Of a stretch of DNA of 46,890 nucleotides, positions 1 through 46,890 are shown one piece after another; position 1 is the first letter of the stretch; every line of letters starts with the position of its first letter. Below the pieces are notes generated by a model. The model was not told the DNA's origin, ran no database searches, and worked only from the letters and a program-made list of their open reading frames with translations. The position numbers and the translations under genes are program-made. Source of the DNA: Gammaproteobacteria bacterium (GTDB lineage Bacteria; Pseudomonadota; Gammaproteobacteria; Enterobacterales; Kangiellaceae); NCBI GenBank assembly GCA_013373375.1, contig JABXHY010000059.1, positions 1 to 46,890 of the forward strand, in the 5' to 3' direction.

Positions 1-28
1 AGCTGCGCCGGTTATTGAGGGGTTATGC
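1..28 (+). other. Partial integron attC-like site (3' end)
   Basis: The window opens inside a sequence ending in GTTATGC (22-28), which fits the attC R' core GTTRRRY. An L'-like TTATTGA lies just before it. The layout resembles the 3' end of Vibrio-type attC sites, and the next gene starts 16 bases further on, the usual cassette distance. Only the last part of the site is inside the window, so folding cannot be judged. Confidence 0.45.
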
Positions 29-44
29 ATAAGTTGGAGTAAGG

Positions 45-368
45 ATGCCTGAAGTAATATTTTTTATATTTTTCTTTGTTGTACTCGCGTGGGTACTTTT
101 TGTGTTTTTCACAAAAAAGGGTAAAGGGATTATGTTTGGCGGAAAAATCATCAAAACATACGATGGTGTTTCAGCCAAAAGGAAAATTTTCTCTAATAAA
201 GTAAAGGTACATGCAGTAGACGGCGGCTCAGTTAGGTTTGTCGGCTTGGAAATTTCGGCGTCCTCTATCGGAAGCTACCAAATGATTCCGGTTACCTTTC
301 CTGCCAATGAAGCACGTCAACTAGCAGCGTTGCTCATCGAAGCAGCTGAGTACCAAGAAAATGCATAA
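45..368 (+). CDS. Small single-pass membrane protein of unknown function, probable gene-cassette product
   Basis: Encodes 107 residues. Residues about 4-23 form one strongly hydrophobic segment (IFFIFFFVVLAWVLFVFF), followed by a basic KKGKG stretch, so the N-terminus is probably outside and the roughly 80-residue soluble part cytoplasmic. I do not recognise the soluble domain. The ATG follows a good Shine-Dalgarno (GGAGTAAGG, 36-44). The stop codon lies inside GCATAAC (363-369), which together with GTTATGC at 22-28 frames the gene as an integron-style cassette. No integrase gene is visible in the window. Function unknown. Confidence 0.7.
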   Translation: MPEVIFFIFFFVVLAWVLFVFFTKKGKGIMFGGKIIKTYDGVSAKRKIFSNKVKVHAVDGGSVRFVGLEISASSIGSYQMIPVTFPANEARQLAALLIEAAEYQENA

Positions 369-484
369 CAAGCATCTGCTGGGACAAAATACGCTGCGCT
401 CATTTTGTGTCTGTCATTGCGCTCCATTTTCCCACAAAAACGCTCTCCGCAGTATGTGCAGGTGAGCAAGGCATTAGTAGCCCC
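363..484 (+). other. attC-like site downstream of the first cassette gene
   Basis: Begins with GCATAACAAG, matching the attC R'' core RYYYAAC at all but one position and overlapping the stop codon of the preceding gene. CATCTGC (373-379) can pair with GCAGGTG (about 459-465), and TGGGACAAAAT near the 5' end can pair imperfectly with ATTTTCCCA further in, giving the long imperfect hairpin typical of attC. The 3' core is degenerate (GGCATTAG where GGCGTTAG would be expected). Boundaries are approximate. Confidence 0.4.
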
Positions 485-496
485 CGTAAATGACCT

Positions 497-889
497 ATGA
501 AGCTAGCTGAGATAATTGAAAAACTTTCCACGGTAAACGAGAATCTTCCGGTTAAGTGTTCCTTATATTCAATAGGTTTAACTTCTAATGTTTATACTGT
601 AGGGCAAGTCAAACGTGACTTCCCTGGTGTGGTACTTGGAGATCGTGAGCCGCATTTAAGGGAAAAAGTTTCTGGTGAATTCGCTATCGAGCTCAAGACC
701 TTTGCTGAGAGGTTTCAAGAAAATGATTTTCTCCTCGAACAAACAGTCGATATTGATGAAAAGCGGTATGAGGTACGCTATTTTAAGCTCTCTGATGTAA
801 AAGTTAATAGTGAGGCCGTGCTATTAGTGTCAGCGCTAGAAGAGTTGATTGAGTTCCGTGAGGAGTATTCGCAAGTTGAAACATTGTAA
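497..889 (+). CDS. Hypothetical protein, probable gene-cassette product
   Basis: Encodes 130 residues, soluble and acidic, with no signal peptide or membrane segment. The C-terminal third (LLVSALEELIEFREEYSQVE) looks helical. I recognise no family. The ATG at 497 directly follows the degenerate attC-like site, and no strong Shine-Dalgarno precedes it. The gene is collinear with its two neighbours and separated from each by roughly 120 bp of non-coding, hairpin-prone sequence, which is cassette-like spacing. Function unknown. Confidence 0.6.
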   Translation: MKLAEIIEKLSTVNENLPVKCSLYSIGLTSNVYTVGQVKRDFPGVVLGDREPHLREKVSGEFAIELKTFAERFQENDFLLEQTVDIDEKRYEVRYFKLSDVKVNSEAVLLVSALEELIEFREEYSQVETL

Positions 890-1000
890 AGTACTATCAA
901 ACATATCAATCCGACCTCCACCGAATTTCTCGTTTTGTATTTTTCTGCTCCGCTCGCTCAAAAAATTAATTTTGTTCCTGCGGCATGGCAGGGTGATAAA
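890..1000 (+). other. Degenerate attC-like spacer
   Basis: A few bases after the stop codon lies TATCAAACATATCAATCCGA, one base away from the TAACAA start common in attC sites. It is followed by about 90 bp of non-coding sequence of the usual cassette-spacer size. No clear GTTRRRY end is present before the next gene. The assignment rests on position and on the 5' motif only. Confidence 0.22.
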
Positions 1001-1007
1001 AGATTAA

Positions 1008-1352
1008 ATGGAAACTAATACGTATCACGAAATATGTGCTAAACCTTCATCTTTTTCTAGGCGAGAACTGGAACAGACACTCATGGCTTTGGAAAAGATT
1101 GAATCGAAAAAATTTGGCTTAGTAAGTGATTTTTTAAAATCAAAGCCCGTCGAAAAGCCCGCCTTACATCGAGGTGGCAAACAAACAGATTATTTTATCG
1201 TTCAAATTTCTACTAAAGAGGCAGAGGAAATAGTTGAAGAGTTAGGTACACTAGAAGCGCAAGCGGTAACCCTTGAAGGACATTCAACGCCCGACGCTTT
1301 GCACTACGCTTCTCTCCTAGACCGTTGGTTTAATTATGTTGAGTCTCTGTAG
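1008..1352 (+). CDS. Hypothetical protein, probable gene-cassette product
   Basis: Encodes 114 residues, soluble, with several helical charged stretches (RRELEQTLMALEKIE; KEAEEIVEELGTLEAQAV) and no signal or membrane segment. I do not recognise a domain. The ATG lies at the end of a spacer resembling a decayed attC site, and another attC-like motif (TAATCAGGCCATTAAATT, from about 1368) follows shortly after the stop. Function unknown. Confidence 0.6.
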   Translation: METNTYHEICAKPSSFSRRELEQTLMALEKIESKKFGLVSDFLKSKPVEKPALHRGGKQTDYFIVQISTKEAEEIVEELGTLEAQAVTLEGHSTPDALHYASLLDRWFNYVESL

Positions 1353-1760
1353 GTGACAAATGCAATATAATCAGGCCATTAAATTCGACGTTCGTGCCTC
1401 ATGCGGCTTTTGGCAACGTCAATCAGAAAATGAAACTATGGAGATTATCTTTAAAGTTATGGTTTTCCTATATTGCTCTTTCTGGGCAAAGGAAAAGTGT
1501 GTTTAAACGACCTTTATCCAAATGGGTAAACCAACTAAAAATGCTTTTTTCGGAGGCTTTAATGGGAAGTTTAGAAACGCTTGTTTAGTAACTTATACGA
1601 GGTTAGGTGCGAAATTGATAAGTGTTAAAGGCATCAAAATGTTGAACGGCCACAAATTTGACTGAATTATTTGCCGCCTTCCGAGTTTGCTGGTAGGGCG
1701 GCAAAATGATAAAACTTGTAATAATCCAGAGTAAAGTTTAGTTCCAGTCGTTATTTTATT
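1353..1760 (+). other. Gene-poor stretch with a third attC-like start and possible gene remnant
   Basis: This 408-bp stretch starts with TAATCAGGCCATTAAATT shortly after the preceding stop, which resembles an attC 5' end (TAACAAGGCC-like) with small changes. Beyond it an open frame of 64 codons from a GTG at 1394 has no Shine-Dalgarno and no recognisable protein, and I treat it as a remnant or chance. GCCGCC (about 1674-1679) and GGCGGC (about 1697-1702) form an inverted repeat (TTTGCCGCC...GGCGGCAAA), a possible terminator for either strand. Confidence 0.3.
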
Positions 1761-2402
1761 TCAAAGGGTTTCTTTCGCACTTTTATATTCATCATTGTCC
1801 CAAAGTTCAAAATAAAGCGCCTCGAAAAAGTACTGAATGTTGCTTGCGCTCGAGATTGCGTTGTCTGGGTCATTTCTTGCCAAGCTTAGTGCTTCGTGTA
1901 ACTCGTAAACTTCATCCTGCTTGAGGAAATAATTTGCAGACTGCGTGATATGAAAGTGAGACATCTCGTGAATTAAAACGCCTAGTTTACTTTGAAAACC
2001 TTCTTCTTCTAACTCAAAGAACTCGGTTGTTAGATATATAAAGAAATGATCATTGTCTGGATAAATATAGCCTATTACTACTCCATCCATGTAATTTTCA
2101 TACTCCGATGTTACGGTACACTGAAAAGATGGTAGTGCGAGGAAATCTTTAAGACTTGTGTAAAGATCAACCGCTTTTGAAACTTTATCACTACTATTTA
2201 TGCCTAACAGATCCATCATGCCAAAACTCACGCTGTCCTCACGATTTTTGTCTTTCAAAACTTTCAATGTTTTTTCTAAGGCATTTTGAGCTAAGGCTCG
2301 TAAATTCTCTACTTTTTCTTTTTTCTCGCCAAAACAGGGCACAGTAACCGCATTTAGATTTAAACTCATTAATAAGAGAGTGAGTGTCAAATATCTATTC
2401 AT
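1761..2402 (-). CDS. Secreted M35 (aspzincin)-like zinc metallopeptidase
   Basis: Encodes 213 residues with a signal peptide (about residues 1-18, MNRYLTLTLLLMSLNLNA). The zinc motif HEMSH is at 145-149, preceded by GVLI. About 14 residues later comes KQDEVY (161-166), placed where aspzincins have the third ligand Asp in GTxDxxY. Then NDPDNAISSASNIQYFFE (177-194) matches the NPDKAxxxAxxxxYFxE signature of M35 lysine-specific endopeptidases. Cys23 and Cys95 could form a disulfide. The start ATG overlaps the stop of the upstream gene (TAATG), so the two are probably translationally coupled. The family call is from motifs; substrate unknown. The glycine of GTxDxxY is not conserved. Confidence 0.6.
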   Translation of the reverse strand: MNRYLTLTLLLMSLNLNAVTVPCFGEKKEKVENLRALAQNALEKTLKVLKDKNREDSVSFGMMDLLGINSSDKVSKAVDLYTSLKDFLALPSFQCTVTSEYENYMDGVVIGYIYPDNDHFFIYLTTEFFELEEEGFQSKLGVLIHEMSHFHITQSANYFLKQDEVYELHEALSLARNDPDNAISSASNIQYFFEALYFELWDNDEYKSAKETL

Positions 2403-4240
2403 TAGTATACCCTTACCATGTAGCGACAGAAGGAAGAACTTGGATTTATTGTTTGATTTACGCCGCTGTTTTTATATTTAATACGAGGTTTATGAATACT
2501 AACATAGTCTGCTACTCGAGCTTCAGGCACGCTGCCTATATCAGTAGCAGGAATTTTAAAGTTTTCGGTCTCGATTTTTTCTTTAGCGTCGACGATAGCA
2601 GCCGAGAAATGACTGGCCATTAAATAGTTATTTGTAGTAACTTCTTCAGTTGAGTTTGATACTTGGTCAATATGATAAGTAACGTCAACTCTCTTTAAGG
2701 TGACAGCAAATACGTCTAATGATGGAGGAGCATATTTGCCATCAAACACAAGCTCAAGTTTCGTCCCACTTTCAATTACGCCAGTTTTATTTCTGTCAGA
2801 TGTTCCTAACAGTGTGCGACCTGACATGTCTGGAATAATTCCACCATTAGATTTTGGCGCCCATGAGCTGTCGGGCCATTTGGCGTTATCACTATTCATC
2901 CAAGCGAATCCGACCGGTGGCTCTGCTTTTGTTGACATGGAACACAAAACCGTTCCAAGAGGGACGTCATAAAGAACCCTGGTAACAGACGTATCTGGCT
3001 TATGATCCGTCAAAGACTTATGAATATCGATGGTGTCTGCGTGGACAAAGGAGTTCAACTCGGCTACTGCGAGTTTAATTGAAAGTTGTAAATTCTCCTC
3101 TATAGTACTGGAGATATCATCGAATGAAGCGTAATCTATTTCTACTGGAATGTAAGTGTCCATTTCTTTGGTTTTTTTTAGCTTTACGTTGTGTTGCTTT
3201 TCAAAGCTTGCTGCCGGTGTTTTGCTGGCTGTGATTTTAATTTTGGTTTTGGTTTCATCGGTATATTCAATTTTGTTTTTCTCGATCAATGGTTTGAGAT
3301 AATTTGCGAATGCCTTAACGAGAGGGTCGTTTTTGTCTGAAATATCGAAGTTCTTAGGGACTTGTCGAGGTAACTTATTAAAAAACGCCGAGCCGAGACT
3401 AGGAAGTTTGCTCACTAGCTTCAGGTCATTGGTATTAATCATGGCACTCATAAAATTTGAAACTTTAGATTCAATTTTTCTCTGAGTCTCTCCAAAAATA
3501 TATTGTTTTCCGTCTACTGTAGTATTTTTGACTAAGGCATCGAGCTCTTTTTTAAGACTATCAAACTTTTCCGAGTCGAATTGCGCCATGACAACAGCAG
3601 AGGTTTGCAAGACTCCCCTGTATTGGTAGCTAATGGAAGCGCGCAGCCTCTCTTTATCAAAAAGCATTTTAATTTTTTCATACTTGGAGGGTATCAAAGT
3701 TTCCGACATGATCGAAACCGTACTTTCTTTATCACCCGAATTAATCTCATTTTTTGTTTCTGCAGAGAAAACAAGTTCGCTCTCGTTATGCTTGTCAAAG
3801 AAGTCTATTTTTACTCTTTGTGTGGGCCAAAACCTCAAATCGATGTCTGGCTTTGGTTCGTCACTAAGTTTTAATTCTCTTTGAATGTGCTCTAGAGCTA
3901 GTTTGCGTTGTTGGGCAGTATGGAGTACTAGTTTGAACTCCAATATTAAACCACCATTCTTTCCTTTGTGTTCAGCCCAGGGATAATCTATCGAATCTTT
4001 GTCTGTTTCAAATTGAAAAATAGGCTGCACAAAATATACATTGCTCTTTTTCTCCTGACCTTCACCAGTACCTTTTGCTGCTAGGCGAAATGGAATTTGA
4101 CGGTGGGGGTAGATATTTTGGATATTAAGCGCTCGAACATTGGATTCTAAGATAGGTAAGTAGTCACCCACAGGTGTTTGCGCTGATGATTTAAAAACTC
4201 CGAAAATCAAAATATATATTAAGAAAATATTTTTCATCAC
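2402..4240 (-). CDS. Secreted protein with phage-tail-collar-like C-terminal region
   Basis: Encodes 612 residues with a signal peptide (residues 1-20, cleavage after SSA). The central part is rich in charged helices and has no family I can name. From about residue 425 the sequence follows the tail-collar pattern: a DVPLGTVLC start, a PPVGFAWMN segment, then IPDMSGRTLLGTSD, which resembles PDLRGRFLLGxS in collar-domain proteins, and a late YMVRVY end. A good Shine-Dalgarno (GAGGAC) lies about 10 bases before the ATG. It is the first gene of a two-gene unit with the M35-like peptidase, sharing one base. It may be a surface or secreted structural partner, or a substrate, of that peptidase; this is inference. 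Confidence 0.5.
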   Translation of the reverse strand: MMKNIFLIYILIFGVFKSSAQTPVGDYLPILESNVRALNIQNIYPHRQIPFRLAAKGTGEGQEKKSNVYFVQPIFQFETDKDSIDYPWAEHKGKNGGLILEFKLVLHTAQQRKLALEHIQRELKLSDEPKPDIDLRFWPTQRVKIDFFDKHNESELVFSAETKNEINSGDKESTVSIMSETLIPSKYEKIKMLFDKERLRASISYQYRGVLQTSAVVMAQFDSEKFDSLKKELDALVKNTTVDGKQYIFGETQRKIESKVSNFMSAMINTNDLKLVSKLPSLGSAFFNKLPRQVPKNFDISDKNDPLVKAFANYLKPLIEKNKIEYTDETKTKIKITASKTPAASFEKQHNVKLKKTKEMDTYIPVEIDYASFDDISSTIEENLQLSIKLAVAELNSFVHADTIDIHKSLTDHKPDTSVTRVLYDVPLGTVLCSMSTKAEPPVGFAWMNSDNAKWPDSSWAPKSNGGIIPDMSGRTLLGTSDRNKTGVIESGTKLELVFDGKYAPPSLDVFAVTLKRVDVTYHIDQVSNSTEEVTTNNYLMASHFSAAIVDAKEKIETENFKIPATDIGSVPEARVADYVSIHKPRIKYKNSGVNQTINPSSSFCRYMVRVY

Positions 4241-4995
4241 TTGTATGTCCTCAAATTCATAAAATTAGTGAGTCACTTATTTCGGACCGCTTTAAAAATA
4301 GTTAGTTTAATTCAGATGCCTTGCGATGGGACATATCTATGGGGGATAATAGGGATAGAGCATTGATTATCAACACCTCTTAAGTAGTGTTATGATTTCT
4401 TTATTTAGCCATTTCAAATAGCAAGTGAGGCCAGTCCTTGCGGAGCAATCTCATAGCCCGGGAAAGATAACTGTAATAATGGACTTACTATAGATGGTGC
4501 GCCCACTACATTTTTTTGCTGTCAATAGTTTATGTTAGCTGATTTATGAAAGTCTAGTTTATAGTATTTTGATTGAACTTTTATTGCAAAAAGAGGTGAG
4601 AAATAATTTATTAAGTACTTCATGAGTTTAATAAATATGTAAGCGTGAGCGTTATTATGAACTACGATATACCAAATTATTTCATAGTAAGACCGAATTA
4701 TCGGGCCAAGCCTTTTACTTCCACAGTAATGACTTCGCTTGAAGAAAAAAATGGGGCAGGTCAGATGAGAAATAATATCGCATGTAATATGGTGGGTATA
4801 TGCGATACTTAAAAATTAAAAAATATGGATTGCAGAGGAACATAAAATGATTTTTCAGGCTAATTGAGTAATCTGTTTCACTCGATGAATCGATTCATAA
4901 AATTACTAACTTACAGCCAGCTTGCATTGCAGTCATTCATGGTAACGTTAGTGCATAAAAACAATGTCAGCATATAGAAATATTTAGGAGACAAC
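4241..4995. other. 755-bp AT-rich gap without a confident gene
   Basis: No open frame in this gap reads like a conserved protein. A 51-codon frame (4657-4812, + strand, starting MNYDIPNYF, ending GICDT) has no convincing Shine-Dalgarno and I leave it as unproven. The left part must contain the promoter of the minus-strand gene ending at 4240 and the right part that of the plus-strand cluster starting at 4996. GTAACGTTAGTGCAT (about 4942-4956) recalls an attC 3' end but has no partner. I see no tRNA or CRISPR. Confidence 0.5.
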
Positions 4996-5316
4996 TTGAT
5001 TAGCGTTGTTTTGTTTGGCGTTTTTGTTCTAGTGGGTCTTGTTGTTATAATTTCGATAATAAACAAATCCCAAAGTGGTTTGAGCAAAGCCTACTGGCAA
5101 AATGTTTTTGTATCCGGTTTATTGTCTAGCTTTTCTTTTGGCTTTCTTGCTTGGTATAACTTGTTCTCTTATGCCTTTGTTGTCTTTATCTTATTGATAT
5201 TTGTTCGAGAGTTATCAAAATATTTATTCAATTCAAAATACGGTTCTGTCATTCTTGGTATTATATGTGGCTTATGGTTATCATTGCCTATCGGTACATA
5301 CTTTTGGGTAGAGTAA
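4996..5316 (+). CDS. Small multi-pass membrane protein of unknown function
   Basis: Encodes 106 residues, largely hydrophobic. Three or four membrane segments are apparent (about 3-22, 38-58, 60-72, 86-104). The start is a TTG at 4996, supported by an AGGAG (4986-4990) five bases upstream; no ATG lies nearby in frame. I recognise no family. It opens a plus-strand run of small genes that continues to 9363. Confidence 0.55.
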   Translation: MISVVLFGVFVLVGLVVIISIINKSQSGLSKAYWQNVFVSGLLSSFSFGFLAWYNLFSYAFVVFILLIFVRELSKYLFNSKYGSVILGIICGLWLSLPIGTYFWVE

Positions 5317-5400
5317 TAGGTATAGAATCAAGCAGTGCTTTAACTAGTAGTTGTAACTTTAAAATTCCACTGTGTAATGCGTCAGGCATACAAGGACTCC

Positions 5401-5892
5401 ATGCTGAATCTTAATATAGACAAAATAAATGACACAGTTCCTTTGGAAGTGATCGAAGAGAGTGAATTTATTTCACGATTCATTGGTAGATGTGCTCCTG
5501 AAGAAGTATTTGAGCGACAAGGCGATAAGCACGAAGACTATGACATAGCATTATCGGAGAGTATAGATTCCTACTTAGAACAAGTATTTGCAAGAGGTTC
5601 TGGCTCAGAGGTGTGGGTTCAATCTGAACAATGCAATGGTGATGGCATTAGTGCAATTTCTTTCACAGCGGCTGCAGATTTTAAAGAAAATCATTTACTG
5701 GGCTTGTTAGCTCTTTTAAATGGTAAGTTTGAACTGTTTTCAATACTTTGTAGATTTTATGAAGACTTTGAGGATGGGGCGGACATCGGAAGTATAGGAA
5801 TATTTAAAGGACAAGTTTTGATTTCTGAAGGAATCATTAAACAAATGCCCAACCAGAAAATACACCTGAATAAAAACTGTCGCTTGATTTAA
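5401..5892 (+). CDS. Hypothetical soluble protein
   Basis: Encodes 163 residues from the ATG at 5401 (MLNLNIDKIND), chosen because AAGGA (5392-5396) precedes it; an ATG at 5377 in the same frame has no ribosome site. The protein is acidic in its first half (EEVFERQGDKHEDYD) and has a hydrophobic stretch (LLGLLALLNGKFELFSILC) too polar overall to be a sure membrane helix. No recognised family. The next gene starts 16 bases after the stop, suggesting co-transcription. Function unknown. Confidence 0.55.
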   Translation: MLNLNIDKINDTVPLEVIEESEFISRFIGRCAPEEVFERQGDKHEDYDIALSESIDSYLEQVFARGSGSEVWVQSEQCNGDGISAISFTAAADFKENHLLGLLALLNGKFELFSILCRFYEDFEDGADIGSIGIFKGQVLISEGIIKQMPNQKIHLNKNCRLI

Positions 5893-5908
5893 GCGTTAAG
5901 GATAAGAA

Positions 5909-6325
5909 ATGCTAAAGTACGTTTTTCTTTTATTTCCATCGCTGGCTTTTGCGAGTCAAGACTTTGAAGAAAGGCCTTATCCGCCAGGCGAATGGCCTCT
6001 ATTGAGTCATATAAAAGTAGGTGATTGTCTAAAGAGCCCTAATGACAAATCTTCGCCGTTTATATTAAAAGGCAAAACTACCTTAAAGGGTCAGTTTTGG
6101 GTTAATACAGCGGGTGGGTATCAGTTTGTTAATCCTAGAGTGAAAAAAGGTATTGACTCACTCACTCTTTACATAGAAAAAGCTCATCCGACTAATATAT
6201 TCACAGGCTGTGCATGTACAAAGTATATCGACTTCGAGGTTAAGGCTAAAGTTAACCAATATAAAAAGCTATATGTTGTTATCGATGATCTTGTTTGGCA
6301 TGAAATTAATATTCCTAAACAGTGA
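5909..6325 (+). CDS. Secreted hypothetical protein
   Basis: Encodes 138 residues with a short signal peptide (MLKYVFLLFPSLAFA, cleavage near residue 15-16). The mature protein is basic and beta-rich in appearance, with a CxC pair (TGCACTKY) and one earlier cysteine (VGDCLKSP). A Shine-Dalgarno-like AAGGAT precedes the ATG. No family recognised. Its position 16 bases after the previous gene suggests one transcript. Confidence 0.55.
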   Translation: MLKYVFLLFPSLAFASQDFEERPYPPGEWPLLSHIKVGDCLKSPNDKSSPFILKGKTTLKGQFWVNTAGGYQFVNPRVKKGIDSLTLYIEKAHPTNIFTGCACTKYIDFEVKAKVNQYKKLYVVIDDLVWHEINIPKQ

Positions 6326-6403
6326 ATGTCAACTTTATGACATTTCATAAGGTGACTAAAAGACAGAGATTTGTTGTCAGTTACAGGGGCAGTTATAACT
6401 AAT

Positions 6404-6751
6404 ATGAACCAGAATAAATCTTTAGCTTGGTATCAATACCCAGAACCGGAAGGTACTCACTATTATACAGAGGAATTAAAAGATCCTGCTAAAGTTGAAG
6501 AACTTTTTGATTATTGCCAAATATTATTGGCAACGATTTCACCAGCAGGCTGGAAATATTTAATTGAACAGCACTCGATAGAGGGATTACTTATAATAAA
6601 TGATAAAAGTGGGTGGTTAGCAAACGATTCTCCTGATGAGGCAAAAGAGTATTTGATTTATGAGTGCTTAATCAGTGGCTACAATCCTGAGTCAGATGAA
6701 TTTGGTGTGTACGATGAACTGTCAGGTGTATTTAATCGCACTAAGTCGTAA
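6404..6751 (+). CDS. Hypothetical acidic soluble protein
   Basis: Encodes 115 residues from the ATG at 6404 (MNQNKSLAWYQYPEPEG). The frame stays open upstream to a TTG at 6371 but that extension (LSVTGAVITN) has no ribosome site and is probably not translated. The protein is acidic, with a tryptophan- and tyrosine-rich N-terminus and no signal or membrane segment. Size and acidity resemble many immunity-type proteins, but no toxin gene is adjacent and I do not assign that role. Confidence 0.5.
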   Translation: MNQNKSLAWYQYPEPEGTHYYTEELKDPAKVEELFDYCQILLATISPAGWKYLIEQHSIEGLLIINDKSGWLANDSPDEAKEYLIYECLISGYNPESDEFGVYDELSGVFNRTKS

Positions 6752-6804
6752 ATATAATCGTGGAAAAAATAACGTCTATAAGCTTTTAAGCGGGCATTAA
6801 CATT

Positions 6805-7117
6805 ATGAAAATACCTATTATTATCATTTTATCGACTGGGATTGTTATTTTGATATTCCTATTAATAAGTCTTTTCGTTGCAGATGATGTTACTGGGAGA
6901 GAGCAAAGCCACTGATGTAGAGTACTCTGATATAACGTTACCTGTTAAAGCTAGTAGTGAGGCTAAAAAAGATACGGAGTTTGAATGTCAGTGTATAGTC
7001 GATAAGGAACTAGAAGCTGAATATGGGAAAGTATGGACTTATGGATGTGATAAAAATGAGTTCGAAAGCCATCAAATGAACACAAATAAAAAGTGTCCTG
7101 ATACAATCGAGTTTTAG
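6805..7117 (+). pseudogene. Small membrane-anchored or secreted protein, apparently frameshifted
   Basis: An ATG at 6805 opens a frame coding for an N-terminal hydrophobic anchor (MKIPIIIILSTGIVILIFLL), which stops at 6913-6915. The next frame is open across the same place (6878-7117) and codes for a soluble, cysteine-containing domain (ECQCIVDKE; YGCDKNE; KKCPD) that lacks its own good start (TTG at 6878, ATG at 6884, no Shine-Dalgarno). The simplest reading is one gene with a membrane anchor plus four-cysteine domain, broken by a one-base shift near the GGGAGAGAG run at about 6896-6904. Two separate genes or a sequencing error are possible. Confidence 0.45.
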
Positions 7118-7144
7118 GCTCTTATTAGAGGATATGGAGCTACC

Positions 7145-7474
7145 ATGCCAATAGTTTACTGTTACACCACATTAGACTTACCAGATGCCTCGAATGAGTT
7201 AGTCGAGCAATGGAGCTCGTTATCTGGTATTTCATCGGAGGAGATGACCGTTAACTTTGTAGAACTCAATGAACAGGTCGGTAAACAGTATGACGTAATG
7301 GCACAATTGTTTTTGCCCGACCTTTGGAATGAAGCAGATATAAATCGGCTTCAAATAGGCTTGGCAGAAGCAATTTCGGAAGTGGTGAAAGTATCTATTA
7401 AAGGCGTGCATGTAATAACCCAAATAGTAACCAGTGGTACTGTCGTTGAAAATGGAAAAGTGCTAACTTGGTAA
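7145..7474 (+). CDS. Tautomerase-superfamily-like hypothetical protein
   Basis: Encodes 109 residues beginning Met-Pro, so Pro would become the N-terminal residue after Met removal, as in 4-oxalocrotonate tautomerase and MIF relatives where Pro1 is the catalytic base. The layout (short beta strand, helix, VMAQLFLPD strand, a helix with LAEAISEVVKVSIKGVHV, then a glycine-containing tail VTSGTVVENGK) is compatible with that fold. The likeness is by eye and the family call is tentative. GGATATGGAGC (7129-7139) contains the ribosome site before the ATG. Confidence 0.4.
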   Translation: MPIVYCYTTLDLPDASNELVEQWSSLSGISSEEMTVNFVELNEQVGKQYDVMAQLFLPDLWNEADINRLQIGLAEAISEVVKVSIKGVHVITQIVTSGTVVENGKVLTW

Positions 7475-7518
7475 GCAGGACAATATTATCAAAATAATAA
7501 ATTAAAGAGGAAATTAAA

Positions 7519-7986
7519 ATGGAAGATGTTTACGAGTCACCTAAATCGAATATAGAAGCGGAAAATGACGTAGATAAACGGCCAATCTTAGTTTGGATAA
7601 TTTTTATTTTTGCATGCATAGGTACGTTAGGCATTGCATCGCACTTTCTAATGGTATCGGGTGTTTTCCCGATGGACGATGTAACAGCGAATTATTATGC
7701 GAATTTGACGATTTTAGATAATGTATTAGTCGTTGTTGGCATGGTGATTGGATTTGTTGCTGCTTTGCAGTTGTTTCGTTTGAAGAAAAACGCATTACAT
7801 TTGATGTTGGTTCAGCTGGTGTTAAATGTACTGTTCACTATTTATAATTTGAATAACAGCAATTATAGAGAGTTTATGGAGGCGATAAACGCTAATATTT
7901 ACCTTGCCATTGTTCCCGGTGCAATATTTATGGTGCTTTACGTAGGATACACTTTTTATTTGTATCGAAGAGGGACCTTGAAGTAA
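7519..7986 (+). CDS. Four-pass membrane protein of unknown function
   Basis: Encodes 155 residues. An acidic N-terminal tail with the motif VYESPKS is followed by four hydrophobic segments (about 24-45, 68-86, 93-112, 130-150). A YxSPxS N-terminal motif is common in small uncharacterised bacterial membrane proteins. AAAGAGGAAA (7503-7512) gives a clear ribosome site before the ATG. Function unknown. Confidence 0.6.
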   Translation: MEDVYESPKSNIEAENDVDKRPILVWIIFIFACIGTLGIASHFLMVSGVFPMDDVTANYYANLTILDNVLVVVGMVIGFVAALQLFRLKKNALHLMLVQLVLNVLFTIYNLNNSNYREFMEAINANIYLAIVPGAIFMVLYVGYTFYLYRRGTLK

Positions 7987-8051
7987 TGAGTCGATATCTG
8001 TTCAGTAAGTAATTCAATTAGTTCTGATTTTTTGAAGGAAGCTAAAACTGT

Positions 8052-8819
8052 ATGAGTGCTACATTAAGAATACTAGGAACGATTGGTGTGGTCTTGTTCG
8101 GCCTTCTATTTTTAATTACTTTTATATCTCCTAAAGTGGTAGAAGAGTCTACGAAGGGTTTCGTAAAACTTCAAATTGAGAAGGAAGTTCGAGAAAAGTA
8201 CAAAAGCGCAAGTCAATCCTCAACGACTGACAAAGCACTCGATATTGCAGCAAAGCTTGGGCTAGAGAAAGAAAAAGTACAGCAAGATATCGACAATAAG
8301 CTGCCCGAAACGATAGCCAGTGTAATTGCCTCTATGTGTGGCTATGATTGTGAAAAAAAGAAAGCTCTAACCAAGTCAATTACAGCGAGCTATCTGGAAC
8401 GAATTAAAAATATAGAGGTCGCACAAGATACTTTAAGTAATATTATAAAAGGGAAGTACCTTGAAATAGTCGGTAGTCTAAAATTAGATCTTCGAATATT
8501 TTTAGGAACAAACTTTATGATGTTCCTATTATTGCTTGCAATGTCGTTTATAAAACCGCAAGCCATTGCACACTTGTTCTTGCCGGGAATACTATTGTTT
8601 CTAGCAACTGTAATTGCATCCTCAATCTACATTTTTGGTCAGGACTGGTTTTATACTATCTTGTACAACGATTATTTTGGTTTTGGTTACTTAGCTTATT
8701 TATCAATTATATTCGGTGTATTAGTGGATATAGCTATTAATAAGGCAAGAATTACCTGTGAGATTATTAATGCTATTTCCAGTGCTATTGGTTCTGCATT
8801 TTCAGTTGTTCCATGTTGA
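8052..8819 (+). CDS. Membrane protein with central charged helical domain, unknown function
   Basis: Encodes 255 residues. One membrane segment at about 6-26 is followed by roughly 110 residues of charged, probably helical sequence (KLQIEKEVREKYKSA; LGLEKEKVQQDIDNKL; a CGYDCEKKK pair of cysteines), then three hydrophobic segments (about 155-170, 175-196, 212-230) and an amphipathic C-terminus. The charged part probably faces the periplasm, judged from topology. AAGGAAG (about 8035-8041) precedes the ATG. I do not recognise a family. The next gene begins 10 bases after the stop, so they are probably co-transcribed. Confidence 0.6.
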   Translation: MSATLRILGTIGVVLFGLLFLITFISPKVVEESTKGFVKLQIEKEVREKYKSASQSSTTDKALDIAAKLGLEKEKVQQDIDNKLPETIASVIASMCGYDCEKKKALTKSITASYLERIKNIEVAQDTLSNIIKGKYLEIVGSLKLDLRIFLGTNFMMFLLLLAMSFIKPQAIAHLFLPGILLFLATVIASSIYIFGQDWFYTILYNDYFGFGYLAYLSIIFGVLVDIAINKARITCEIINAISSAIGSAFSVVPC

Positions 8820-8829
8820 TTGAGATAAT

Positions 8830-9111
8830 ATGAAGCCATTAATTAAAACTTTAACCGTTTGTATAATTACATCCTTTGCTAATGCTGCAGAAGTTTTCAG
8901 TGAACCTAAAATCGTCTGCCAAGACTACTCATGGGATGATATTTTAGAAATGGTGCAACCTTATCTCGACGATACTTTATACGTTGCGTTGGTGATGCAA
9001 GGTCAAAGCTCCAATTACAATGTGTCTGCCGCAGCTAGCCAAGCAATGGATGAATCACTTCCAAAAAAAATTAAACGCACGCTCCAAGCAATTATCAAAG
9101 AAAACTGTTAA
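8830..9111 (+). CDS. Small secreted hypothetical protein
   Basis: Encodes 93 residues with a signal peptide (MKPLIKTLTVCIITSFANA, cleavage near residue 19-20). The mature protein of about 73 residues has two cysteines (IVCQDYS and the C-terminal ENC) that could bridge. Ten bases separate it from the preceding membrane protein, so the two are likely one transcript and might act together in the periplasm (inference). No family recognised. Confidence 0.55.
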   Translation: MKPLIKTLTVCIITSFANAAEVFSEPKIVCQDYSWDDILEMVQPYLDDTLYVALVMQGQSSNYNVSAAASQAMDESLPKKIKRTLQAIIKENC

Positions 9112-9171
9112 GCTTTATAAGGTATTAGTTAAATCTGCAATAAAATAAATAACTAAAAAGGGCCGAATAAC

Positions 9172-9363
9172 ATGAAAAATAAAATTATTGGAATTGCACT
9201 TATCGTTATTGGTGTTGCATTGGCAATTTGGGGTTACGATGTTTATGATTCTGCTGGCTCTCATGTAACCAGAGCGCTGAGTGGAGATACGCCAATCGAA
9301 GCCTGGCTAGGAATGGGCGGCGGTGCTATTTGTATTATAGTTGGTGTGCTAAGGCTAAAATAA
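9172..9363 (+). CDS. DUF3185-family small membrane protein
   Basis: Encodes 63 residues. Two membrane segments (about 4-22 and 45-61) flank a polar loop (YDVYDSAGSHVTRALSGD). The pattern IGIALIVIGVALAIWGYD...GGGAICIIVG matches DUF3185 proteins, which occur widely in marine Proteobacteria; their function is not known to me. A possible ribosome site (AAAAGGG) lies upstream. It is the last gene of the plus-strand run. Confidence 0.7.
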   Translation: MKNKIIGIALIVIGVALAIWGYDVYDSAGSHVTRALSGDTPIEAWLGMGGGAICIIVGVLRLK

Positions 9364-9447
9364 TCTTTTTAATTACTTAGCCATCTTAATCTTTTTTATT
9401 TCTATTTTGCTCTGTGATCGTTTAAAAAAACAAGTCATTAAAAAGCC

Positions 9448-10200
9448 TTAAGATAACTTTAGGTCTTCTGATTCTGCCGAGCGCGATCCTTCAATTGGCG
9501 TGTCGCTTTCAGTTCGATAAGTGAATACCGCTGCCATTTTGGTTTGGTCGGTGTAATTTCGAGTTGCTGCATGCAAAGTACGGCAATGAAATAACAATAA
9601 ATCGCCTGGGTTTAAAGTGAGTTTTACTTTTTGCTCTAACAAAGCCTGATTTTCTGGCAAGTCTTGGCGGAAAAACAAATTGCTGTCGAATTGGTGTGGT
9701 TGATACGACCATTTATGACTGCCGGGAATGACCATCAAGCCGCCATTGCGTTCATTTTCTTCGCCCAGTGCCAGCCAGGTAGACACAAGATTGCCTTCAC
9801 TATAACGCCAATATCGCAAGTCTTGATGCCACCAACTGTCACTACTAAATTCCGGTTGTTTTGTCATGATGCAATTATGATGAGCACGCACCAGATAAAG
9901 AGGGCTGGGTAATAAACTTTTTAGTACCGACGCGACTTGGTTACTGGTCGCCCAGTCTCGAATGATAGGCGAACGATCGACGACTTGCTTAAGTCTTCTA
10001 ATTGTTTCTGCAGCATCATTTTCTTTTGTTGGTGCTCCGGGATATTCCAGATCCGATTCTAACTCAACGGGTACGGCGCGCGACTGCAATTGTTGCTCGG
10101 CAAAGTCGCGAATGCCTTGCCACTGTTGCTCTGAGCAAAAGTTGGGTAATACCAGGTATCCTTGCGAGAAAAAGGTATCGATTTGTTCGGGTGTTAACAT
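9448..10200 (-). CDS. Phytanoyl-CoA dioxygenase (PhyH) family protein
   Basis: Encodes 250 residues, a typical length for PhyH-family non-haem Fe(II)/2-oxoglutarate oxygenases. The metal triad is visible: H125-Q-D127 in SWWHQDLRYW and H210 in LHAATRN, with an Arg/Asn a few residues later suited to 2-oxoglutarate binding. The N-terminus (PEQIDTFFSQGYLVLPNF) is also characteristic. The enzyme should be cytoplasmic and hydroxylate a small molecule, but the substrate cannot be read from sequence. The gene stands alone, with short direct repeats in its 5' region. Confidence 0.85.
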   Translation of the reverse strand: MLTPEQIDTFFSQGYLVLPNFCSEQQWQGIRDFAEQQLQSRAVPVELESDLEYPGAPTKENDAAETIRRLKQVVDRSPIIRDWATSNQVASVLKSLLPSPLYLVRAHHNCIMTKQPEFSSDSWWHQDLRYWRYSEGNLVSTWLALGEENERNGGLMVIPGSHKWSYQPHQFDSNLFFRQDLPENQALLEQKVKLTLNPGDLLLFHCRTLHAATRNYTDQTKMAAVFTYRTESDTPIEGSRSAESEDLKLS

Positions 10201-10213
10201 TTATTGTCCATTT

Positions 10214-10240
10214 AATGGTTCATACAATGGTTCATACAAT
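10214..10240. repeat. 12-bp tandem direct repeat before the PhyH gene
   Basis: AATGGTTCATAC occurs twice in direct succession (10214-10225 and 10226-10237), followed by a partial third unit (AAT). It lies just upstream of the PhyH start, so in its untranslated leader or promoter. It could be a regulator site or replication slippage. Confidence 0.6.
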
Positions 10241-10296
10241 TTCTATACATTGCGAGGTTATCGGATTGTTTACCTGTCGGTCGCCCAGAACTGATC

Positions 10297-10333
10297 TAAC
10301 TTTGACCTGACTCTCAACTAATTTTAACCTGAC
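10297..10333. repeat. 15-bp direct repeat with 22-bp period in a divergent promoter region
   Basis: TAACTTTGACCTGAC (10297-10311) and TAATTTTAACCTGAC (10319-10333) differ at two positions and lie exactly 22 bp apart, about two helical turns, on the same face of the helix. They sit between the divergent PhyH and DUF885 genes. This is the usual look of a paired operator, but no known regulator motif is recognised. Confidence 0.45.
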
Positions 10334-10405
10334 AAAAAGGGGGCGCTTGACCAAACTGCTTGTCGGCTTACAATGCAAAGGACAATTATAAAGTTGGAAT
10401 GAGAT

Positions 10406-12208
10406 ATGACAAAGCATCTTCGGTTATTTATTGTTGTAATAATGACTTGCGCAGGACTGGCTTCTTGTGCCAACCAATCGATTGCGCCGAACAGCCCTGC
10501 GGATAGCAAACAAAATGCGGAGCTGCATGAACTGTTTAAGTCTTATAGTTCCTTTGAGGAAGACCAGTACCCAAGACCGGATCACCCCAACGCTGACAAG
10601 CGAAAAGGATCGTTTGGTGATTTGTCTCCGAAGAGTTTTGGCAAAACACTCGAAAAATTAAAAACGTTTCAACAACGATTGTCGGCCATTTCGTTTGACT
10701 CTTTATCGGAACAAGACAAGGTGAACTATGAAATGTTTCAGTTTACTCTGCGCTCCGAAATTGCAGCCATCGAAAATCAAACTTATCTGTTTCCTTTAAT
10801 CGGCGATACCGGTTTTTACTTCTCATTGTTGCGTATGGGAGACACAGCAGACGTTAGCTCGCCGGAAAAAGTACAATTTTACGTCGAGAAACTGGCCGAT
10901 ATTGAGCGTTATTTGGGGCAGTGGAAAAGCAACTTACAACTCGCGGTAGAACAAAAGCGACTGCTGCCGAAAATTGTGCTTAAAGATTTTGAAAAACCAT
11001 TGTTAAGTTTGATGAATGATTCTGCAGAGAAAAGTGGCTTTTTTAAGCCGTTAACTCAGATAGAGAAAGTATTGGACGAAGGCGAAGCCGAGGAAACAAA
11101 AAAGAAAGCACTCGCCATAATTAAAACCTCGGTTTTTCCTGCCATTAATGAGTTTGTGGCGTATTTAAAGCAAGATTACTTGCCATTGGCGCGAGAGGGG
11201 ATTGCGATTTATGACATGGAAGGTGGGAAGGCCTATTATCGTTCACAAATCGATTATTACACCACCTTAAGTTTGTCACCAGACGAGATTCATAACATTG
11301 GCCTGGCGGAAGTGAAACGCATAAAAGCGGAAATGGATGAGGTGATTAAAGCGTCCGGTTTCAAAGGCAGTTTTGCTGAGTTTGTGGAGTTCTTACGGAC
11401 CGATCCACAGTTTTACGCCAAAACACCAGAAAAATTACTCAAGCAGGCTGCCTTTATTTCGAAAAAAGCCGATGGCGTATTGCCCCAGTTTTTTGGCCGC
11501 TTACCACGGCAACCTTACGGTGTTGAACCAGTGCCCGAAGCAATTGCGCCGCGTTACACCACCGGCCGATATGTTGGCGCACCACTGGACAGTACCCGTG
11601 GTGGAACTTATTGGGTAAACACCTACGCACTGAATAAACGCCCACTCTACGTTTTAGAGGCGTTAACACTGCACGAAGCCGTACCTGGCCACCATTTGCA
11701 ATCGGCGTTAACCAAAGAGCTTGATAGCCTGCCAGATTTTCGACGAAATTCTTACTTGTCGGCTTATGGCGAAGGTTGGGCGCTGTATTGTGAAAAGCTA
11801 GGGATTGAAGCGGGCTTTTATCAAGACGCTTACAGTCAGTTTGGCCGACTTAGCTATGAAATGTGGCGAGCGATTCGACTGGTAGTGGACACTGGAATGC
11901 ACGCCAAGGGTTGGTCACGGGATCAAGCCATCGAGTTTATGGAAAACAATACCGCGTTATCCAAACACAATGTGCGAACCGAAATTGATCGCTATATTGC
12001 CTGGCCTGGTCAAGCCTTGTCTTACAAGCTGGGCGAAATAAAAATTGTTGAGCTGCGAAAAAAGGCAGAGCAGGCGTTAGGCAAACAATTTGATATTCGA
12101 GCATTCCACGATGAAATTTTGTCTTACGGTCCGGTAACGCTGGAAATACTCGACCGTTTGATCAATCAATGGATTGAAACTCAAAAACTTGATCAATCAA
12201 TGAATTGA
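10406..12208 (+). CDS. DUF885-family lipoprotein, putative metallo-carboxypeptidase-like hydrolase
   Basis: Encodes 600 residues with a lipoprotein signal ending LAS-C21. The DUF885 hallmark HEAVPGHH (423-430) is present, followed by YGEGWALYCE, which supplies a candidate third acidic ligand. These proteins are distantly like M32 carboxypeptidases and are predicted zinc peptidases. Length is usual for the family. Expected location is the periplasmic face of a membrane. The last codons lie in a 31-bp tandem duplication, so the C-terminal DQSMN is probably a recent addition. Substrate not predictable. Confidence 0.85.
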   Translation: MTKHLRLFIVVIMTCAGLASCANQSIAPNSPADSKQNAELHELFKSYSSFEEDQYPRPDHPNADKRKGSFGDLSPKSFGKTLEKLKTFQQRLSAISFDSLSEQDKVNYEMFQFTLRSEIAAIENQTYLFPLIGDTGFYFSLLRMGDTADVSSPEKVQFYVEKLADIERYLGQWKSNLQLAVEQKRLLPKIVLKDFEKPLLSLMNDSAEKSGFFKPLTQIEKVLDEGEAEETKKKALAIIKTSVFPAINEFVAYLKQDYLPLAREGIAIYDMEGGKAYYRSQIDYYTTLSLSPDEIHNIGLAEVKRIKAEMDEVIKASGFKGSFAEFVEFLRTDPQFYAKTPEKLLKQAAFISKKADGVLPQFFGRLPRQPYGVEPVPEAIAPRYTTGRYVGAPLDSTRGGTYWVNTYALNKRPLYVLEALTLHEAVPGHHLQSALTKELDSLPDFRRNSYLSAYGEGWALYCEKLGIEAGFYQDAYSQFGRLSYEMWRAIRLVVDTGMHAKGWSRDQAIEFMENNTALSKHNVRTEIDRYIAWPGQALSYKLGEIKIVELRKKAEQALGKQFDIRAFHDEILSYGPVTLEILDRLINQWIETQKLDQSMN

Positions 12209-12219
12209 AACTTAAAAAC
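12158..12219. repeat. 31-bp tandem duplication across the DUF885 stop codon
   Basis: The 31 bases from 12158 to 12188 are repeated at 12189-12219 with two substitutions. Both copies start TTGATCAATCAAT. Because 31 is not a multiple of three, the second copy is read in another frame and supplies the residues DQSMN and the stop codon (12206-12208). Confidence 0.85.
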
Positions 12220-12575
12220 AAAGCTTAACCCGATAGGCTTGATTGCTTGTTTGGTTTGATTGTTTGTTGAGTGGACTTTAAGCAAATCAGTCTCGAGCAT
12301 ACCGCGATCGATATGAGGTTGCTCGACACTGGTTTTGTTCTTGTTCTCGCCGTTATCACCGCTTTTGCCATTAAAGGTGATAGGGGACATTTAGATGACA
12401 TCTAAGCGACATTAACGTTAGCTGTTGAGTATTTAATAATCACTTAACAGGCCTTTCCATATCTTCCCGGTTAATATTTGAACTGTATATTTAAGTTATT
12501 GATTAATTGAATAAAATCTAATTTTGTTTAATAGTCGTATAACCTACCAATAGCAGCATTTTTTCGGTTCAAAAT
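12209..12575. promoter_or_regulatory. 367-bp leader and promoter region of the photolyase operon, with perfect palindrome
   Basis: No convincing gene lies here. TTAGATG-A-CATCTAA (12391-12405) is a perfect 15-bp palindrome and a good operator candidate. TATCACC (12354-12360) and GGTGATA (12376-12382) form another inverted repeat. TGATAG (12378-12383) followed by TAAGCG (12403-12408) at 19-bp spacing loosely recalls the Rhodobacter RpoE promoter as I remember it (TGATCC with TAAGA), but the match is weak. A sigma70-like TTGAAT (12508-12513) with TAATAG about 16 bases on is also possible. The true promoter is undecided. Confidence 0.4.
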
Positions 12576-13517
12576 ATGATCAAAGTTGGAATAAGTCATT
12601 GCCTGCTTGGCGCCCCGGTTAGGTTCGATGGTGGGCACAAGCAAAACCGCTTCTGCAAAAATGAACTGGCTCAGTTTATTGAGTACGTGCCGCTGTGCCC
12701 CGAAGTTGGCATTGGCATGAGTACACCACGCAAAACGCTTCGGCTTGTGGGCGACCCTGAGCAACCCAGAGCGGTGTTCAGTAACGGTGACGACGGTGAT
12801 TTTACTGAGCAACTGAGCGAATTTGCCGATAAAAACCAGTCCAAATTAGAATCGCTCTCCGGATATATTTTTTGCAAAGCGTCGCCAAGCTGTGGCATGG
12901 AGCGGGTAAAAGTTTACTCTGAGAAAGGACAAGCGCAGAGAAATGGCATGGGCATTTTTGCAGCTCGGGTAAAACAACTTAATCCTATTTTACCCTTAGA
13001 GGAAGACGGTCGCCTGCATGACCCTCTGTTACGTGACAGTTTTATTAAGCGTATTTTTATTTACAGCGAATGGAAAAATCTTGTGGCGTCTGGATTAACC
13101 GTGAGCGCGCTGCAAAAGTTTCACGCAAGACACAAACTTAGCCTTATGTCGCACAGCCAGCCGACCTATAAATTTCTAGGTCCTCTGGTGGCAAAGTTAA
13201 CCAAGGATAATCTGATCGAAGAGTCTCAACGTTATATAAGTCACTTAATGAATGGATTTAAGAAAGTTGCGACCAGAAAAAATAATGCGAATGTGTTGAT
13301 GCATTTGCAAGGGTATCTGAAAAAAGAGGTCGACCTGGCCGACAGAAAAGAGTTGACCGAATGCATACAGGATTATCGAAAAGGGTTACTGCCAATATTA
13401 TCGCCCTTAACACTGTTGAAGCATCATTTTAATAAACACCCTAACGATTATATTTCTCAACAAAGCTTTCTTGACCCATACCCTAAAGAACTGGCGATAA
13501 GAGTTGTAATGCAATAA
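12576..13517 (+). CDS. DUF523 plus DUF1722 (YbgA-type) fusion protein
   Basis: Encodes 313 residues. Residues 1 to about 150 form a DUF523 domain (IKVGISHCLLGAPVRFDGG; CPEVGIGMSTPRKTLRL; CKASPSCGMERVKVY), with conserved cysteines that might bind metal. Residues about 190-310 form a DUF1722 domain (SLMSHSQPTYKFLGPLVA; a YLKKEVDLADRKEL stretch). In E. coli the DUF1722 protein YbgA is encoded next to phr, and here the fusion precedes the photolyase with a one-base overlap (TAATG). A role linked to DNA photorepair or light stress is an old inference from context only. Confidence 0.85.
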   Translation: MIKVGISHCLLGAPVRFDGGHKQNRFCKNELAQFIEYVPLCPEVGIGMSTPRKTLRLVGDPEQPRAVFSNGDDGDFTEQLSEFADKNQSKLESLSGYIFCKASPSCGMERVKVYSEKGQAQRNGMGIFAARVKQLNPILPLEEDGRLHDPLLRDSFIKRIFIYSEWKNLVASGLTVSALQKFHARHKLSLMSHSQPTYKFLGPLVAKLTKDNLIEESQRYISHLMNGFKKVATRKNNANVLMHLQGYLKKEVDLADRKELTECIQDYRKGLLPILSPLTLLKHHFNKHPNDYISQQSFLDPYPKELAIRVVMQ

Positions 13518-14911
13518 TGAAGTGTCATTTAGTTTGGTTTAAAAATGATTTACGCGTCGACGACAACCCGGCCCTTCATCATGCTTGTCTTAGCAAAGAT
13601 GATAGAGTCTGTGCTGTGTATTTGCTTGCTGAGGAGCAATGGGAACAGCACGGCGTTGGCAACAATCAACAAAGTTTAATTATTCAGGCGGTTAAGGAAC
13701 TTCAGTCGAGACTTGAAAGTTTAAACATACCTTTGATTATTCGTTCGGTTGGTGATTTTAAACAATCGGCAAAAGCGCTCAAAAGTATCGGTGAGCAATT
13801 GGAAGCAACCGATTTGCACTTTAATGTTGAGTACGCGGTGAACGAGCGTGCGCGTGATAAGCAGGTTGTTGAAGCGTTGGAGTCATCCGTTAAATGCCAT
13901 CGTTATGTGGCGGATTCTTTAGTTGCACCTTGGGAAGTTGAAACTAAAACAGGTCAACCCTTTAAAGTTTTTACACCTTATTCAAAAGCATGTTACGCCT
14001 ATTTATCTTCGAATCCTGTTGATGTGTTTGAAGTGCCTTCAAAACGTTCAGGTAACAAACTAAAAGTAACGATAGAGTCGGATTCTCTTCCAAAAATTAA
14101 GCCAGACGCAGATAAGCTCCCTGCGATCAGCGAACAGGCTGTAAAAACTCGATTGACTCAGTTCTGTAATGATTGCTTGTCTGATTATGATCAACAAAGA
14201 GACTTTCCTGCAATTGATGGAACTTCACAGTTATCTTCGGCGCTTGCGATTGGAACGTTATCGGTGCGCCGATGTTATCTGCAAGCGAAAACCTCAACCA
14301 CCAAAGGTGCAAAGGTGTGGATAAGCGAATTACTTTGGCGAGACTTTTACCGAGCTGTCATGTGGCATTTTCCGCGAGTTGGACGCGGCAAAGGCTTCTT
14401 GGAAGTTGATAGTAAAATAAAGTGGAATACTAGCTCGAAAGACTTTGAATCTTGGAAAAATGGCGAAACTGGAATTCCGATTGTTGATGCTGCCATGAAG
14501 CAGTTGAACACAACGGGTTGGATGCATAATCGTTTGCGTATGATAGTCGCTAGCTTTTTAACCAAAAATTTGTGGATCGATTGGCGAAAAGGCGAACATT
14601 ATTTTGCTCAAAAATTATTTGATTTTGATTATGCGAGCAATAACGGAGGGTGGCAATGGAGCGCATCGGTCGGAACAGACGCCGCGCCATACTTTAGAGT
14701 GTTTAACCCAGCATCGCAAGGATTAAGGTTTGATGAAAAGTCTGAGTTCATAAAATATTGGTTACCCGATTTAAGAGAAAAAACTGCAGCAGACATTCAT
14801 AAATTTGAAAATCAATCGTTCAAAAATTACCCGAAACCAATGGTCAATTTAAAACAATCACGGCAATCAGCAATTGAGCAATTTAAACACGCGAAGGAGC
14901 AGTTATCGTGA
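13517..14911 (+). CDS. phrB: Deoxyribodipyrimidine photolyase
   Basis: Encodes 464 residues, the usual size of class I CPD photolyases, which split cyclobutane pyrimidine dimers with blue light using FADH-. The N-terminal antenna domain starts LVWFKNDLRVDDNPALHHA. The FAD domain shows ELLWRDFYRAVMW, NTTGWMHNRLRM and GGWQWSASVGTDAAPYFR, with W379/W381 in the position of the electron-transfer Trp triad, then FNPASQGLRFD. It overlaps both the DUF523/DUF1722 gene (1 base) and the next gene (4 bases), so it is part of a tightly coupled operon. Confidence 0.95.
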   Translation: MKCHLVWFKNDLRVDDNPALHHACLSKDDRVCAVYLLAEEQWEQHGVGNNQQSLIIQAVKELQSRLESLNIPLIIRSVGDFKQSAKALKSIGEQLEATDLHFNVEYAVNERARDKQVVEALESSVKCHRYVADSLVAPWEVETKTGQPFKVFTPYSKACYAYLSSNPVDVFEVPSKRSGNKLKVTIESDSLPKIKPDADKLPAISEQAVKTRLTQFCNDCLSDYDQQRDFPAIDGTSQLSSALAIGTLSVRRCYLQAKTSTTKGAKVWISELLWRDFYRAVMWHFPRVGRGKGFLEVDSKIKWNTSSKDFESWKNGETGIPIVDAAMKQLNTTGWMHNRLRMIVASFLTKNLWIDWRKGEHYFAQKLFDFDYASNNGGWQWSASVGTDAAPYFRVFNPASQGLRFDEKSEFIKYWLPDLREKTAADIHKFENQSFKNYPKPMVNLKQSRQSAIEQFKHAKEQLS

Positions 14912-15393
14912 GCATTGACTTTAAAAATGTTGTTGGCAACAGCACTGGCATAAACAACGATGCTGACGCATCTAACTCAATTATCGATAAGTTTGTTGAT
15001 ATTTACAGTAATTTGACGGCAAATAATTTACATTTGCTGGGCGATATATACGACAACGAAATTGAATTTCGAGATCCGGTACATCAAATTAGCGGATTAA
15101 GTGCTCTAACTAATTACTTTAGTGGTATGTACCAAAATATCAGTCAGTACGAAATCGATATTTTAAGCCGAACTCAAAGTGGCAACACCGCCTATTTAGA
15201 GTGGAACATGAAGTTTGCGCATCCTTCATTAAATAAAGGTAACCAAATTGAGTTTACTGGCGTATCAAAACTAAGGTTCTCCGAAAAAGTTTATTATCAT
15301 CACGACTTTTTTGACCTGGGTGCCATGTTATATGAACATGTTCCAGTGTTTGGAAGCGTTGTGAGGATGATCAAAAAAAGGGCGGCAAAATGA
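14908..15393 (+). CDS. SnoaL-like / NTF2-fold protein
   Basis: Encodes 161 residues from a GTG at 14908 that overlaps the photolyase stop by four bases, with AAGGAG at about 14895-14900 as ribosome site. After a disordered N-terminus, the pattern IIDKFVDIYSNLTANNLHLLGDIYDNEIEFRDPVHQISG... and a LTNYFSGMYQNI helix is that of SnoaL-like domains. Such proteins with this operon context are widespread next to photolyase, SDR and DUF1365 genes. The ligand is unknown. Confidence 0.75.
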   Translation: MSIDFKNVVGNSTGINNDADASNSIIDKFVDIYSNLTANNLHLLGDIYDNEIEFRDPVHQISGLSALTNYFSGMYQNISQYEIDILSRTQSGNTAYLEWNMKFAHPSLNKGNQIEFTGVSKLRFSEKVYYHHDFFDLGAMLYEHVPVFGSVVRMIKKRAAK

Positions 15394-16130
15394 ATCAGTT
15401 TCGAAATGAAACCGTTTTGATTACGGGCGTATCAAAAGGTATTGGCGCGAGCTTGGTCCCTGAGTTTGTCAATCTTGGCGCCAAGGTAATAGGTATCGCC
15501 AGAAGTAGTGATGCGTTAGCCGAACTTGAATCAAAGTACCCCGAGCAATTTACAGGCATCAGTATAGATTTAAGCGATATTGACAGTTGGAAAAAACTTG
15601 TCGAGAAAGTAAAGCAAGTGCCGCATACGTTGATATTAAATGCAGGAACCTGCGAATACATCGATAATGGAAATGTGGACTCCAAACTGGTGAAACGAGT
15701 ATTCGACATCAATTTTATGGCCAATGTGTATGCCGCAGAAATACTTTTACCGGCCTGGAGCGATAAACTAAAACAGTGGGCTGTGGTAAGCAGTTCGGCT
15801 CGGTATTTTGCGATGCCAAGAGCAGAAGCCTATGGTTCGTCGAAAGCCGCCTTGAGTTATTTTTTTGAATCGTTACAACTCAATTTTCCGGGGATTCGTT
15901 TTTCACAAGTTCATCCAGGATTTGTTGAAACCCCACTCACGGATAAAAACGACTTTTCGATGCCATTTAAAATAACCTCTGAGAAAGCTGCCAGCACGAT
16001 TACAAAAGGTCTATTAAAGAAAAAGCGGCAAATAAATTTCCCATTGTTTTTCACGTTATTTTTACGACTGCTTGGAGTTGTTCCGGCCAGTCTTCGTTAT
16101 AAACTCGGAAGAGGAATGCTTAAGCAGTGA
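15390..16130 (+). CDS. Short-chain dehydrogenase/reductase
   Basis: Encodes 246 residues. The cofactor motif TGVSKGIGA is at about residues 12-20, NAGT (LILNAGTCEY) follows, and the catalytic Ser (VVSSSARYF) and YGSSK motif give the Tyr-x-x-x-Lys pair. The C-terminus is basic and hydrophobic, perhaps membrane-associating. It overlaps its upstream and downstream neighbours by four bases each. In comparable clusters the SDR, FAD oxidoreductase, DUF1365 and Cfa proteins are thought to modify membrane fatty acids; the exact substrate is not known. Confidence 0.85.
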   Translation: MNQFRNETVLITGVSKGIGASLVPEFVNLGAKVIGIARSSDALAELESKYPEQFTGISIDLSDIDSWKKLVEKVKQVPHTLILNAGTCEYIDNGNVDSKLVKRVFDINFMANVYAAEILLPAWSDKLKQWAVVSSSARYFAMPRAEAYGSSKAALSYFFESLQLNFPGIRFSQVHPGFVETPLTDKNDFSMPFKITSEKAASTITKGLLKKKRQINFPLFFTLFLRLLGVVPASLRYKLGRGMLKQ

Positions 16131-17398
16131 AGCCAACATTAGCTATTATTGGTAGTGGTATTTCGGGACTCGCCTGTGCGCACTATTTACAAAACGATTA
16201 TGAGATCACCGTTTTTGATAAGAATGATTATCTGGGTGGTCATACCGCAACTAAAACCGTAAAGGTTGAGGAAGGTGAGTTTAATATAGACACTGGCTTT
16301 ATTGTGTTTAACGACTGGACTTATCCAAATTTTAATCGCTTAATGAATGATCTAGGTGTCGAAAATTTACCAACAGAAATGGGTTTTTCGGTGAGCTGCG
16401 ACAACACCGGACTTGAATACAGCGGTGGTTCTTTATCGACTTTATTCGCTCAACGCAGTAAATTGTTTAGCCCAAAACATTGGCGGCTTATTTTAGATAT
16501 TCTTAAATTTAATAAAGAATCAAAAGCTCGATTAGAGCAAAACAGTTTGCCTGAAGAATTATCACTGCGGGACTATATCAAAGAGCTTGGATTGTCCAAG
16601 CAGTTTACGGAACAGTATTTAGTACCGATGGGAGCGGCTATCTGGTCTAGTGGCTTACAAAAAATGTATGATTTTCCAGCGCTTTACTTTGTCCGCTTCT
16701 TTAAAAATCATGGTTTATTGAATGTTAATGACCGTCCTCAATGGGCAGTGATAAAGGGCGGTTCAAACAGTTATGTGAAGGCCTTGCAGAAGCAGGCGCA
16801 TTACAAAGTCGAAGTGAATACGGCCGTCGTTAAAGTTGATCAAAACGGTGAGAAAGTATCGCTGTTTGCCCAGGAAAAACCTCTAGGTGAATTTGATAAA
16901 GTGATCTTTGCTTGTCATTCCGACGAAGCTTTGGAAATGCTTAAGCAGCCAACAGAAGAACAACAGAATGTGCTTGGTAATTTAAAGTACCAGAGTAATG
17001 AAGTGGTGCTGCATACGGATGAGACCTTATTGCCGAAAAAGAAAATTACCTGGTCGAGTTGGAACTATAAGTTAAGAAAAGGCGAAACGGATAGAGCAAC
17101 GTTATCTTACAGTATGAACATTTTACAGCGGTTAGAATGTCAAACTGAATTTGTGGTCACGCTTAATGATACTCAAGCCATTGCACCAGAGAAAATTTTG
17201 GGGACTTATCAATACGCGCATCCCGTTTACGATAGAGGGACATTAGAAGCTCAGGCAAAACGTCATTTAATAAACGGACAAAATAATATGTGGTTTTGTG
17301 GCGCTTATTGGTATGCGGGCTTTCACGAAGATGGGTTACGCAGTGCTCTGGATGTGGTGAATGACCTGGGAGTAGATATTGAAATCCTCAAGTATTAG
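16127..17398 (+). CDS. FAD-dependent NAD(P)-binding oxidoreductase (amine-oxidase-like)
   Basis: Encodes 423 residues from a GTG at 16127 inside the previous stop region. The Rossmann motif IIGSGISGLACAHYL is at residues 6-20, with a VFDKNDYLGGHTATKT continuation typical of the phytoene-desaturase/amine-oxidase group, and a C-terminal FAD contact (WFCGAYWYAGFHEDGLRSAL). This family always seems to travel with DUF1365 and Cfa, both directly downstream here. In Rhodobacter the equivalent cluster belongs to the RpoE singlet-oxygen regulon, linked to fatty-acid modification. Confidence 0.88.
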   Translation: MKPTLAIIGSGISGLACAHYLQNDYEITVFDKNDYLGGHTATKTVKVEEGEFNIDTGFIVFNDWTYPNFNRLMNDLGVENLPTEMGFSVSCDNTGLEYSGGSLSTLFAQRSKLFSPKHWRLILDILKFNKESKARLEQNSLPEELSLRDYIKELGLSKQFTEQYLVPMGAAIWSSGLQKMYDFPALYFVRFFKNHGLLNVNDRPQWAVIKGGSNSYVKALQKQAHYKVEVNTAVVKVDQNGEKVSLFAQEKPLGEFDKVIFACHSDEALEMLKQPTEEQQNVLGNLKYQSNEVVLHTDETLLPKKKITWSSWNYKLRKGETDRATLSYSMNILQRLECQTEFVVTLNDTQAIAPEKILGTYQYAHPVYDRGTLEAQAKRHLINGQNNMWFCGAYWYAGFHEDGLRSALDVVNDLGVDIEILKY

Positions 17399-18197
17399 CG
17401 ATTCATCATTTTGCTTTGGCAATGTTTTTCATCGCCGGTTAAAGCCGCGCAAGCACGCGTTTCGGTATTCGATGTTTATGCCGATGGTAAAACTGTCTCA
17501 GCTTGATTCGATCGAATCATTGAGTCGATTGGTTTCAAGAAATAAATCGAATGTGTACAGTTTTTTTGATAACGATTATTTAGAAGACTTTATTCGAGAT
17601 GAAGAGTCTCTCGAGTCAAGAGCTAGACGCGTTTGTCTTGCTAAATTAGCAAATCCTACCACGTTTGATATAGAGCAACTCACGTCAAACGGAAGCGGCG
17701 ATAATCAAGTGCTTATGCTATCTCAATGGCGATTTTTTGGTCGAGTTTTTAACCCAATTTCGGTGTTTTATTTTTTTTCAGATGATCAACTCACTCATGT
17801 TATGGCTGAAGTCAGTAATACGCCCTGGAATGAACGCCATATCTACAGCTACGCCATGGATTCGGAAAGAATCGAGAAGCAAAGGTCAAAGTTTGTTTGG
17901 CGAGATGACAAATCATTTCATGTATCGCCCTTTAATCCTATGGACATGACGTATGATTGGTCTTGTAAAATCGACCAGCAGGAGTTGGATCTTTGTCTAA
18001 GCCTGATGCAGTCAGACGCGTTGATATTTCAGGCGTCGTTTAATTATCAAAGAGAGGCTTTTGACTCCAAAAGTTTCAAAAAAGGGCTGCTCAGACAACC
18101 CTTGTTTAGTATTCGTACAGTGATTGGTATTTATTGGCAGGCTCTGAAGCTGGCACTAAAACGTATACCTTTTTATAGTCATCCTAAAACATCTTAA
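17379..18197 (+). CDS. DUF1365-family protein
   Basis: Encodes 272 residues. The start FCFGNVFHRRLKPRKHAFRY is the family signature, and WRFFGRVFNPISVFYFF and EVSNTPWNERHIYSY are further conserved blocks. The best available start is a TTG at 17379, giving a 20-base overlap with the oxidoreductase; no ATG fits the N-terminus. Its biochemical role is not established; the tight link with the FAD oxidoreductase and Cfa suggests one lipid-modifying pathway. Confidence 0.88.
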   Translation: MKSSSISDSSFCFGNVFHRRLKPRKHAFRYSMFMPMVKLSQLDSIESLSRLVSRNKSNVYSFFDNDYLEDFIRDEESLESRARRVCLAKLANPTTFDIEQLTSNGSGDNQVLMLSQWRFFGRVFNPISVFYFFSDDQLTHVMAEVSNTPWNERHIYSYAMDSERIEKQRSKFVWRDDKSFHVSPFNPMDMTYDWSCKIDQQELDLCLSLMQSDALIFQASFNYQREAFDSKSFKKGLLRQPLFSIRTVIGIYWQALKLALKRIPFYSHPKTS

Positions 18198-18212
18198 TTC
18201 TGGAGAGTTGGT

Positions 18213-19448
18213 TTGAGCACGCGATTAATAACGGCTAAGTTAAAACAAAAAAAAGCCATCAGTGCTGCTGTTTTCAGTGCAGTTGCTCGGCGATTGGTCT
18301 TCGGGTTCTTATCCAAGATTGAGGTCGGTCGGGTTATTGTAAACGAGGGCAGTCAAAGACGTGAGTTCGGCAACAACGACGAGATTGTTGCTCACATTGA
18401 AGTAAAAGATCCCCGATTTTATTCTCGGTTGGTCAGCGGAGGTTCGGTAGGATCCGGCGAAGCCTTTATTGAAGGTTGGTGGGACTCCAGCAATGTAACG
18501 GCAGTCATTGAACTTTTCGCTGCGAATATCAAAGTTATTGACCGAATCGAAGCACAAGTCGAATGGCTGAAAACGCCATTCAGACCAATTGCAAAACTGT
18601 TCAGCCGAAACACCAAACGTCGTGCGAAGAAAAATATTGAGGCGCATTACGATTTAGGTAACGAACTTTATTCACGATTTCTCGATCCAACAATGCTGTA
18701 TTCGGCGGCTATTTACCCGAATGATAAAGCAACGTTACATGAAGCATCGATTAACAAATTAAAAGTTATTTGCGAGTCTTTACAGTTAAAATCCAGCGAT
18801 CATTTAGTCGAGATTGGAACCGGGTGGGGTGGTCTTGCGATTTACGCTGCAGAAACATATGGGTGTCGCGTCACCACAACGACCATTTCGGAAGAGCAAC
18901 ATGCCTATGTTGAAAAGCTAATTGAGCAAAAGCAGCTCGGCGATAAAATTCAATTGCTCAAGAAAGATTACCGCGACCTAACTGGACAATTCGATAAGCT
19001 TGTTTCGATTGAAATGATCGAAGCAGTTGGTCATGAATATTTTGATGAGTATTTTGCTAAATGTGACTCCTTACTAAAGTCATCCGGTCGTATGTTGATT
19101 CAATCGATTTTAATTGACCACAGTCGTTACGATACATACCGAAAAGGTGAGGACTTTATTCAAAAGTATATTTTTCCAGGTGGAGCACTTCCGAGCAAAG
19201 AAGTGGTTTACGATACAGTAGAACGTACCACTAAGTTACAGGCCGACGGTTACTTTTCATTTGGGTATGATTACGCAAGAACCCTTGCGGATTGGCGTGC
19301 TACCTTCAATCGAAATTGGGAAGCAATAAGAGCCCACGGATACGATGAAAAATTCCGTAGAATGTGGAATTTCTATTTCCACTACTGTGAGGGCGGCTTT
19401 TGGCAAGATCGCATTGACGTTGCACATTTCGTGTTTGCGAAAAGGTAA
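18213..19448 (+). CDS. cfa: Cyclopropane-fatty-acyl-phospholipid synthase
   Basis: Encodes 411 residues from a TTG at 18213 with GGAGAG (18202-18207) as ribosome site. The N-terminal lipid-binding part (SGGSVGSGEAFIEGWWDSSN) precedes the SAM-binding motif VEIGTGWGGLAIYAA. Further conserved blocks are HYDLGNELYSRFLDPTMLYS, SIEMIEAVGHEYF and YIFPGGALPS. The enzyme transfers a methylene from SAM to unsaturated acyl chains of membrane phospholipids. In this operon with photolyase it fits a response to light and singlet oxygen. A second class of Cfa-like enzymes makes furan fatty acids; that cannot be excluded. Confidence 0.9.
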   Translation: MSTRLITAKLKQKKAISAAVFSAVARRLVFGFLSKIEVGRVIVNEGSQRREFGNNDEIVAHIEVKDPRFYSRLVSGGSVGSGEAFIEGWWDSSNVTAVIELFAANIKVIDRIEAQVEWLKTPFRPIAKLFSRNTKRRAKKNIEAHYDLGNELYSRFLDPTMLYSAAIYPNDKATLHEASINKLKVICESLQLKSSDHLVEIGTGWGGLAIYAAETYGCRVTTTTISEEQHAYVEKLIEQKQLGDKIQLLKKDYRDLTGQFDKLVSIEMIEAVGHEYFDEYFAKCDSLLKSSGRMLIQSILIDHSRYDTYRKGEDFIQKYIFPGGALPSKEVVYDTVERTTKLQADGYFSFGYDYARTLADWRATFNRNWEAIRAHGYDEKFRRMWNFYFHYCEGGFWQDRIDVAHFVFAKR

Positions 19449-19457
19449 AAGATACAG

Positions 19458-19991
19458 ATGAGTTACAAGCACCGGCTGTCAAAACTGATCAATAATTTTG
19501 TTGCCTTTCAAATTGGTTGGTTAGCGTGTGCTATGTTTCACGATGGCCGAGCAGTGGTTATCGTTGCAGGACTGTTAACGTGGCTCTATTTTGCAGAGCC
19601 ATGGAGTAAGGTCAGAATTAGAGTAACCATTCAAATTGCGTTGCTTGGTATTTTAATGGATATCTGTTTAACCTACTTAGGCATTTACTATTTTCCTGCA
19701 CCTTCGATGTACATTCCGTTTTGGTTAGTATTGCTTTGGTTTCTGTTCGCCAGTACCTTATCGGTCAGTTTGCACTGGATGATGTCGAAATCGTTATATG
19801 CCTTTATTGGTGGTGCCATTATTGGTCCTGCTGCTTATTTTGGTGGCCACCAATTTGAAGCGATGGAAATTGTAGAGCCTTCCTATTATTTCGTCATTTC
19901 TATTGTTTGGGGTTGCATGATGATTGTGTTTAGCATTCTCCATCGTAAACAGCCCAATAATAGAATTGTGTTAAGTCGGGTGAGTGACTGA
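19458..19991 (+). CDS. DUF2878-family membrane protein
   Basis: Encodes 177 residues, almost wholly hydrophobic, with about five or six membrane segments. Conserved features are FQIGWLACAMF near the N-terminus, LMDICLTYLGIYYF, PFWLVLLWFLFASTLSVSLHW and IGGAIIGPAAYFGG, which match DUF2878. It begins nine bases after cfa and its stop overlaps the next start by one base (TGATG), so it belongs to the operon. Function not known. Confidence 0.85.
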   Translation: MSYKHRLSKLINNFVAFQIGWLACAMFHDGRAVVIVAGLLTWLYFAEPWSKVRIRVTIQIALLGILMDICLTYLGIYYFPAPSMYIPFWLVLLWFLFASTLSVSLHWMMSKSLYAFIGGAIIGPAAYFGGHQFEAMEIVEPSYYFVISIVWGCMMIVFSILHRKQPNNRIVLSRVSD

Positions 19992-20509
19992 TGAAAACTA
20001 AAATTAATTTTTTCTCTTTGTTGTTATTTAGTTTCTTATCAAGTGCAGCGTTTGCTGAGCCTGAATTGAGTTTGCAAGGTGAGGGAACTTATCGTTGGTG
20101 GGGTATTAAAGTCTACGATGCCAAACTGTATGTGAGTCCTGATTTTTCAGGTGATGCCCTTACCAGTAAGCCGTTAGCACTTGAAATTATTTACGATATT
20201 GATATTGATAAGAAAGATTTGGTCGAGACTACTGAGGAAGAATGGGACGAACTGAAAATCTCGAAAACGGAACAGTGCAAGTCGAGAAAACAGTGGGCTG
20301 AAAAGCTCCTGGAAATATGGCCGAATCTGGAGCAAGGTGACAAGCTTAAATTTAATGTTTATCAGGACGGGCAATCCGAATTCTTTTATAACAATGATTC
20401 AGTTGGAGTAATCGACGATAAAAATTTCGCGCCATGTTTTCTCGCTATCTGGCTCGCCGAAGATACTTCTGCTTCAAGCTTAAGAAGAAGCTTACTTAAT
20501 CGCTCGTAA
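19991..20509 (+). CDS. Periplasmic chalcone-isomerase-like protein
   Basis: Encodes 172 residues with a signal peptide (cleavage near AFA, about residue 22). LQGEGTYRWWGIKVYDAKLYVS and the following KPLALEIIYDIDI are the family signature of the bacterial chalcone-isomerase-like group, which shares the fold but not necessarily the plant reaction. It overlaps DUF2878 by one base. DUF2878, this protein and DUF3833 commonly sit together behind cfa in marine gammaproteobacteria. Role unknown, possibly lipid binding in the periplasm. Confidence 0.8.
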   Translation: MKTKINFFSLLLFSFLSSAAFAEPELSLQGEGTYRWWGIKVYDAKLYVSPDFSGDALTSKPLALEIIYDIDIDKKDLVETTEEEWDELKISKTEQCKSRKQWAEKLLEIWPNLEQGDKLKFNVYQDGQSEFFYNNDSVGVIDDKNFAPCFLAIWLAEDTSASSLRRSLLNRS

Positions 20510-20526
20510 AATTTAAATAACATATT

Positions 20527-20561
20527 CTTTAAAAGGTACCTTTCAAAGTTACCTTTTAAAG
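20527..20561. repeat. Intercistronic 12-bp inverted repeat
   Basis: CTTTAAAAGGTA (20527-20538) and TACCTTTTAAAG (20550-20561) are perfect inverted arms around an 11-base loop that itself contains CTTTCAAAG. No T-run follows, so it is not a classical terminator. It sits between the chalcone-isomerase-like gene and the DUF3833 gene and could attenuate, protect or process the operon mRNA. Confidence 0.65.
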
Positions 20562-20607
20562 TAATCTTTTGAAAAGACCATTTAAAAAATTCCGTTGGGA
20601 GTATGCA

Positions 20608-21138
20608 ATGCTTAGCTTTTCTCGTTTACTTACTCTGATATTGTCAGTTTTATTAATTTCAAGCTGCGCCACTTCATTAGATGAATATGCAGACAGCCAA
20701 CCCGAGTTTAAATTAGAAGAGTTTTTTAGTGGTAAATTGACCGCATGGGGAACCTTTGAAGATTACTCTGGAAAAGTTACTCGACGATTTAAAGTCGAAA
20801 TGACGGGCACCTGGAACGGCAATAAAGGTGTACTTGACGAAGATTTTTATTACGACGACGGAGAAGAGCAAAAACGAATTTGGCGTCTTACAAAGGAAGC
20901 GCCTGGGGTTTACTCTGGGGAAGCGGATGACATTGTTGGAGTTGCCAAAGGCGAAGTGAAAGGGTTCGCCCTAAATTGGTCTTATACAATGTCACTTCCA
21001 GTTGATGATGACATTTATGAAGTTCACTTTGATGACTGGATGTATTTACTGGACGACAAAAGCGTTATTAATAAAGCGACGGTAAGCAAGTTTGGATTTG
21101 AAGTGGGGCAGGTAACGCTATTTATTCAGAAACAGTAA
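20608..21138 (+). CDS. DUF3833-family lipoprotein
   Basis: Encodes 176 residues from the ATG at 20608, chosen because GGGAG (20597-20601) precedes it and because it gives a proper lipoprotein signal (LLTLILSVLLISS-C). An in-frame start at 20569 would add 13 basic residues. FFSGKLTAWGTFEDYSGKVTRRF, DEDFYYDDGEEQKRIW and FDDWMYLLDD are DUF3833 hallmarks. It is the last gene of the operon. Its final codons (LFIQKQ) form the first unit of the downstream 20-bp repeat array. Function unknown. Confidence 0.85.
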   Translation: MLSFSRLLTLILSVLLISSCATSLDEYADSQPEFKLEEFFSGKLTAWGTFEDYSGKVTRRFKVEMTGTWNGNKGVLDEDFYYDDGEEQKRIWRLTKEAPGVYSGEADDIVGVAKGEVKGFALNWSYTMSLPVDDDIYEVHFDDWMYLLDDKSVINKATVSKFGFEVGQVTLFIQKQ

Positions 21139-21280
21139 TATTTATGCAGAAACAATAATAATTATCCAAATTCAATAAAATTTATCCTAAAGCAATAAGG
21201 ATTACCGATTAACTATAAGATTTACCTATAAACAATAAGACCCACCCATAAACAATGAGACTTATTCAAAAACGATAGCG
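21121..21280. repeat. Degenerate tandem array, eight units of exactly 20 bp
   Basis: From 21121 each successive 20-base block resembles TTTATCCATAAACAATAAGA: blocks begin at 21121, 21141, 21161, 21181, 21201, 21221, 21241 and 21261 without any insertion or deletion. Units differ at several positions each. The first unit is coding (the C-terminus and stop of the DUF3833 lipoprotein) and the rest is non-coding. It ends about 115 bp before the AbgT transporter gene. Confidence 0.85.
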
Positions 21281-21395
21281 TTATTGTCTAACAACCTTTG
21301 GAATCGGTAAAAAGGCACTGTTCTCAACAAGTACTTGCAAAATTAACCTCGGGCTGGCATCTTTTACCGTTTATTAAAATAATAAAGGACTGAGT

Positions 21396-22937
21396 ATGTC
21401 GGTGGAATCCTCTCCTTCTTTTTTGATGCGTTCTTTGAATGCGATAGAGCGGGTCGGAAATAAATTACCTGATCCAGCCATGATCTTTTTAATTGCCATG
21501 CTGACGGTATGGGTTTTGTCTTATGTTTTTTCGTTGATGACTTTTGATGCGATTGATCCTCGAACGGGCGAAGCCATAGTCATTAACAATTTATTATCAG
21601 GCGACTCTCTGGCGGGCTTTCTCTCTGGAATGGTCAAAACCTTCACTGGCTTTGCGCCTCTCGGAGTTGTTTTGGTCGCCATGCTTGGTGTCGGTGTTGC
21701 AGAACATTCAGGCTTTATCAATGCTGGCTTAAAATTAATGCTTAAAGTCACTCCCCAAGCATTATTAACGCCGTCGATTATTTTAATTGCGATTGTTAGT
21801 CACACTGCAACTGATGCCGGTTATGTGTTGGTTATTCCTCTTGCGGGGATAATTTTTTATGCGATGGGGCGTCATCCAATTGCCGGTATAGCCGCTGCGT
21901 TTGCTGGGGTATCCGGAGGGTTTGGTGCTAATTTTATTCCATCTGGTATCGACCCTTTATTGCAAAGCTTCACGCAAACTGGCGCTCAAATTATTCAACC
22001 GGGTATGGAGATCAATCCTTTAAATAACTGGTTTTTTACGTCGGCTTCCAGCTTGTTTATTATTTTATTGGGTTGGTACATCACAGATAAAATTATCGAG
22101 CCTCGGCTTCAGTCCACCAAAGTTGAAACCAGTGACGATGATGAATTACCGACGTTTGATGATTTAACCAGCAAAGACAGAAAAAGTTTTTTCATTGCCT
22201 CTGGTGTCATGATTCTGGGTTTAGTTTTACTGTTCCTGGCTGCCAGTTATGAAGACTCGCCATTACGCTCACCCGACGGCGCACTTACCAATTTTTCCGC
22301 ACCTTTGATGCAGTCGATTGTGCCGTTAATATTCTTGTTATTTATAATTCCAGGTGCGGTGTTTGGCTACATTTCTGGAAACTTTAAAACGTCCAAAGAT
22401 CTCGTAGATGCCATGTCAAAATCGATGAACTCGATGGCGTATTATATCGTGATGGCTTTTTTCTGTGCTTTATTTGTCAGTGCTTTTAACCAATCTAATA
22501 TTGGCGCATTGATGGCAATTGAGGGCGCTGAAGTGTTAAAAGCGGCTCAGTTACCCGCTTGGCTAACGATTGTTGGAATTGTTTTGCTTACTGGTTTGGT
22601 GAATTTATTTGTCGGTTCAAGTTCGGCAAAATGGGGATTATTGGCGCCTATTTTCGTTCCAATGTTAATGCAACTTGGCATCTCGCCTGATTTAACCCAG
22701 GCTGCTTATCGGGTAGGTGACTCCACTTCCAATATTATCACGCCGCTTATGCCGTATTTTCCTTTGGTTGTGGTTTACTGTCAGCGCTATGTTAAATCCA
22801 CGGGTATTGGAACATTGATATCTATTATGCTGCCTTACAGTATTGCGCTTATGGTCGGCTGGACCATCTTTTTACTAGTGTACTGGATGCTTGGGATACC
22901 TCTAGGGTTACAAGCGAGTTATACCTACCCAGGCTAG
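21396..22937 (+). CDS. AbgT-family transporter
   Basis: Encodes 513 residues, the usual size for AbgT (p-aminobenzoyl-glutamate / MtrF-YdaH) transporters, inner-membrane proteins with about nine helices and two re-entrant hairpins. Visible signature parts are NKLPDPAMIFLIAMLTVWVL, AHSG-like AEHSGFINAGLKLMLKV, SHTATDAGYVLVIPLAG, and NLFVGSSSAKWGLLAPIFVP, plus DSTSNIITPLMPYFPLVV. Relatives export sulfonamides or import aminobenzoyl-glutamate, so folate salvage or drug efflux is possible. The gene is probably monocistronic, with GGACTGAG before the ATG and a terminator after it. Confidence 0.92.
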   Translation: MSVESSPSFLMRSLNAIERVGNKLPDPAMIFLIAMLTVWVLSYVFSLMTFDAIDPRTGEAIVINNLLSGDSLAGFLSGMVKTFTGFAPLGVVLVAMLGVGVAEHSGFINAGLKLMLKVTPQALLTPSIILIAIVSHTATDAGYVLVIPLAGIIFYAMGRHPIAGIAAAFAGVSGGFGANFIPSGIDPLLQSFTQTGAQIIQPGMEINPLNNWFFTSASSLFIILLGWYITDKIIEPRLQSTKVETSDDDELPTFDDLTSKDRKSFFIASGVMILGLVLLFLAASYEDSPLRSPDGALTNFSAPLMQSIVPLIFLLFIIPGAVFGYISGNFKTSKDLVDAMSKSMNSMAYYIVMAFFCALFVSAFNQSNIGALMAIEGAEVLKAAQLPAWLTIVGIVLLTGLVNLFVGSSSAKWGLLAPIFVPMLMQLGISPDLTQAAYRVGDSTSNIITPLMPYFPLVVVYCQRYVKSTGIGTLISIMLPYSIALMVGWTIFLLVYWMLGIPLGLQASYTYPG

Positions 22938-22985
22938 CAGATGTTGGCTCATATAGTTATTGGCTAACATGGTTATTGTGAAATA

Positions 22986-23010
22986 AAAAAGGCGCTGATA
23001 GCGCCTTTTT
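22986..23010. terminator. Bidirectional intrinsic terminator
   Basis: AAAAAGGCGC (22986-22995) pairs perfectly with GCGCCTTTTT (23001-23010) around the loop TGATA. It lies between the convergent AbgT (+) and purC (-) genes and carries an A-run on one side and a T-run on the other, so it can stop transcription from both. Confidence 0.9.
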
Positions 23011-23037
23011 GTTTTGCGTTGAAAATTTATTAACGAG

Positions 23038-24141
23038 TTACCTAACTAATTGGAAGTCATTATTTAAGACATCGAGTATTTCTTGTTTTGGATTTTCTGC
23101 AAGTCTAATCGGATGCCCTACAATTTTCTCGGCAATGGATAAATAAGTTTTCGAAAGGTCCATCATAAACTCAAGCGGCAAAGCATTATCTTTTGCCAAT
23201 TGGCTTCGTTCTTTCATTCGGGTTTTATTCAATAAAATATCAGGATCAGGGAAAAAATTTAATAATGACTGACGAAAGCCTTCTTTTGAGTTTTCGACGA
23301 TACGTCCATTGCGAAACTCTGCACCGTCCCAGATGCGTGACGAGTCAGGAGTGCCAACTTCATCCATATAAATTAACTGATCGTTACCTTCAGCGTCAGC
23401 GACGTAACCAAATTCAAACTTGGTATCAACAAATATTTGATCGAGTGCTGCCAAATTATTATTAATAAGTCTGAAACCTTCTGTTAAGCAAGTTTCATAA
23501 CGATCAACGTCTTCGATCGAATTAAAATTAAACGCCGCATAATTGTTGACAATATCGGAACGCGTAATGTTGACGTCGTCTGCTTCTGGTACCCCTGGAA
23601 TACCTTTGAGAATTCCTTTTGTTGATGGGGTTATGAGTAGGTTGTCGAGTTTTTGATTTGCGCTCAGACCATCGGGTAGTTGAATGCCGCAAAACTCTCT
23701 TTCACCCTGCTGGTAAGCTCGCCACATTGAGCCAGTAATATATTGACGACATATTGCTTCGATTTTAATTGGACGGGCTTTTTGTACAATCCAAACGAAA
23801 GGGTGAGGAATATCGACGATATGGCTGTTCGCTAAACCGCTCGCTTTGAAAAGTGAAAACCAGTGGTTACTCACTGCGTTGAGTGCCGCGCCTTTACCGG
23901 GTATGCCTTTGAGATCATTTTCGCCATGCCAGATGCAATCGAACGCTGAAATGCGGTCACTGATGATCATTATGGCAAGTGGCGTAGACGCTGGAACTGG
24001 ATAGTTCTTTTGTTCGATCAGTCGTCGACTGTCCGCGTCTGATAGCCAATAAACAGACCTTACTTTACCACTATGTACCGGGAGTTCCGTCTTGATGGGA
24101 AAGTCATCGTTCGTATGTAGCACGGAGTTCGCTAAAGCCAT
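23038..24141 (-). CDS. purC: Phosphoribosylaminoimidazole-succinocarboxamide synthase
   Basis: Encodes 367 residues. Catalyses the ATP-dependent joining of CAIR and aspartate in purine synthesis. [10 protein letters not shown] and [26 protein letters not shown] are the nucleotide-binding start of the family; [28 protein letters not shown] and [16 protein letters not shown] are conserved. At 367 residues it is the longer form found in Vibrio and Shewanella rather than the 237-residue E. coli form. It stands alone between two terminators. Confidence 0.92.
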
Positions 24142-24343
24142 GGTTCGTTCTCAATCAAGCTTTGTTTTATGTTTAAGGCGCAATGATACCAGAACTGATA
24201 ATCAGGTCTATTAAATCCAGTGCGGTACGAAAATTGTCCATTTTAAGACAGTCGTTTTTCGAGTAGCCATGAGCTGAGATGTAATTGTTGTACGTTGAGA
24301 CTTCATGCGGTCAAGAGTAGCTTGAATATTTTTTAACACAATT

Positions 24344-24377
24344 AAAAAAGGCTTGGTTATCTAACCAAGCCTTTTTT
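24344..24377 (-). terminator. Intrinsic terminator of the sigma/anti-sigma operon
   Basis: AAAAAAGGCTTGGTT...AACCAAGCCTTTTTTT forms a near-uninterrupted stem with a four-base loop (ATCT). It lies 37 bp beyond the stop codon of the ChrR-like gene on the minus strand and is symmetrical enough to act in both directions. Confidence 0.85.
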
Positions 24378-24413
24378 TCGCCTTCCACCCATCTCGCCGT
24401 GTTGTGCCTTGGT

Positions 24414-25052
24414 TTAATTTAAAAACCAATTCAATACCGGACCAAAAGTTCCAGTGAATTTTAACGGCTGTGTCGTCACCGCCAGACAAATACAGTCACT
24501 GGTTGCAACAGGGGAGTGCTCATCGTGCGATGTTTTATAAACATAGTCACCGCGCTTGTATTCTCCTGAGTCGTCAGAGAACGCACCTGAAAGAACCAAG
24601 GTATATTCTTTGTCTCTGTGAGTATGACGTGGCACCTTCATACCTTTCTTGAAATAAATGAGCTTGGCATCGAAGCCTTTGTCTTCTGTCGGTAAAGGTA
24701 TTTCTGCGAAACGCTTGGTTCGCCAATGCCAGTTAAGTTTATCCGCCTTGCCTTCACGACCCAGTATCTTCTCAATCAAATGAGCGTAGTCACTGCGGTT
24801 CGAATCAACTTCAGTTACATCGGCGTTGCTTTGAATTCTTTTCATTAATGCCTGAAAAGCACCCACTTGTAACGGTGTGTCCGACAAGCTCTCGAGTGTC
24901 TCTCCACCAAGACTTTCAAATTCGGTAACAACCTTATCGCAGTGGTCGCATACTTTACAATGCAGACGAATCATCAAGTGCTGCAAACCGCTGGTTTTAC
25001 CTGAAGCGTGCTGCAACAAAGATTCCACTGCTGGATGATGGTTACAACTCAT
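24414..25052 (-). CDS. chrR: ChrR-family zinc-binding anti-sigma factor
   Basis: Encodes 212 residues. The N-terminal anti-sigma domain carries H6, H31, C35 and C38, the same numbering as the zinc ligands of Rhodobacter ChrR. The C-terminal cupin has H143, H145, E149 and H179 in the HxHxxxE...H arrangement (VPRHTHRDKEYTLVLSG). ChrR proteins hold the ECF sigma RpoE and release it on singlet oxygen or organic peroxide. The start overlaps the sigma gene stop by four bases (ATGA). A terminator lies 37 bp downstream. Confidence 0.92.
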   Translation of the reverse strand: MSCNHHPAVESLLQHASGKTSGLQHLMIRLHCKVCDHCDKVVTEFESLGGETLESLSDTPLQVGAFQALMKRIQSNADVTEVDSNRSDYAHLIEKILGREGKADKLNWHWRTKRFAEIPLPTEDKGFDAKLIYFKKGMKVPRHTHRDKEYTLVLSGAFSDDSGEYKRGDYVYKTSHDEHSPVATSDCICLAVTTQPLKFTGTFGPVLNWFLN

Positions 25053-25669
25053 AGACCACCTCTCATTAATTTACTTAAATTATTCACTGCGCTTCGGATG
25101 CGACCTTTGACCGTACCCAAAGTAATGTTAAGAGCGTCAGCCGCTTTTTGATGGCTTAACTCTTCAAAATAAACTTTTTGTATCACTTCTAACTGCTCTT
25201 CTGGTAACTGCGGTAAGAAAGCGGTTACTTCCTGACCCATTCGCAAATCAAATTGTTCTCCAGCATCGACCGCTATATCTTCCGATACCATTTCAGTCGT
25301 GTTGACTTGTCGATTTGTTTTTCTGTAATAGTCCAGTTTCTTATTACGGGCGATGGTGTAAATCCAGGTGGAAACTTGTCCTTTGTTAGCTTCAAAGTAA
25401 TCGGCGTAACGCCAAACACTAATGAAGGTCTCCTGCATTAACTCTTCCGCTTCTTGCATGGATAAACCTTGCTTGACGAAAAACGTTTTTATTTTAGGAG
25501 CGAAGTGAGCAAATAAAGTTTGAAAGGACGCTTGATCTTGAGTTTTGGCAACTTTGATCAAACAATCGATCCAAAATTGATTTTGCACCTGTTTGTTGTC
25601 AACACTGGACGGCTGTTCCAAGACTGGACTCGATGCTTTGTAATTTTTTAGGGCTACTACATTAGACAT
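25049..25669 (-). CDS. rpoE: ECF RNA polymerase sigma factor of the RpoE-ChrR group
   Basis: Encodes 206 residues. Region 2 is seen in EAEELMQETFISVWRYADYF and GQVSTWIYTIARNKKLDYYRK, region 4 in LPEEQLEVIQKVYFEELSHQ and ALNITLGTVKGRIRSAVNNL. A ChrR-type anti-sigma gene overlaps its end by four bases. In Rhodobacter this pair responds to singlet oxygen and activates photolyase, cyclopropane synthase and other genes. The symbol refers to this group, not to the E. coli envelope-stress RpoE. The upstream DUF4397 gene may be co-transcribed. Confidence 0.92.
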   Translation of the reverse strand: MSNVVALKNYKASSPVLEQPSSVDNKQVQNQFWIDCLIKVAKTQDQASFQTLFAHFAPKIKTFFVKQGLSMQEAEELMQETFISVWRYADYFEANKGQVSTWIYTIARNKKLDYYRKTNRQVNTTEMVSEDIAVDAGEQFDLRMGQEVTAFLPQLPEEQLEVIQKVYFEELSHQKAADALNITLGTVKGRIRSAVNNLSKLMRGGL

Positions 25670-25705
25670 AATCTATACACATGTAAACACTAATTTAGTC
25701 AATAA

Positions 25706-25726
25706 GGGAGAACACCATGTTCTCCC
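25706..25726 (-). terminator. Hairpin between DUF4397 and sigma factor genes, weak terminator or attenuator
   Basis: GGGAGAACA (25706-25714) and TGTTCTCCC (25718-25726) are perfect nine-base arms with a three-base loop. On the minus strand it follows the DUF4397 stop by 13 bases, with only TTATT after it, so read-through into the sigma factor gene is plausible. Confidence 0.65.
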
Positions 25727-25739
25727 ACGTTCACAAAAG

Positions 25740-27134
25740 TTATACGTTGAAATCGTCAAGAAGGATCACATTTAATGGTAAAGGTGAATCACCTGGATTG
25801 GGTCGTGCTGCATCTCTTGCGATTACCGTGTATAAGCCGCCTGCGTCGAGTTGAATATCGTTCAAATCGATAGCGGCGTCGGTGGTTCCGGTCGGTGTAA
25901 CGGTGATGTCATAAGTCCCCTCCGGTAATTGAATAAAACCATCGGTTGTGTTTTTAAACTCAAAGCCACTGATAGCGGGTTCTACTGTGCTGATGTCGGT
26001 ACCAGGAGCTGTTACATAAATATCAACGATACCCGCTGATGGTGAGGCATGTACGATTTGTACTTTAGCGGCGGTAGCAACTCTTCTACGATCGGCATTG
26101 AGCAACAAAGGTTCGATGGTTGCTAACTCATCAACCGCGAGTACGCTGTAAAATTGGCCTTGAGCCAGAGGCACATCTGCATCAATAACCGCTGTGCCAA
26201 TATCAGCGCCAGTGGCAGTTACTTTGAAGTTATAAGTATCGGCAGGCAGCGGAATGAATGAGGTGAACTCGGGATAGGCCAAGTTGCTAATGGCTGGATC
26301 CGCACCGTCGTTTACATAGACATCAACATTTGGCGCATTGGGTGATGCGTGAACGACTCGTACGTCGGCAGTTGCTGCTGAATCCTGGATGATAAACGAA
26401 CCTTCATTAGTCGCGACGAGCAGGTTGATGGGAGCGTCACCCGTCAATGTATTTTCGATGGCTGCGATGGTCAGGTCGAGTCCTGCTGATAAAGCAACGG
26501 TTCCTGAATCGAACACTACTTGCGCTGGGTCTCCTGCAATAGTGACACGAATACGGTAATCACCTGCTGGAACGTCTACCGGTCCAACGCCACCTTTAAA
26601 GTCGATAGTGCCAAGCGCAGCTGACTCCGCGAGGATGGCTGATGGTGCTGTCACATACACATCAACAAGCGGAGCGTTTGGCGCTGCATGCACCACTTGA
26701 GCGCGTAATTGCCCTGTTTCGATAGGGTTGGTTTGTCGGTTTACGACTAACGCTTCAATATTGCTTACGTTGTCGACAGCCAGAACCGTGTACTCAAAAT
26801 CAGCCATCAAACTTAAGCTAACTGGCCCAATGACACTTGGTGTAGAACCATCCGGTAGTAACCCTTGAACTTCTACTTCCAAATCACCAGCGTCAACCTC
26901 GAGACGAGGACTTGCGGAGCCGTAATCGAAACCTTCAAGAAGAGTGGATCCACCTGCCAATACGTTTACTGCAGGTGCATCGGGTGACGCATGAATCACC
27001 TGAACTTTTGCTGTTCCTATTGGACCCGAATTGGAGTTGTTATCGTCATCATCAATTATTCCACAGGCTTGAATTAAGGCCGCGGACAAACCTACCGCAA
27101 GACCTTTGATAAATTTTGGAGTAACATTCAACAT
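25740..27134 (-). CDS. Lipoprotein with four DUF4397 repeats
   Basis: Encodes 464 residues with a lipoprotein signal (LSAALIQA-C24) and an acidic linker (IIDDDDNNSNSG). Four DUF4397 repeats each begin with a VxVxHASPxAPxVDVY-type motif at about residues 43, 143, 256 and 356. The domain is a beta-sandwich of unknown ligand found in exported proteins. It is transcribed toward the sigma/anti-sigma pair, with a weak hairpin between, and is often seen next to such pairs in marine bacteria (my recollection). It may be a target or cell-surface output of the sigma factor. Confidence 0.88.
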   Translation of the reverse strand: MLNVTPKFIKGLAVGLSAALIQACGIIDDDDNNSNSGPIGTAKVQVIHASPDAPAVNVLAGGSTLLEGFDYGSASPRLEVDAGDLEVEVQGLLPDGSTPSVIGPVSLSLMADFEYTVLAVDNVSNIEALVVNRQTNPIETGQLRAQVVHAAPNAPLVDVYVTAPSAILAESAALGTIDFKGGVGPVDVPAGDYRIRVTIAGDPAQVVFDSGTVALSAGLDLTIAAIENTLTGDAPINLLVATNEGSFIIQDSAATADVRVVHASPNAPNVDVYVNDGADPAISNLAYPEFTSFIPLPADTYNFKVTATGADIGTAVIDADVPLAQGQFYSVLAVDELATIEPLLLNADRRRVATAAKVQIVHASPSAGIVDIYVTAPGTDISTVEPAISGFEFKNTTDGFIQLPEGTYDITVTPTGTTDAAIDLNDIQLDAGGLYTVIARDAARPNPGDSPLPLNVILLDDFNV

Positions 27135-27200
27135 TGTTTTTTCCTATTTGAGTTAAGAACCTGTTGGAGTTTACGAGGTCTTATACAACTTGGAGCAAAG

Positions 27201-27851
27201 GTGAAATATATTTCGAGAGAAGTAACGTCGAATCAATCGGGTGTGCATGAAAAAATAGCTGAAATAATCGATAAAAATCGAAGATTTGTCTATAAAAAGC
27301 CTATACAAAATCATAACAAATTAGCGTTTGAATCAGCATTTAGGATTATACAAGAGTGTGAATATTCACCAATTTTAGATTCGTGTTGTGGGACAGGTCA
27401 CAGTACTGTTTGGCTTGCAAATCAGTTTCCGGAGCGAGTGGTGATTGGTATTGATCAATCGGAAGTTAGATTGCACAAACAACACGAGTTACCTGCTAAC
27501 GCCTATTTATTACGAACGAATTGTGAAGATTTTTGGCGGCTTTGTTCTGAAGCGAATATTGTTTTTTATCGGCACTTTATTTTGTACCCGAACCCCTGGC
27601 CAAAGTCTGAACACATTAAACGCCGCTGGCATGGGCATCCTGTATTCACTTACTTGCCACAGTTAAGCGAATCAATTGAAGTGCGTTCGAACTGGTCGAT
27701 TTATATCGATGAATTTGCTCTCGCTTGGAAGTTATTGACTGGCAAGAAGGGAGTAACAGAAGAATATAAAACTCAACAATACGTCACAAGGTTTGAAGAA
27801 AAGTATTCAAAAAGTGGTCAAGCGTTGTTTCGGTTTTTTACTGAAAAGTGA
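27201..27851 (+). CDS. TrmB-like SAM-dependent methyltransferase
   Basis: Encodes 216 residues from a GTG at 27201, with GGAGCAAAG just before it. LDSCCGTGHSTVWLAN is the SAM motif and YPNPWPKSEHIKRRWHGHP corresponds to the TrmB signature FPDPWPKxxHxKRR. TrmB methylates N7 of G46 in tRNA. Compared with canonical TrmB the catalytic-region Asp of PDPWPK is Asn here and the C-terminal substrate motif is not evident, so this is more likely a divergent paralog with a changed substrate. It is divergent from DUF4397 with only about 66 bp between starts. Confidence 0.75.
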   Translation: MKYISREVTSNQSGVHEKIAEIIDKNRRFVYKKPIQNHNKLAFESAFRIIQECEYSPILDSCCGTGHSTVWLANQFPERVVIGIDQSEVRLHKQHELPANAYLLRTNCEDFWRLCSEANIVFYRHFILYPNPWPKSEHIKRRWHGHPVFTYLPQLSESIEVRSNWSIYIDEFALAWKLLTGKKGVTEEYKTQQYVTRFEEKYSKSGQALFRFFTEK

Positions 27852-27894
27852 GTTAAGGTTGGGATTTGTTTTTAACGGAAAGTGCTAGGTCCGG

Positions 27895-29187
27895 CTAAGA
27901 GGCCATTCCAAACCACTTGAAGCCGAATAGTTTATCGGTGAGCACTTCAGTATTTACTTCCACAGCTGAAGAGGGAAGACTTTGTAACACCTCGAGGGGA
28001 GCTCCGTTGTCATCACTGGGCGTTTCGGACAAATCGATAATTCTCGATTGTTCTAAATCGATTCCATAAGTGTTTCGAACAAGCGCCACTTTTGGACGAA
28101 GTCTTGCTTTCTCTTTTTGCTCAAGAACGATTCCAATTGAATGATCCGATAACTCAACCAAACTTCCGGTAGGGTAAATACCAATGGCTTGTATGAATGA
28201 TTCAATGATCTCGCGTTGAAATAGTATTCCACGGTTGTGATAAAGATCAGCAACGGCTTCCACTGGGGTCATTGCTTCAATGCCAGGTCGTGGATTAATC
28301 ATTTGTTCATAGTAATCGGCAAGTCCTGCAATACGTGCCAGAAAAGGAATTCGATTGCCGATTAAACCTCTCGGGTAGCCAGAACCGTTGTTACGCTCGC
28401 AATAATTACTGATAATGAATTTAATTTGACCGTTTACGGCGCCCATGTATTCGAGCTCTTCTAACGTTTTCTCGATGTGTTCTTTGTAGGCTTCTTGTTC
28501 GCTTTCTTCGAGTTCGCCAATATGCAGTTCTCGTGGCAATTTTGATTTTCCAATGGCCGATAAAATCAAGGCAGCACCAACATCGTTCAGGTCTTTTCTC
28601 GATAAACCTAAATGCCTTGCAAACACTAAGCCCCACACCGACGCGCGAATCGAGCTTTCAAATAAATGAGCATTTTCTTGTCGAATTCGGCACATCCAAA
28701 TGAGAGCATCAGGATTCCGAATGACGCTGTCGACCATTTTTCGGATGCTTTTCTCGACCTGATTGATTTGGATAGGTTCGCCATTTTCGATTTGTGACAT
28801 GGCTTGAGAAATGGTAACAGACACATTGTTATAAATTTTTTCAGCGGTTTTGATTTCTTTTTTTATAGGAGCAGTAACTTGGTAGTGCTCAACACGCGAC
28901 TTCATTCGCGCTTTTTCATTCATTAACTTTTGTGTTTTGGGGTCAATTTCGCCTTTCTTTCCTGGCGCGACTTTAGCATGCTTGACTGGACCGCCATCCA
29001 TTTTACTTAAAATGGTGTCGATGTAGACATGATTACAGTATTGAGCGAGAAGGCTGATTTCGTCTTCTTTAGTGATGTAAAAACCCTGAATAGGGAAAGG
29101 TGTTTTAACCCAAGGAACGTCCAATCGGGACACATACATGCCGATTTCTAGGTTGGACACGGCTATTTGTTGGGTTTTTAAATGCAT
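27895..29187 (-). CDS. DUF3391 plus degenerate HD-GYP domain protein
   Basis: Encodes 430 residues. Residues 1 to about 100 form a DUF3391 domain (QIAVSNLEIGMYVSRLDVPW). Residues about 165-370 align with HD-GYP c-di-GMP phosphodiesterases, and GSGYP (268-272) with RGLIGNRIP is well kept. However, the HD of HDIGK is S210-A211 (LSAIGK), the first metal His is Ser178, and HH of HHER is Y262-C263. H237 and D291 remain. It is therefore unlikely to hydrolyse c-di-GMP and may instead act as a sensor or scaffold. Confidence 0.85.
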   Translation of the reverse strand: MHLKTQQIAVSNLEIGMYVSRLDVPWVKTPFPIQGFYITKEDEISLLAQYCNHVYIDTILSKMDGGPVKHAKVAPGKKGEIDPKTQKLMNEKARMKSRVEHYQVTAPIKKEIKTAEKIYNNVSVTISQAMSQIENGEPIQINQVEKSIRKMVDSVIRNPDALIWMCRIRQENAHLFESSIRASVWGLVFARHLGLSRKDLNDVGAALILSAIGKSKLPRELHIGELEESEQEAYKEHIEKTLEELEYMGAVNGQIKFIISNYCERNNGSGYPRGLIGNRIPFLARIAGLADYYEQMINPRPGIEAMTPVEAVADLYHNRGILFQREIIESFIQAIGIYPTGSLVELSDHSIGIVLEQKEKARLRPKVALVRNTYGIDLEQSRIIDLSETPSDDNGAPLEVLQSLPSSAVEVNTEVLTDKLFGFKWFGMAS

Positions 29188-29386
29188 TACTACTATTCAC
29201 CGAAAGGTTGTTGGACCACTCCAAAAACCGTGCTGTACATCCGATGTATCACGTTAACATTAAAAGCGATATACCCCTAATTATCGGTAATATCATTAAA
29301 AAGGCAAGTAATATTGATGAATTGGTTCTCGAAATCTATTTATTTTCAGCGGGTTATCTCACCCTCGAGAGGCTTTTCTTATCTCG

Positions 29387-30268
29387 TTATTTTGTGAAAT
29401 GGAGATATTCACTCCAGCCACCCGGGTACAATTTTTGACCGCTATCGGTTCCAAGTAGCGCAGAGATGATATTCACGATGGCGGTAACGCCGGAACCACA
29501 AAAGTGAACTGGCGAGGTTGAGTTGCTTATTCCAGCACTTTTGTCAGATTGACTTGAAGTAATTAGGTTCGACCAGCGTGGTTGGTGCCAGCTTTGAGAG
29601 TGGAATTGTCCGTTATCATTAAAGTTTTCTAGCCAGGGAGCGTTCAGTGCATCTGGAATCGTGCCTGCGACAGGATCGATTGGTTCTTTTTCACCTCTAA
29701 ATCGAAAGTCTTCTCGTGCATCAACGAGCGTTCGTTTATCCAATTCGGTACGAGATACGAGTTCAACTGGTAAGTTGACCGAGTAAAAAAGGTCATCGAT
29801 ATCAACGGTTGGCGAGCTTGAACCTATAGTTGGATTTTTCAGCAAGTAATTGTCATAGGCATCAATGCCACCATTGAGCAAACGGCATCGATGGTAACCT
29901 GCCAATTGGAAAGCCAACCAGGCTCGTCCGGCGAAAGCCAGCTTGCCATTATCATAAAAAACGATAGGGGAGTCCTGTTTGATTTGATATTGCTGTGCGA
30001 TATCTTCTATTTGCGCATCTGAAGGCCAAGGGTGTCGACTCGATGTATTATCTATAGGTCCGCTAAGTTCTTTTTCCAGGTCGAGGTAAAAAGCGCCTGG
30101 AATATGATGACTTTGATAAAACTCAACTCCTTTAGCAGGTTGTTGGTTCATCGCTAATTGAAATCGACAATCGAATAAGGTTGGCATCACTTGTTTGCTG
30201 GATAGCTCACTTGTTGGAAGTATTTGCATTAAATCTTGTACTTCGATAAAGATATCTTGCCACTTCAT
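29387..30268 (-). CDS. Two-domain rhodanese / 3-mercaptopyruvate sulfurtransferase
   Basis: Encodes 293 residues, the usual tandem-rhodanese length. The catalytic loop CGSGVTA has Cys at residue 257, the loop type of mercaptopyruvate sulfurtransferases (SseA) rather than thiosulfate sulfurtransferases. The N-terminal inactive domain shows IPGAFYLDLEKELSGP and RHPWPSD; LVDAREDFRFRGEKEPIDPVAGTIPDALNAPW marks the second domain. The enzyme transfers sulfur from mercaptopyruvate to acceptors such as thioredoxin or cyanide. It lies 15 bases after the pseudouridine synthase gene and is probably co-transcribed. Confidence 0.88.
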   Translation of the reverse strand: MKWQDIFIEVQDLMQILPTSELSSKQVMPTLFDCRFQLAMNQQPAKGVEFYQSHHIPGAFYLDLEKELSGPIDNTSSRHPWPSDAQIEDIAQQYQIKQDSPIVFYDNGKLAFAGRAWLAFQLAGYHRCRLLNGGIDAYDNYLLKNPTIGSSSPTVDIDDLFYSVNLPVELVSRTELDKRTLVDAREDFRFRGEKEPIDPVAGTIPDALNAPWLENFNDNGQFHSQSWHQPRWSNLITSSQSDKSAGISNSTSPVHFCGSGVTAIVNIISALLGTDSGQKLYPGGWSEYLHFTK

Positions 30269-30283
30269 TTGATCCCTCCAACG

Positions 30284-30976
30284 TTAAGCAATTGAATTAA
30301 GTTTAAATTGAGTCTTAGCCATTGAAATAAAGTTATGTCGCCCAACCGCGTTCATTAGCTTTTGACTGGTGGGGTGATAAAACTGAATTTCGCTCGCGTG
30401 CAAAAATAATTTGTCATTGGACATATTCGCGGGTTTGGTAAAGCGTCCATATATTTTGTCGCTATTAGCATATAAGTTGCAACCTACAATTGGGTGTCCA
30501 ATTAAAGCTAAGTGAATGCGTAACTGATGAGTCCTTCCAGTTCGTGGAGTGAGTTTGAGTAAGCTGTGTTCGTTGGATTGTGCTAAAACGCTGAAGATTG
30601 TTTGTGATGGTTTTCCGTTTATAAAACAAAGCTTTTGTAATGGCTTTTGCGGCCAGTCGGTAATAATGGGGAGATTAATCTCGCCAGATTTTGAGCTTAC
30701 TTTTCTTTTAACGACCGCATGGTAGGTTTTGTTAACTTTACGTTGGGCAAATTGGCGATGGAGATTGATTTGAGCCTCTCTCGTTCGAGCAAAAACGATT
30801 ACTCCAGAAGTATTAATATCCAGACGATGAACAACATAAACAGGTGGTTTGCTATCGAGCAACTGATGATAAATGTTTTTTGAGTAAACAGGATTCAGCC
30901 CTGGAACCGAAGGAATACCTCCGGGCTTGTCGACAATCAAAATGTCAGAGTCTTGATAAATTATATCGATGGACAT
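30284..30976 (-). CDS. RluA-family pseudouridine synthase
   Basis: Encodes 230 residues with the catalytic motif HRLDINTSGVIVFART (Asp53) and TGRTHQLRIHLALIGHPIVG near residue 160. No S4 domain precedes it, so it is a short RluA/TruC-type enzyme that isomerises uridine in rRNA or tRNA. Which site it modifies cannot be told here. It is upstream of, and probably co-transcribed with, the sulfurtransferase gene. Confidence 0.88.
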   Translation of the reverse strand: MSIDIIYQDSDILIVDKPGGIPSVPGLNPVYSKNIYHQLLDSKPPVYVVHRLDINTSGVIVFARTREAQINLHRQFAQRKVNKTYHAVVKRKVSSKSGEINLPIITDWPQKPLQKLCFINGKPSQTIFSVLAQSNEHSLLKLTPRTGRTHQLRIHLALIGHPIVGCNLYANSDKIYGRFTKPANMSNDKLFLHASEIQFYHPTSQKLMNAVGRHNFISMAKTQFKLNSIA

Positions 30977-31074
30977 GCAATTGGTTTTAATACAGTGCTT
31001 TCTATGTCGAAAAGACGATAAATTAAATACTTACTATTCATCGCCAATTATCTTTTCTAGCAGATCATGTTTTG

Positions 31075-32055
31075 CTATTCGTTATCGGCAACTATAACTG
31101 CTCTGGTCGGTGGTGGATGACCTTCAACGGTTGTGCTGTAATTATTGTCTTTGTCTAAATAGTCACTTAACGAATGAAATGTCATCCAGTCAGTTGCGCG
31201 TTGCTCTTCAATTGACGTTACATTGACGTCGACGGTTTTGACGTTTTTAAATCCAATTCGACGCAGCCAGTGCTCCAGAGCTGCTGTTGAAGGCAAAAAC
31301 CATACATTGCGCATTTGAGCGTAACGACCAGCCGGAACAAAAACTGTTGTTTCATCACCTTCGACGACCAAAGTTTCGAGTACCAGTTGTCCTCCTGGTC
31401 GAATCAATCTTTTGAGATGCTGAAGATGCTCAATAGGAGATTTGCGATGGTAAAGAACGCCCATAGAGAAAACTGTATCAAATCCTTGTTTGCCCATATC
31501 GTCAGGCATGTATTCAATGCCAACTGGCAGTAAGTGCACAGGGTGGTCTCCTGCGTAATGCTTGATGACCTGAAACTGCATTAAAAACTTCTGCGATGGA
31601 TCGATGCCGACGACGAGTTTCGCTTGCTCTCCAAGCATTCGCCAACAGTGATAGCCGTTGCCGCATCCAACGTCGAGCACCAGACGGTCTTTTAAAGGCG
31701 CTATATGAGGAATAAGTCGCTCCCATTTCCAATCTGAACGCCACTCAGTATCAATTGGAAGACCAAACAAGGAAAATGGGCCTTTGCGCCACGGATGAAG
31801 CGTCATTAATTGGTGTTTCAATTGCTCTCTGGTTTCAGAGTCGCAATCTTCAGCTTCGCCAATTGACACAGACTGTTTTAATTCAAGCTTGGATGCCGCA
31901 AGTCTAGGTAGCTGCTTATGTAACTCCAGCCATTGATTGAGTTCGCCATGCGTATAATCTTCAAACCGACGCTTCATGGCTTGTCGCAGTTCATCAACCC
32001 AAAAGTGCAAACGTGTTGAAGATAGGTCTTGATACAGATCGTCTAATTCAATCAT
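31075..32055 (-). CDS. cmoB: tRNA U34 carboxymethyltransferase
   Basis: Encodes 326 residues, matching the family length. CmoB transfers a carboxymethyl group from carboxy-SAM to 5-hydroxyuridine-34 of tRNA to make cmo5U. LVLDVGCGNGYHCWRMLG is the cofactor motif and FSMGVLYHRKSPIEHL is a CmoB hallmark; HPWRKGPFSLFGLPIDTEWRSD precedes them. The start overlaps the cmoA stop by four bases, so the two are translationally coupled. Confidence 0.95.
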   Translation of the reverse strand: MIELDDLYQDLSSTRLHFWVDELRQAMKRRFEDYTHGELNQWLELHKQLPRLAASKLELKQSVSIGEAEDCDSETREQLKHQLMTLHPWRKGPFSLFGLPIDTEWRSDWKWERLIPHIAPLKDRLVLDVGCGNGYHCWRMLGEQAKLVVGIDPSQKFLMQFQVIKHYAGDHPVHLLPVGIEYMPDDMGKQGFDTVFSMGVLYHRKSPIEHLQHLKRLIRPGGQLVLETLVVEGDETTVFVPAGRYAQMRNVWFLPSTAALEHWLRRIGFKNVKTVDVNVTSIEEQRATDWMTFHSLSDYLDKDNNYSTTVEGHPPPTRAVIVADNE

Positions 32056-32783
32056 TTGATTGCCAACATTGAACAGAAGTTAAAAGATTGATGCCAAACA
32101 TCAAAATGTTGAAAGCCGATTTGCTGAAGGCGATCGCGATGATCGTCAATGGTTTCCGGTACCAACACATTTTCCAAAGCAGTTCGCTTTTGACTTATTT
32201 CAAGATCGCTGTATCCATTTGCTCGCTTAAACTCATGATGTAAGTCGATAAGAAGTTGGTTAGTGGTTTCGTCTCGGCCCAATACTTTTTCCGATAGAAT
32301 TAAAAGGCCACCAGAAGTCATACCATCGAAGATTTTTTTTAGTATGAGGGCTCTTTCTTTCTGCTCAATAAATTGCAATGTAAAATTCAGCACGACCATG
32401 GACGCATTTTTAATTTCCAGTTTGCTAATGTCGCCATGAATAACATCGACTGGCGTAATGTGACCATAACTTTCCATTAAAATTTTGCAGCGCTGAATCA
32501 TCGCTTCGGAATTATCAACGGCAACAACTTTTGCGTTTTCAGAGCTGGCACCTTTACTCATTGCCAGAGCTGCTGCTCCTAAACTGCAGCCCAGATCATA
32601 TCCCACGGTATTTGATTTTAAAAAGCGCGAGGCGAAACCATGAATACCGTCAATAATGGCACTGTAGCCAGGAACCGACCGTCCAATCATGTCGGGAAAT
32701 ACAGCCGCGACTTTCTCGTCAAAGCGAAATGGAGAGGGTTTTTCAGGAGAGTTGAATAAAGTATCGCGTTGGTCAGTGCTCAT
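32052..32783 (-). CDS. cmoA: Carboxy-S-adenosyl-L-methionine synthase
   Basis: Encodes 243 residues. CmoA converts SAM and prephenate to carboxy-SAM, the cofactor of CmoB. VPGYSAIIDGIHGFASRFL, GYDLGCSLGAAALAM and VVLNFTLQFIEQKERALIL are family blocks. It overlaps cmoB by four bases on its downstream side. The promoter lies in the 211 bp between it and the divergent cheY. Confidence 0.95.
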   Translation of the reverse strand: MSTDQRDTLFNSPEKPSPFRFDEKVAAVFPDMIGRSVPGYSAIIDGIHGFASRFLKSNTVGYDLGCSLGAAALAMSKGASSENAKVVAVDNSEAMIQRCKILMESYGHITPVDVIHGDISKLEIKNASMVVLNFTLQFIEQKERALILKKIFDGMTSGGLLILSEKVLGRDETTNQLLIDLHHEFKRANGYSDLEISQKRTALENVLVPETIDDHRDRLQQIGFQHFDVWHQSFNFCSMLAIK

Positions 32784-32938
32784 GATTAGTCTGTATTATT
32801 GAGATTAACTTTCAGTGGCGGATATTACCAAAAGAAGGCTGTGCTGGGCAGATTTATTCGATGGTTTTAGTGCATAAAGCGAGTTTATTCATGTCGAAGC
32901 TAAAAAATACCCATTCACGAATTATGATACCCCTTACC

Positions 32939-32966
32939 TTGTTTTTACATTTATTACCGCTAGAAT
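32939..32966 (+). promoter_or_regulatory. Possible promoter of cheY
   Basis: TTGTTT (32939-32944) and TAGAAT (32961-32966) are separated by 16 bases and lie about 30 bp upstream of the cheY start, which has a GGGAG ribosome site (about 32982-32986). No flagellar sigma28 motif is seen. Confidence 0.35.
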
Positions 32967-32994
32967 GAGAGGCTGAATTATTGGGAGTAAAATA

Positions 32995-33375
32995 ATGAAG
33001 TTCTTAGTTGTGGACGACTTTTCGACCATGCGCAGAATCGTAAAAAATCTACTGCGTGAGATAGGTTACGACAATATCGTTGAGGCAGAAGATGGCAAGC
33101 AAGCTTTGAAAATCGTCAAGCAAGATAAGATTGATCTGGTAATAACTGACTGGAACATGCCAATTATGACAGGTATAGAGTTATTAGAAGAGCTTCGCAA
33201 AGATTACGGGTTTGATGAGTTACCGGTTTTGATGGTAACGGCAGAATCCAGAAAAGAACAAATCGTCCAGGCAGCTCAGGCTGGTGTGAATGGCTATATT
33301 GTAAAGCCATTTAATGCCGCCACACTGAAAGAAAAACTGGATAAAATACTCAGTCGCAAAAGCCAGCCAGCTTAG
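32995..33375 (+). CDS. cheY: Chemotaxis response regulator CheY
   Basis: Encodes 126 residues, a single receiver domain. D7 and D8 bind Mg, D52 (ITDWNMP) is the phosphorylation site, T82 and K104 (YIVKPFN) complete the active site. [20 protein letters not shown] is close to the CheY N-terminus of Pseudomonas and Vibrio. Phospho-CheY binds the flagellar motor switch. No flagellar or che genes are nearby, so this is an isolated copy; it may serve a separate pathway such as type IV pilus control. Confidence 0.9.
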
Positions 33376-33425
33376 ACCTTTTTTCAAACTATTCTTTTTC
33401 CACTGACGCAGAGCCTAGAAACCGT

Positions 33426-34169
33426 TTACTCAACGTTTTGTTGGTAAATTGTTTCCAATAGCTGCGCTGTCAAAATTGAACGATTGCCCTTGTGAAAATG
33501 CATAATAGGTTTCTCTCCGAGTAAGTTTAATCGATTTTCGATAACTTGAATGCCTGTTCCTTCCGGTAGTCCGATAATATTGACCTCGGGTGATACCGTC
33601 ATGAATTCTTGGAGCCTATCGTCTCTTGTTTCACCATGGAAACCAGGAGGGTGCCCATCAATGTAATGCGGGTTGATTTGGAAAGGTACCAAGTTTAACG
33701 CTTGGAATGATGGCGGTTGTACTATTGGCATGTCGTTCGTTGTTTTGATGGAAGGTGTCGCAATGTTTGATCCAGCACTCCAGCCTATATAAGGAACTCC
33801 CTGGCTAACTCTCTCACGAATGGGGCCGATTAAATCAAACTGATAAAGTTGATGCAGTAAATGGAAGGTATTTCCTCCGCCAACTATTATGACGTCGGCT
33901 TTTTTAATTGATCTTAGCGGATCATCGCTGGCACCTAAACATTGAATATTGAGTCCGAGTTGAGATAAAGCAGCGCTAACTTTGGCTGTGTACTCTGGGT
34001 AACTGATGCTAACGCCTGCGAATGGTACAAATAAAACATTACTCTCAGAAGAGACGCCAGCTTGATCTAAAAACTGTGTTATCCAGTGTGTGGCATGAGC
34101 CAAATAGTCTGTTTCGTCTGCTTTTGAGCTGCTAAGCAATAATAGATGTCGTTTACCTGCCTTATCCAT
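33426..34169 (-). CDS. pepE: Peptidase E (alpha-aspartyl dipeptidase, S51)
   Basis: Encodes 247 residues from the ATG at 34169 (MDKAGKRHLLLLSSS), preferred because GAGAG lies about nine bases upstream; the frame continues up to a TTG at 34199. The nucleophile Ser lies in GWSAGSN, VGGGNTFHLL is an S51 block, and FQINPHYIDGHPPGFHGETR contains the catalytic His. The enzyme cleaves N-terminal aspartyl dipeptides in the cytoplasm. It is divergent from the cystathionine beta-synthase gene. Confidence 0.9.
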   Translation of the reverse strand: MDKAGKRHLLLLSSSKADETDYLAHATHWITQFLDQAGVSSESNVLFVPFAGVSISYPEYTAKVSAALSQLGLNIQCLGASDDPLRSIKKADVIIVGGGNTFHLLHQLYQFDLIGPIRERVSQGVPYIGWSAGSNIATPSIKTTNDMPIVQPPSFQALNLVPFQINPHYIDGHPPGFHGETRDDRLQEFMTVSPEVNIIGLPEGTGIQVIENRLNLLGEKPIMHFHKGNRSILTAQLLETIYQQNVE

Positions 34170-34309
34170 TCTCCGTTCTCTCGATTCAAGTTTGACCAAA
34201 GACTCGCTGATTGTACGGGAAAACAGTAATTTCTCGAATCATAGAATGAGTTTAAGCGGCCAATATGTTAAATTGTCGCGGTTTTTTCTAGACATATGTA
34301 AGAGTTGTT

Positions 34310-35275
34310 ATGACAGTTTATCAAAACGTGTTGGAAATGATCGGCAACACGCCGCTTGTAAAAGTCAGTAATATCGATACAGGTCCGTGTAACCTGTACC
34401 TGAAAATGGAACTGATGAACCCTGGTAATTCGATTAAAGACAGAATTGCTTTGAATATGATCGAAGTCGCTGAACAGCAAGGAAAAATTAAGCCTGGCGA
34501 TACTTTAGTTGAAGCAACTGCGGGTAATACTGGGCTAGGTTTGGCGCTAGTTGCAGCGCAAAAAGGTTATAAGCTTATTATTGTTATGCCAGACAAAATG
34601 AGCATGGAAAAAGAGTACAACGTCCGTGCTATGGGGGCAGACGTTATTCGAACACGCTCAGATGTAATGAAGGGACATCCTGAATATTACCAAGAAGTGG
34701 CAGAACGCATCGCACAGGAAGAGAATGGATTTTATGTAAATCAGTTTTCGAACGAAGCAAACTGGCGAGCGCACTTTGAAACAACAGGACCTGAAATTTG
34801 GCGCGATCTAAATGGAAAAGTAGATGCTTTTGTCTGTGGTGTAGGTTCGGGCGGAACTTTAACGGGTGTTGGCCGCTATTTAAAACAGCAAAATCCTGCA
34901 ACTCAAATGGTGTTGGCGGATCCTCAAGGATCGATTTTAAAACATTACCATGAAACCGGAGAGATGATAGAAGCCGGCAGCTGGGTAGTGGAAGGTATCG
35001 GTGAAGATTTTATTCCGGATATCTGTGATATGTCTTTAGTCGACAAAGCTTATACCGTAACCGACAAAGAAGCGTTATCGGTTGCTCGCGAGATTTTATT
35101 AAAAGAAGGCGTTATGTGCGGGTCGTCCAGCGGTACTTTGATTGGTGGCGCACTTCGTTATTGTCGAGAGCAAACAGAAGCAAAAAACGTTGTTACATTA
35201 GCGTGCGATACGGGTAACCGATATCTTTCAAAGATGTACAACGACGACTGGATGAAGCAGAACGACTATTTGTAA
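34310..35275 (+). CDS. Cystathionine beta-synthase / cysteine synthase B-type PLP enzyme
   Basis: Encodes 321 residues. The PLP lysine is K43 in MNPGNSIKDRIALNMI, TAGNTGLGLALVAA is the substrate loop and GVGSGGTLTGVGRYL binds phosphate. CysM and bacterial cystathionine beta-synthases are hard to separate by eye; the gene for a cystathionine gamma-lyase follows 88 bp downstream, so a role in reverse transsulfuration (homocysteine to cystathionine to cysteine) is more likely. No CBS regulatory domain is attached. Confidence 0.82.
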   Translation: MTVYQNVLEMIGNTPLVKVSNIDTGPCNLYLKMELMNPGNSIKDRIALNMIEVAEQQGKIKPGDTLVEATAGNTGLGLALVAAQKGYKLIIVMPDKMSMEKEYNVRAMGADVIRTRSDVMKGHPEYYQEVAERIAQEENGFYVNQFSNEANWRAHFETTGPEIWRDLNGKVDAFVCGVGSGGTLTGVGRYLKQQNPATQMVLADPQGSILKHYHETGEMIEAGSWVVEGIGEDFIPDICDMSLVDKAYTVTDKEALSVAREILLKEGVMCGSSSGTLIGGALRYCREQTEAKNVVTLACDTGNRYLSKMYNDDWMKQNDYL

Positions 35276-35363
35276 GTTGCTTTTGTTTTAACGAAAAAAT
35301 TTGAAATTTCTACAAAGTCGATTTATCGCTTTTTAATTTATGAAGCAGAAAGGTTTAAACATT

Positions 35364-36524
35364 ATGGCTGATTCAAAAGAATTACAATTTGCGACCCGAG
35401 TTATTCATGCTGGTCAGGCACCGGATCCTACGACTGGTGCAGTAATGCCTCCAATTTATCAAACGTCGACTTATGTTCAGGCAAGTCCGGGAGAGCATAC
35501 TGGTTTTGAGTATTCTCGCACCCAAAACCCAACTCGATTTGCCTATGAGCGGTGTGTTGCCGATTTAGAAGGTGGCAAGCGAGGCTTTGCATTTGCGTCG
35601 GGTATGGCGGCAACTGCAACTATTCTGGAATTACTTGATGCAGGCAGTCATGTAATTGCAATGGATGACTTATACGGTGGAACGTTTCGACTGTTTGATA
35701 AAGTTCGAAAGCGCACCGCTAATCTAGAGTTTTCGTTTGTTGATTTGAGCGACCTCTCTAATCTGGAAACCGCAATTCAACCCAACACTAAAATGATTTG
35801 GGTAGAGACGCCGACTAACCCAATGTTGAAGTTAGTAGACCTTGAAAAAATTGCCGCGTTTGCAAAACAGCACGGTCTGATTGCTGTTGCCGACAATACT
35901 TTTGCAACGCCTTACAATCAGCAGCCGTTGAGCTACGGATTTGATATTGTTATGCATTCGGCAACGAAATACATTAATGGTCATTCTGATATGGTGGGAG
36001 GCCTTGCAGTAGTTGGTCATAATGACGAGTTGGTCGAGCAAATGGCATTTCTTCAAAATTCAGCTGGCGCTGTTCAGGGACCATTTGACTCTTACCTGGC
36101 ATTACGTGGCGTCAAGACTTTAGCGCTTCGTATGGCGCAACATAATGCAAGCGGTTTAAGAATTGCCAATTGGCTTGAAGCGCATCCTCAAATCGAAAAA
36201 GTCTATTACCCAGGACTGTCATCACACCCACAACATGAATTAGCGTCGGCTCAAATGAAAGGCTCTGGCGGAATGATTTCGGTCGTTGTAAAAGGTGGTT
36301 TGGCAAAAGCTAAATCGTTTATGGAAAACCTAAATATTTTCGCTCTTGCGGAAAGTTTAGGAGGGGTTGAAAGTCTAGTGAATCACCCTGCGATTATGAC
36401 GCACGCGTCGGTCCCTAAGGAAATGCGCAAAAAGCTAGGAATTACCGATGGGTTAGTTCGGCTTTCCGTGGGTATCGAAGACCCAGAAGATTTGATGAGA
36501 GATATTGATCAAGCTCTAAAATAA
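35364..36524 (+). CDS. Cystathionine gamma-lyase / gamma-synthase (Cys/Met PLP enzyme)
   Basis: Encodes 386 residues from ATG 35364 (MADSKELQFATRVIHAGQ), with GAAAGG about ten bases upstream; an ATG at 35340 in frame has no ribosome site. MPPIYQTSTYVQ, EYSRTQNPTRFAYERCVADLEGG and the PLP lysine in HSATKYINGHSD (K202) are family features. Gamma-lyase and gamma-synthase share these; pairing with the beta-synthase-like gene upstream favours the lyase, giving cysteine, 2-oxobutyrate and ammonia. Confidence 0.85.
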   Translation: MADSKELQFATRVIHAGQAPDPTTGAVMPPIYQTSTYVQASPGEHTGFEYSRTQNPTRFAYERCVADLEGGKRGFAFASGMAATATILELLDAGSHVIAMDDLYGGTFRLFDKVRKRTANLEFSFVDLSDLSNLETAIQPNTKMIWVETPTNPMLKLVDLEKIAAFAKQHGLIAVADNTFATPYNQQPLSYGFDIVMHSATKYINGHSDMVGGLAVVGHNDELVEQMAFLQNSAGAVQGPFDSYLALRGVKTLALRMAQHNASGLRIANWLEAHPQIEKVYYPGLSSHPQHELASAQMKGSGGMISVVVKGGLAKAKSFMENLNIFALAESLGGVESLVNHPAIMTHASVPKEMRKKLGITDGLVRLSVGIEDPEDLMRDIDQALK

Positions 36525-36542
36525 CTGCAGGTCGAATCAAGC

Positions 36543-36575
36543 TATCAAGGTGGGGATTTAGTTCCCGCCTTGATA
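36543..36575. terminator. Hairpin between convergent genes
   Basis: TATCAAGGTGGG (36543-36554) pairs with CCCGCCTTGATA (36564-36575), one wobble pair included, around a nine-base loop. It lies between the convergent gamma-lyase gene (+) and the spermidine-synthase-like gene (-), overlapping the last codons of the latter. T-runs are short, so termination is likely but not strong. Confidence 0.55.
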
Positions 36576-37463
36576 TTTCAATAGGTTTGCCGGCGAGTAT
36601 TGGTCGGTTAAAATAGTGGTATCGTCTTCCCAGTCTTTTTCTCGACTAAACCTCGCTAACAGCCAGTCTGAACTGACATCATACGGACGAAGTTGTTTAT
36701 CAAGTTTCTCTGCTTGCTGCTCAATTTTTTCCAAAGGCAGTAGTTCCGATTGTTTCCCTGTCAAAATTATTCGGTTACCTAGTTTACGACGTTTTATATT
36801 GTAAAAGTCGCCAAAAACCGAGGCATAAGTTGCCGATTCAAATCGGTAAAGAATGCTTTGGCTAAACGTATTAGCTGTAATGATTCCATCATCGGTTAAT
36901 ACAGATTTTACTTCCTGCAGGAATTCCTGAGTCATTAAATGCTCTGGAATATAATCGCCATTAAATGCATCAAGAATAATCCAATCAAAAGACTGCTTTT
37001 TTAGAGCAGCTCGCTTTACAAATAAACGAGCATCTCGTTCAAAAGTTTTGATTTTATCATTATCATGATAATTAAAATATTGGCGCGCTAATCGAATAAC
37101 TGCAGGGTCTATTTCAACAGAAGTGATAGTCGCCTCGGGTAACAGTTCATGAAGTGTTAACGGGAGAGTTCCTCCGCCTAAGCCCAGAACCAAAATGTTA
37201 TTCGCATCGGGTTTATACAGCAATCCCGATAAAATTAGCTTGGTATAATTGAAAACTAACTTTTTGGGTTCGCGTTCATCAAAGCAAGTTTGGTAAGGTG
37301 GATTTTCTTTTCGAGTTTCAAATACCATACAGGTGAGATAATCGTCTTTGACAATACTGATATTTCGGTACAAAGATTTTTCAGTATGGACCACCTTTAA
37401 AGCAAAGCAAAAAGGCGTGAACAGAATTAGTAGTAATGACAGATATCGATTTTTTTTAAGCAT
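36558..37463 (-). CDS. Spermidine-synthase-like protein with N-terminal membrane anchor
   Basis: Encodes 301 residues. Residues about 7-23 form a signal or membrane anchor (LSLLLILFTPFCFALKV). The remainder follows the spermidine synthase fold: ILVLGLGGGTLPLTLHELLP binds the nucleoside cofactor, SVEIDPAVIRLARQYF follows, and WIILDAFNGDYIPEHLMTQEF holds the Asp of the family. True spermidine synthases are soluble; anchored versions coupled to a membrane domain are of unknown activity. It overlaps the upstream membrane protein gene by eight bases. Confidence 0.8.
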   Translation of the reverse strand: MLKKNRYLSLLLILFTPFCFALKVVHTEKSLYRNISIVKDDYLTCMVFETRKENPPYQTCFDEREPKKLVFNYTKLILSGLLYKPDANNILVLGLGGGTLPLTLHELLPEATITSVEIDPAVIRLARQYFNYHDNDKIKTFERDARLFVKRAALKKQSFDWIILDAFNGDYIPEHLMTQEFLQEVKSVLTDDGIITANTFSQSILYRFESATYASVFGDFYNIKRRKLGNRIILTGKQSELLPLEKIEQQAEKLDKQLRPYDVSSDWLLARFSREKDWEDDTTILTDQYSPANLLKYQGGN

Positions 37464-38061
37464 TACTGAACTCCGCAGACTGACGAATGGCTATTGAACA
37501 TCCTGCACTCGTGAACACCAGAAACATCGCCCATAAAACAGTGTTGATTTCAAACCATAAAACAAAATAAAACGACGTCATTATGGTGCCCAGTGCACTG
37601 CCTATCGTAGAAACAAAATATAAAAAACCTGCCGTTTGGCCACTGTGTTCTGTGCTAATGACGAGTAGACGAACTGAGTAGGGGGCAATCATTCCCATTG
37701 CGATGGTTGGTAATAAAAATAATCCGCTCGCTCCGAGTAATGAACCGTATCTGGGGTCTTCCACACGGTTAAAAATAAACTCCATAATGGACTCTCCCAT
37801 TAAAATCATCGGGAGCAATAAGATGCCAGATACAATAAACAGTGCACCATACTTTTGATTATTAGGTTGAAAGATAGACAGTTTGCCACCCAATAAATAA
37901 CCAATCGATAACGCCAGCATAAAGATTGTAATGATGCTGCCCCAAACGTAGATACTGCCACCAAAATAAGGCGCCATTATTTTTCCGCCAAGAAGTTCGA
38001 CGGTCATGATTGAAAAACCAGAGCAAAAAGCGAGTGAAAGTATATGAGGTCGATAAAACAT
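37456..38061 (-). CDS. Membrane domain of the fused MFS/spermidine synthase type, encoded separately
   Basis: Encodes 201 residues with about six membrane segments. SGFSIMTVELLGGKIMAPYFG near the N-terminus and GMIAPYSVRLLVIS are the hallmarks of the N-terminal half of fused MFS/spermidine synthase proteins. Here that half ends in its own stop (AEFSNA) and the synthase-like half starts eight bases earlier in another frame with its own signal-like N-terminus. This may be a natural two-gene arrangement rather than a frameshift. Confidence 0.78.
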   Translation of the reverse strand: MFYRPHILSLAFCSGFSIMTVELLGGKIMAPYFGGSIYVWGSIITIFMLALSIGYLLGGKLSIFQPNNQKYGALFIVSGILLLPMILMGESIMEFIFNRVEDPRYGSLLGASGLFLLPTIAMGMIAPYSVRLLVISTEHSGQTAGFLYFVSTIGSALGTIMTSFYFVLWFEINTVLWAMFLVFTSAGCSIAIRQSAEFSNA

Positions 38062-38170
38062 TTTAATTAATATTTTGAAAATCGTGATGGGAATCTAACA
38101 CTCTATGGTTGTAGAGCGCAATTAAGTCGTTAAAACGGTTTTCGGTTAACGTGAGGTAAACCTAGATACA

Positions 38171-39268
38171 TTAACCGGTGAGTTGTTCGAAAATCATACG
38201 GTATTTTGGTATTAACTGGTTTTTGGAAATCTTTTTAAGCTGAGCATTGTCGTCACCAAATCCACGCTGATGAAGAGACAAAAGCTTTTGCGCCATATTG
38301 TCAGCTTCGTATTCCAATTGAAGTTCGCTTGACGGTTTGTTATTAACCTCGTACAGCAGTTCAGGGTGGATATATTCGGGGTATGCCACACGATTTGGGC
38401 AAATAGGAATGCAGCCATAAGACATTGCATCTTGAATCGCTAACCCTTGAAAGTCATGCAGCGCAGTAGAAAGTACAACATTTGATTGATTCAACAAACG
38501 CTGATAATCCTCAGCCTCTTGATATCCCCAAGCTGTTATGTGTTCAGAGAGCTCGCTTTTAATTTGATCAAATACGGCTGGTGATTGTCGAAATTGTTGG
38601 CCAACTATCGCAATATTGAAAGGGATTTGGTTTTTTAACTTTTTCAATACTAAAAAGAGTAGCTCGGGTTGTTTGTCATATTCCCAGCGATGATTCCAGA
38701 GCAAGTTTAGTGGCTTTTGTTTTTCGAGTGCCAGAGGTGGGATATGTTCGTATCGCAATGGCACTGGCAGCACTTGAGTTTTTGACTGGATACTTTTGCT
38801 TAAACCATTCGGTACACCATCTGGAAGCTTCTTCAATAATCGACTCGCACCATCGATAAAGGTTTTGCGATTAAATTCGCTATTAAAAACAATTCGATCT
38901 CCGCAGGCAGCGTTGTATATTGATAATAATTGAGACTGTACCTGGTCGATTTGATTTTCAGAAACTGGATAGGCAAATTGATTTTCATGGAAATATACGA
39001 TTAAAGGTACCTTTGCCAAATGTGGCCGAAATCCTCTGAGAGCTGTGATATCCACCAGTGAAGTGGCCAAAATCAAGTCGTATTCTTGCTCTAATTCCTC
39101 AAACTTACCTGTACCCCAAGTTAAACTATTTCCTCTAATACGCCAAGAAAAGTACCTTGCTGGAAGTTTAAGGTAAGTAAACTGGCAATCACTTAATTCA
39201 TCGAGCAAAACTTTTGACCAATAATCGTGACTTGGAGTGTTATAAGCAGATAGCAATAAAATTCTCAT
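38171..39268 (-). CDS. qtmA: tRNA-queuosine alpha-mannosyltransferase-like glycosyltransferase
   Basis: Encodes 365 residues. The N-terminal DUF3524 domain (MRILLLSAYNTPSHDYWSKVLL; YFHENQFAYPVSE) is characteristic of tRNA-queuosine mannosyltransferases, the bacterial counterparts of GTDC1. The second half has a GT4-type fold (LLWNHRWEYDKQPELLFLVLKKL; ALHDFQGLAIQDAMSYGCIP). It would glycosylate queuosine at position 34 of tRNA-Asp. The start faces the GacA box and sRNA gene. Confidence 0.82.
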   Translation of the reverse strand: MRILLLSAYNTPSHDYWSKVLLDELSDCQFTYLKLPARYFSWRIRGNSLTWGTGKFEELEQEYDLILATSLVDITALRGFRPHLAKVPLIVYFHENQFAYPVSENQIDQVQSQLLSIYNAACGDRIVFNSEFNRKTFIDGASRLLKKLPDGVPNGLSKSIQSKTQVLPVPLRYEHIPPLALEKQKPLNLLWNHRWEYDKQPELLFLVLKKLKNQIPFNIAIVGQQFRQSPAVFDQIKSELSEHITAWGYQEAEDYQRLLNQSNVVLSTALHDFQGLAIQDAMSYGCIPICPNRVAYPEYIHPELLYEVNNKPSSELQLEYEADNMAQKLLSLHQRGFGDDNAQLKKISKNQLIPKYRMIFEQLTG

Positions 39269-39326
39269 AATGCGATATATTGAGTTCTCGAAATCGCCTA
39301 ACCAGTAAGATATTTACCATGCTTCT

Positions 39327-39344
39327 TGTGAGATATCTCTTACA
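39327..39344. promoter_or_regulatory. GacA/UvrY binding box (upstream activating site), with second half-site
   Basis: TGTGAGATATCTCTTACA matches the GacA consensus TGTAAG-N6-CTTACA at 11 of 12 defined positions. A second TGTGAGATATCT half-site begins 22 bp further at 39349. The box centre is about 190 bp upstream of the predicted sRNA start, the distance known for rsmY/rsmZ and csrB genes. It is also about 60-75 bp from the mannosyltransferase start, so that gene could be affected too. Confidence 0.8.
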
Positions 39345-39491
39345 CAGTTGTGAGATATCTTAACATTCGCTATTGGCAGAAAGTCCTTGGTTAAGAATAA
39401 TGAAAATATAACTCATTGTTTTGTAAGATAAAAATTAAAATTAGCGAACTCGATACTCGATAAGTCGTTAATTTGTTCGTTAATCAGTGTC

Positions 39492-39519
39492 TTGTGCGAA
39501 AACCGGTTTGAATTATACT
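39492..39519 (+). promoter_or_regulatory. Promoter of the CsrB/RsmZ-like sRNA
   Basis: A -10 box TATACT (39514-39519) lies 16 bp after a poor -35 (TTGTGC, 39492-39497). A weak -35 plus an upstream activating box is expected for a GacA-dependent promoter. Transcription would begin near 39526. Confidence 0.65.
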
Positions 39520-39525
39520 TTCTCA

Positions 39526-39721
39526 TGTCGACAGGGAAAAGGAAGCTTGAGTGCAAATCGTCGATACGGAGGGGAGACGGAGTCAACCAAAGGATTGAAT
39601 CACGGAAGTTCAGCGCTTGATGAGTAGGATTTTTAGGGAAGTTTGGAACTAAATGGATTTGGTAAAGGATTGTTAGGAAGAGATAACTCTCGTGGAAAAG
39701 GCAGCTTACGCTGCCTTTTTT
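39526..39721 (+). ncRNA. CsrB/RsmZ-family CsrA-sequestering small RNA
   Basis: About 195 nt without a plausible protein. It contains 14 GGA triplets, at 39535, 39541, 39568, 39573, 39579, 39592, 39604, 39627, 39637, 39645, 39655, 39667, 39676 and 39694, many as AGGA, AGGGA or ACGGA. These are the CsrA/RsmA recognition motifs, present far above chance density. A -10 box precedes it, a GacA box lies about 190 bp upstream and a strong intrinsic terminator ends it. Such RNAs titrate CsrA (RsmA) and shift cells between motile and sessile or secretory states. Its exact 5' end and folding remain unproven. Confidence 0.85.
39696..39721 (+). terminator. Intrinsic terminator of the sRNA
   Basis: GGCAGC (39700-39705) pairs with GCTGCC (39710-39715) around TTAC, with an A-run before and six T after (39716-39721). 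Confidence 0.92.
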
Positions 39722-39824
39722 ATTGCCTCGAATAAAGTTTATGGGCAATTCTCATCGACATCGCTCATCGGCGTAATCAAATTCTCTTGATGACTGTCTT
39801 CTAAAAATGCTTCTTTAAACTACT

Positions 39825-41921
39825 TTATTGGCTCTGGAAAAAGTTAACTCTATTTTCAGGCGTCTTTTTAAGTTCTTTAAAAAGCTGTCTGTTTGGGTGA
39901 ACTTTTTCAATTAGTTTAAATGGCAGTGGGAAGCTATCGTTTAAAATATAAGACTTGATTATCTGCGCACTCAAGAAACTCGAAGTGATGCCTCTAGCGC
40001 CGTGAGCTGTATTAACAAAAAGGTTAGGTAAATAATTTGGTGCAGCATAGTTTGATAGTTGCTTGCCGTGATGAAGATCATCATAAATTTGTCTATCTAA
40101 AACGTGATCTGATACCGGGCCTACATAAGGCAGTCGATCGATAGAGCAGTACCGAAAACCGACACGACCAAATTCGCAATTTGCTTCATCTATTTCTGTC
40201 GATAGCAATTGACCTAACTCTCTAATTAGTTTGTTATGGCTCGCTTCACTAAACTCACTATTGTCATCATCAAGTTCGAATGTCGCTCCTCCATAGATAG
40301 TTTGACCTGAATTAGAATAATCATCTAGTGTCTGGTCGGAGGAAGTGTTGTTAGTGATTGGAACAGCATAAACCGAATCGCACCAAACTGAAGAAAGAGA
40401 AGGTGTCGACAAATGTTTAACAATGGCGGTTTGTCCTCTTACTTTGTTAGCGGGCATAAATTGATTTGGCAGCAGTTCACTAATTTCAAAACTATTGCAT
40501 ATAACAACCGCATCGAATAGTTCCTTTTGCTGACTAACTTCAATTTGCCACTGCGAGCCAGTTTGAACTAAGCCAGACACTACCGAGTTAAAATGCGCTG
40601 TAATATTTTTGTTTGCAATTAAAGATTCGCATATTGCTTTTAGATCGACATGGCCTGAGAGCGGAAAATAAATGTCATTGTTTGCCGATGTAATTACCCA
40701 GCGACTGAGCTCTTCTTGAGTTGCTATCCATTGTTCGACGTTGAATTTTAATTTTGCTCCAGTGTTTTTTAATGTCACACCAATAGGATGAACAAACTGG
40801 TTCAAGGAATGCTGTTTAATGGTCTGTAATAGAGTGTAGTAAGCTTGGAGGTAAAACTCTGATGTCGGATTAATATCGTTAGATAAAAAGGGATAGAAAA
40901 TTCCAGCACTACTGCCAGAGGCTCCTGTCGCTACTCCTGATTTGCTTTCAAATAAATGAACTTCTAATCCAGCTTCTACCAATTCTCGAGCGGTAGAGCA
41001 GCCCGCTATTCCAGCACCAATTATGGCCACCTTTTTGCTTGGTCGTGAAATAGGGGGCCTGTACAATGAATTCAATAAATATTTTGATTTAAAGTTATCT
41101 GGCGTTTCCGACAAGTTTGATGAATTGTTAAATCTTCCGGTTAACATTTCTCGTTTGGTACCAAAGCCTTTACGCTTTGACATATTAAACCCAATGTCGC
41201 TCAAACCCCTTCGGACAAACCCGGCCGCACTAAAAGTGGCAAGAGTTGCATCTGGGCCAGCAAGTGCTTGTATTTTCTGAAACAAATCTTGTTCCCAGGC
41301 ATCGGGATTTTTTGCAGGCGCAAATCCATCCAGGTAAAAAGCATCTATATTTTTCGGTTGTTGTATCATTATTTCATTGAGAGCATCAGCGAGATCCATC
41401 CAGTATAGAAATAGACTGACCTGATAATTGGGTAAATCAATTCGGTATATGCCTTTAAACGGTATTGGATAAACTTCGATAAGTTGACTTGAAATTTCTT
41501 GAAAGACTGGCCATAAATCTGCACTTTTGGAGAAGTCTGAAAGAGTAAGCGGGTGCTTTTCGACTGAGTAAAAATGAAGCCAGTGATTGTTTAAGGTCGG
41601 ATTTATTTGACGGTGTTGCTGCCAGGTATTAACCGTTGTGAAGAAGTTTAAACCTGTACCAAATCCAAACTCACAAACACGGAAAATATTAGTTTGTCTT
41701 TTTTTAGTGTTAGTAGAAGAGTTCCTTAAATGTTTGTTGTCATTAGTGTTAGTAGAATTAATCTGCCAGCGATAGGGTAAGTTATTTCCCTCGATAAACG
41801 TATAGTAAGACTCTTCTAATCCATCTTGACGAGAGTAGTAAATATCATTGAATTGGCGAGAAAAGGGTAAGCCATCTCGCCACTCAATATCTGCGCAGTG
41901 GAGTATTGATTTAGGAATCAC
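39825..41921 (-). CDS. mnmC: Bifunctional tRNA mnm5s2U34 enzyme MnmC
   Basis: Encodes 698 residues, near the usual length. The N-terminal methyltransferase part (to about residue 270) has FRVCEFGFGTGLNFF and AFYLDGFAPAKNPDAW; the C-terminal FAD part begins KVAIIGAGIAGCSTARELVE and shows GASGSSAGIFYP. The FAD domain removes the carboxymethyl group of cmnm5s2U34 and the N-terminal domain methylates the resulting nm5s2U34 in tRNA. It is convergent with the sRNA gene. Confidence 0.95.
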   Translation of the reverse strand: MIPKSILHCADIEWRDGLPFSRQFNDIYYSRQDGLEESYYTFIEGNNLPYRWQINSTNTNDNKHLRNSSTNTKKRQTNIFRVCEFGFGTGLNFFTTVNTWQQHRQINPTLNNHWLHFYSVEKHPLTLSDFSKSADLWPVFQEISSQLIEVYPIPFKGIYRIDLPNYQVSLFLYWMDLADALNEIMIQQPKNIDAFYLDGFAPAKNPDAWEQDLFQKIQALAGPDATLATFSAAGFVRRGLSDIGFNMSKRKGFGTKREMLTGRFNNSSNLSETPDNFKSKYLLNSLYRPPISRPSKKVAIIGAGIAGCSTARELVEAGLEVHLFESKSGVATGASGSSAGIFYPFLSNDINPTSEFYLQAYYTLLQTIKQHSLNQFVHPIGVTLKNTGAKLKFNVEQWIATQEELSRWVITSANNDIYFPLSGHVDLKAICESLIANKNITAHFNSVVSGLVQTGSQWQIEVSQQKELFDAVVICNSFEISELLPNQFMPANKVRGQTAIVKHLSTPSLSSVWCDSVYAVPITNNTSSDQTLDDYSNSGQTIYGGATFELDDDNSEFSEASHNKLIRELGQLLSTEIDEANCEFGRVGFRYCSIDRLPYVGPVSDHVLDRQIYDDLHHGKQLSNYAAPNYLPNLFVNTAHGARGITSSFLSAQIIKSYILNDSFPLPFKLIEKVHPNRQLFKELKKTPENRVNFFQSQ

Positions 41922-41975
41922 AATAAAGCTTTATTTAACGAACAATGAAATCGTTTTTGTACACTTAGCAAGCAA

Positions 41976-42530
41976 TTAAGAGCGCACTAAGGTTAAAAAC
42001 TCGGTGCGTGTTGCGGTTGATTTTCGAAACTGTCCGAGCATCACGCTGGTGCTCATCACAGAGTTTTGTTTTTCAACACCACGCATCATCATGCACATGT
42101 GTTGCGCTTCAATAATAACAGCAACACCCGCAGCACCAGTCACATTGTGAACAGCGTCGGCAATTTGCTTAGTTAGATTTTCTTGAATCTGTAATCGTCG
42201 AGCAAACATATCAACGATTCTGGCGATTTTAGAGAGTCCAATAACCTTGCCTGTTGGAATATAGGCAACATGGCACTTGCCAATAAAGGGAAGTAGGTGA
42301 TGTTCGCAAAGAGAGTAAAGTTCAATATCTTTCACAATGACCATTTCGTCATTGTCGCTTTCGAAAATCGCATTGTTGACCACAGTCGACAAATCGTCAT
42401 CGTATCCTTTGGTGAGAAACTCCATCGCTTTTGCTGCTCGCTTGGGCGTGTCTTTCAAACCATCTCGCTCAGGGTTTTCTCCGAGTTCAAGCAGTACCTG
42501 TCGATAGTGTTCAATCAATTTTTCATTCAT
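41976..42530 (-). CDS. folE: GTP cyclohydrolase I
   Basis: Encodes 184 residues. It converts GTP to dihydroneopterin triphosphate, first step of folate (and queuosine precursor) synthesis. [18 protein letters not shown] holds the zinc-binding Cys-His, [20 protein letters not shown] the core helix, and HMCMMMRGV the second zinc Cys. The C-terminus FLTLVRS is typical. Divergent from pdxB with a 70-bp shared promoter region. Confidence 0.95.
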
Positions 42531-42600
42531 AATGATAATCGCAAGCTGTAGTGTGTTAGTTTATTTTACGACGTTATTAATAATTATAACACGGACTTTT

Positions 42601-43683
42601 ATGTTTAAGATCCTTGCCGATAAAGCAATTCCGTTTACTGAGTTTTATTTTTCCTCAATTGCGGAAGTAACGCGAGTAGCTGCTTCTGAAATAACTAACC
42701 AAAGATGTGAATCTTTCGATGGACTGCTGATACGCTCAGTGACCCAGGTAGATGAGTCTCTATTGAGCAATACCGCGATAAAATGGGTAGGCACAGCAAC
42801 TATAGGCATCGAACATCTCGATTTGAACTGGTTGAAGTCGAACTTTATTCAATGGCACTCTGCGCCGGGTTGCAATGCCCTTGCAGTTGTTCAATATGTT
42901 TTAAGTGCTCTTGCCGTTTGGAGCGAGCAATCAGCGAAACCTTTTGAGAGTATTACTGCGGGTATTGTTGGTCTCGGTGAGGTCGGATCTCGATTAAAAC
43001 GCGCTCTCGACTATTTATCTGTGAACACTCGTTATTGCGATCCATTTGTGAATAGCGGGGATGGATCAATTGCTTTAACTCAACTGCTGGACGAGTGTGA
43101 TGTTGTTACATTGCATGTACCCTTGACGAAAAATGGTTCGGCACCGACTTATTACTTGATGGACGAACGTGCTTTTGAGCATTTAGCTTCAGATAAATTG
43201 CTTATCAACGCAGCACGCGGAGATGTTATTCAAGGCAAGGCTCTTACTTCATGGTTGGAAAAAGGAGGACAAGCAATTTTAGATGTGTGGCCTAATGAGC
43301 CTAATATATCAAATCAATTATTAAACAAAGTGTTGGTTGGCACGCCTCATATTGCTGGTTATTCCATTGAAGGTAAACTTAATGCGACAACTCAACTTTT
43401 TCATAGGCTCACTGAGTTTCTAAATATTGAAAATAATGGTTTCGAATCTTCTCCACTGAGTGAAAGTGAGTGGATAGAGTCAGATAGCAAATCTTTAACG
43501 GACCTTTTACTCGCCAGTTACAATATTTTAGATGATCACAAGCAGTTAATAGTATCTGATATTAATGCAGAGCGATTTTCGAGTCTAAGAAACAACTACA
43601 TGTTTCGGCATGATTACTCAGGTCAAAAAACAAAGAACGATCATTGGGCCGCTGATCTGCAGTATTTATCTTCTTTGAAGTAA
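42601..43683 (+). CDS. pdxB: Erythronate-4-phosphate dehydrogenase
   Basis: Encodes 360 residues from ATG 42601 (MFKILADKAIPFTEFYFSS), which fits the family start; the open frame extends further 5' without a ribosome site. AGIVGLGEVGSRLKRAL binds NAD, LINAARGDVIQG and the catalytic-His block GTPHIAGYSIEGK follow, and VGTATIGIEHLD is conserved. It oxidises 4-phosphoerythronate in pyridoxal phosphate synthesis. The C-terminal dimerisation domain is short but present. Confidence 0.93.
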   Translation: MFKILADKAIPFTEFYFSSIAEVTRVAASEITNQRCESFDGLLIRSVTQVDESLLSNTAIKWVGTATIGIEHLDLNWLKSNFIQWHSAPGCNALAVVQYVLSALAVWSEQSAKPFESITAGIVGLGEVGSRLKRALDYLSVNTRYCDPFVNSGDGSIALTQLLDECDVVTLHVPLTKNGSAPTYYLMDERAFEHLASDKLLINAARGDVIQGKALTSWLEKGGQAILDVWPNEPNISNQLLNKVLVGTPHIAGYSIEGKLNATTQLFHRLTEFLNIENNGFESSPLSESEWIESDSKSLTDLLLASYNILDDHKQLIVSDINAERFSSLRNNYMFRHDYSGQKTKNDHWAADLQYLSSLK

Positions 43684-43752
43684 CAAATACTTTTACTTTG
43701 AAACAATAAAAAGCTCAAATTCTGTTAGTTATTTATCGATGTAAATTACGAC

Positions 43753-44886
43753 TTATAAGCTAAAGGGTTTTGCATAGCAGGCATTTCGGCCATTACTTTT
43801 CACATGATATACGGCATCGTCGGCGTTACGAATCAAGGCGTCGGTAACGTCTTCCTTTTCACCAGTATGATGTTGAGGATTCCAAGTTGTAATGCCCACC
43901 GAGCAGGTGACTTTGAACAATTGGCCTTTGTCTCCGATAAACGATTGACTGGCGACCATATGGCGAATTCTTTCAGCAATATTTTTTGCAACCTGGCTAT
44001 CGCAGTTAGGCAAAACCGCGGCGAACTCCTCTCCGCCAAAGCGAGCCAAAATATCGGTAGTGCGCATATTGGGAATAATGACTTTTGCAACTTGCTCAAG
44101 AGCTTTGTCTCCAACTGCATGACCGTAATTATCATTAATCGATTTAAAGTGATCGATATCGATAAACAAACAAGACAGAGGTGTTTCGTCTCGTTCGGCT
44201 CGCGCAACTTCTTTTGGTAAAGATTGATACAAGCATCTTCGATTTTTAGTTTTTGTGAGAGGGTCGGTGAGTGTTAGATGTTTTAAGCCATCGGCATTAA
44301 TTGTGTTTTCAATACACACGGATACAACTTGCGCGAAGTGTTCGTAGAAGTCGGTGGACATTTCAGATGTGAAGCGATTGATATTATAACTTCCTAAGTG
44401 ATAGCTGCCGATTACCACGCCATTACGTAGCAGAGGTAAAATTAAAAATGACTTAATTGGATGTCTAGGATGAAACAGCTGCTTCGCTAAAAATAAGTTT
44501 TTATGACGTATTTGTGGATGATAATTGCCATCGTAAATAAGCTCAAGTTCACTCGTCTCATCAATAAACTTTACACCTTCTAATACCGACTCAGGGTAAA
44601 CTTCTCGGAGTAAACTTTGAGTCATATGGTATGGATCAAATAGGAATAAGCTTGCACTCTCGATATCTAACTTTTCTTTAAACTCAAGAGTAAGCTTGTC
44701 AAGCAACAGGGGCAAAGAGGAAGTGTGCAGCAAATCGAATTCTAAACTTTGGAATTTACGGTAAGTCTGCTGATTATGCTCGGCTTCACTTACCAAAGAC
44801 TTTAAAATTGATTTTAGTCGCAGGTTCTCTTGTTCAAGAAAACTGTCTCTATCATTATCTTGTTGCTGTATTATAGCCATCGACAT
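43753..44886 (-). CDS. GAF-domain diguanylate cyclase
   Basis: Encodes 377 residues. A short coiled N-terminus (about 15-45), then a DUF484/GAF-like sensory part (about 50-200), then a GGDEF domain with GGEEF at 284-288 and the inhibitory RTTD site at 275-278, five residues upstream. Active-site FIDIDHFKSINDNYGH is intact, so the enzyme should make c-di-GMP. No membrane segment, so a cytoplasmic signal is sensed. It lies 25 kb from no visible partner; the degenerate HD-GYP protein in this window could be on the same network (inference). Confidence 0.92.
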   Translation of the reverse strand: MSMAIIQQQDNDRDSFLEQENLRLKSILKSLVSEAEHNQQTYRKFQSLEFDLLHTSSLPLLLDKLTLEFKEKLDIESASLFLFDPYHMTQSLLREVYPESVLEGVKFIDETSELELIYDGNYHPQIRHKNLFLAKQLFHPRHPIKSFLILPLLRNGVVIGSYHLGSYNINRFTSEMSTDFYEHFAQVVSVCIENTINADGLKHLTLTDPLTKTKNRRCLYQSLPKEVARAERDETPLSCLFIDIDHFKSINDNYGHAVGDKALEQVAKVIIPNMRTTDILARFGGEEFAAVLPNCDSQVAKNIAERIRHMVASQSFIGDKGQLFKVTCSVGITTWNPQHHTGEKEDVTDALIRNADDAVYHVKSNGRNACYAKPFSL

Positions 44887-45069
44887 CTCGAAACTGATAT
44901 TTAAAACACATTAAAAACAGAACATATTGCTTCATGTCAGTCTAGACTTTCTAGTACGATAGACCTAACAAGGTTGGATAAAAAACCAACAATTTCGAAG
45001 TTTTTTGCCAAATAGTTCATCATTTTAGTGGCTGTGGTACTATAATTAGGTGTGTATGGAGCGAAATGA

Positions 45070-45282
45070 ATGAGTGAAGTTTCTGAAAAAGACGAAGTGC
45101 AGTGGACCGATGTCGCCGTGGATCGGCGTGCGGGCGACCGCCGTTCGGGCATCGATCGACGTCAACTCAAAGGGCGTTCAATAACTGTTCCAGATATGCG
45201 CTCTGGATTCGATCGTCGTGCTAACGATGAGCGCCGCAAAACCGTTCGGTTAACCATTACCGGGCGTCCTATCGATATCTAA
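45070..45282 (+). CDS. Small Arg/Asp-rich hypothetical protein with DRR repeats
   Basis: Encodes 70 residues. DRRAGDRRSGIDRRQ and FDRRANDERRK repeat the DRR-x-x-x-DRR pattern; there is no signal or membrane segment. Similar DRRSGxDRR stretches occur at the ends of many gammaproteobacterial signalling proteins, usually of unknown role. GGAG at 45058-45061 is eight bases before ATG 45070, which supports translation. It is divergent from the diguanylate cyclase gene, so a regulatory relation is possible but not shown. Confidence 0.6.
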   Translation: MSEVSEKDEVQWTDVAVDRRAGDRRSGIDRRQLKGRSITVPDMRSGFDRRANDERRKTVRLTITGRPIDI

Positions 45283-45358
45283 ACCAAATTGATATTGAAA
45301 TAAAAGAGTCTTATCACTCAAAAGCTAATCTCAGGAGCAACTTCAATTATCTAGGGTT

Positions 45359-46246
45359 TTACATCGCTTGTTGAAGCAATCGTAAAAATTCCTGTCCAGC
45401 TACCGACAGCGGCCGTTTTTGATGGTGTATCAATCCAAGGGAGCGGTCCAAGTTAAAATCGATGTCTAATTTGTGTAAGTTGCGGTTACTCATTATGTCT
45501 GGCAGAACCGACCAACCCAAATTGCACTCTACCAGCACTTTAATTGTTTCAAGGTAGTCGCCCGTTTTAACCTTTGCGAGGTCGATTCCCTGTTGCAGAA
45601 AATACTCGTGGATTTTAAGCCGGGTAAATGTATTTTTATTCGGCAGTACAACCGGATAACTCGCCAATTCTTCTAGGGACAGCAGTCGATGGCGAGCTAG
45701 GTCACTGTCTTTCGCACAGAATAATGACAGTGTATCCTGCCAAATTTCATAGGTTCTAATGCTGGGGTGTGGCTTTTCAGGTAGCGTTAGCACCGCAATC
45801 TCTATGTTACCGTCTATTATTCCCTGGTAAGCGTCTTCCGAGTCCATAAATTGGATATTCAAATCTATTTCCGGGAATAATTTTTGTAATTCGCGCCAAA
45901 TCGCAGGCAAGCGATACATTCCAATATGGTGGCCTGTTGCAATCTGAAGAGGCCCTTTGGCAGCGCCTTTTAGGTTCATTATGGTTTGTTGAGTAAACTG
46001 AATCGACTGCAAAATCTGTTTTGCTTGCTGTAACAATAAGGCTCCAGCATTTGTAAGTTGAATGTTATGGCCAACGCGATCGAAAAGAGGCGAGTCGAGA
46101 GCTTGCTCTAAACGGGCCACTCGTTTGCTTATCGCTGGTTGCGTCATATGCAAGCTTTCTGCTGCAGCGCTAAACGAGCGGCACTCTGCAACGGTGATGA
46201 ACGTTTTTAGTGACACTGGATCCATCGATGATAAATGTTCAGCCAT
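45359..46246 (-). CDS. LysR-family transcriptional regulator
   Basis: Encodes 295 residues from ATG 46246 (MAEHLSSMDPVSLKTFITVAE), preferred over an upstream TTG at 46276 because GGA lies about nine bases before it. The helix-turn-helix is in FSAAAESLHMTQPAISKRVARLEQAL, and residues about 100-290 form the ligand-binding domain. It is divergent from leuC, so it probably controls the leucine operon, with 2-isopropylmalate or a related compound as possible inducer (inference from context). Confidence 0.9.
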   Translation of the reverse strand: MAEHLSSMDPVSLKTFITVAECRSFSAAAESLHMTQPAISKRVARLEQALDSPLFDRVGHNIQLTNAGALLLQQAKQILQSIQFTQQTIMNLKGAAKGPLQIATGHHIGMYRLPAIWRELQKLFPEIDLNIQFMDSEDAYQGIIDGNIEIAVLTLPEKPHPSIRTYEIWQDTLSLFCAKDSDLARHRLLSLEELASYPVVLPNKNTFTRLKIHEYFLQQGIDLAKVKTGDYLETIKVLVECNLGWSVLPDIMSNRNLHKLDIDFNLDRSLGLIHHQKRPLSVAGQEFLRLLQQAM

Positions 46247-46295
46247 ATTGTTAATTCCAATGGCAATAAAAGCCAATTAAATCAGAGGTGTTAGC

Positions 46296-46307
46296 TTACG
46301 AACGTAA
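46296..46307. promoter_or_regulatory. Candidate LysR operator between regulator and leuC
   Basis: TTACG-AA-CGTAA is a perfect interrupted palindrome, and T46296 with A46308 fits the T-N11-A LysR half-site rule. It lies 49 bp upstream of the regulator start and about 115 bp upstream of leuC. Confidence 0.5.
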
Positions 46308-46423
46308 ACGTTGGATAAAGTCTAAGTATAACATTAGGGAATGATATATATGAAAATAATGAATTTGAATTATGATTTCGTAAATATTAAGTTGAAGCTA
46401 TTCACCCATCATCAGGAGTTGTT

Positions 46424-46890
46424 ATGGCTTCACCGAAAACGCTTTACGATAAATTGTGGTCGCAGCACGAAATAGAAACCTTTGCTGATGGTACTTCTCT
46501 TATTTACATCGATCGTCAACTGTTGCACGAAGTGACGTCGCCTCAGGCGTTTGAAGGATTAAGGCTTAATAATCGGAAACCGGCACGACCCAGAGCCTGT
46601 TTGGCGGTGCCCGATCATAATGTGCCGACAACTGACCGAACTAAAGGCATTGAAGATCCAGAAAGTCGATTACAGGTCGATACGCTCGGATCGAATTGTC
46701 ATTCTTTTGATATTCCGATTTTTGATATGAGCGATCCCAGACAAGGCATTGTTCATGTGATTGGGCCAGAGCAAGGCACCACATTACCTGGCATGAGCAT
46801 TGTGTGTGGCGACAGTCATACAGCTACACATGGGGCTTTTGGAGCGCTGGCGTTTGGCATAGGAACGTCAGAAGTTGAGCATGTATTGGC
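46424..46890 (+). CDS. leuC: 3-isopropylmalate dehydratase large subunit (partial, runs off the window)
   Basis: At least 155 residues are visible from ATG 46424, with AGGAG (46414-46418) five bases upstream. [20 protein letters not shown], the [17 protein letters not shown] block and [20 protein letters not shown] are LeuC hallmarks; Cys in VCGDS is one of the residues near the 4Fe-4S cluster region. It isomerises 2- to 3-isopropylmalate with LeuD in leucine synthesis. leuD, leuB or leuA would be expected next. Confidence 0.95.

Follow-up and report, generated by a model that had tools for sequence, protein, structure and literature searches.

The window analysed in the present study, a 46,890-nt stretch of DNA, very probably carries on its plus strand (39526-39721) a gene for a Csr/Rsm-type non-coding small RNA, one that would be activated by UvrY together with IHF and would act by sequestering CsrA. 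The main weight of the case for this gene is carried by comparison with relatives, which probably belong to the family Kangiellaceae. This placement is hinted at by a scan with a QtmA alignment, which gave at least 80 loci, nearly all from other families, and had a Kangiellaceae MAG (L043) among its best matches; a scan with MnmC gave no match. An earlier note on this DNA had read the region as a sponge RNA of this type, and its reading is supported by the occurrence of a GGA cluster, a terminator, a promoter and a UvrY/GacA palindrome all within 39327-39721. Such systems are well documented, and the RNAs of this family are new members, predicted from sequence.

The elements themselves, their conservation and spacing, the covariation of a GGA-loop hairpin and the presence of csrA, uvrY, barA and ihfA genes can all be read from the genomes, and transcription, protein binding and CsrA titration are the steps that we infer from them. 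Phosphorylated UvrY (GacA) would bind the palindrome ~190 bp upstream of the gene, and IHF would bend the intervening DNA so as to bring UvrY to a sigma-70 promoter. The resulting ~196-nt transcript would present up to 14 GGA motifs, at least one of them in a conserved hairpin loop, and could thereby sequester several CsrA dimers, releasing the mRNAs under CsrA control.

The predicted gene, its upstream region and its regulators

The predicted RNA (~196 nt), whose 5' end at 39526 was inferred from the -10 box, contains 14 GGA on the plus strand, the first at 39535 and the last at 39694-39696. The density of 14 GGA in ~165 nt given in the earlier note is correct, and is the highest of any 165-nt stretch on the plus strand of the window; the highest count on the minus strand is 6. 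Dinucleotide shuffles of 39526-39721 averaged 7.7 GGA, with 2 of 2000 reaching 14, and none of 2000 mononucleotide shuffles reached that number. Elsewhere in the same genome, the GGA peak was 8 among 14,254 windows; these cover 225,716 bases, the two strands taken together, and come from loci chosen by palindrome or regulator match, which are not a random sample. Dense repeated GGA in an intergenic RNA, one feature of the class, is thus present as 14 GGA in 196 nt. The RNA ends at a strong intrinsic terminator, as previously noted, whose stem-loop (AAAAGGCAGC-TTAC-GCTGCCTTTTTT, 39696-39721, plus strand) appears in the predicted fold and is conserved in all five genus members.

The promoter (39492-39519, plus strand) comprises a -35-like TTGTGC (39492-39497), a 16-nt spacer and a -10 TATACT (39514-39519), the last where the earlier note had placed it. 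The CTTGT and TA-rich -10 columns are kept in an alignment of 13 promoter sequences. A simple promoter and terminator scan of the window listed neither this promoter nor this terminator, and reported a single promoter-like site elsewhere (39373-39401).

Upstream lies the UvrY/GacA palindrome TGTGAGATATCTCTTACA (39327-39344, plus strand), which is kept in relatives and is of the same kind as the E. coli csrB site. It agrees with TGTAAGN6CTTACA at 11 of 12 positions, as had been claimed, and is the only match in the window at one mismatch or fewer; at up to two mismatches there are six matches compared with 1.9 expected. Its centre lies 190 bp from the inferred 5' end, in agreement with the spacing of about 190 bp proposed earlier. 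Two further elements had gone unmentioned in the earlier note: a degenerate second copy of the palindrome, or half-site (TGTGAGATATCTTAACA, 39349-39365, plus strand), which begins four bases after the palindrome and has a presumed function, and an IHF-like site (TAACTCATTGTTT, 39409-39421, plus strand) centred at +79 from the palindrome and differing at one position from the IHF consensus YAANNNNTTGATW.

Across the 4.53-Mb genome the pattern TGTRAGN6CTYACA occurs in two places and its reversed control in none. Relaxing the palindrome to one mismatch or fewer gave 23 places versus 34 for the reversed control, which is no enrichment, and the relaxed palindrome is therefore uninformative by itself. 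Among these 23 places, only that of the window is followed within 600 nt by at least eight GGA per 165 nt (the runner-up has seven), a few of the downstream stretches having ended early at contig or locus ends. The second exact palindrome of this genome (G000:C2:34768) has no GGA cluster downstream. The assembly is 95.8% complete and was searched for Csr genes through palindromes with up to one mismatch; a second Csr RNA may have a weaker palindrome or lie in the missing part of the assembly.

The earlier note expected csrA and gacA/uvrY in the genome, and both were found, together with barA, all above curated cut-offs, so that this further feature of the class (csrA, uvrY/gacA and barA/gacS in one genome) is also present. 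The csrA gene (contig C33 of G000) scores 90 bits against a cut-off of 27 and 111.5 bits against a cut-off of 73, and is flanked, as read by eye, by the end of alaS and a serine tRNA. A LuxR-type regulator directly upstream of uvrC, the latter recognised by eye, is a UvrY/SirA/GacA equivalog (345 bits, cut-off 280). The BarA equivalog (972.6 bits, cut-off 890) and IHF-alpha (175.5 bits, cut-off 120.25) models are each also passed by one of 14 control genomes. Flanking the RNA gene, qtmA matches QTMAN_N (182.8 bits), and mnmC falls slightly below the cut-off of the full-length models and above those of both domain models. Other genes of the window, all on the minus strand, include one for a 213-aa protein with a lysine-specific metallo-endopeptidase (M35) domain (1761-2402), a 612-aa ORF without a Pfam match (2402-4240) whose end overlaps the M35 gene by one base, and one for a 464-aa protein with four DUF4397 stretches (25740-27134).

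Conservation and size range in the family

Searches by DNA similarity and by palindrome, combined with inspection of the loci, recovered comparable GGA clusters from 33 of the 40 family genomes, 32 of them with a visible palindrome. By genus group, the cluster is present in 5/5 genomes of g1, 6/7 of g2, 4/6 of g3, 1/1 of g4, 0/1 of g5 and 17/20 of g6. DNA similarity and exact palindromes recovered no such gene in G004, G010, G012, G015, G019, G028 and G034, and since the search comprised these two approaches only, the seven results are not proof of absence. The weakest of the 33 is G011, where the palindrome has one mismatch and is without an IHF-like site. All four genus mates of the window's genome carry homologues, with mnmC adjoining in all four and qtmA in three, the contig of G039 stopping before both qtmA and the palindrome.

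All eight genes measured in g1 and g2 have 188-190 bp between the palindrome centre and the inferred 5' end, and five g6 genes have 176, 177, 177, 178 and 187 bp; these figures are uncertain by a few bases because the 5' ends were set by eye. In 27 of the 32 genomes an IHF-like site with no more than one mismatch has its centre between +77 and +79 relative to the palindrome, compared with 8 of 1248 when the same three-position test was applied at other offsets; this position was first noticed in 13 of these sequences and counted afterwards. The five genomes in which the site is missing at +77 to +79 are G036, G003, G005, G011 and G013, the last of which has a perfect IHF-like site at +89. As the 17 g6 genomes were located with a query consisting of the RNA plus a few preceding bases, their palindromes and IHF-like sites are independent of the discovery. 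The near-fixed spacing of palindrome, IHF-like site and promoter known from csrB is therefore a property of these sequences. In four g6 loci (L281, L282, L288 and L290; genomes G017, G023, G033 and G035) the palindrome reads TGTGCGAGATCTCGCACA and departs from the pattern at two positions, with the half-sites altered symmetrically and the IHF-like site still at +77.

The RNAs range from 137 to 558 nt among the 14 measured, about fourfold, and contain 6 to 41 GGA in the family. The smallest are both from g6, one of 137 nt with eight GGA and one of 144 nt with six. Because the promoter spacing is kept while RNA length varies fourfold, the promoter is a better search handle than the RNA sequence.

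Several individual loci extend this picture. A putative 558-nt RNA gene with 41 GGA lies on the reverse strand of L025 (G007:C322, indices 475-1033). Its palindrome has the same sequence as that of E. coli csrB, and an IHF-like site follows at +78; the G007 assembly is 82% complete and the 41-GGA array is given as assembled. The reverse strand of L143 (G014:C22, indices 930-3780) holds three Csr-type RNA genes in ~2.9 kb, separated by apparent protein genes, with zero, one and one palindrome mismatches and an IHF-like site at +78 in each. G006, which already carries a long Csr-type copy (L138), has a second, shorter GGA-rich stretch after a palindrome on the reverse strand of L216 (G006:C46), with nine GGA per 140 nt. 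Outside the family but in the same order, L128 (G154) and L129 (G221) have 14 and 12 GGA per 165 nt, respectively, after TGTAAGACATGTCTTACA, the cluster of L128 beginning ~190 bp past the palindrome; neither locus has an Rfam gathering match.

RNA structure and alternative readings

The alignment of the five genus sequences has a mean column identity of 64%, and its consensus fold consists of a 5' stem, a GGA-loop hairpin and the terminator. The 5' stem (39526-39566, plus strand) pairs TGTCGAC (39526-39532) with GTCGATA (39560-39566); all seven pairs are kept in all five sequences, one of them altered on both sides. The hairpin ACTAA-ATGGAT-TTGGT (39648-39663, plus strand) was examined over 17 genes from 15 genomes of four genera, with G011 and the g6 genes left out. 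Its pairing extends to 92.6% of cells, 13 cells are changed on both sides (shuffled mean 5.4, reached in 0/500), and its covariation score is 0.592 (shuffled mean 0.325, 0/500; slid controls ≤0.129). Two of the five measures used, the number of pairs changed on both sides (333/500) and that of further pair types (83/500), do not exceed the shuffles. The rows were gathered by a motif that already required some stem letters, which raises the pairing percentage and does not force the exchange seen in the first pair (10 GC, 6 AU and 1 GU across the 17 genes).

For the window RNA taken alone, folding energy shows no excess over shuffles (z -0.29), and the GGAs are neither significantly exposed (26/100 under a GGA-keeping null) nor significantly placed in hairpin loops (56/300). 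Exposure was significant (≤2/100) in six of 13 relatives (G039, G036, G002, G001, G006 and G007); among the 14 RNAs it was not so in the window, G037, G038 and five g6 RNAs. On the earlier expectation that the GGAs would sit in hairpin loops the evidence is mixed, with no significant signal in the window by itself, significant exposure in the six relatives and one covarying GGA-loop hairpin.

These results bear on two readings in which there would be no RNA gene on the plus strand. It is very improbable that the region is simply purine-rich intergenic DNA with chance GGA, palindrome and terminator matches: the absent fold excess of the window RNA, the silence of Rfam and the blindness of the simple scan to promoter and terminator speak for it, but the arrangement recurs in 33 of 40 family genomes, at near-fixed distances and with a covarying hairpin. 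Still less credible is a minus-strand protein gene, the 111-aa ORF at 39413-39748. Although this frame stays open over 112 codons here and over 99 in G037, the ORF has no Pfam match, the matching runs reach at most 58 codons in G036 and 65 in G038, and it is on the plus strand that the terminator and GGA sites are conserved; moreover, GGA-rich sequence would be expected to have few minus-strand stops. A conserved protein, which the earlier note had named as evidence against an RNA gene, is accordingly not indicated here.

A further reading keeps the CsrA-binding RNA and adds to it. The 13-nt block CAGCGCTTGATGA (39611-39623, plus strand), which contains no GGA, is identical in all five g1 sequences; in their alignment, with its mean column identity of 64%, no longer stretch is invariant except in the terminator. 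It recurs with one change, as CAGCACTTGATGA, in all three G014 genes, the general form being CAGC(G/A)CTTGATGA, and by eye it holds the self-complementary hexamer AGCGCT. A second function, in which the block would pair with mRNAs or join two copies of the RNA by base-pairing, seems rather unlikely on present evidence. Among the matches listed, its complement (up to one mismatch) is commoner than the backwards pattern in six of six genomes, with at least 14 and at least 10 matches versus 4 and 4 backwards in G000; however, the excess occurs on both strands, the backwards control keeps neither codon nor dinucleotide content, and the predicted pairing of the block varies among sequences.

Known relatives and significance for the family

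PrrB/RsmZ of Pseudomonas is a GGA-rich short RNA under GacA control, a description that the window RNA shares in being short and rich in GGA; its match to this family is weak (PrrB_RsmZ, RF00166, 39595-39724), at 15.9 bits and an E-value of 0.3 against a gathering score of 44. The covariance search proposed in the earlier note for CsrB, RsmY and RsmZ returned no family at threshold, in either gathering or permissive mode. Gathering scores were not attained by any Rfam family in the window or across 17 loci, of which 14, the window's own among them, are Csr loci of the family, and CsrB (RF00018, gathering score 71 bits) was matched neither in the window nor in 13 related Csr loci, the best CsrB score among the relatives tested being 22.7 bits (L138). 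The best permissive match, Atu_C8 (23.2 bits, gathering score 50, E-value 0.04), was dropped, its best fit being over the terminator. With all Rfam families below threshold, the label 'CsrB/RsmZ-like' is limited to promoter layout and likely action, for which it holds, and does not extend to Rfam membership.

The closest known layout is that of E. coli csrB, for which one study places the centre of the palindrome (TGTGAGAGATCTCTTACA) at -183/-182 and, 5 bp further on, a half-site that is partly conserved; IHF, with a putative site in between, is required there for optimal UvrY binding and activation (PMC4682653). The window, as read from sequence, has the same order of palindrome, half-site, IHF-like site and promoter as described there, its half-site (39349) following the palindrome after four bases instead of the 5 bp in E. 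coli (PMC4682653). E. coli CsrB has 22 GGA (PMC7652899), compared with 14 in the ~196 nt of the window RNA. Pseudoalteromonas fuliginea has several copies per genome, Pf1, Pf2 and Pf3, with 25, 21 and 9 GGA, respectively, which were studied by experiment (PMC11882849). Like the RNA predicted in the window, these are marine gammaproteobacterial and combine GGA motifs with a promoter and a terminator, and the likeness of the window RNA to them is one of description (PMC11882849). Among the papers listed for Kangiella, Aliikangiella, Pleionea and Kangiellaceae, no Csr RNA is described for the family, and a term search of a Kangiella comparative-genomics paper (PMC6000758) found none of 'sRNA', 'small RNA', 'carbon storage' and 'two-component'.

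A broader interpretation, which we consider speculative and improbable as a whole, is that the family has a Csr lineage invisible to Rfam, with sponge capacity acting as an evolving dial and, in two genera, a second function for the CAGCRCUUGAUGA block. If the dial reading were true, capacity would have been set by the number of GGA per RNA (6 to 41) and of genes in a genome (one to three), all behind a single rigid promoter, and the second function, if true, would add base-pairing or RNA-RNA contact through that block in the two genera. The Rfam Csr models missed all 14 family loci tested. The predicted genes extend the BarA-UvrY-Csr switch to this family of marine bacteria, which would offer a natural series for the scaling of sponge capacity with the number of CsrA sites.
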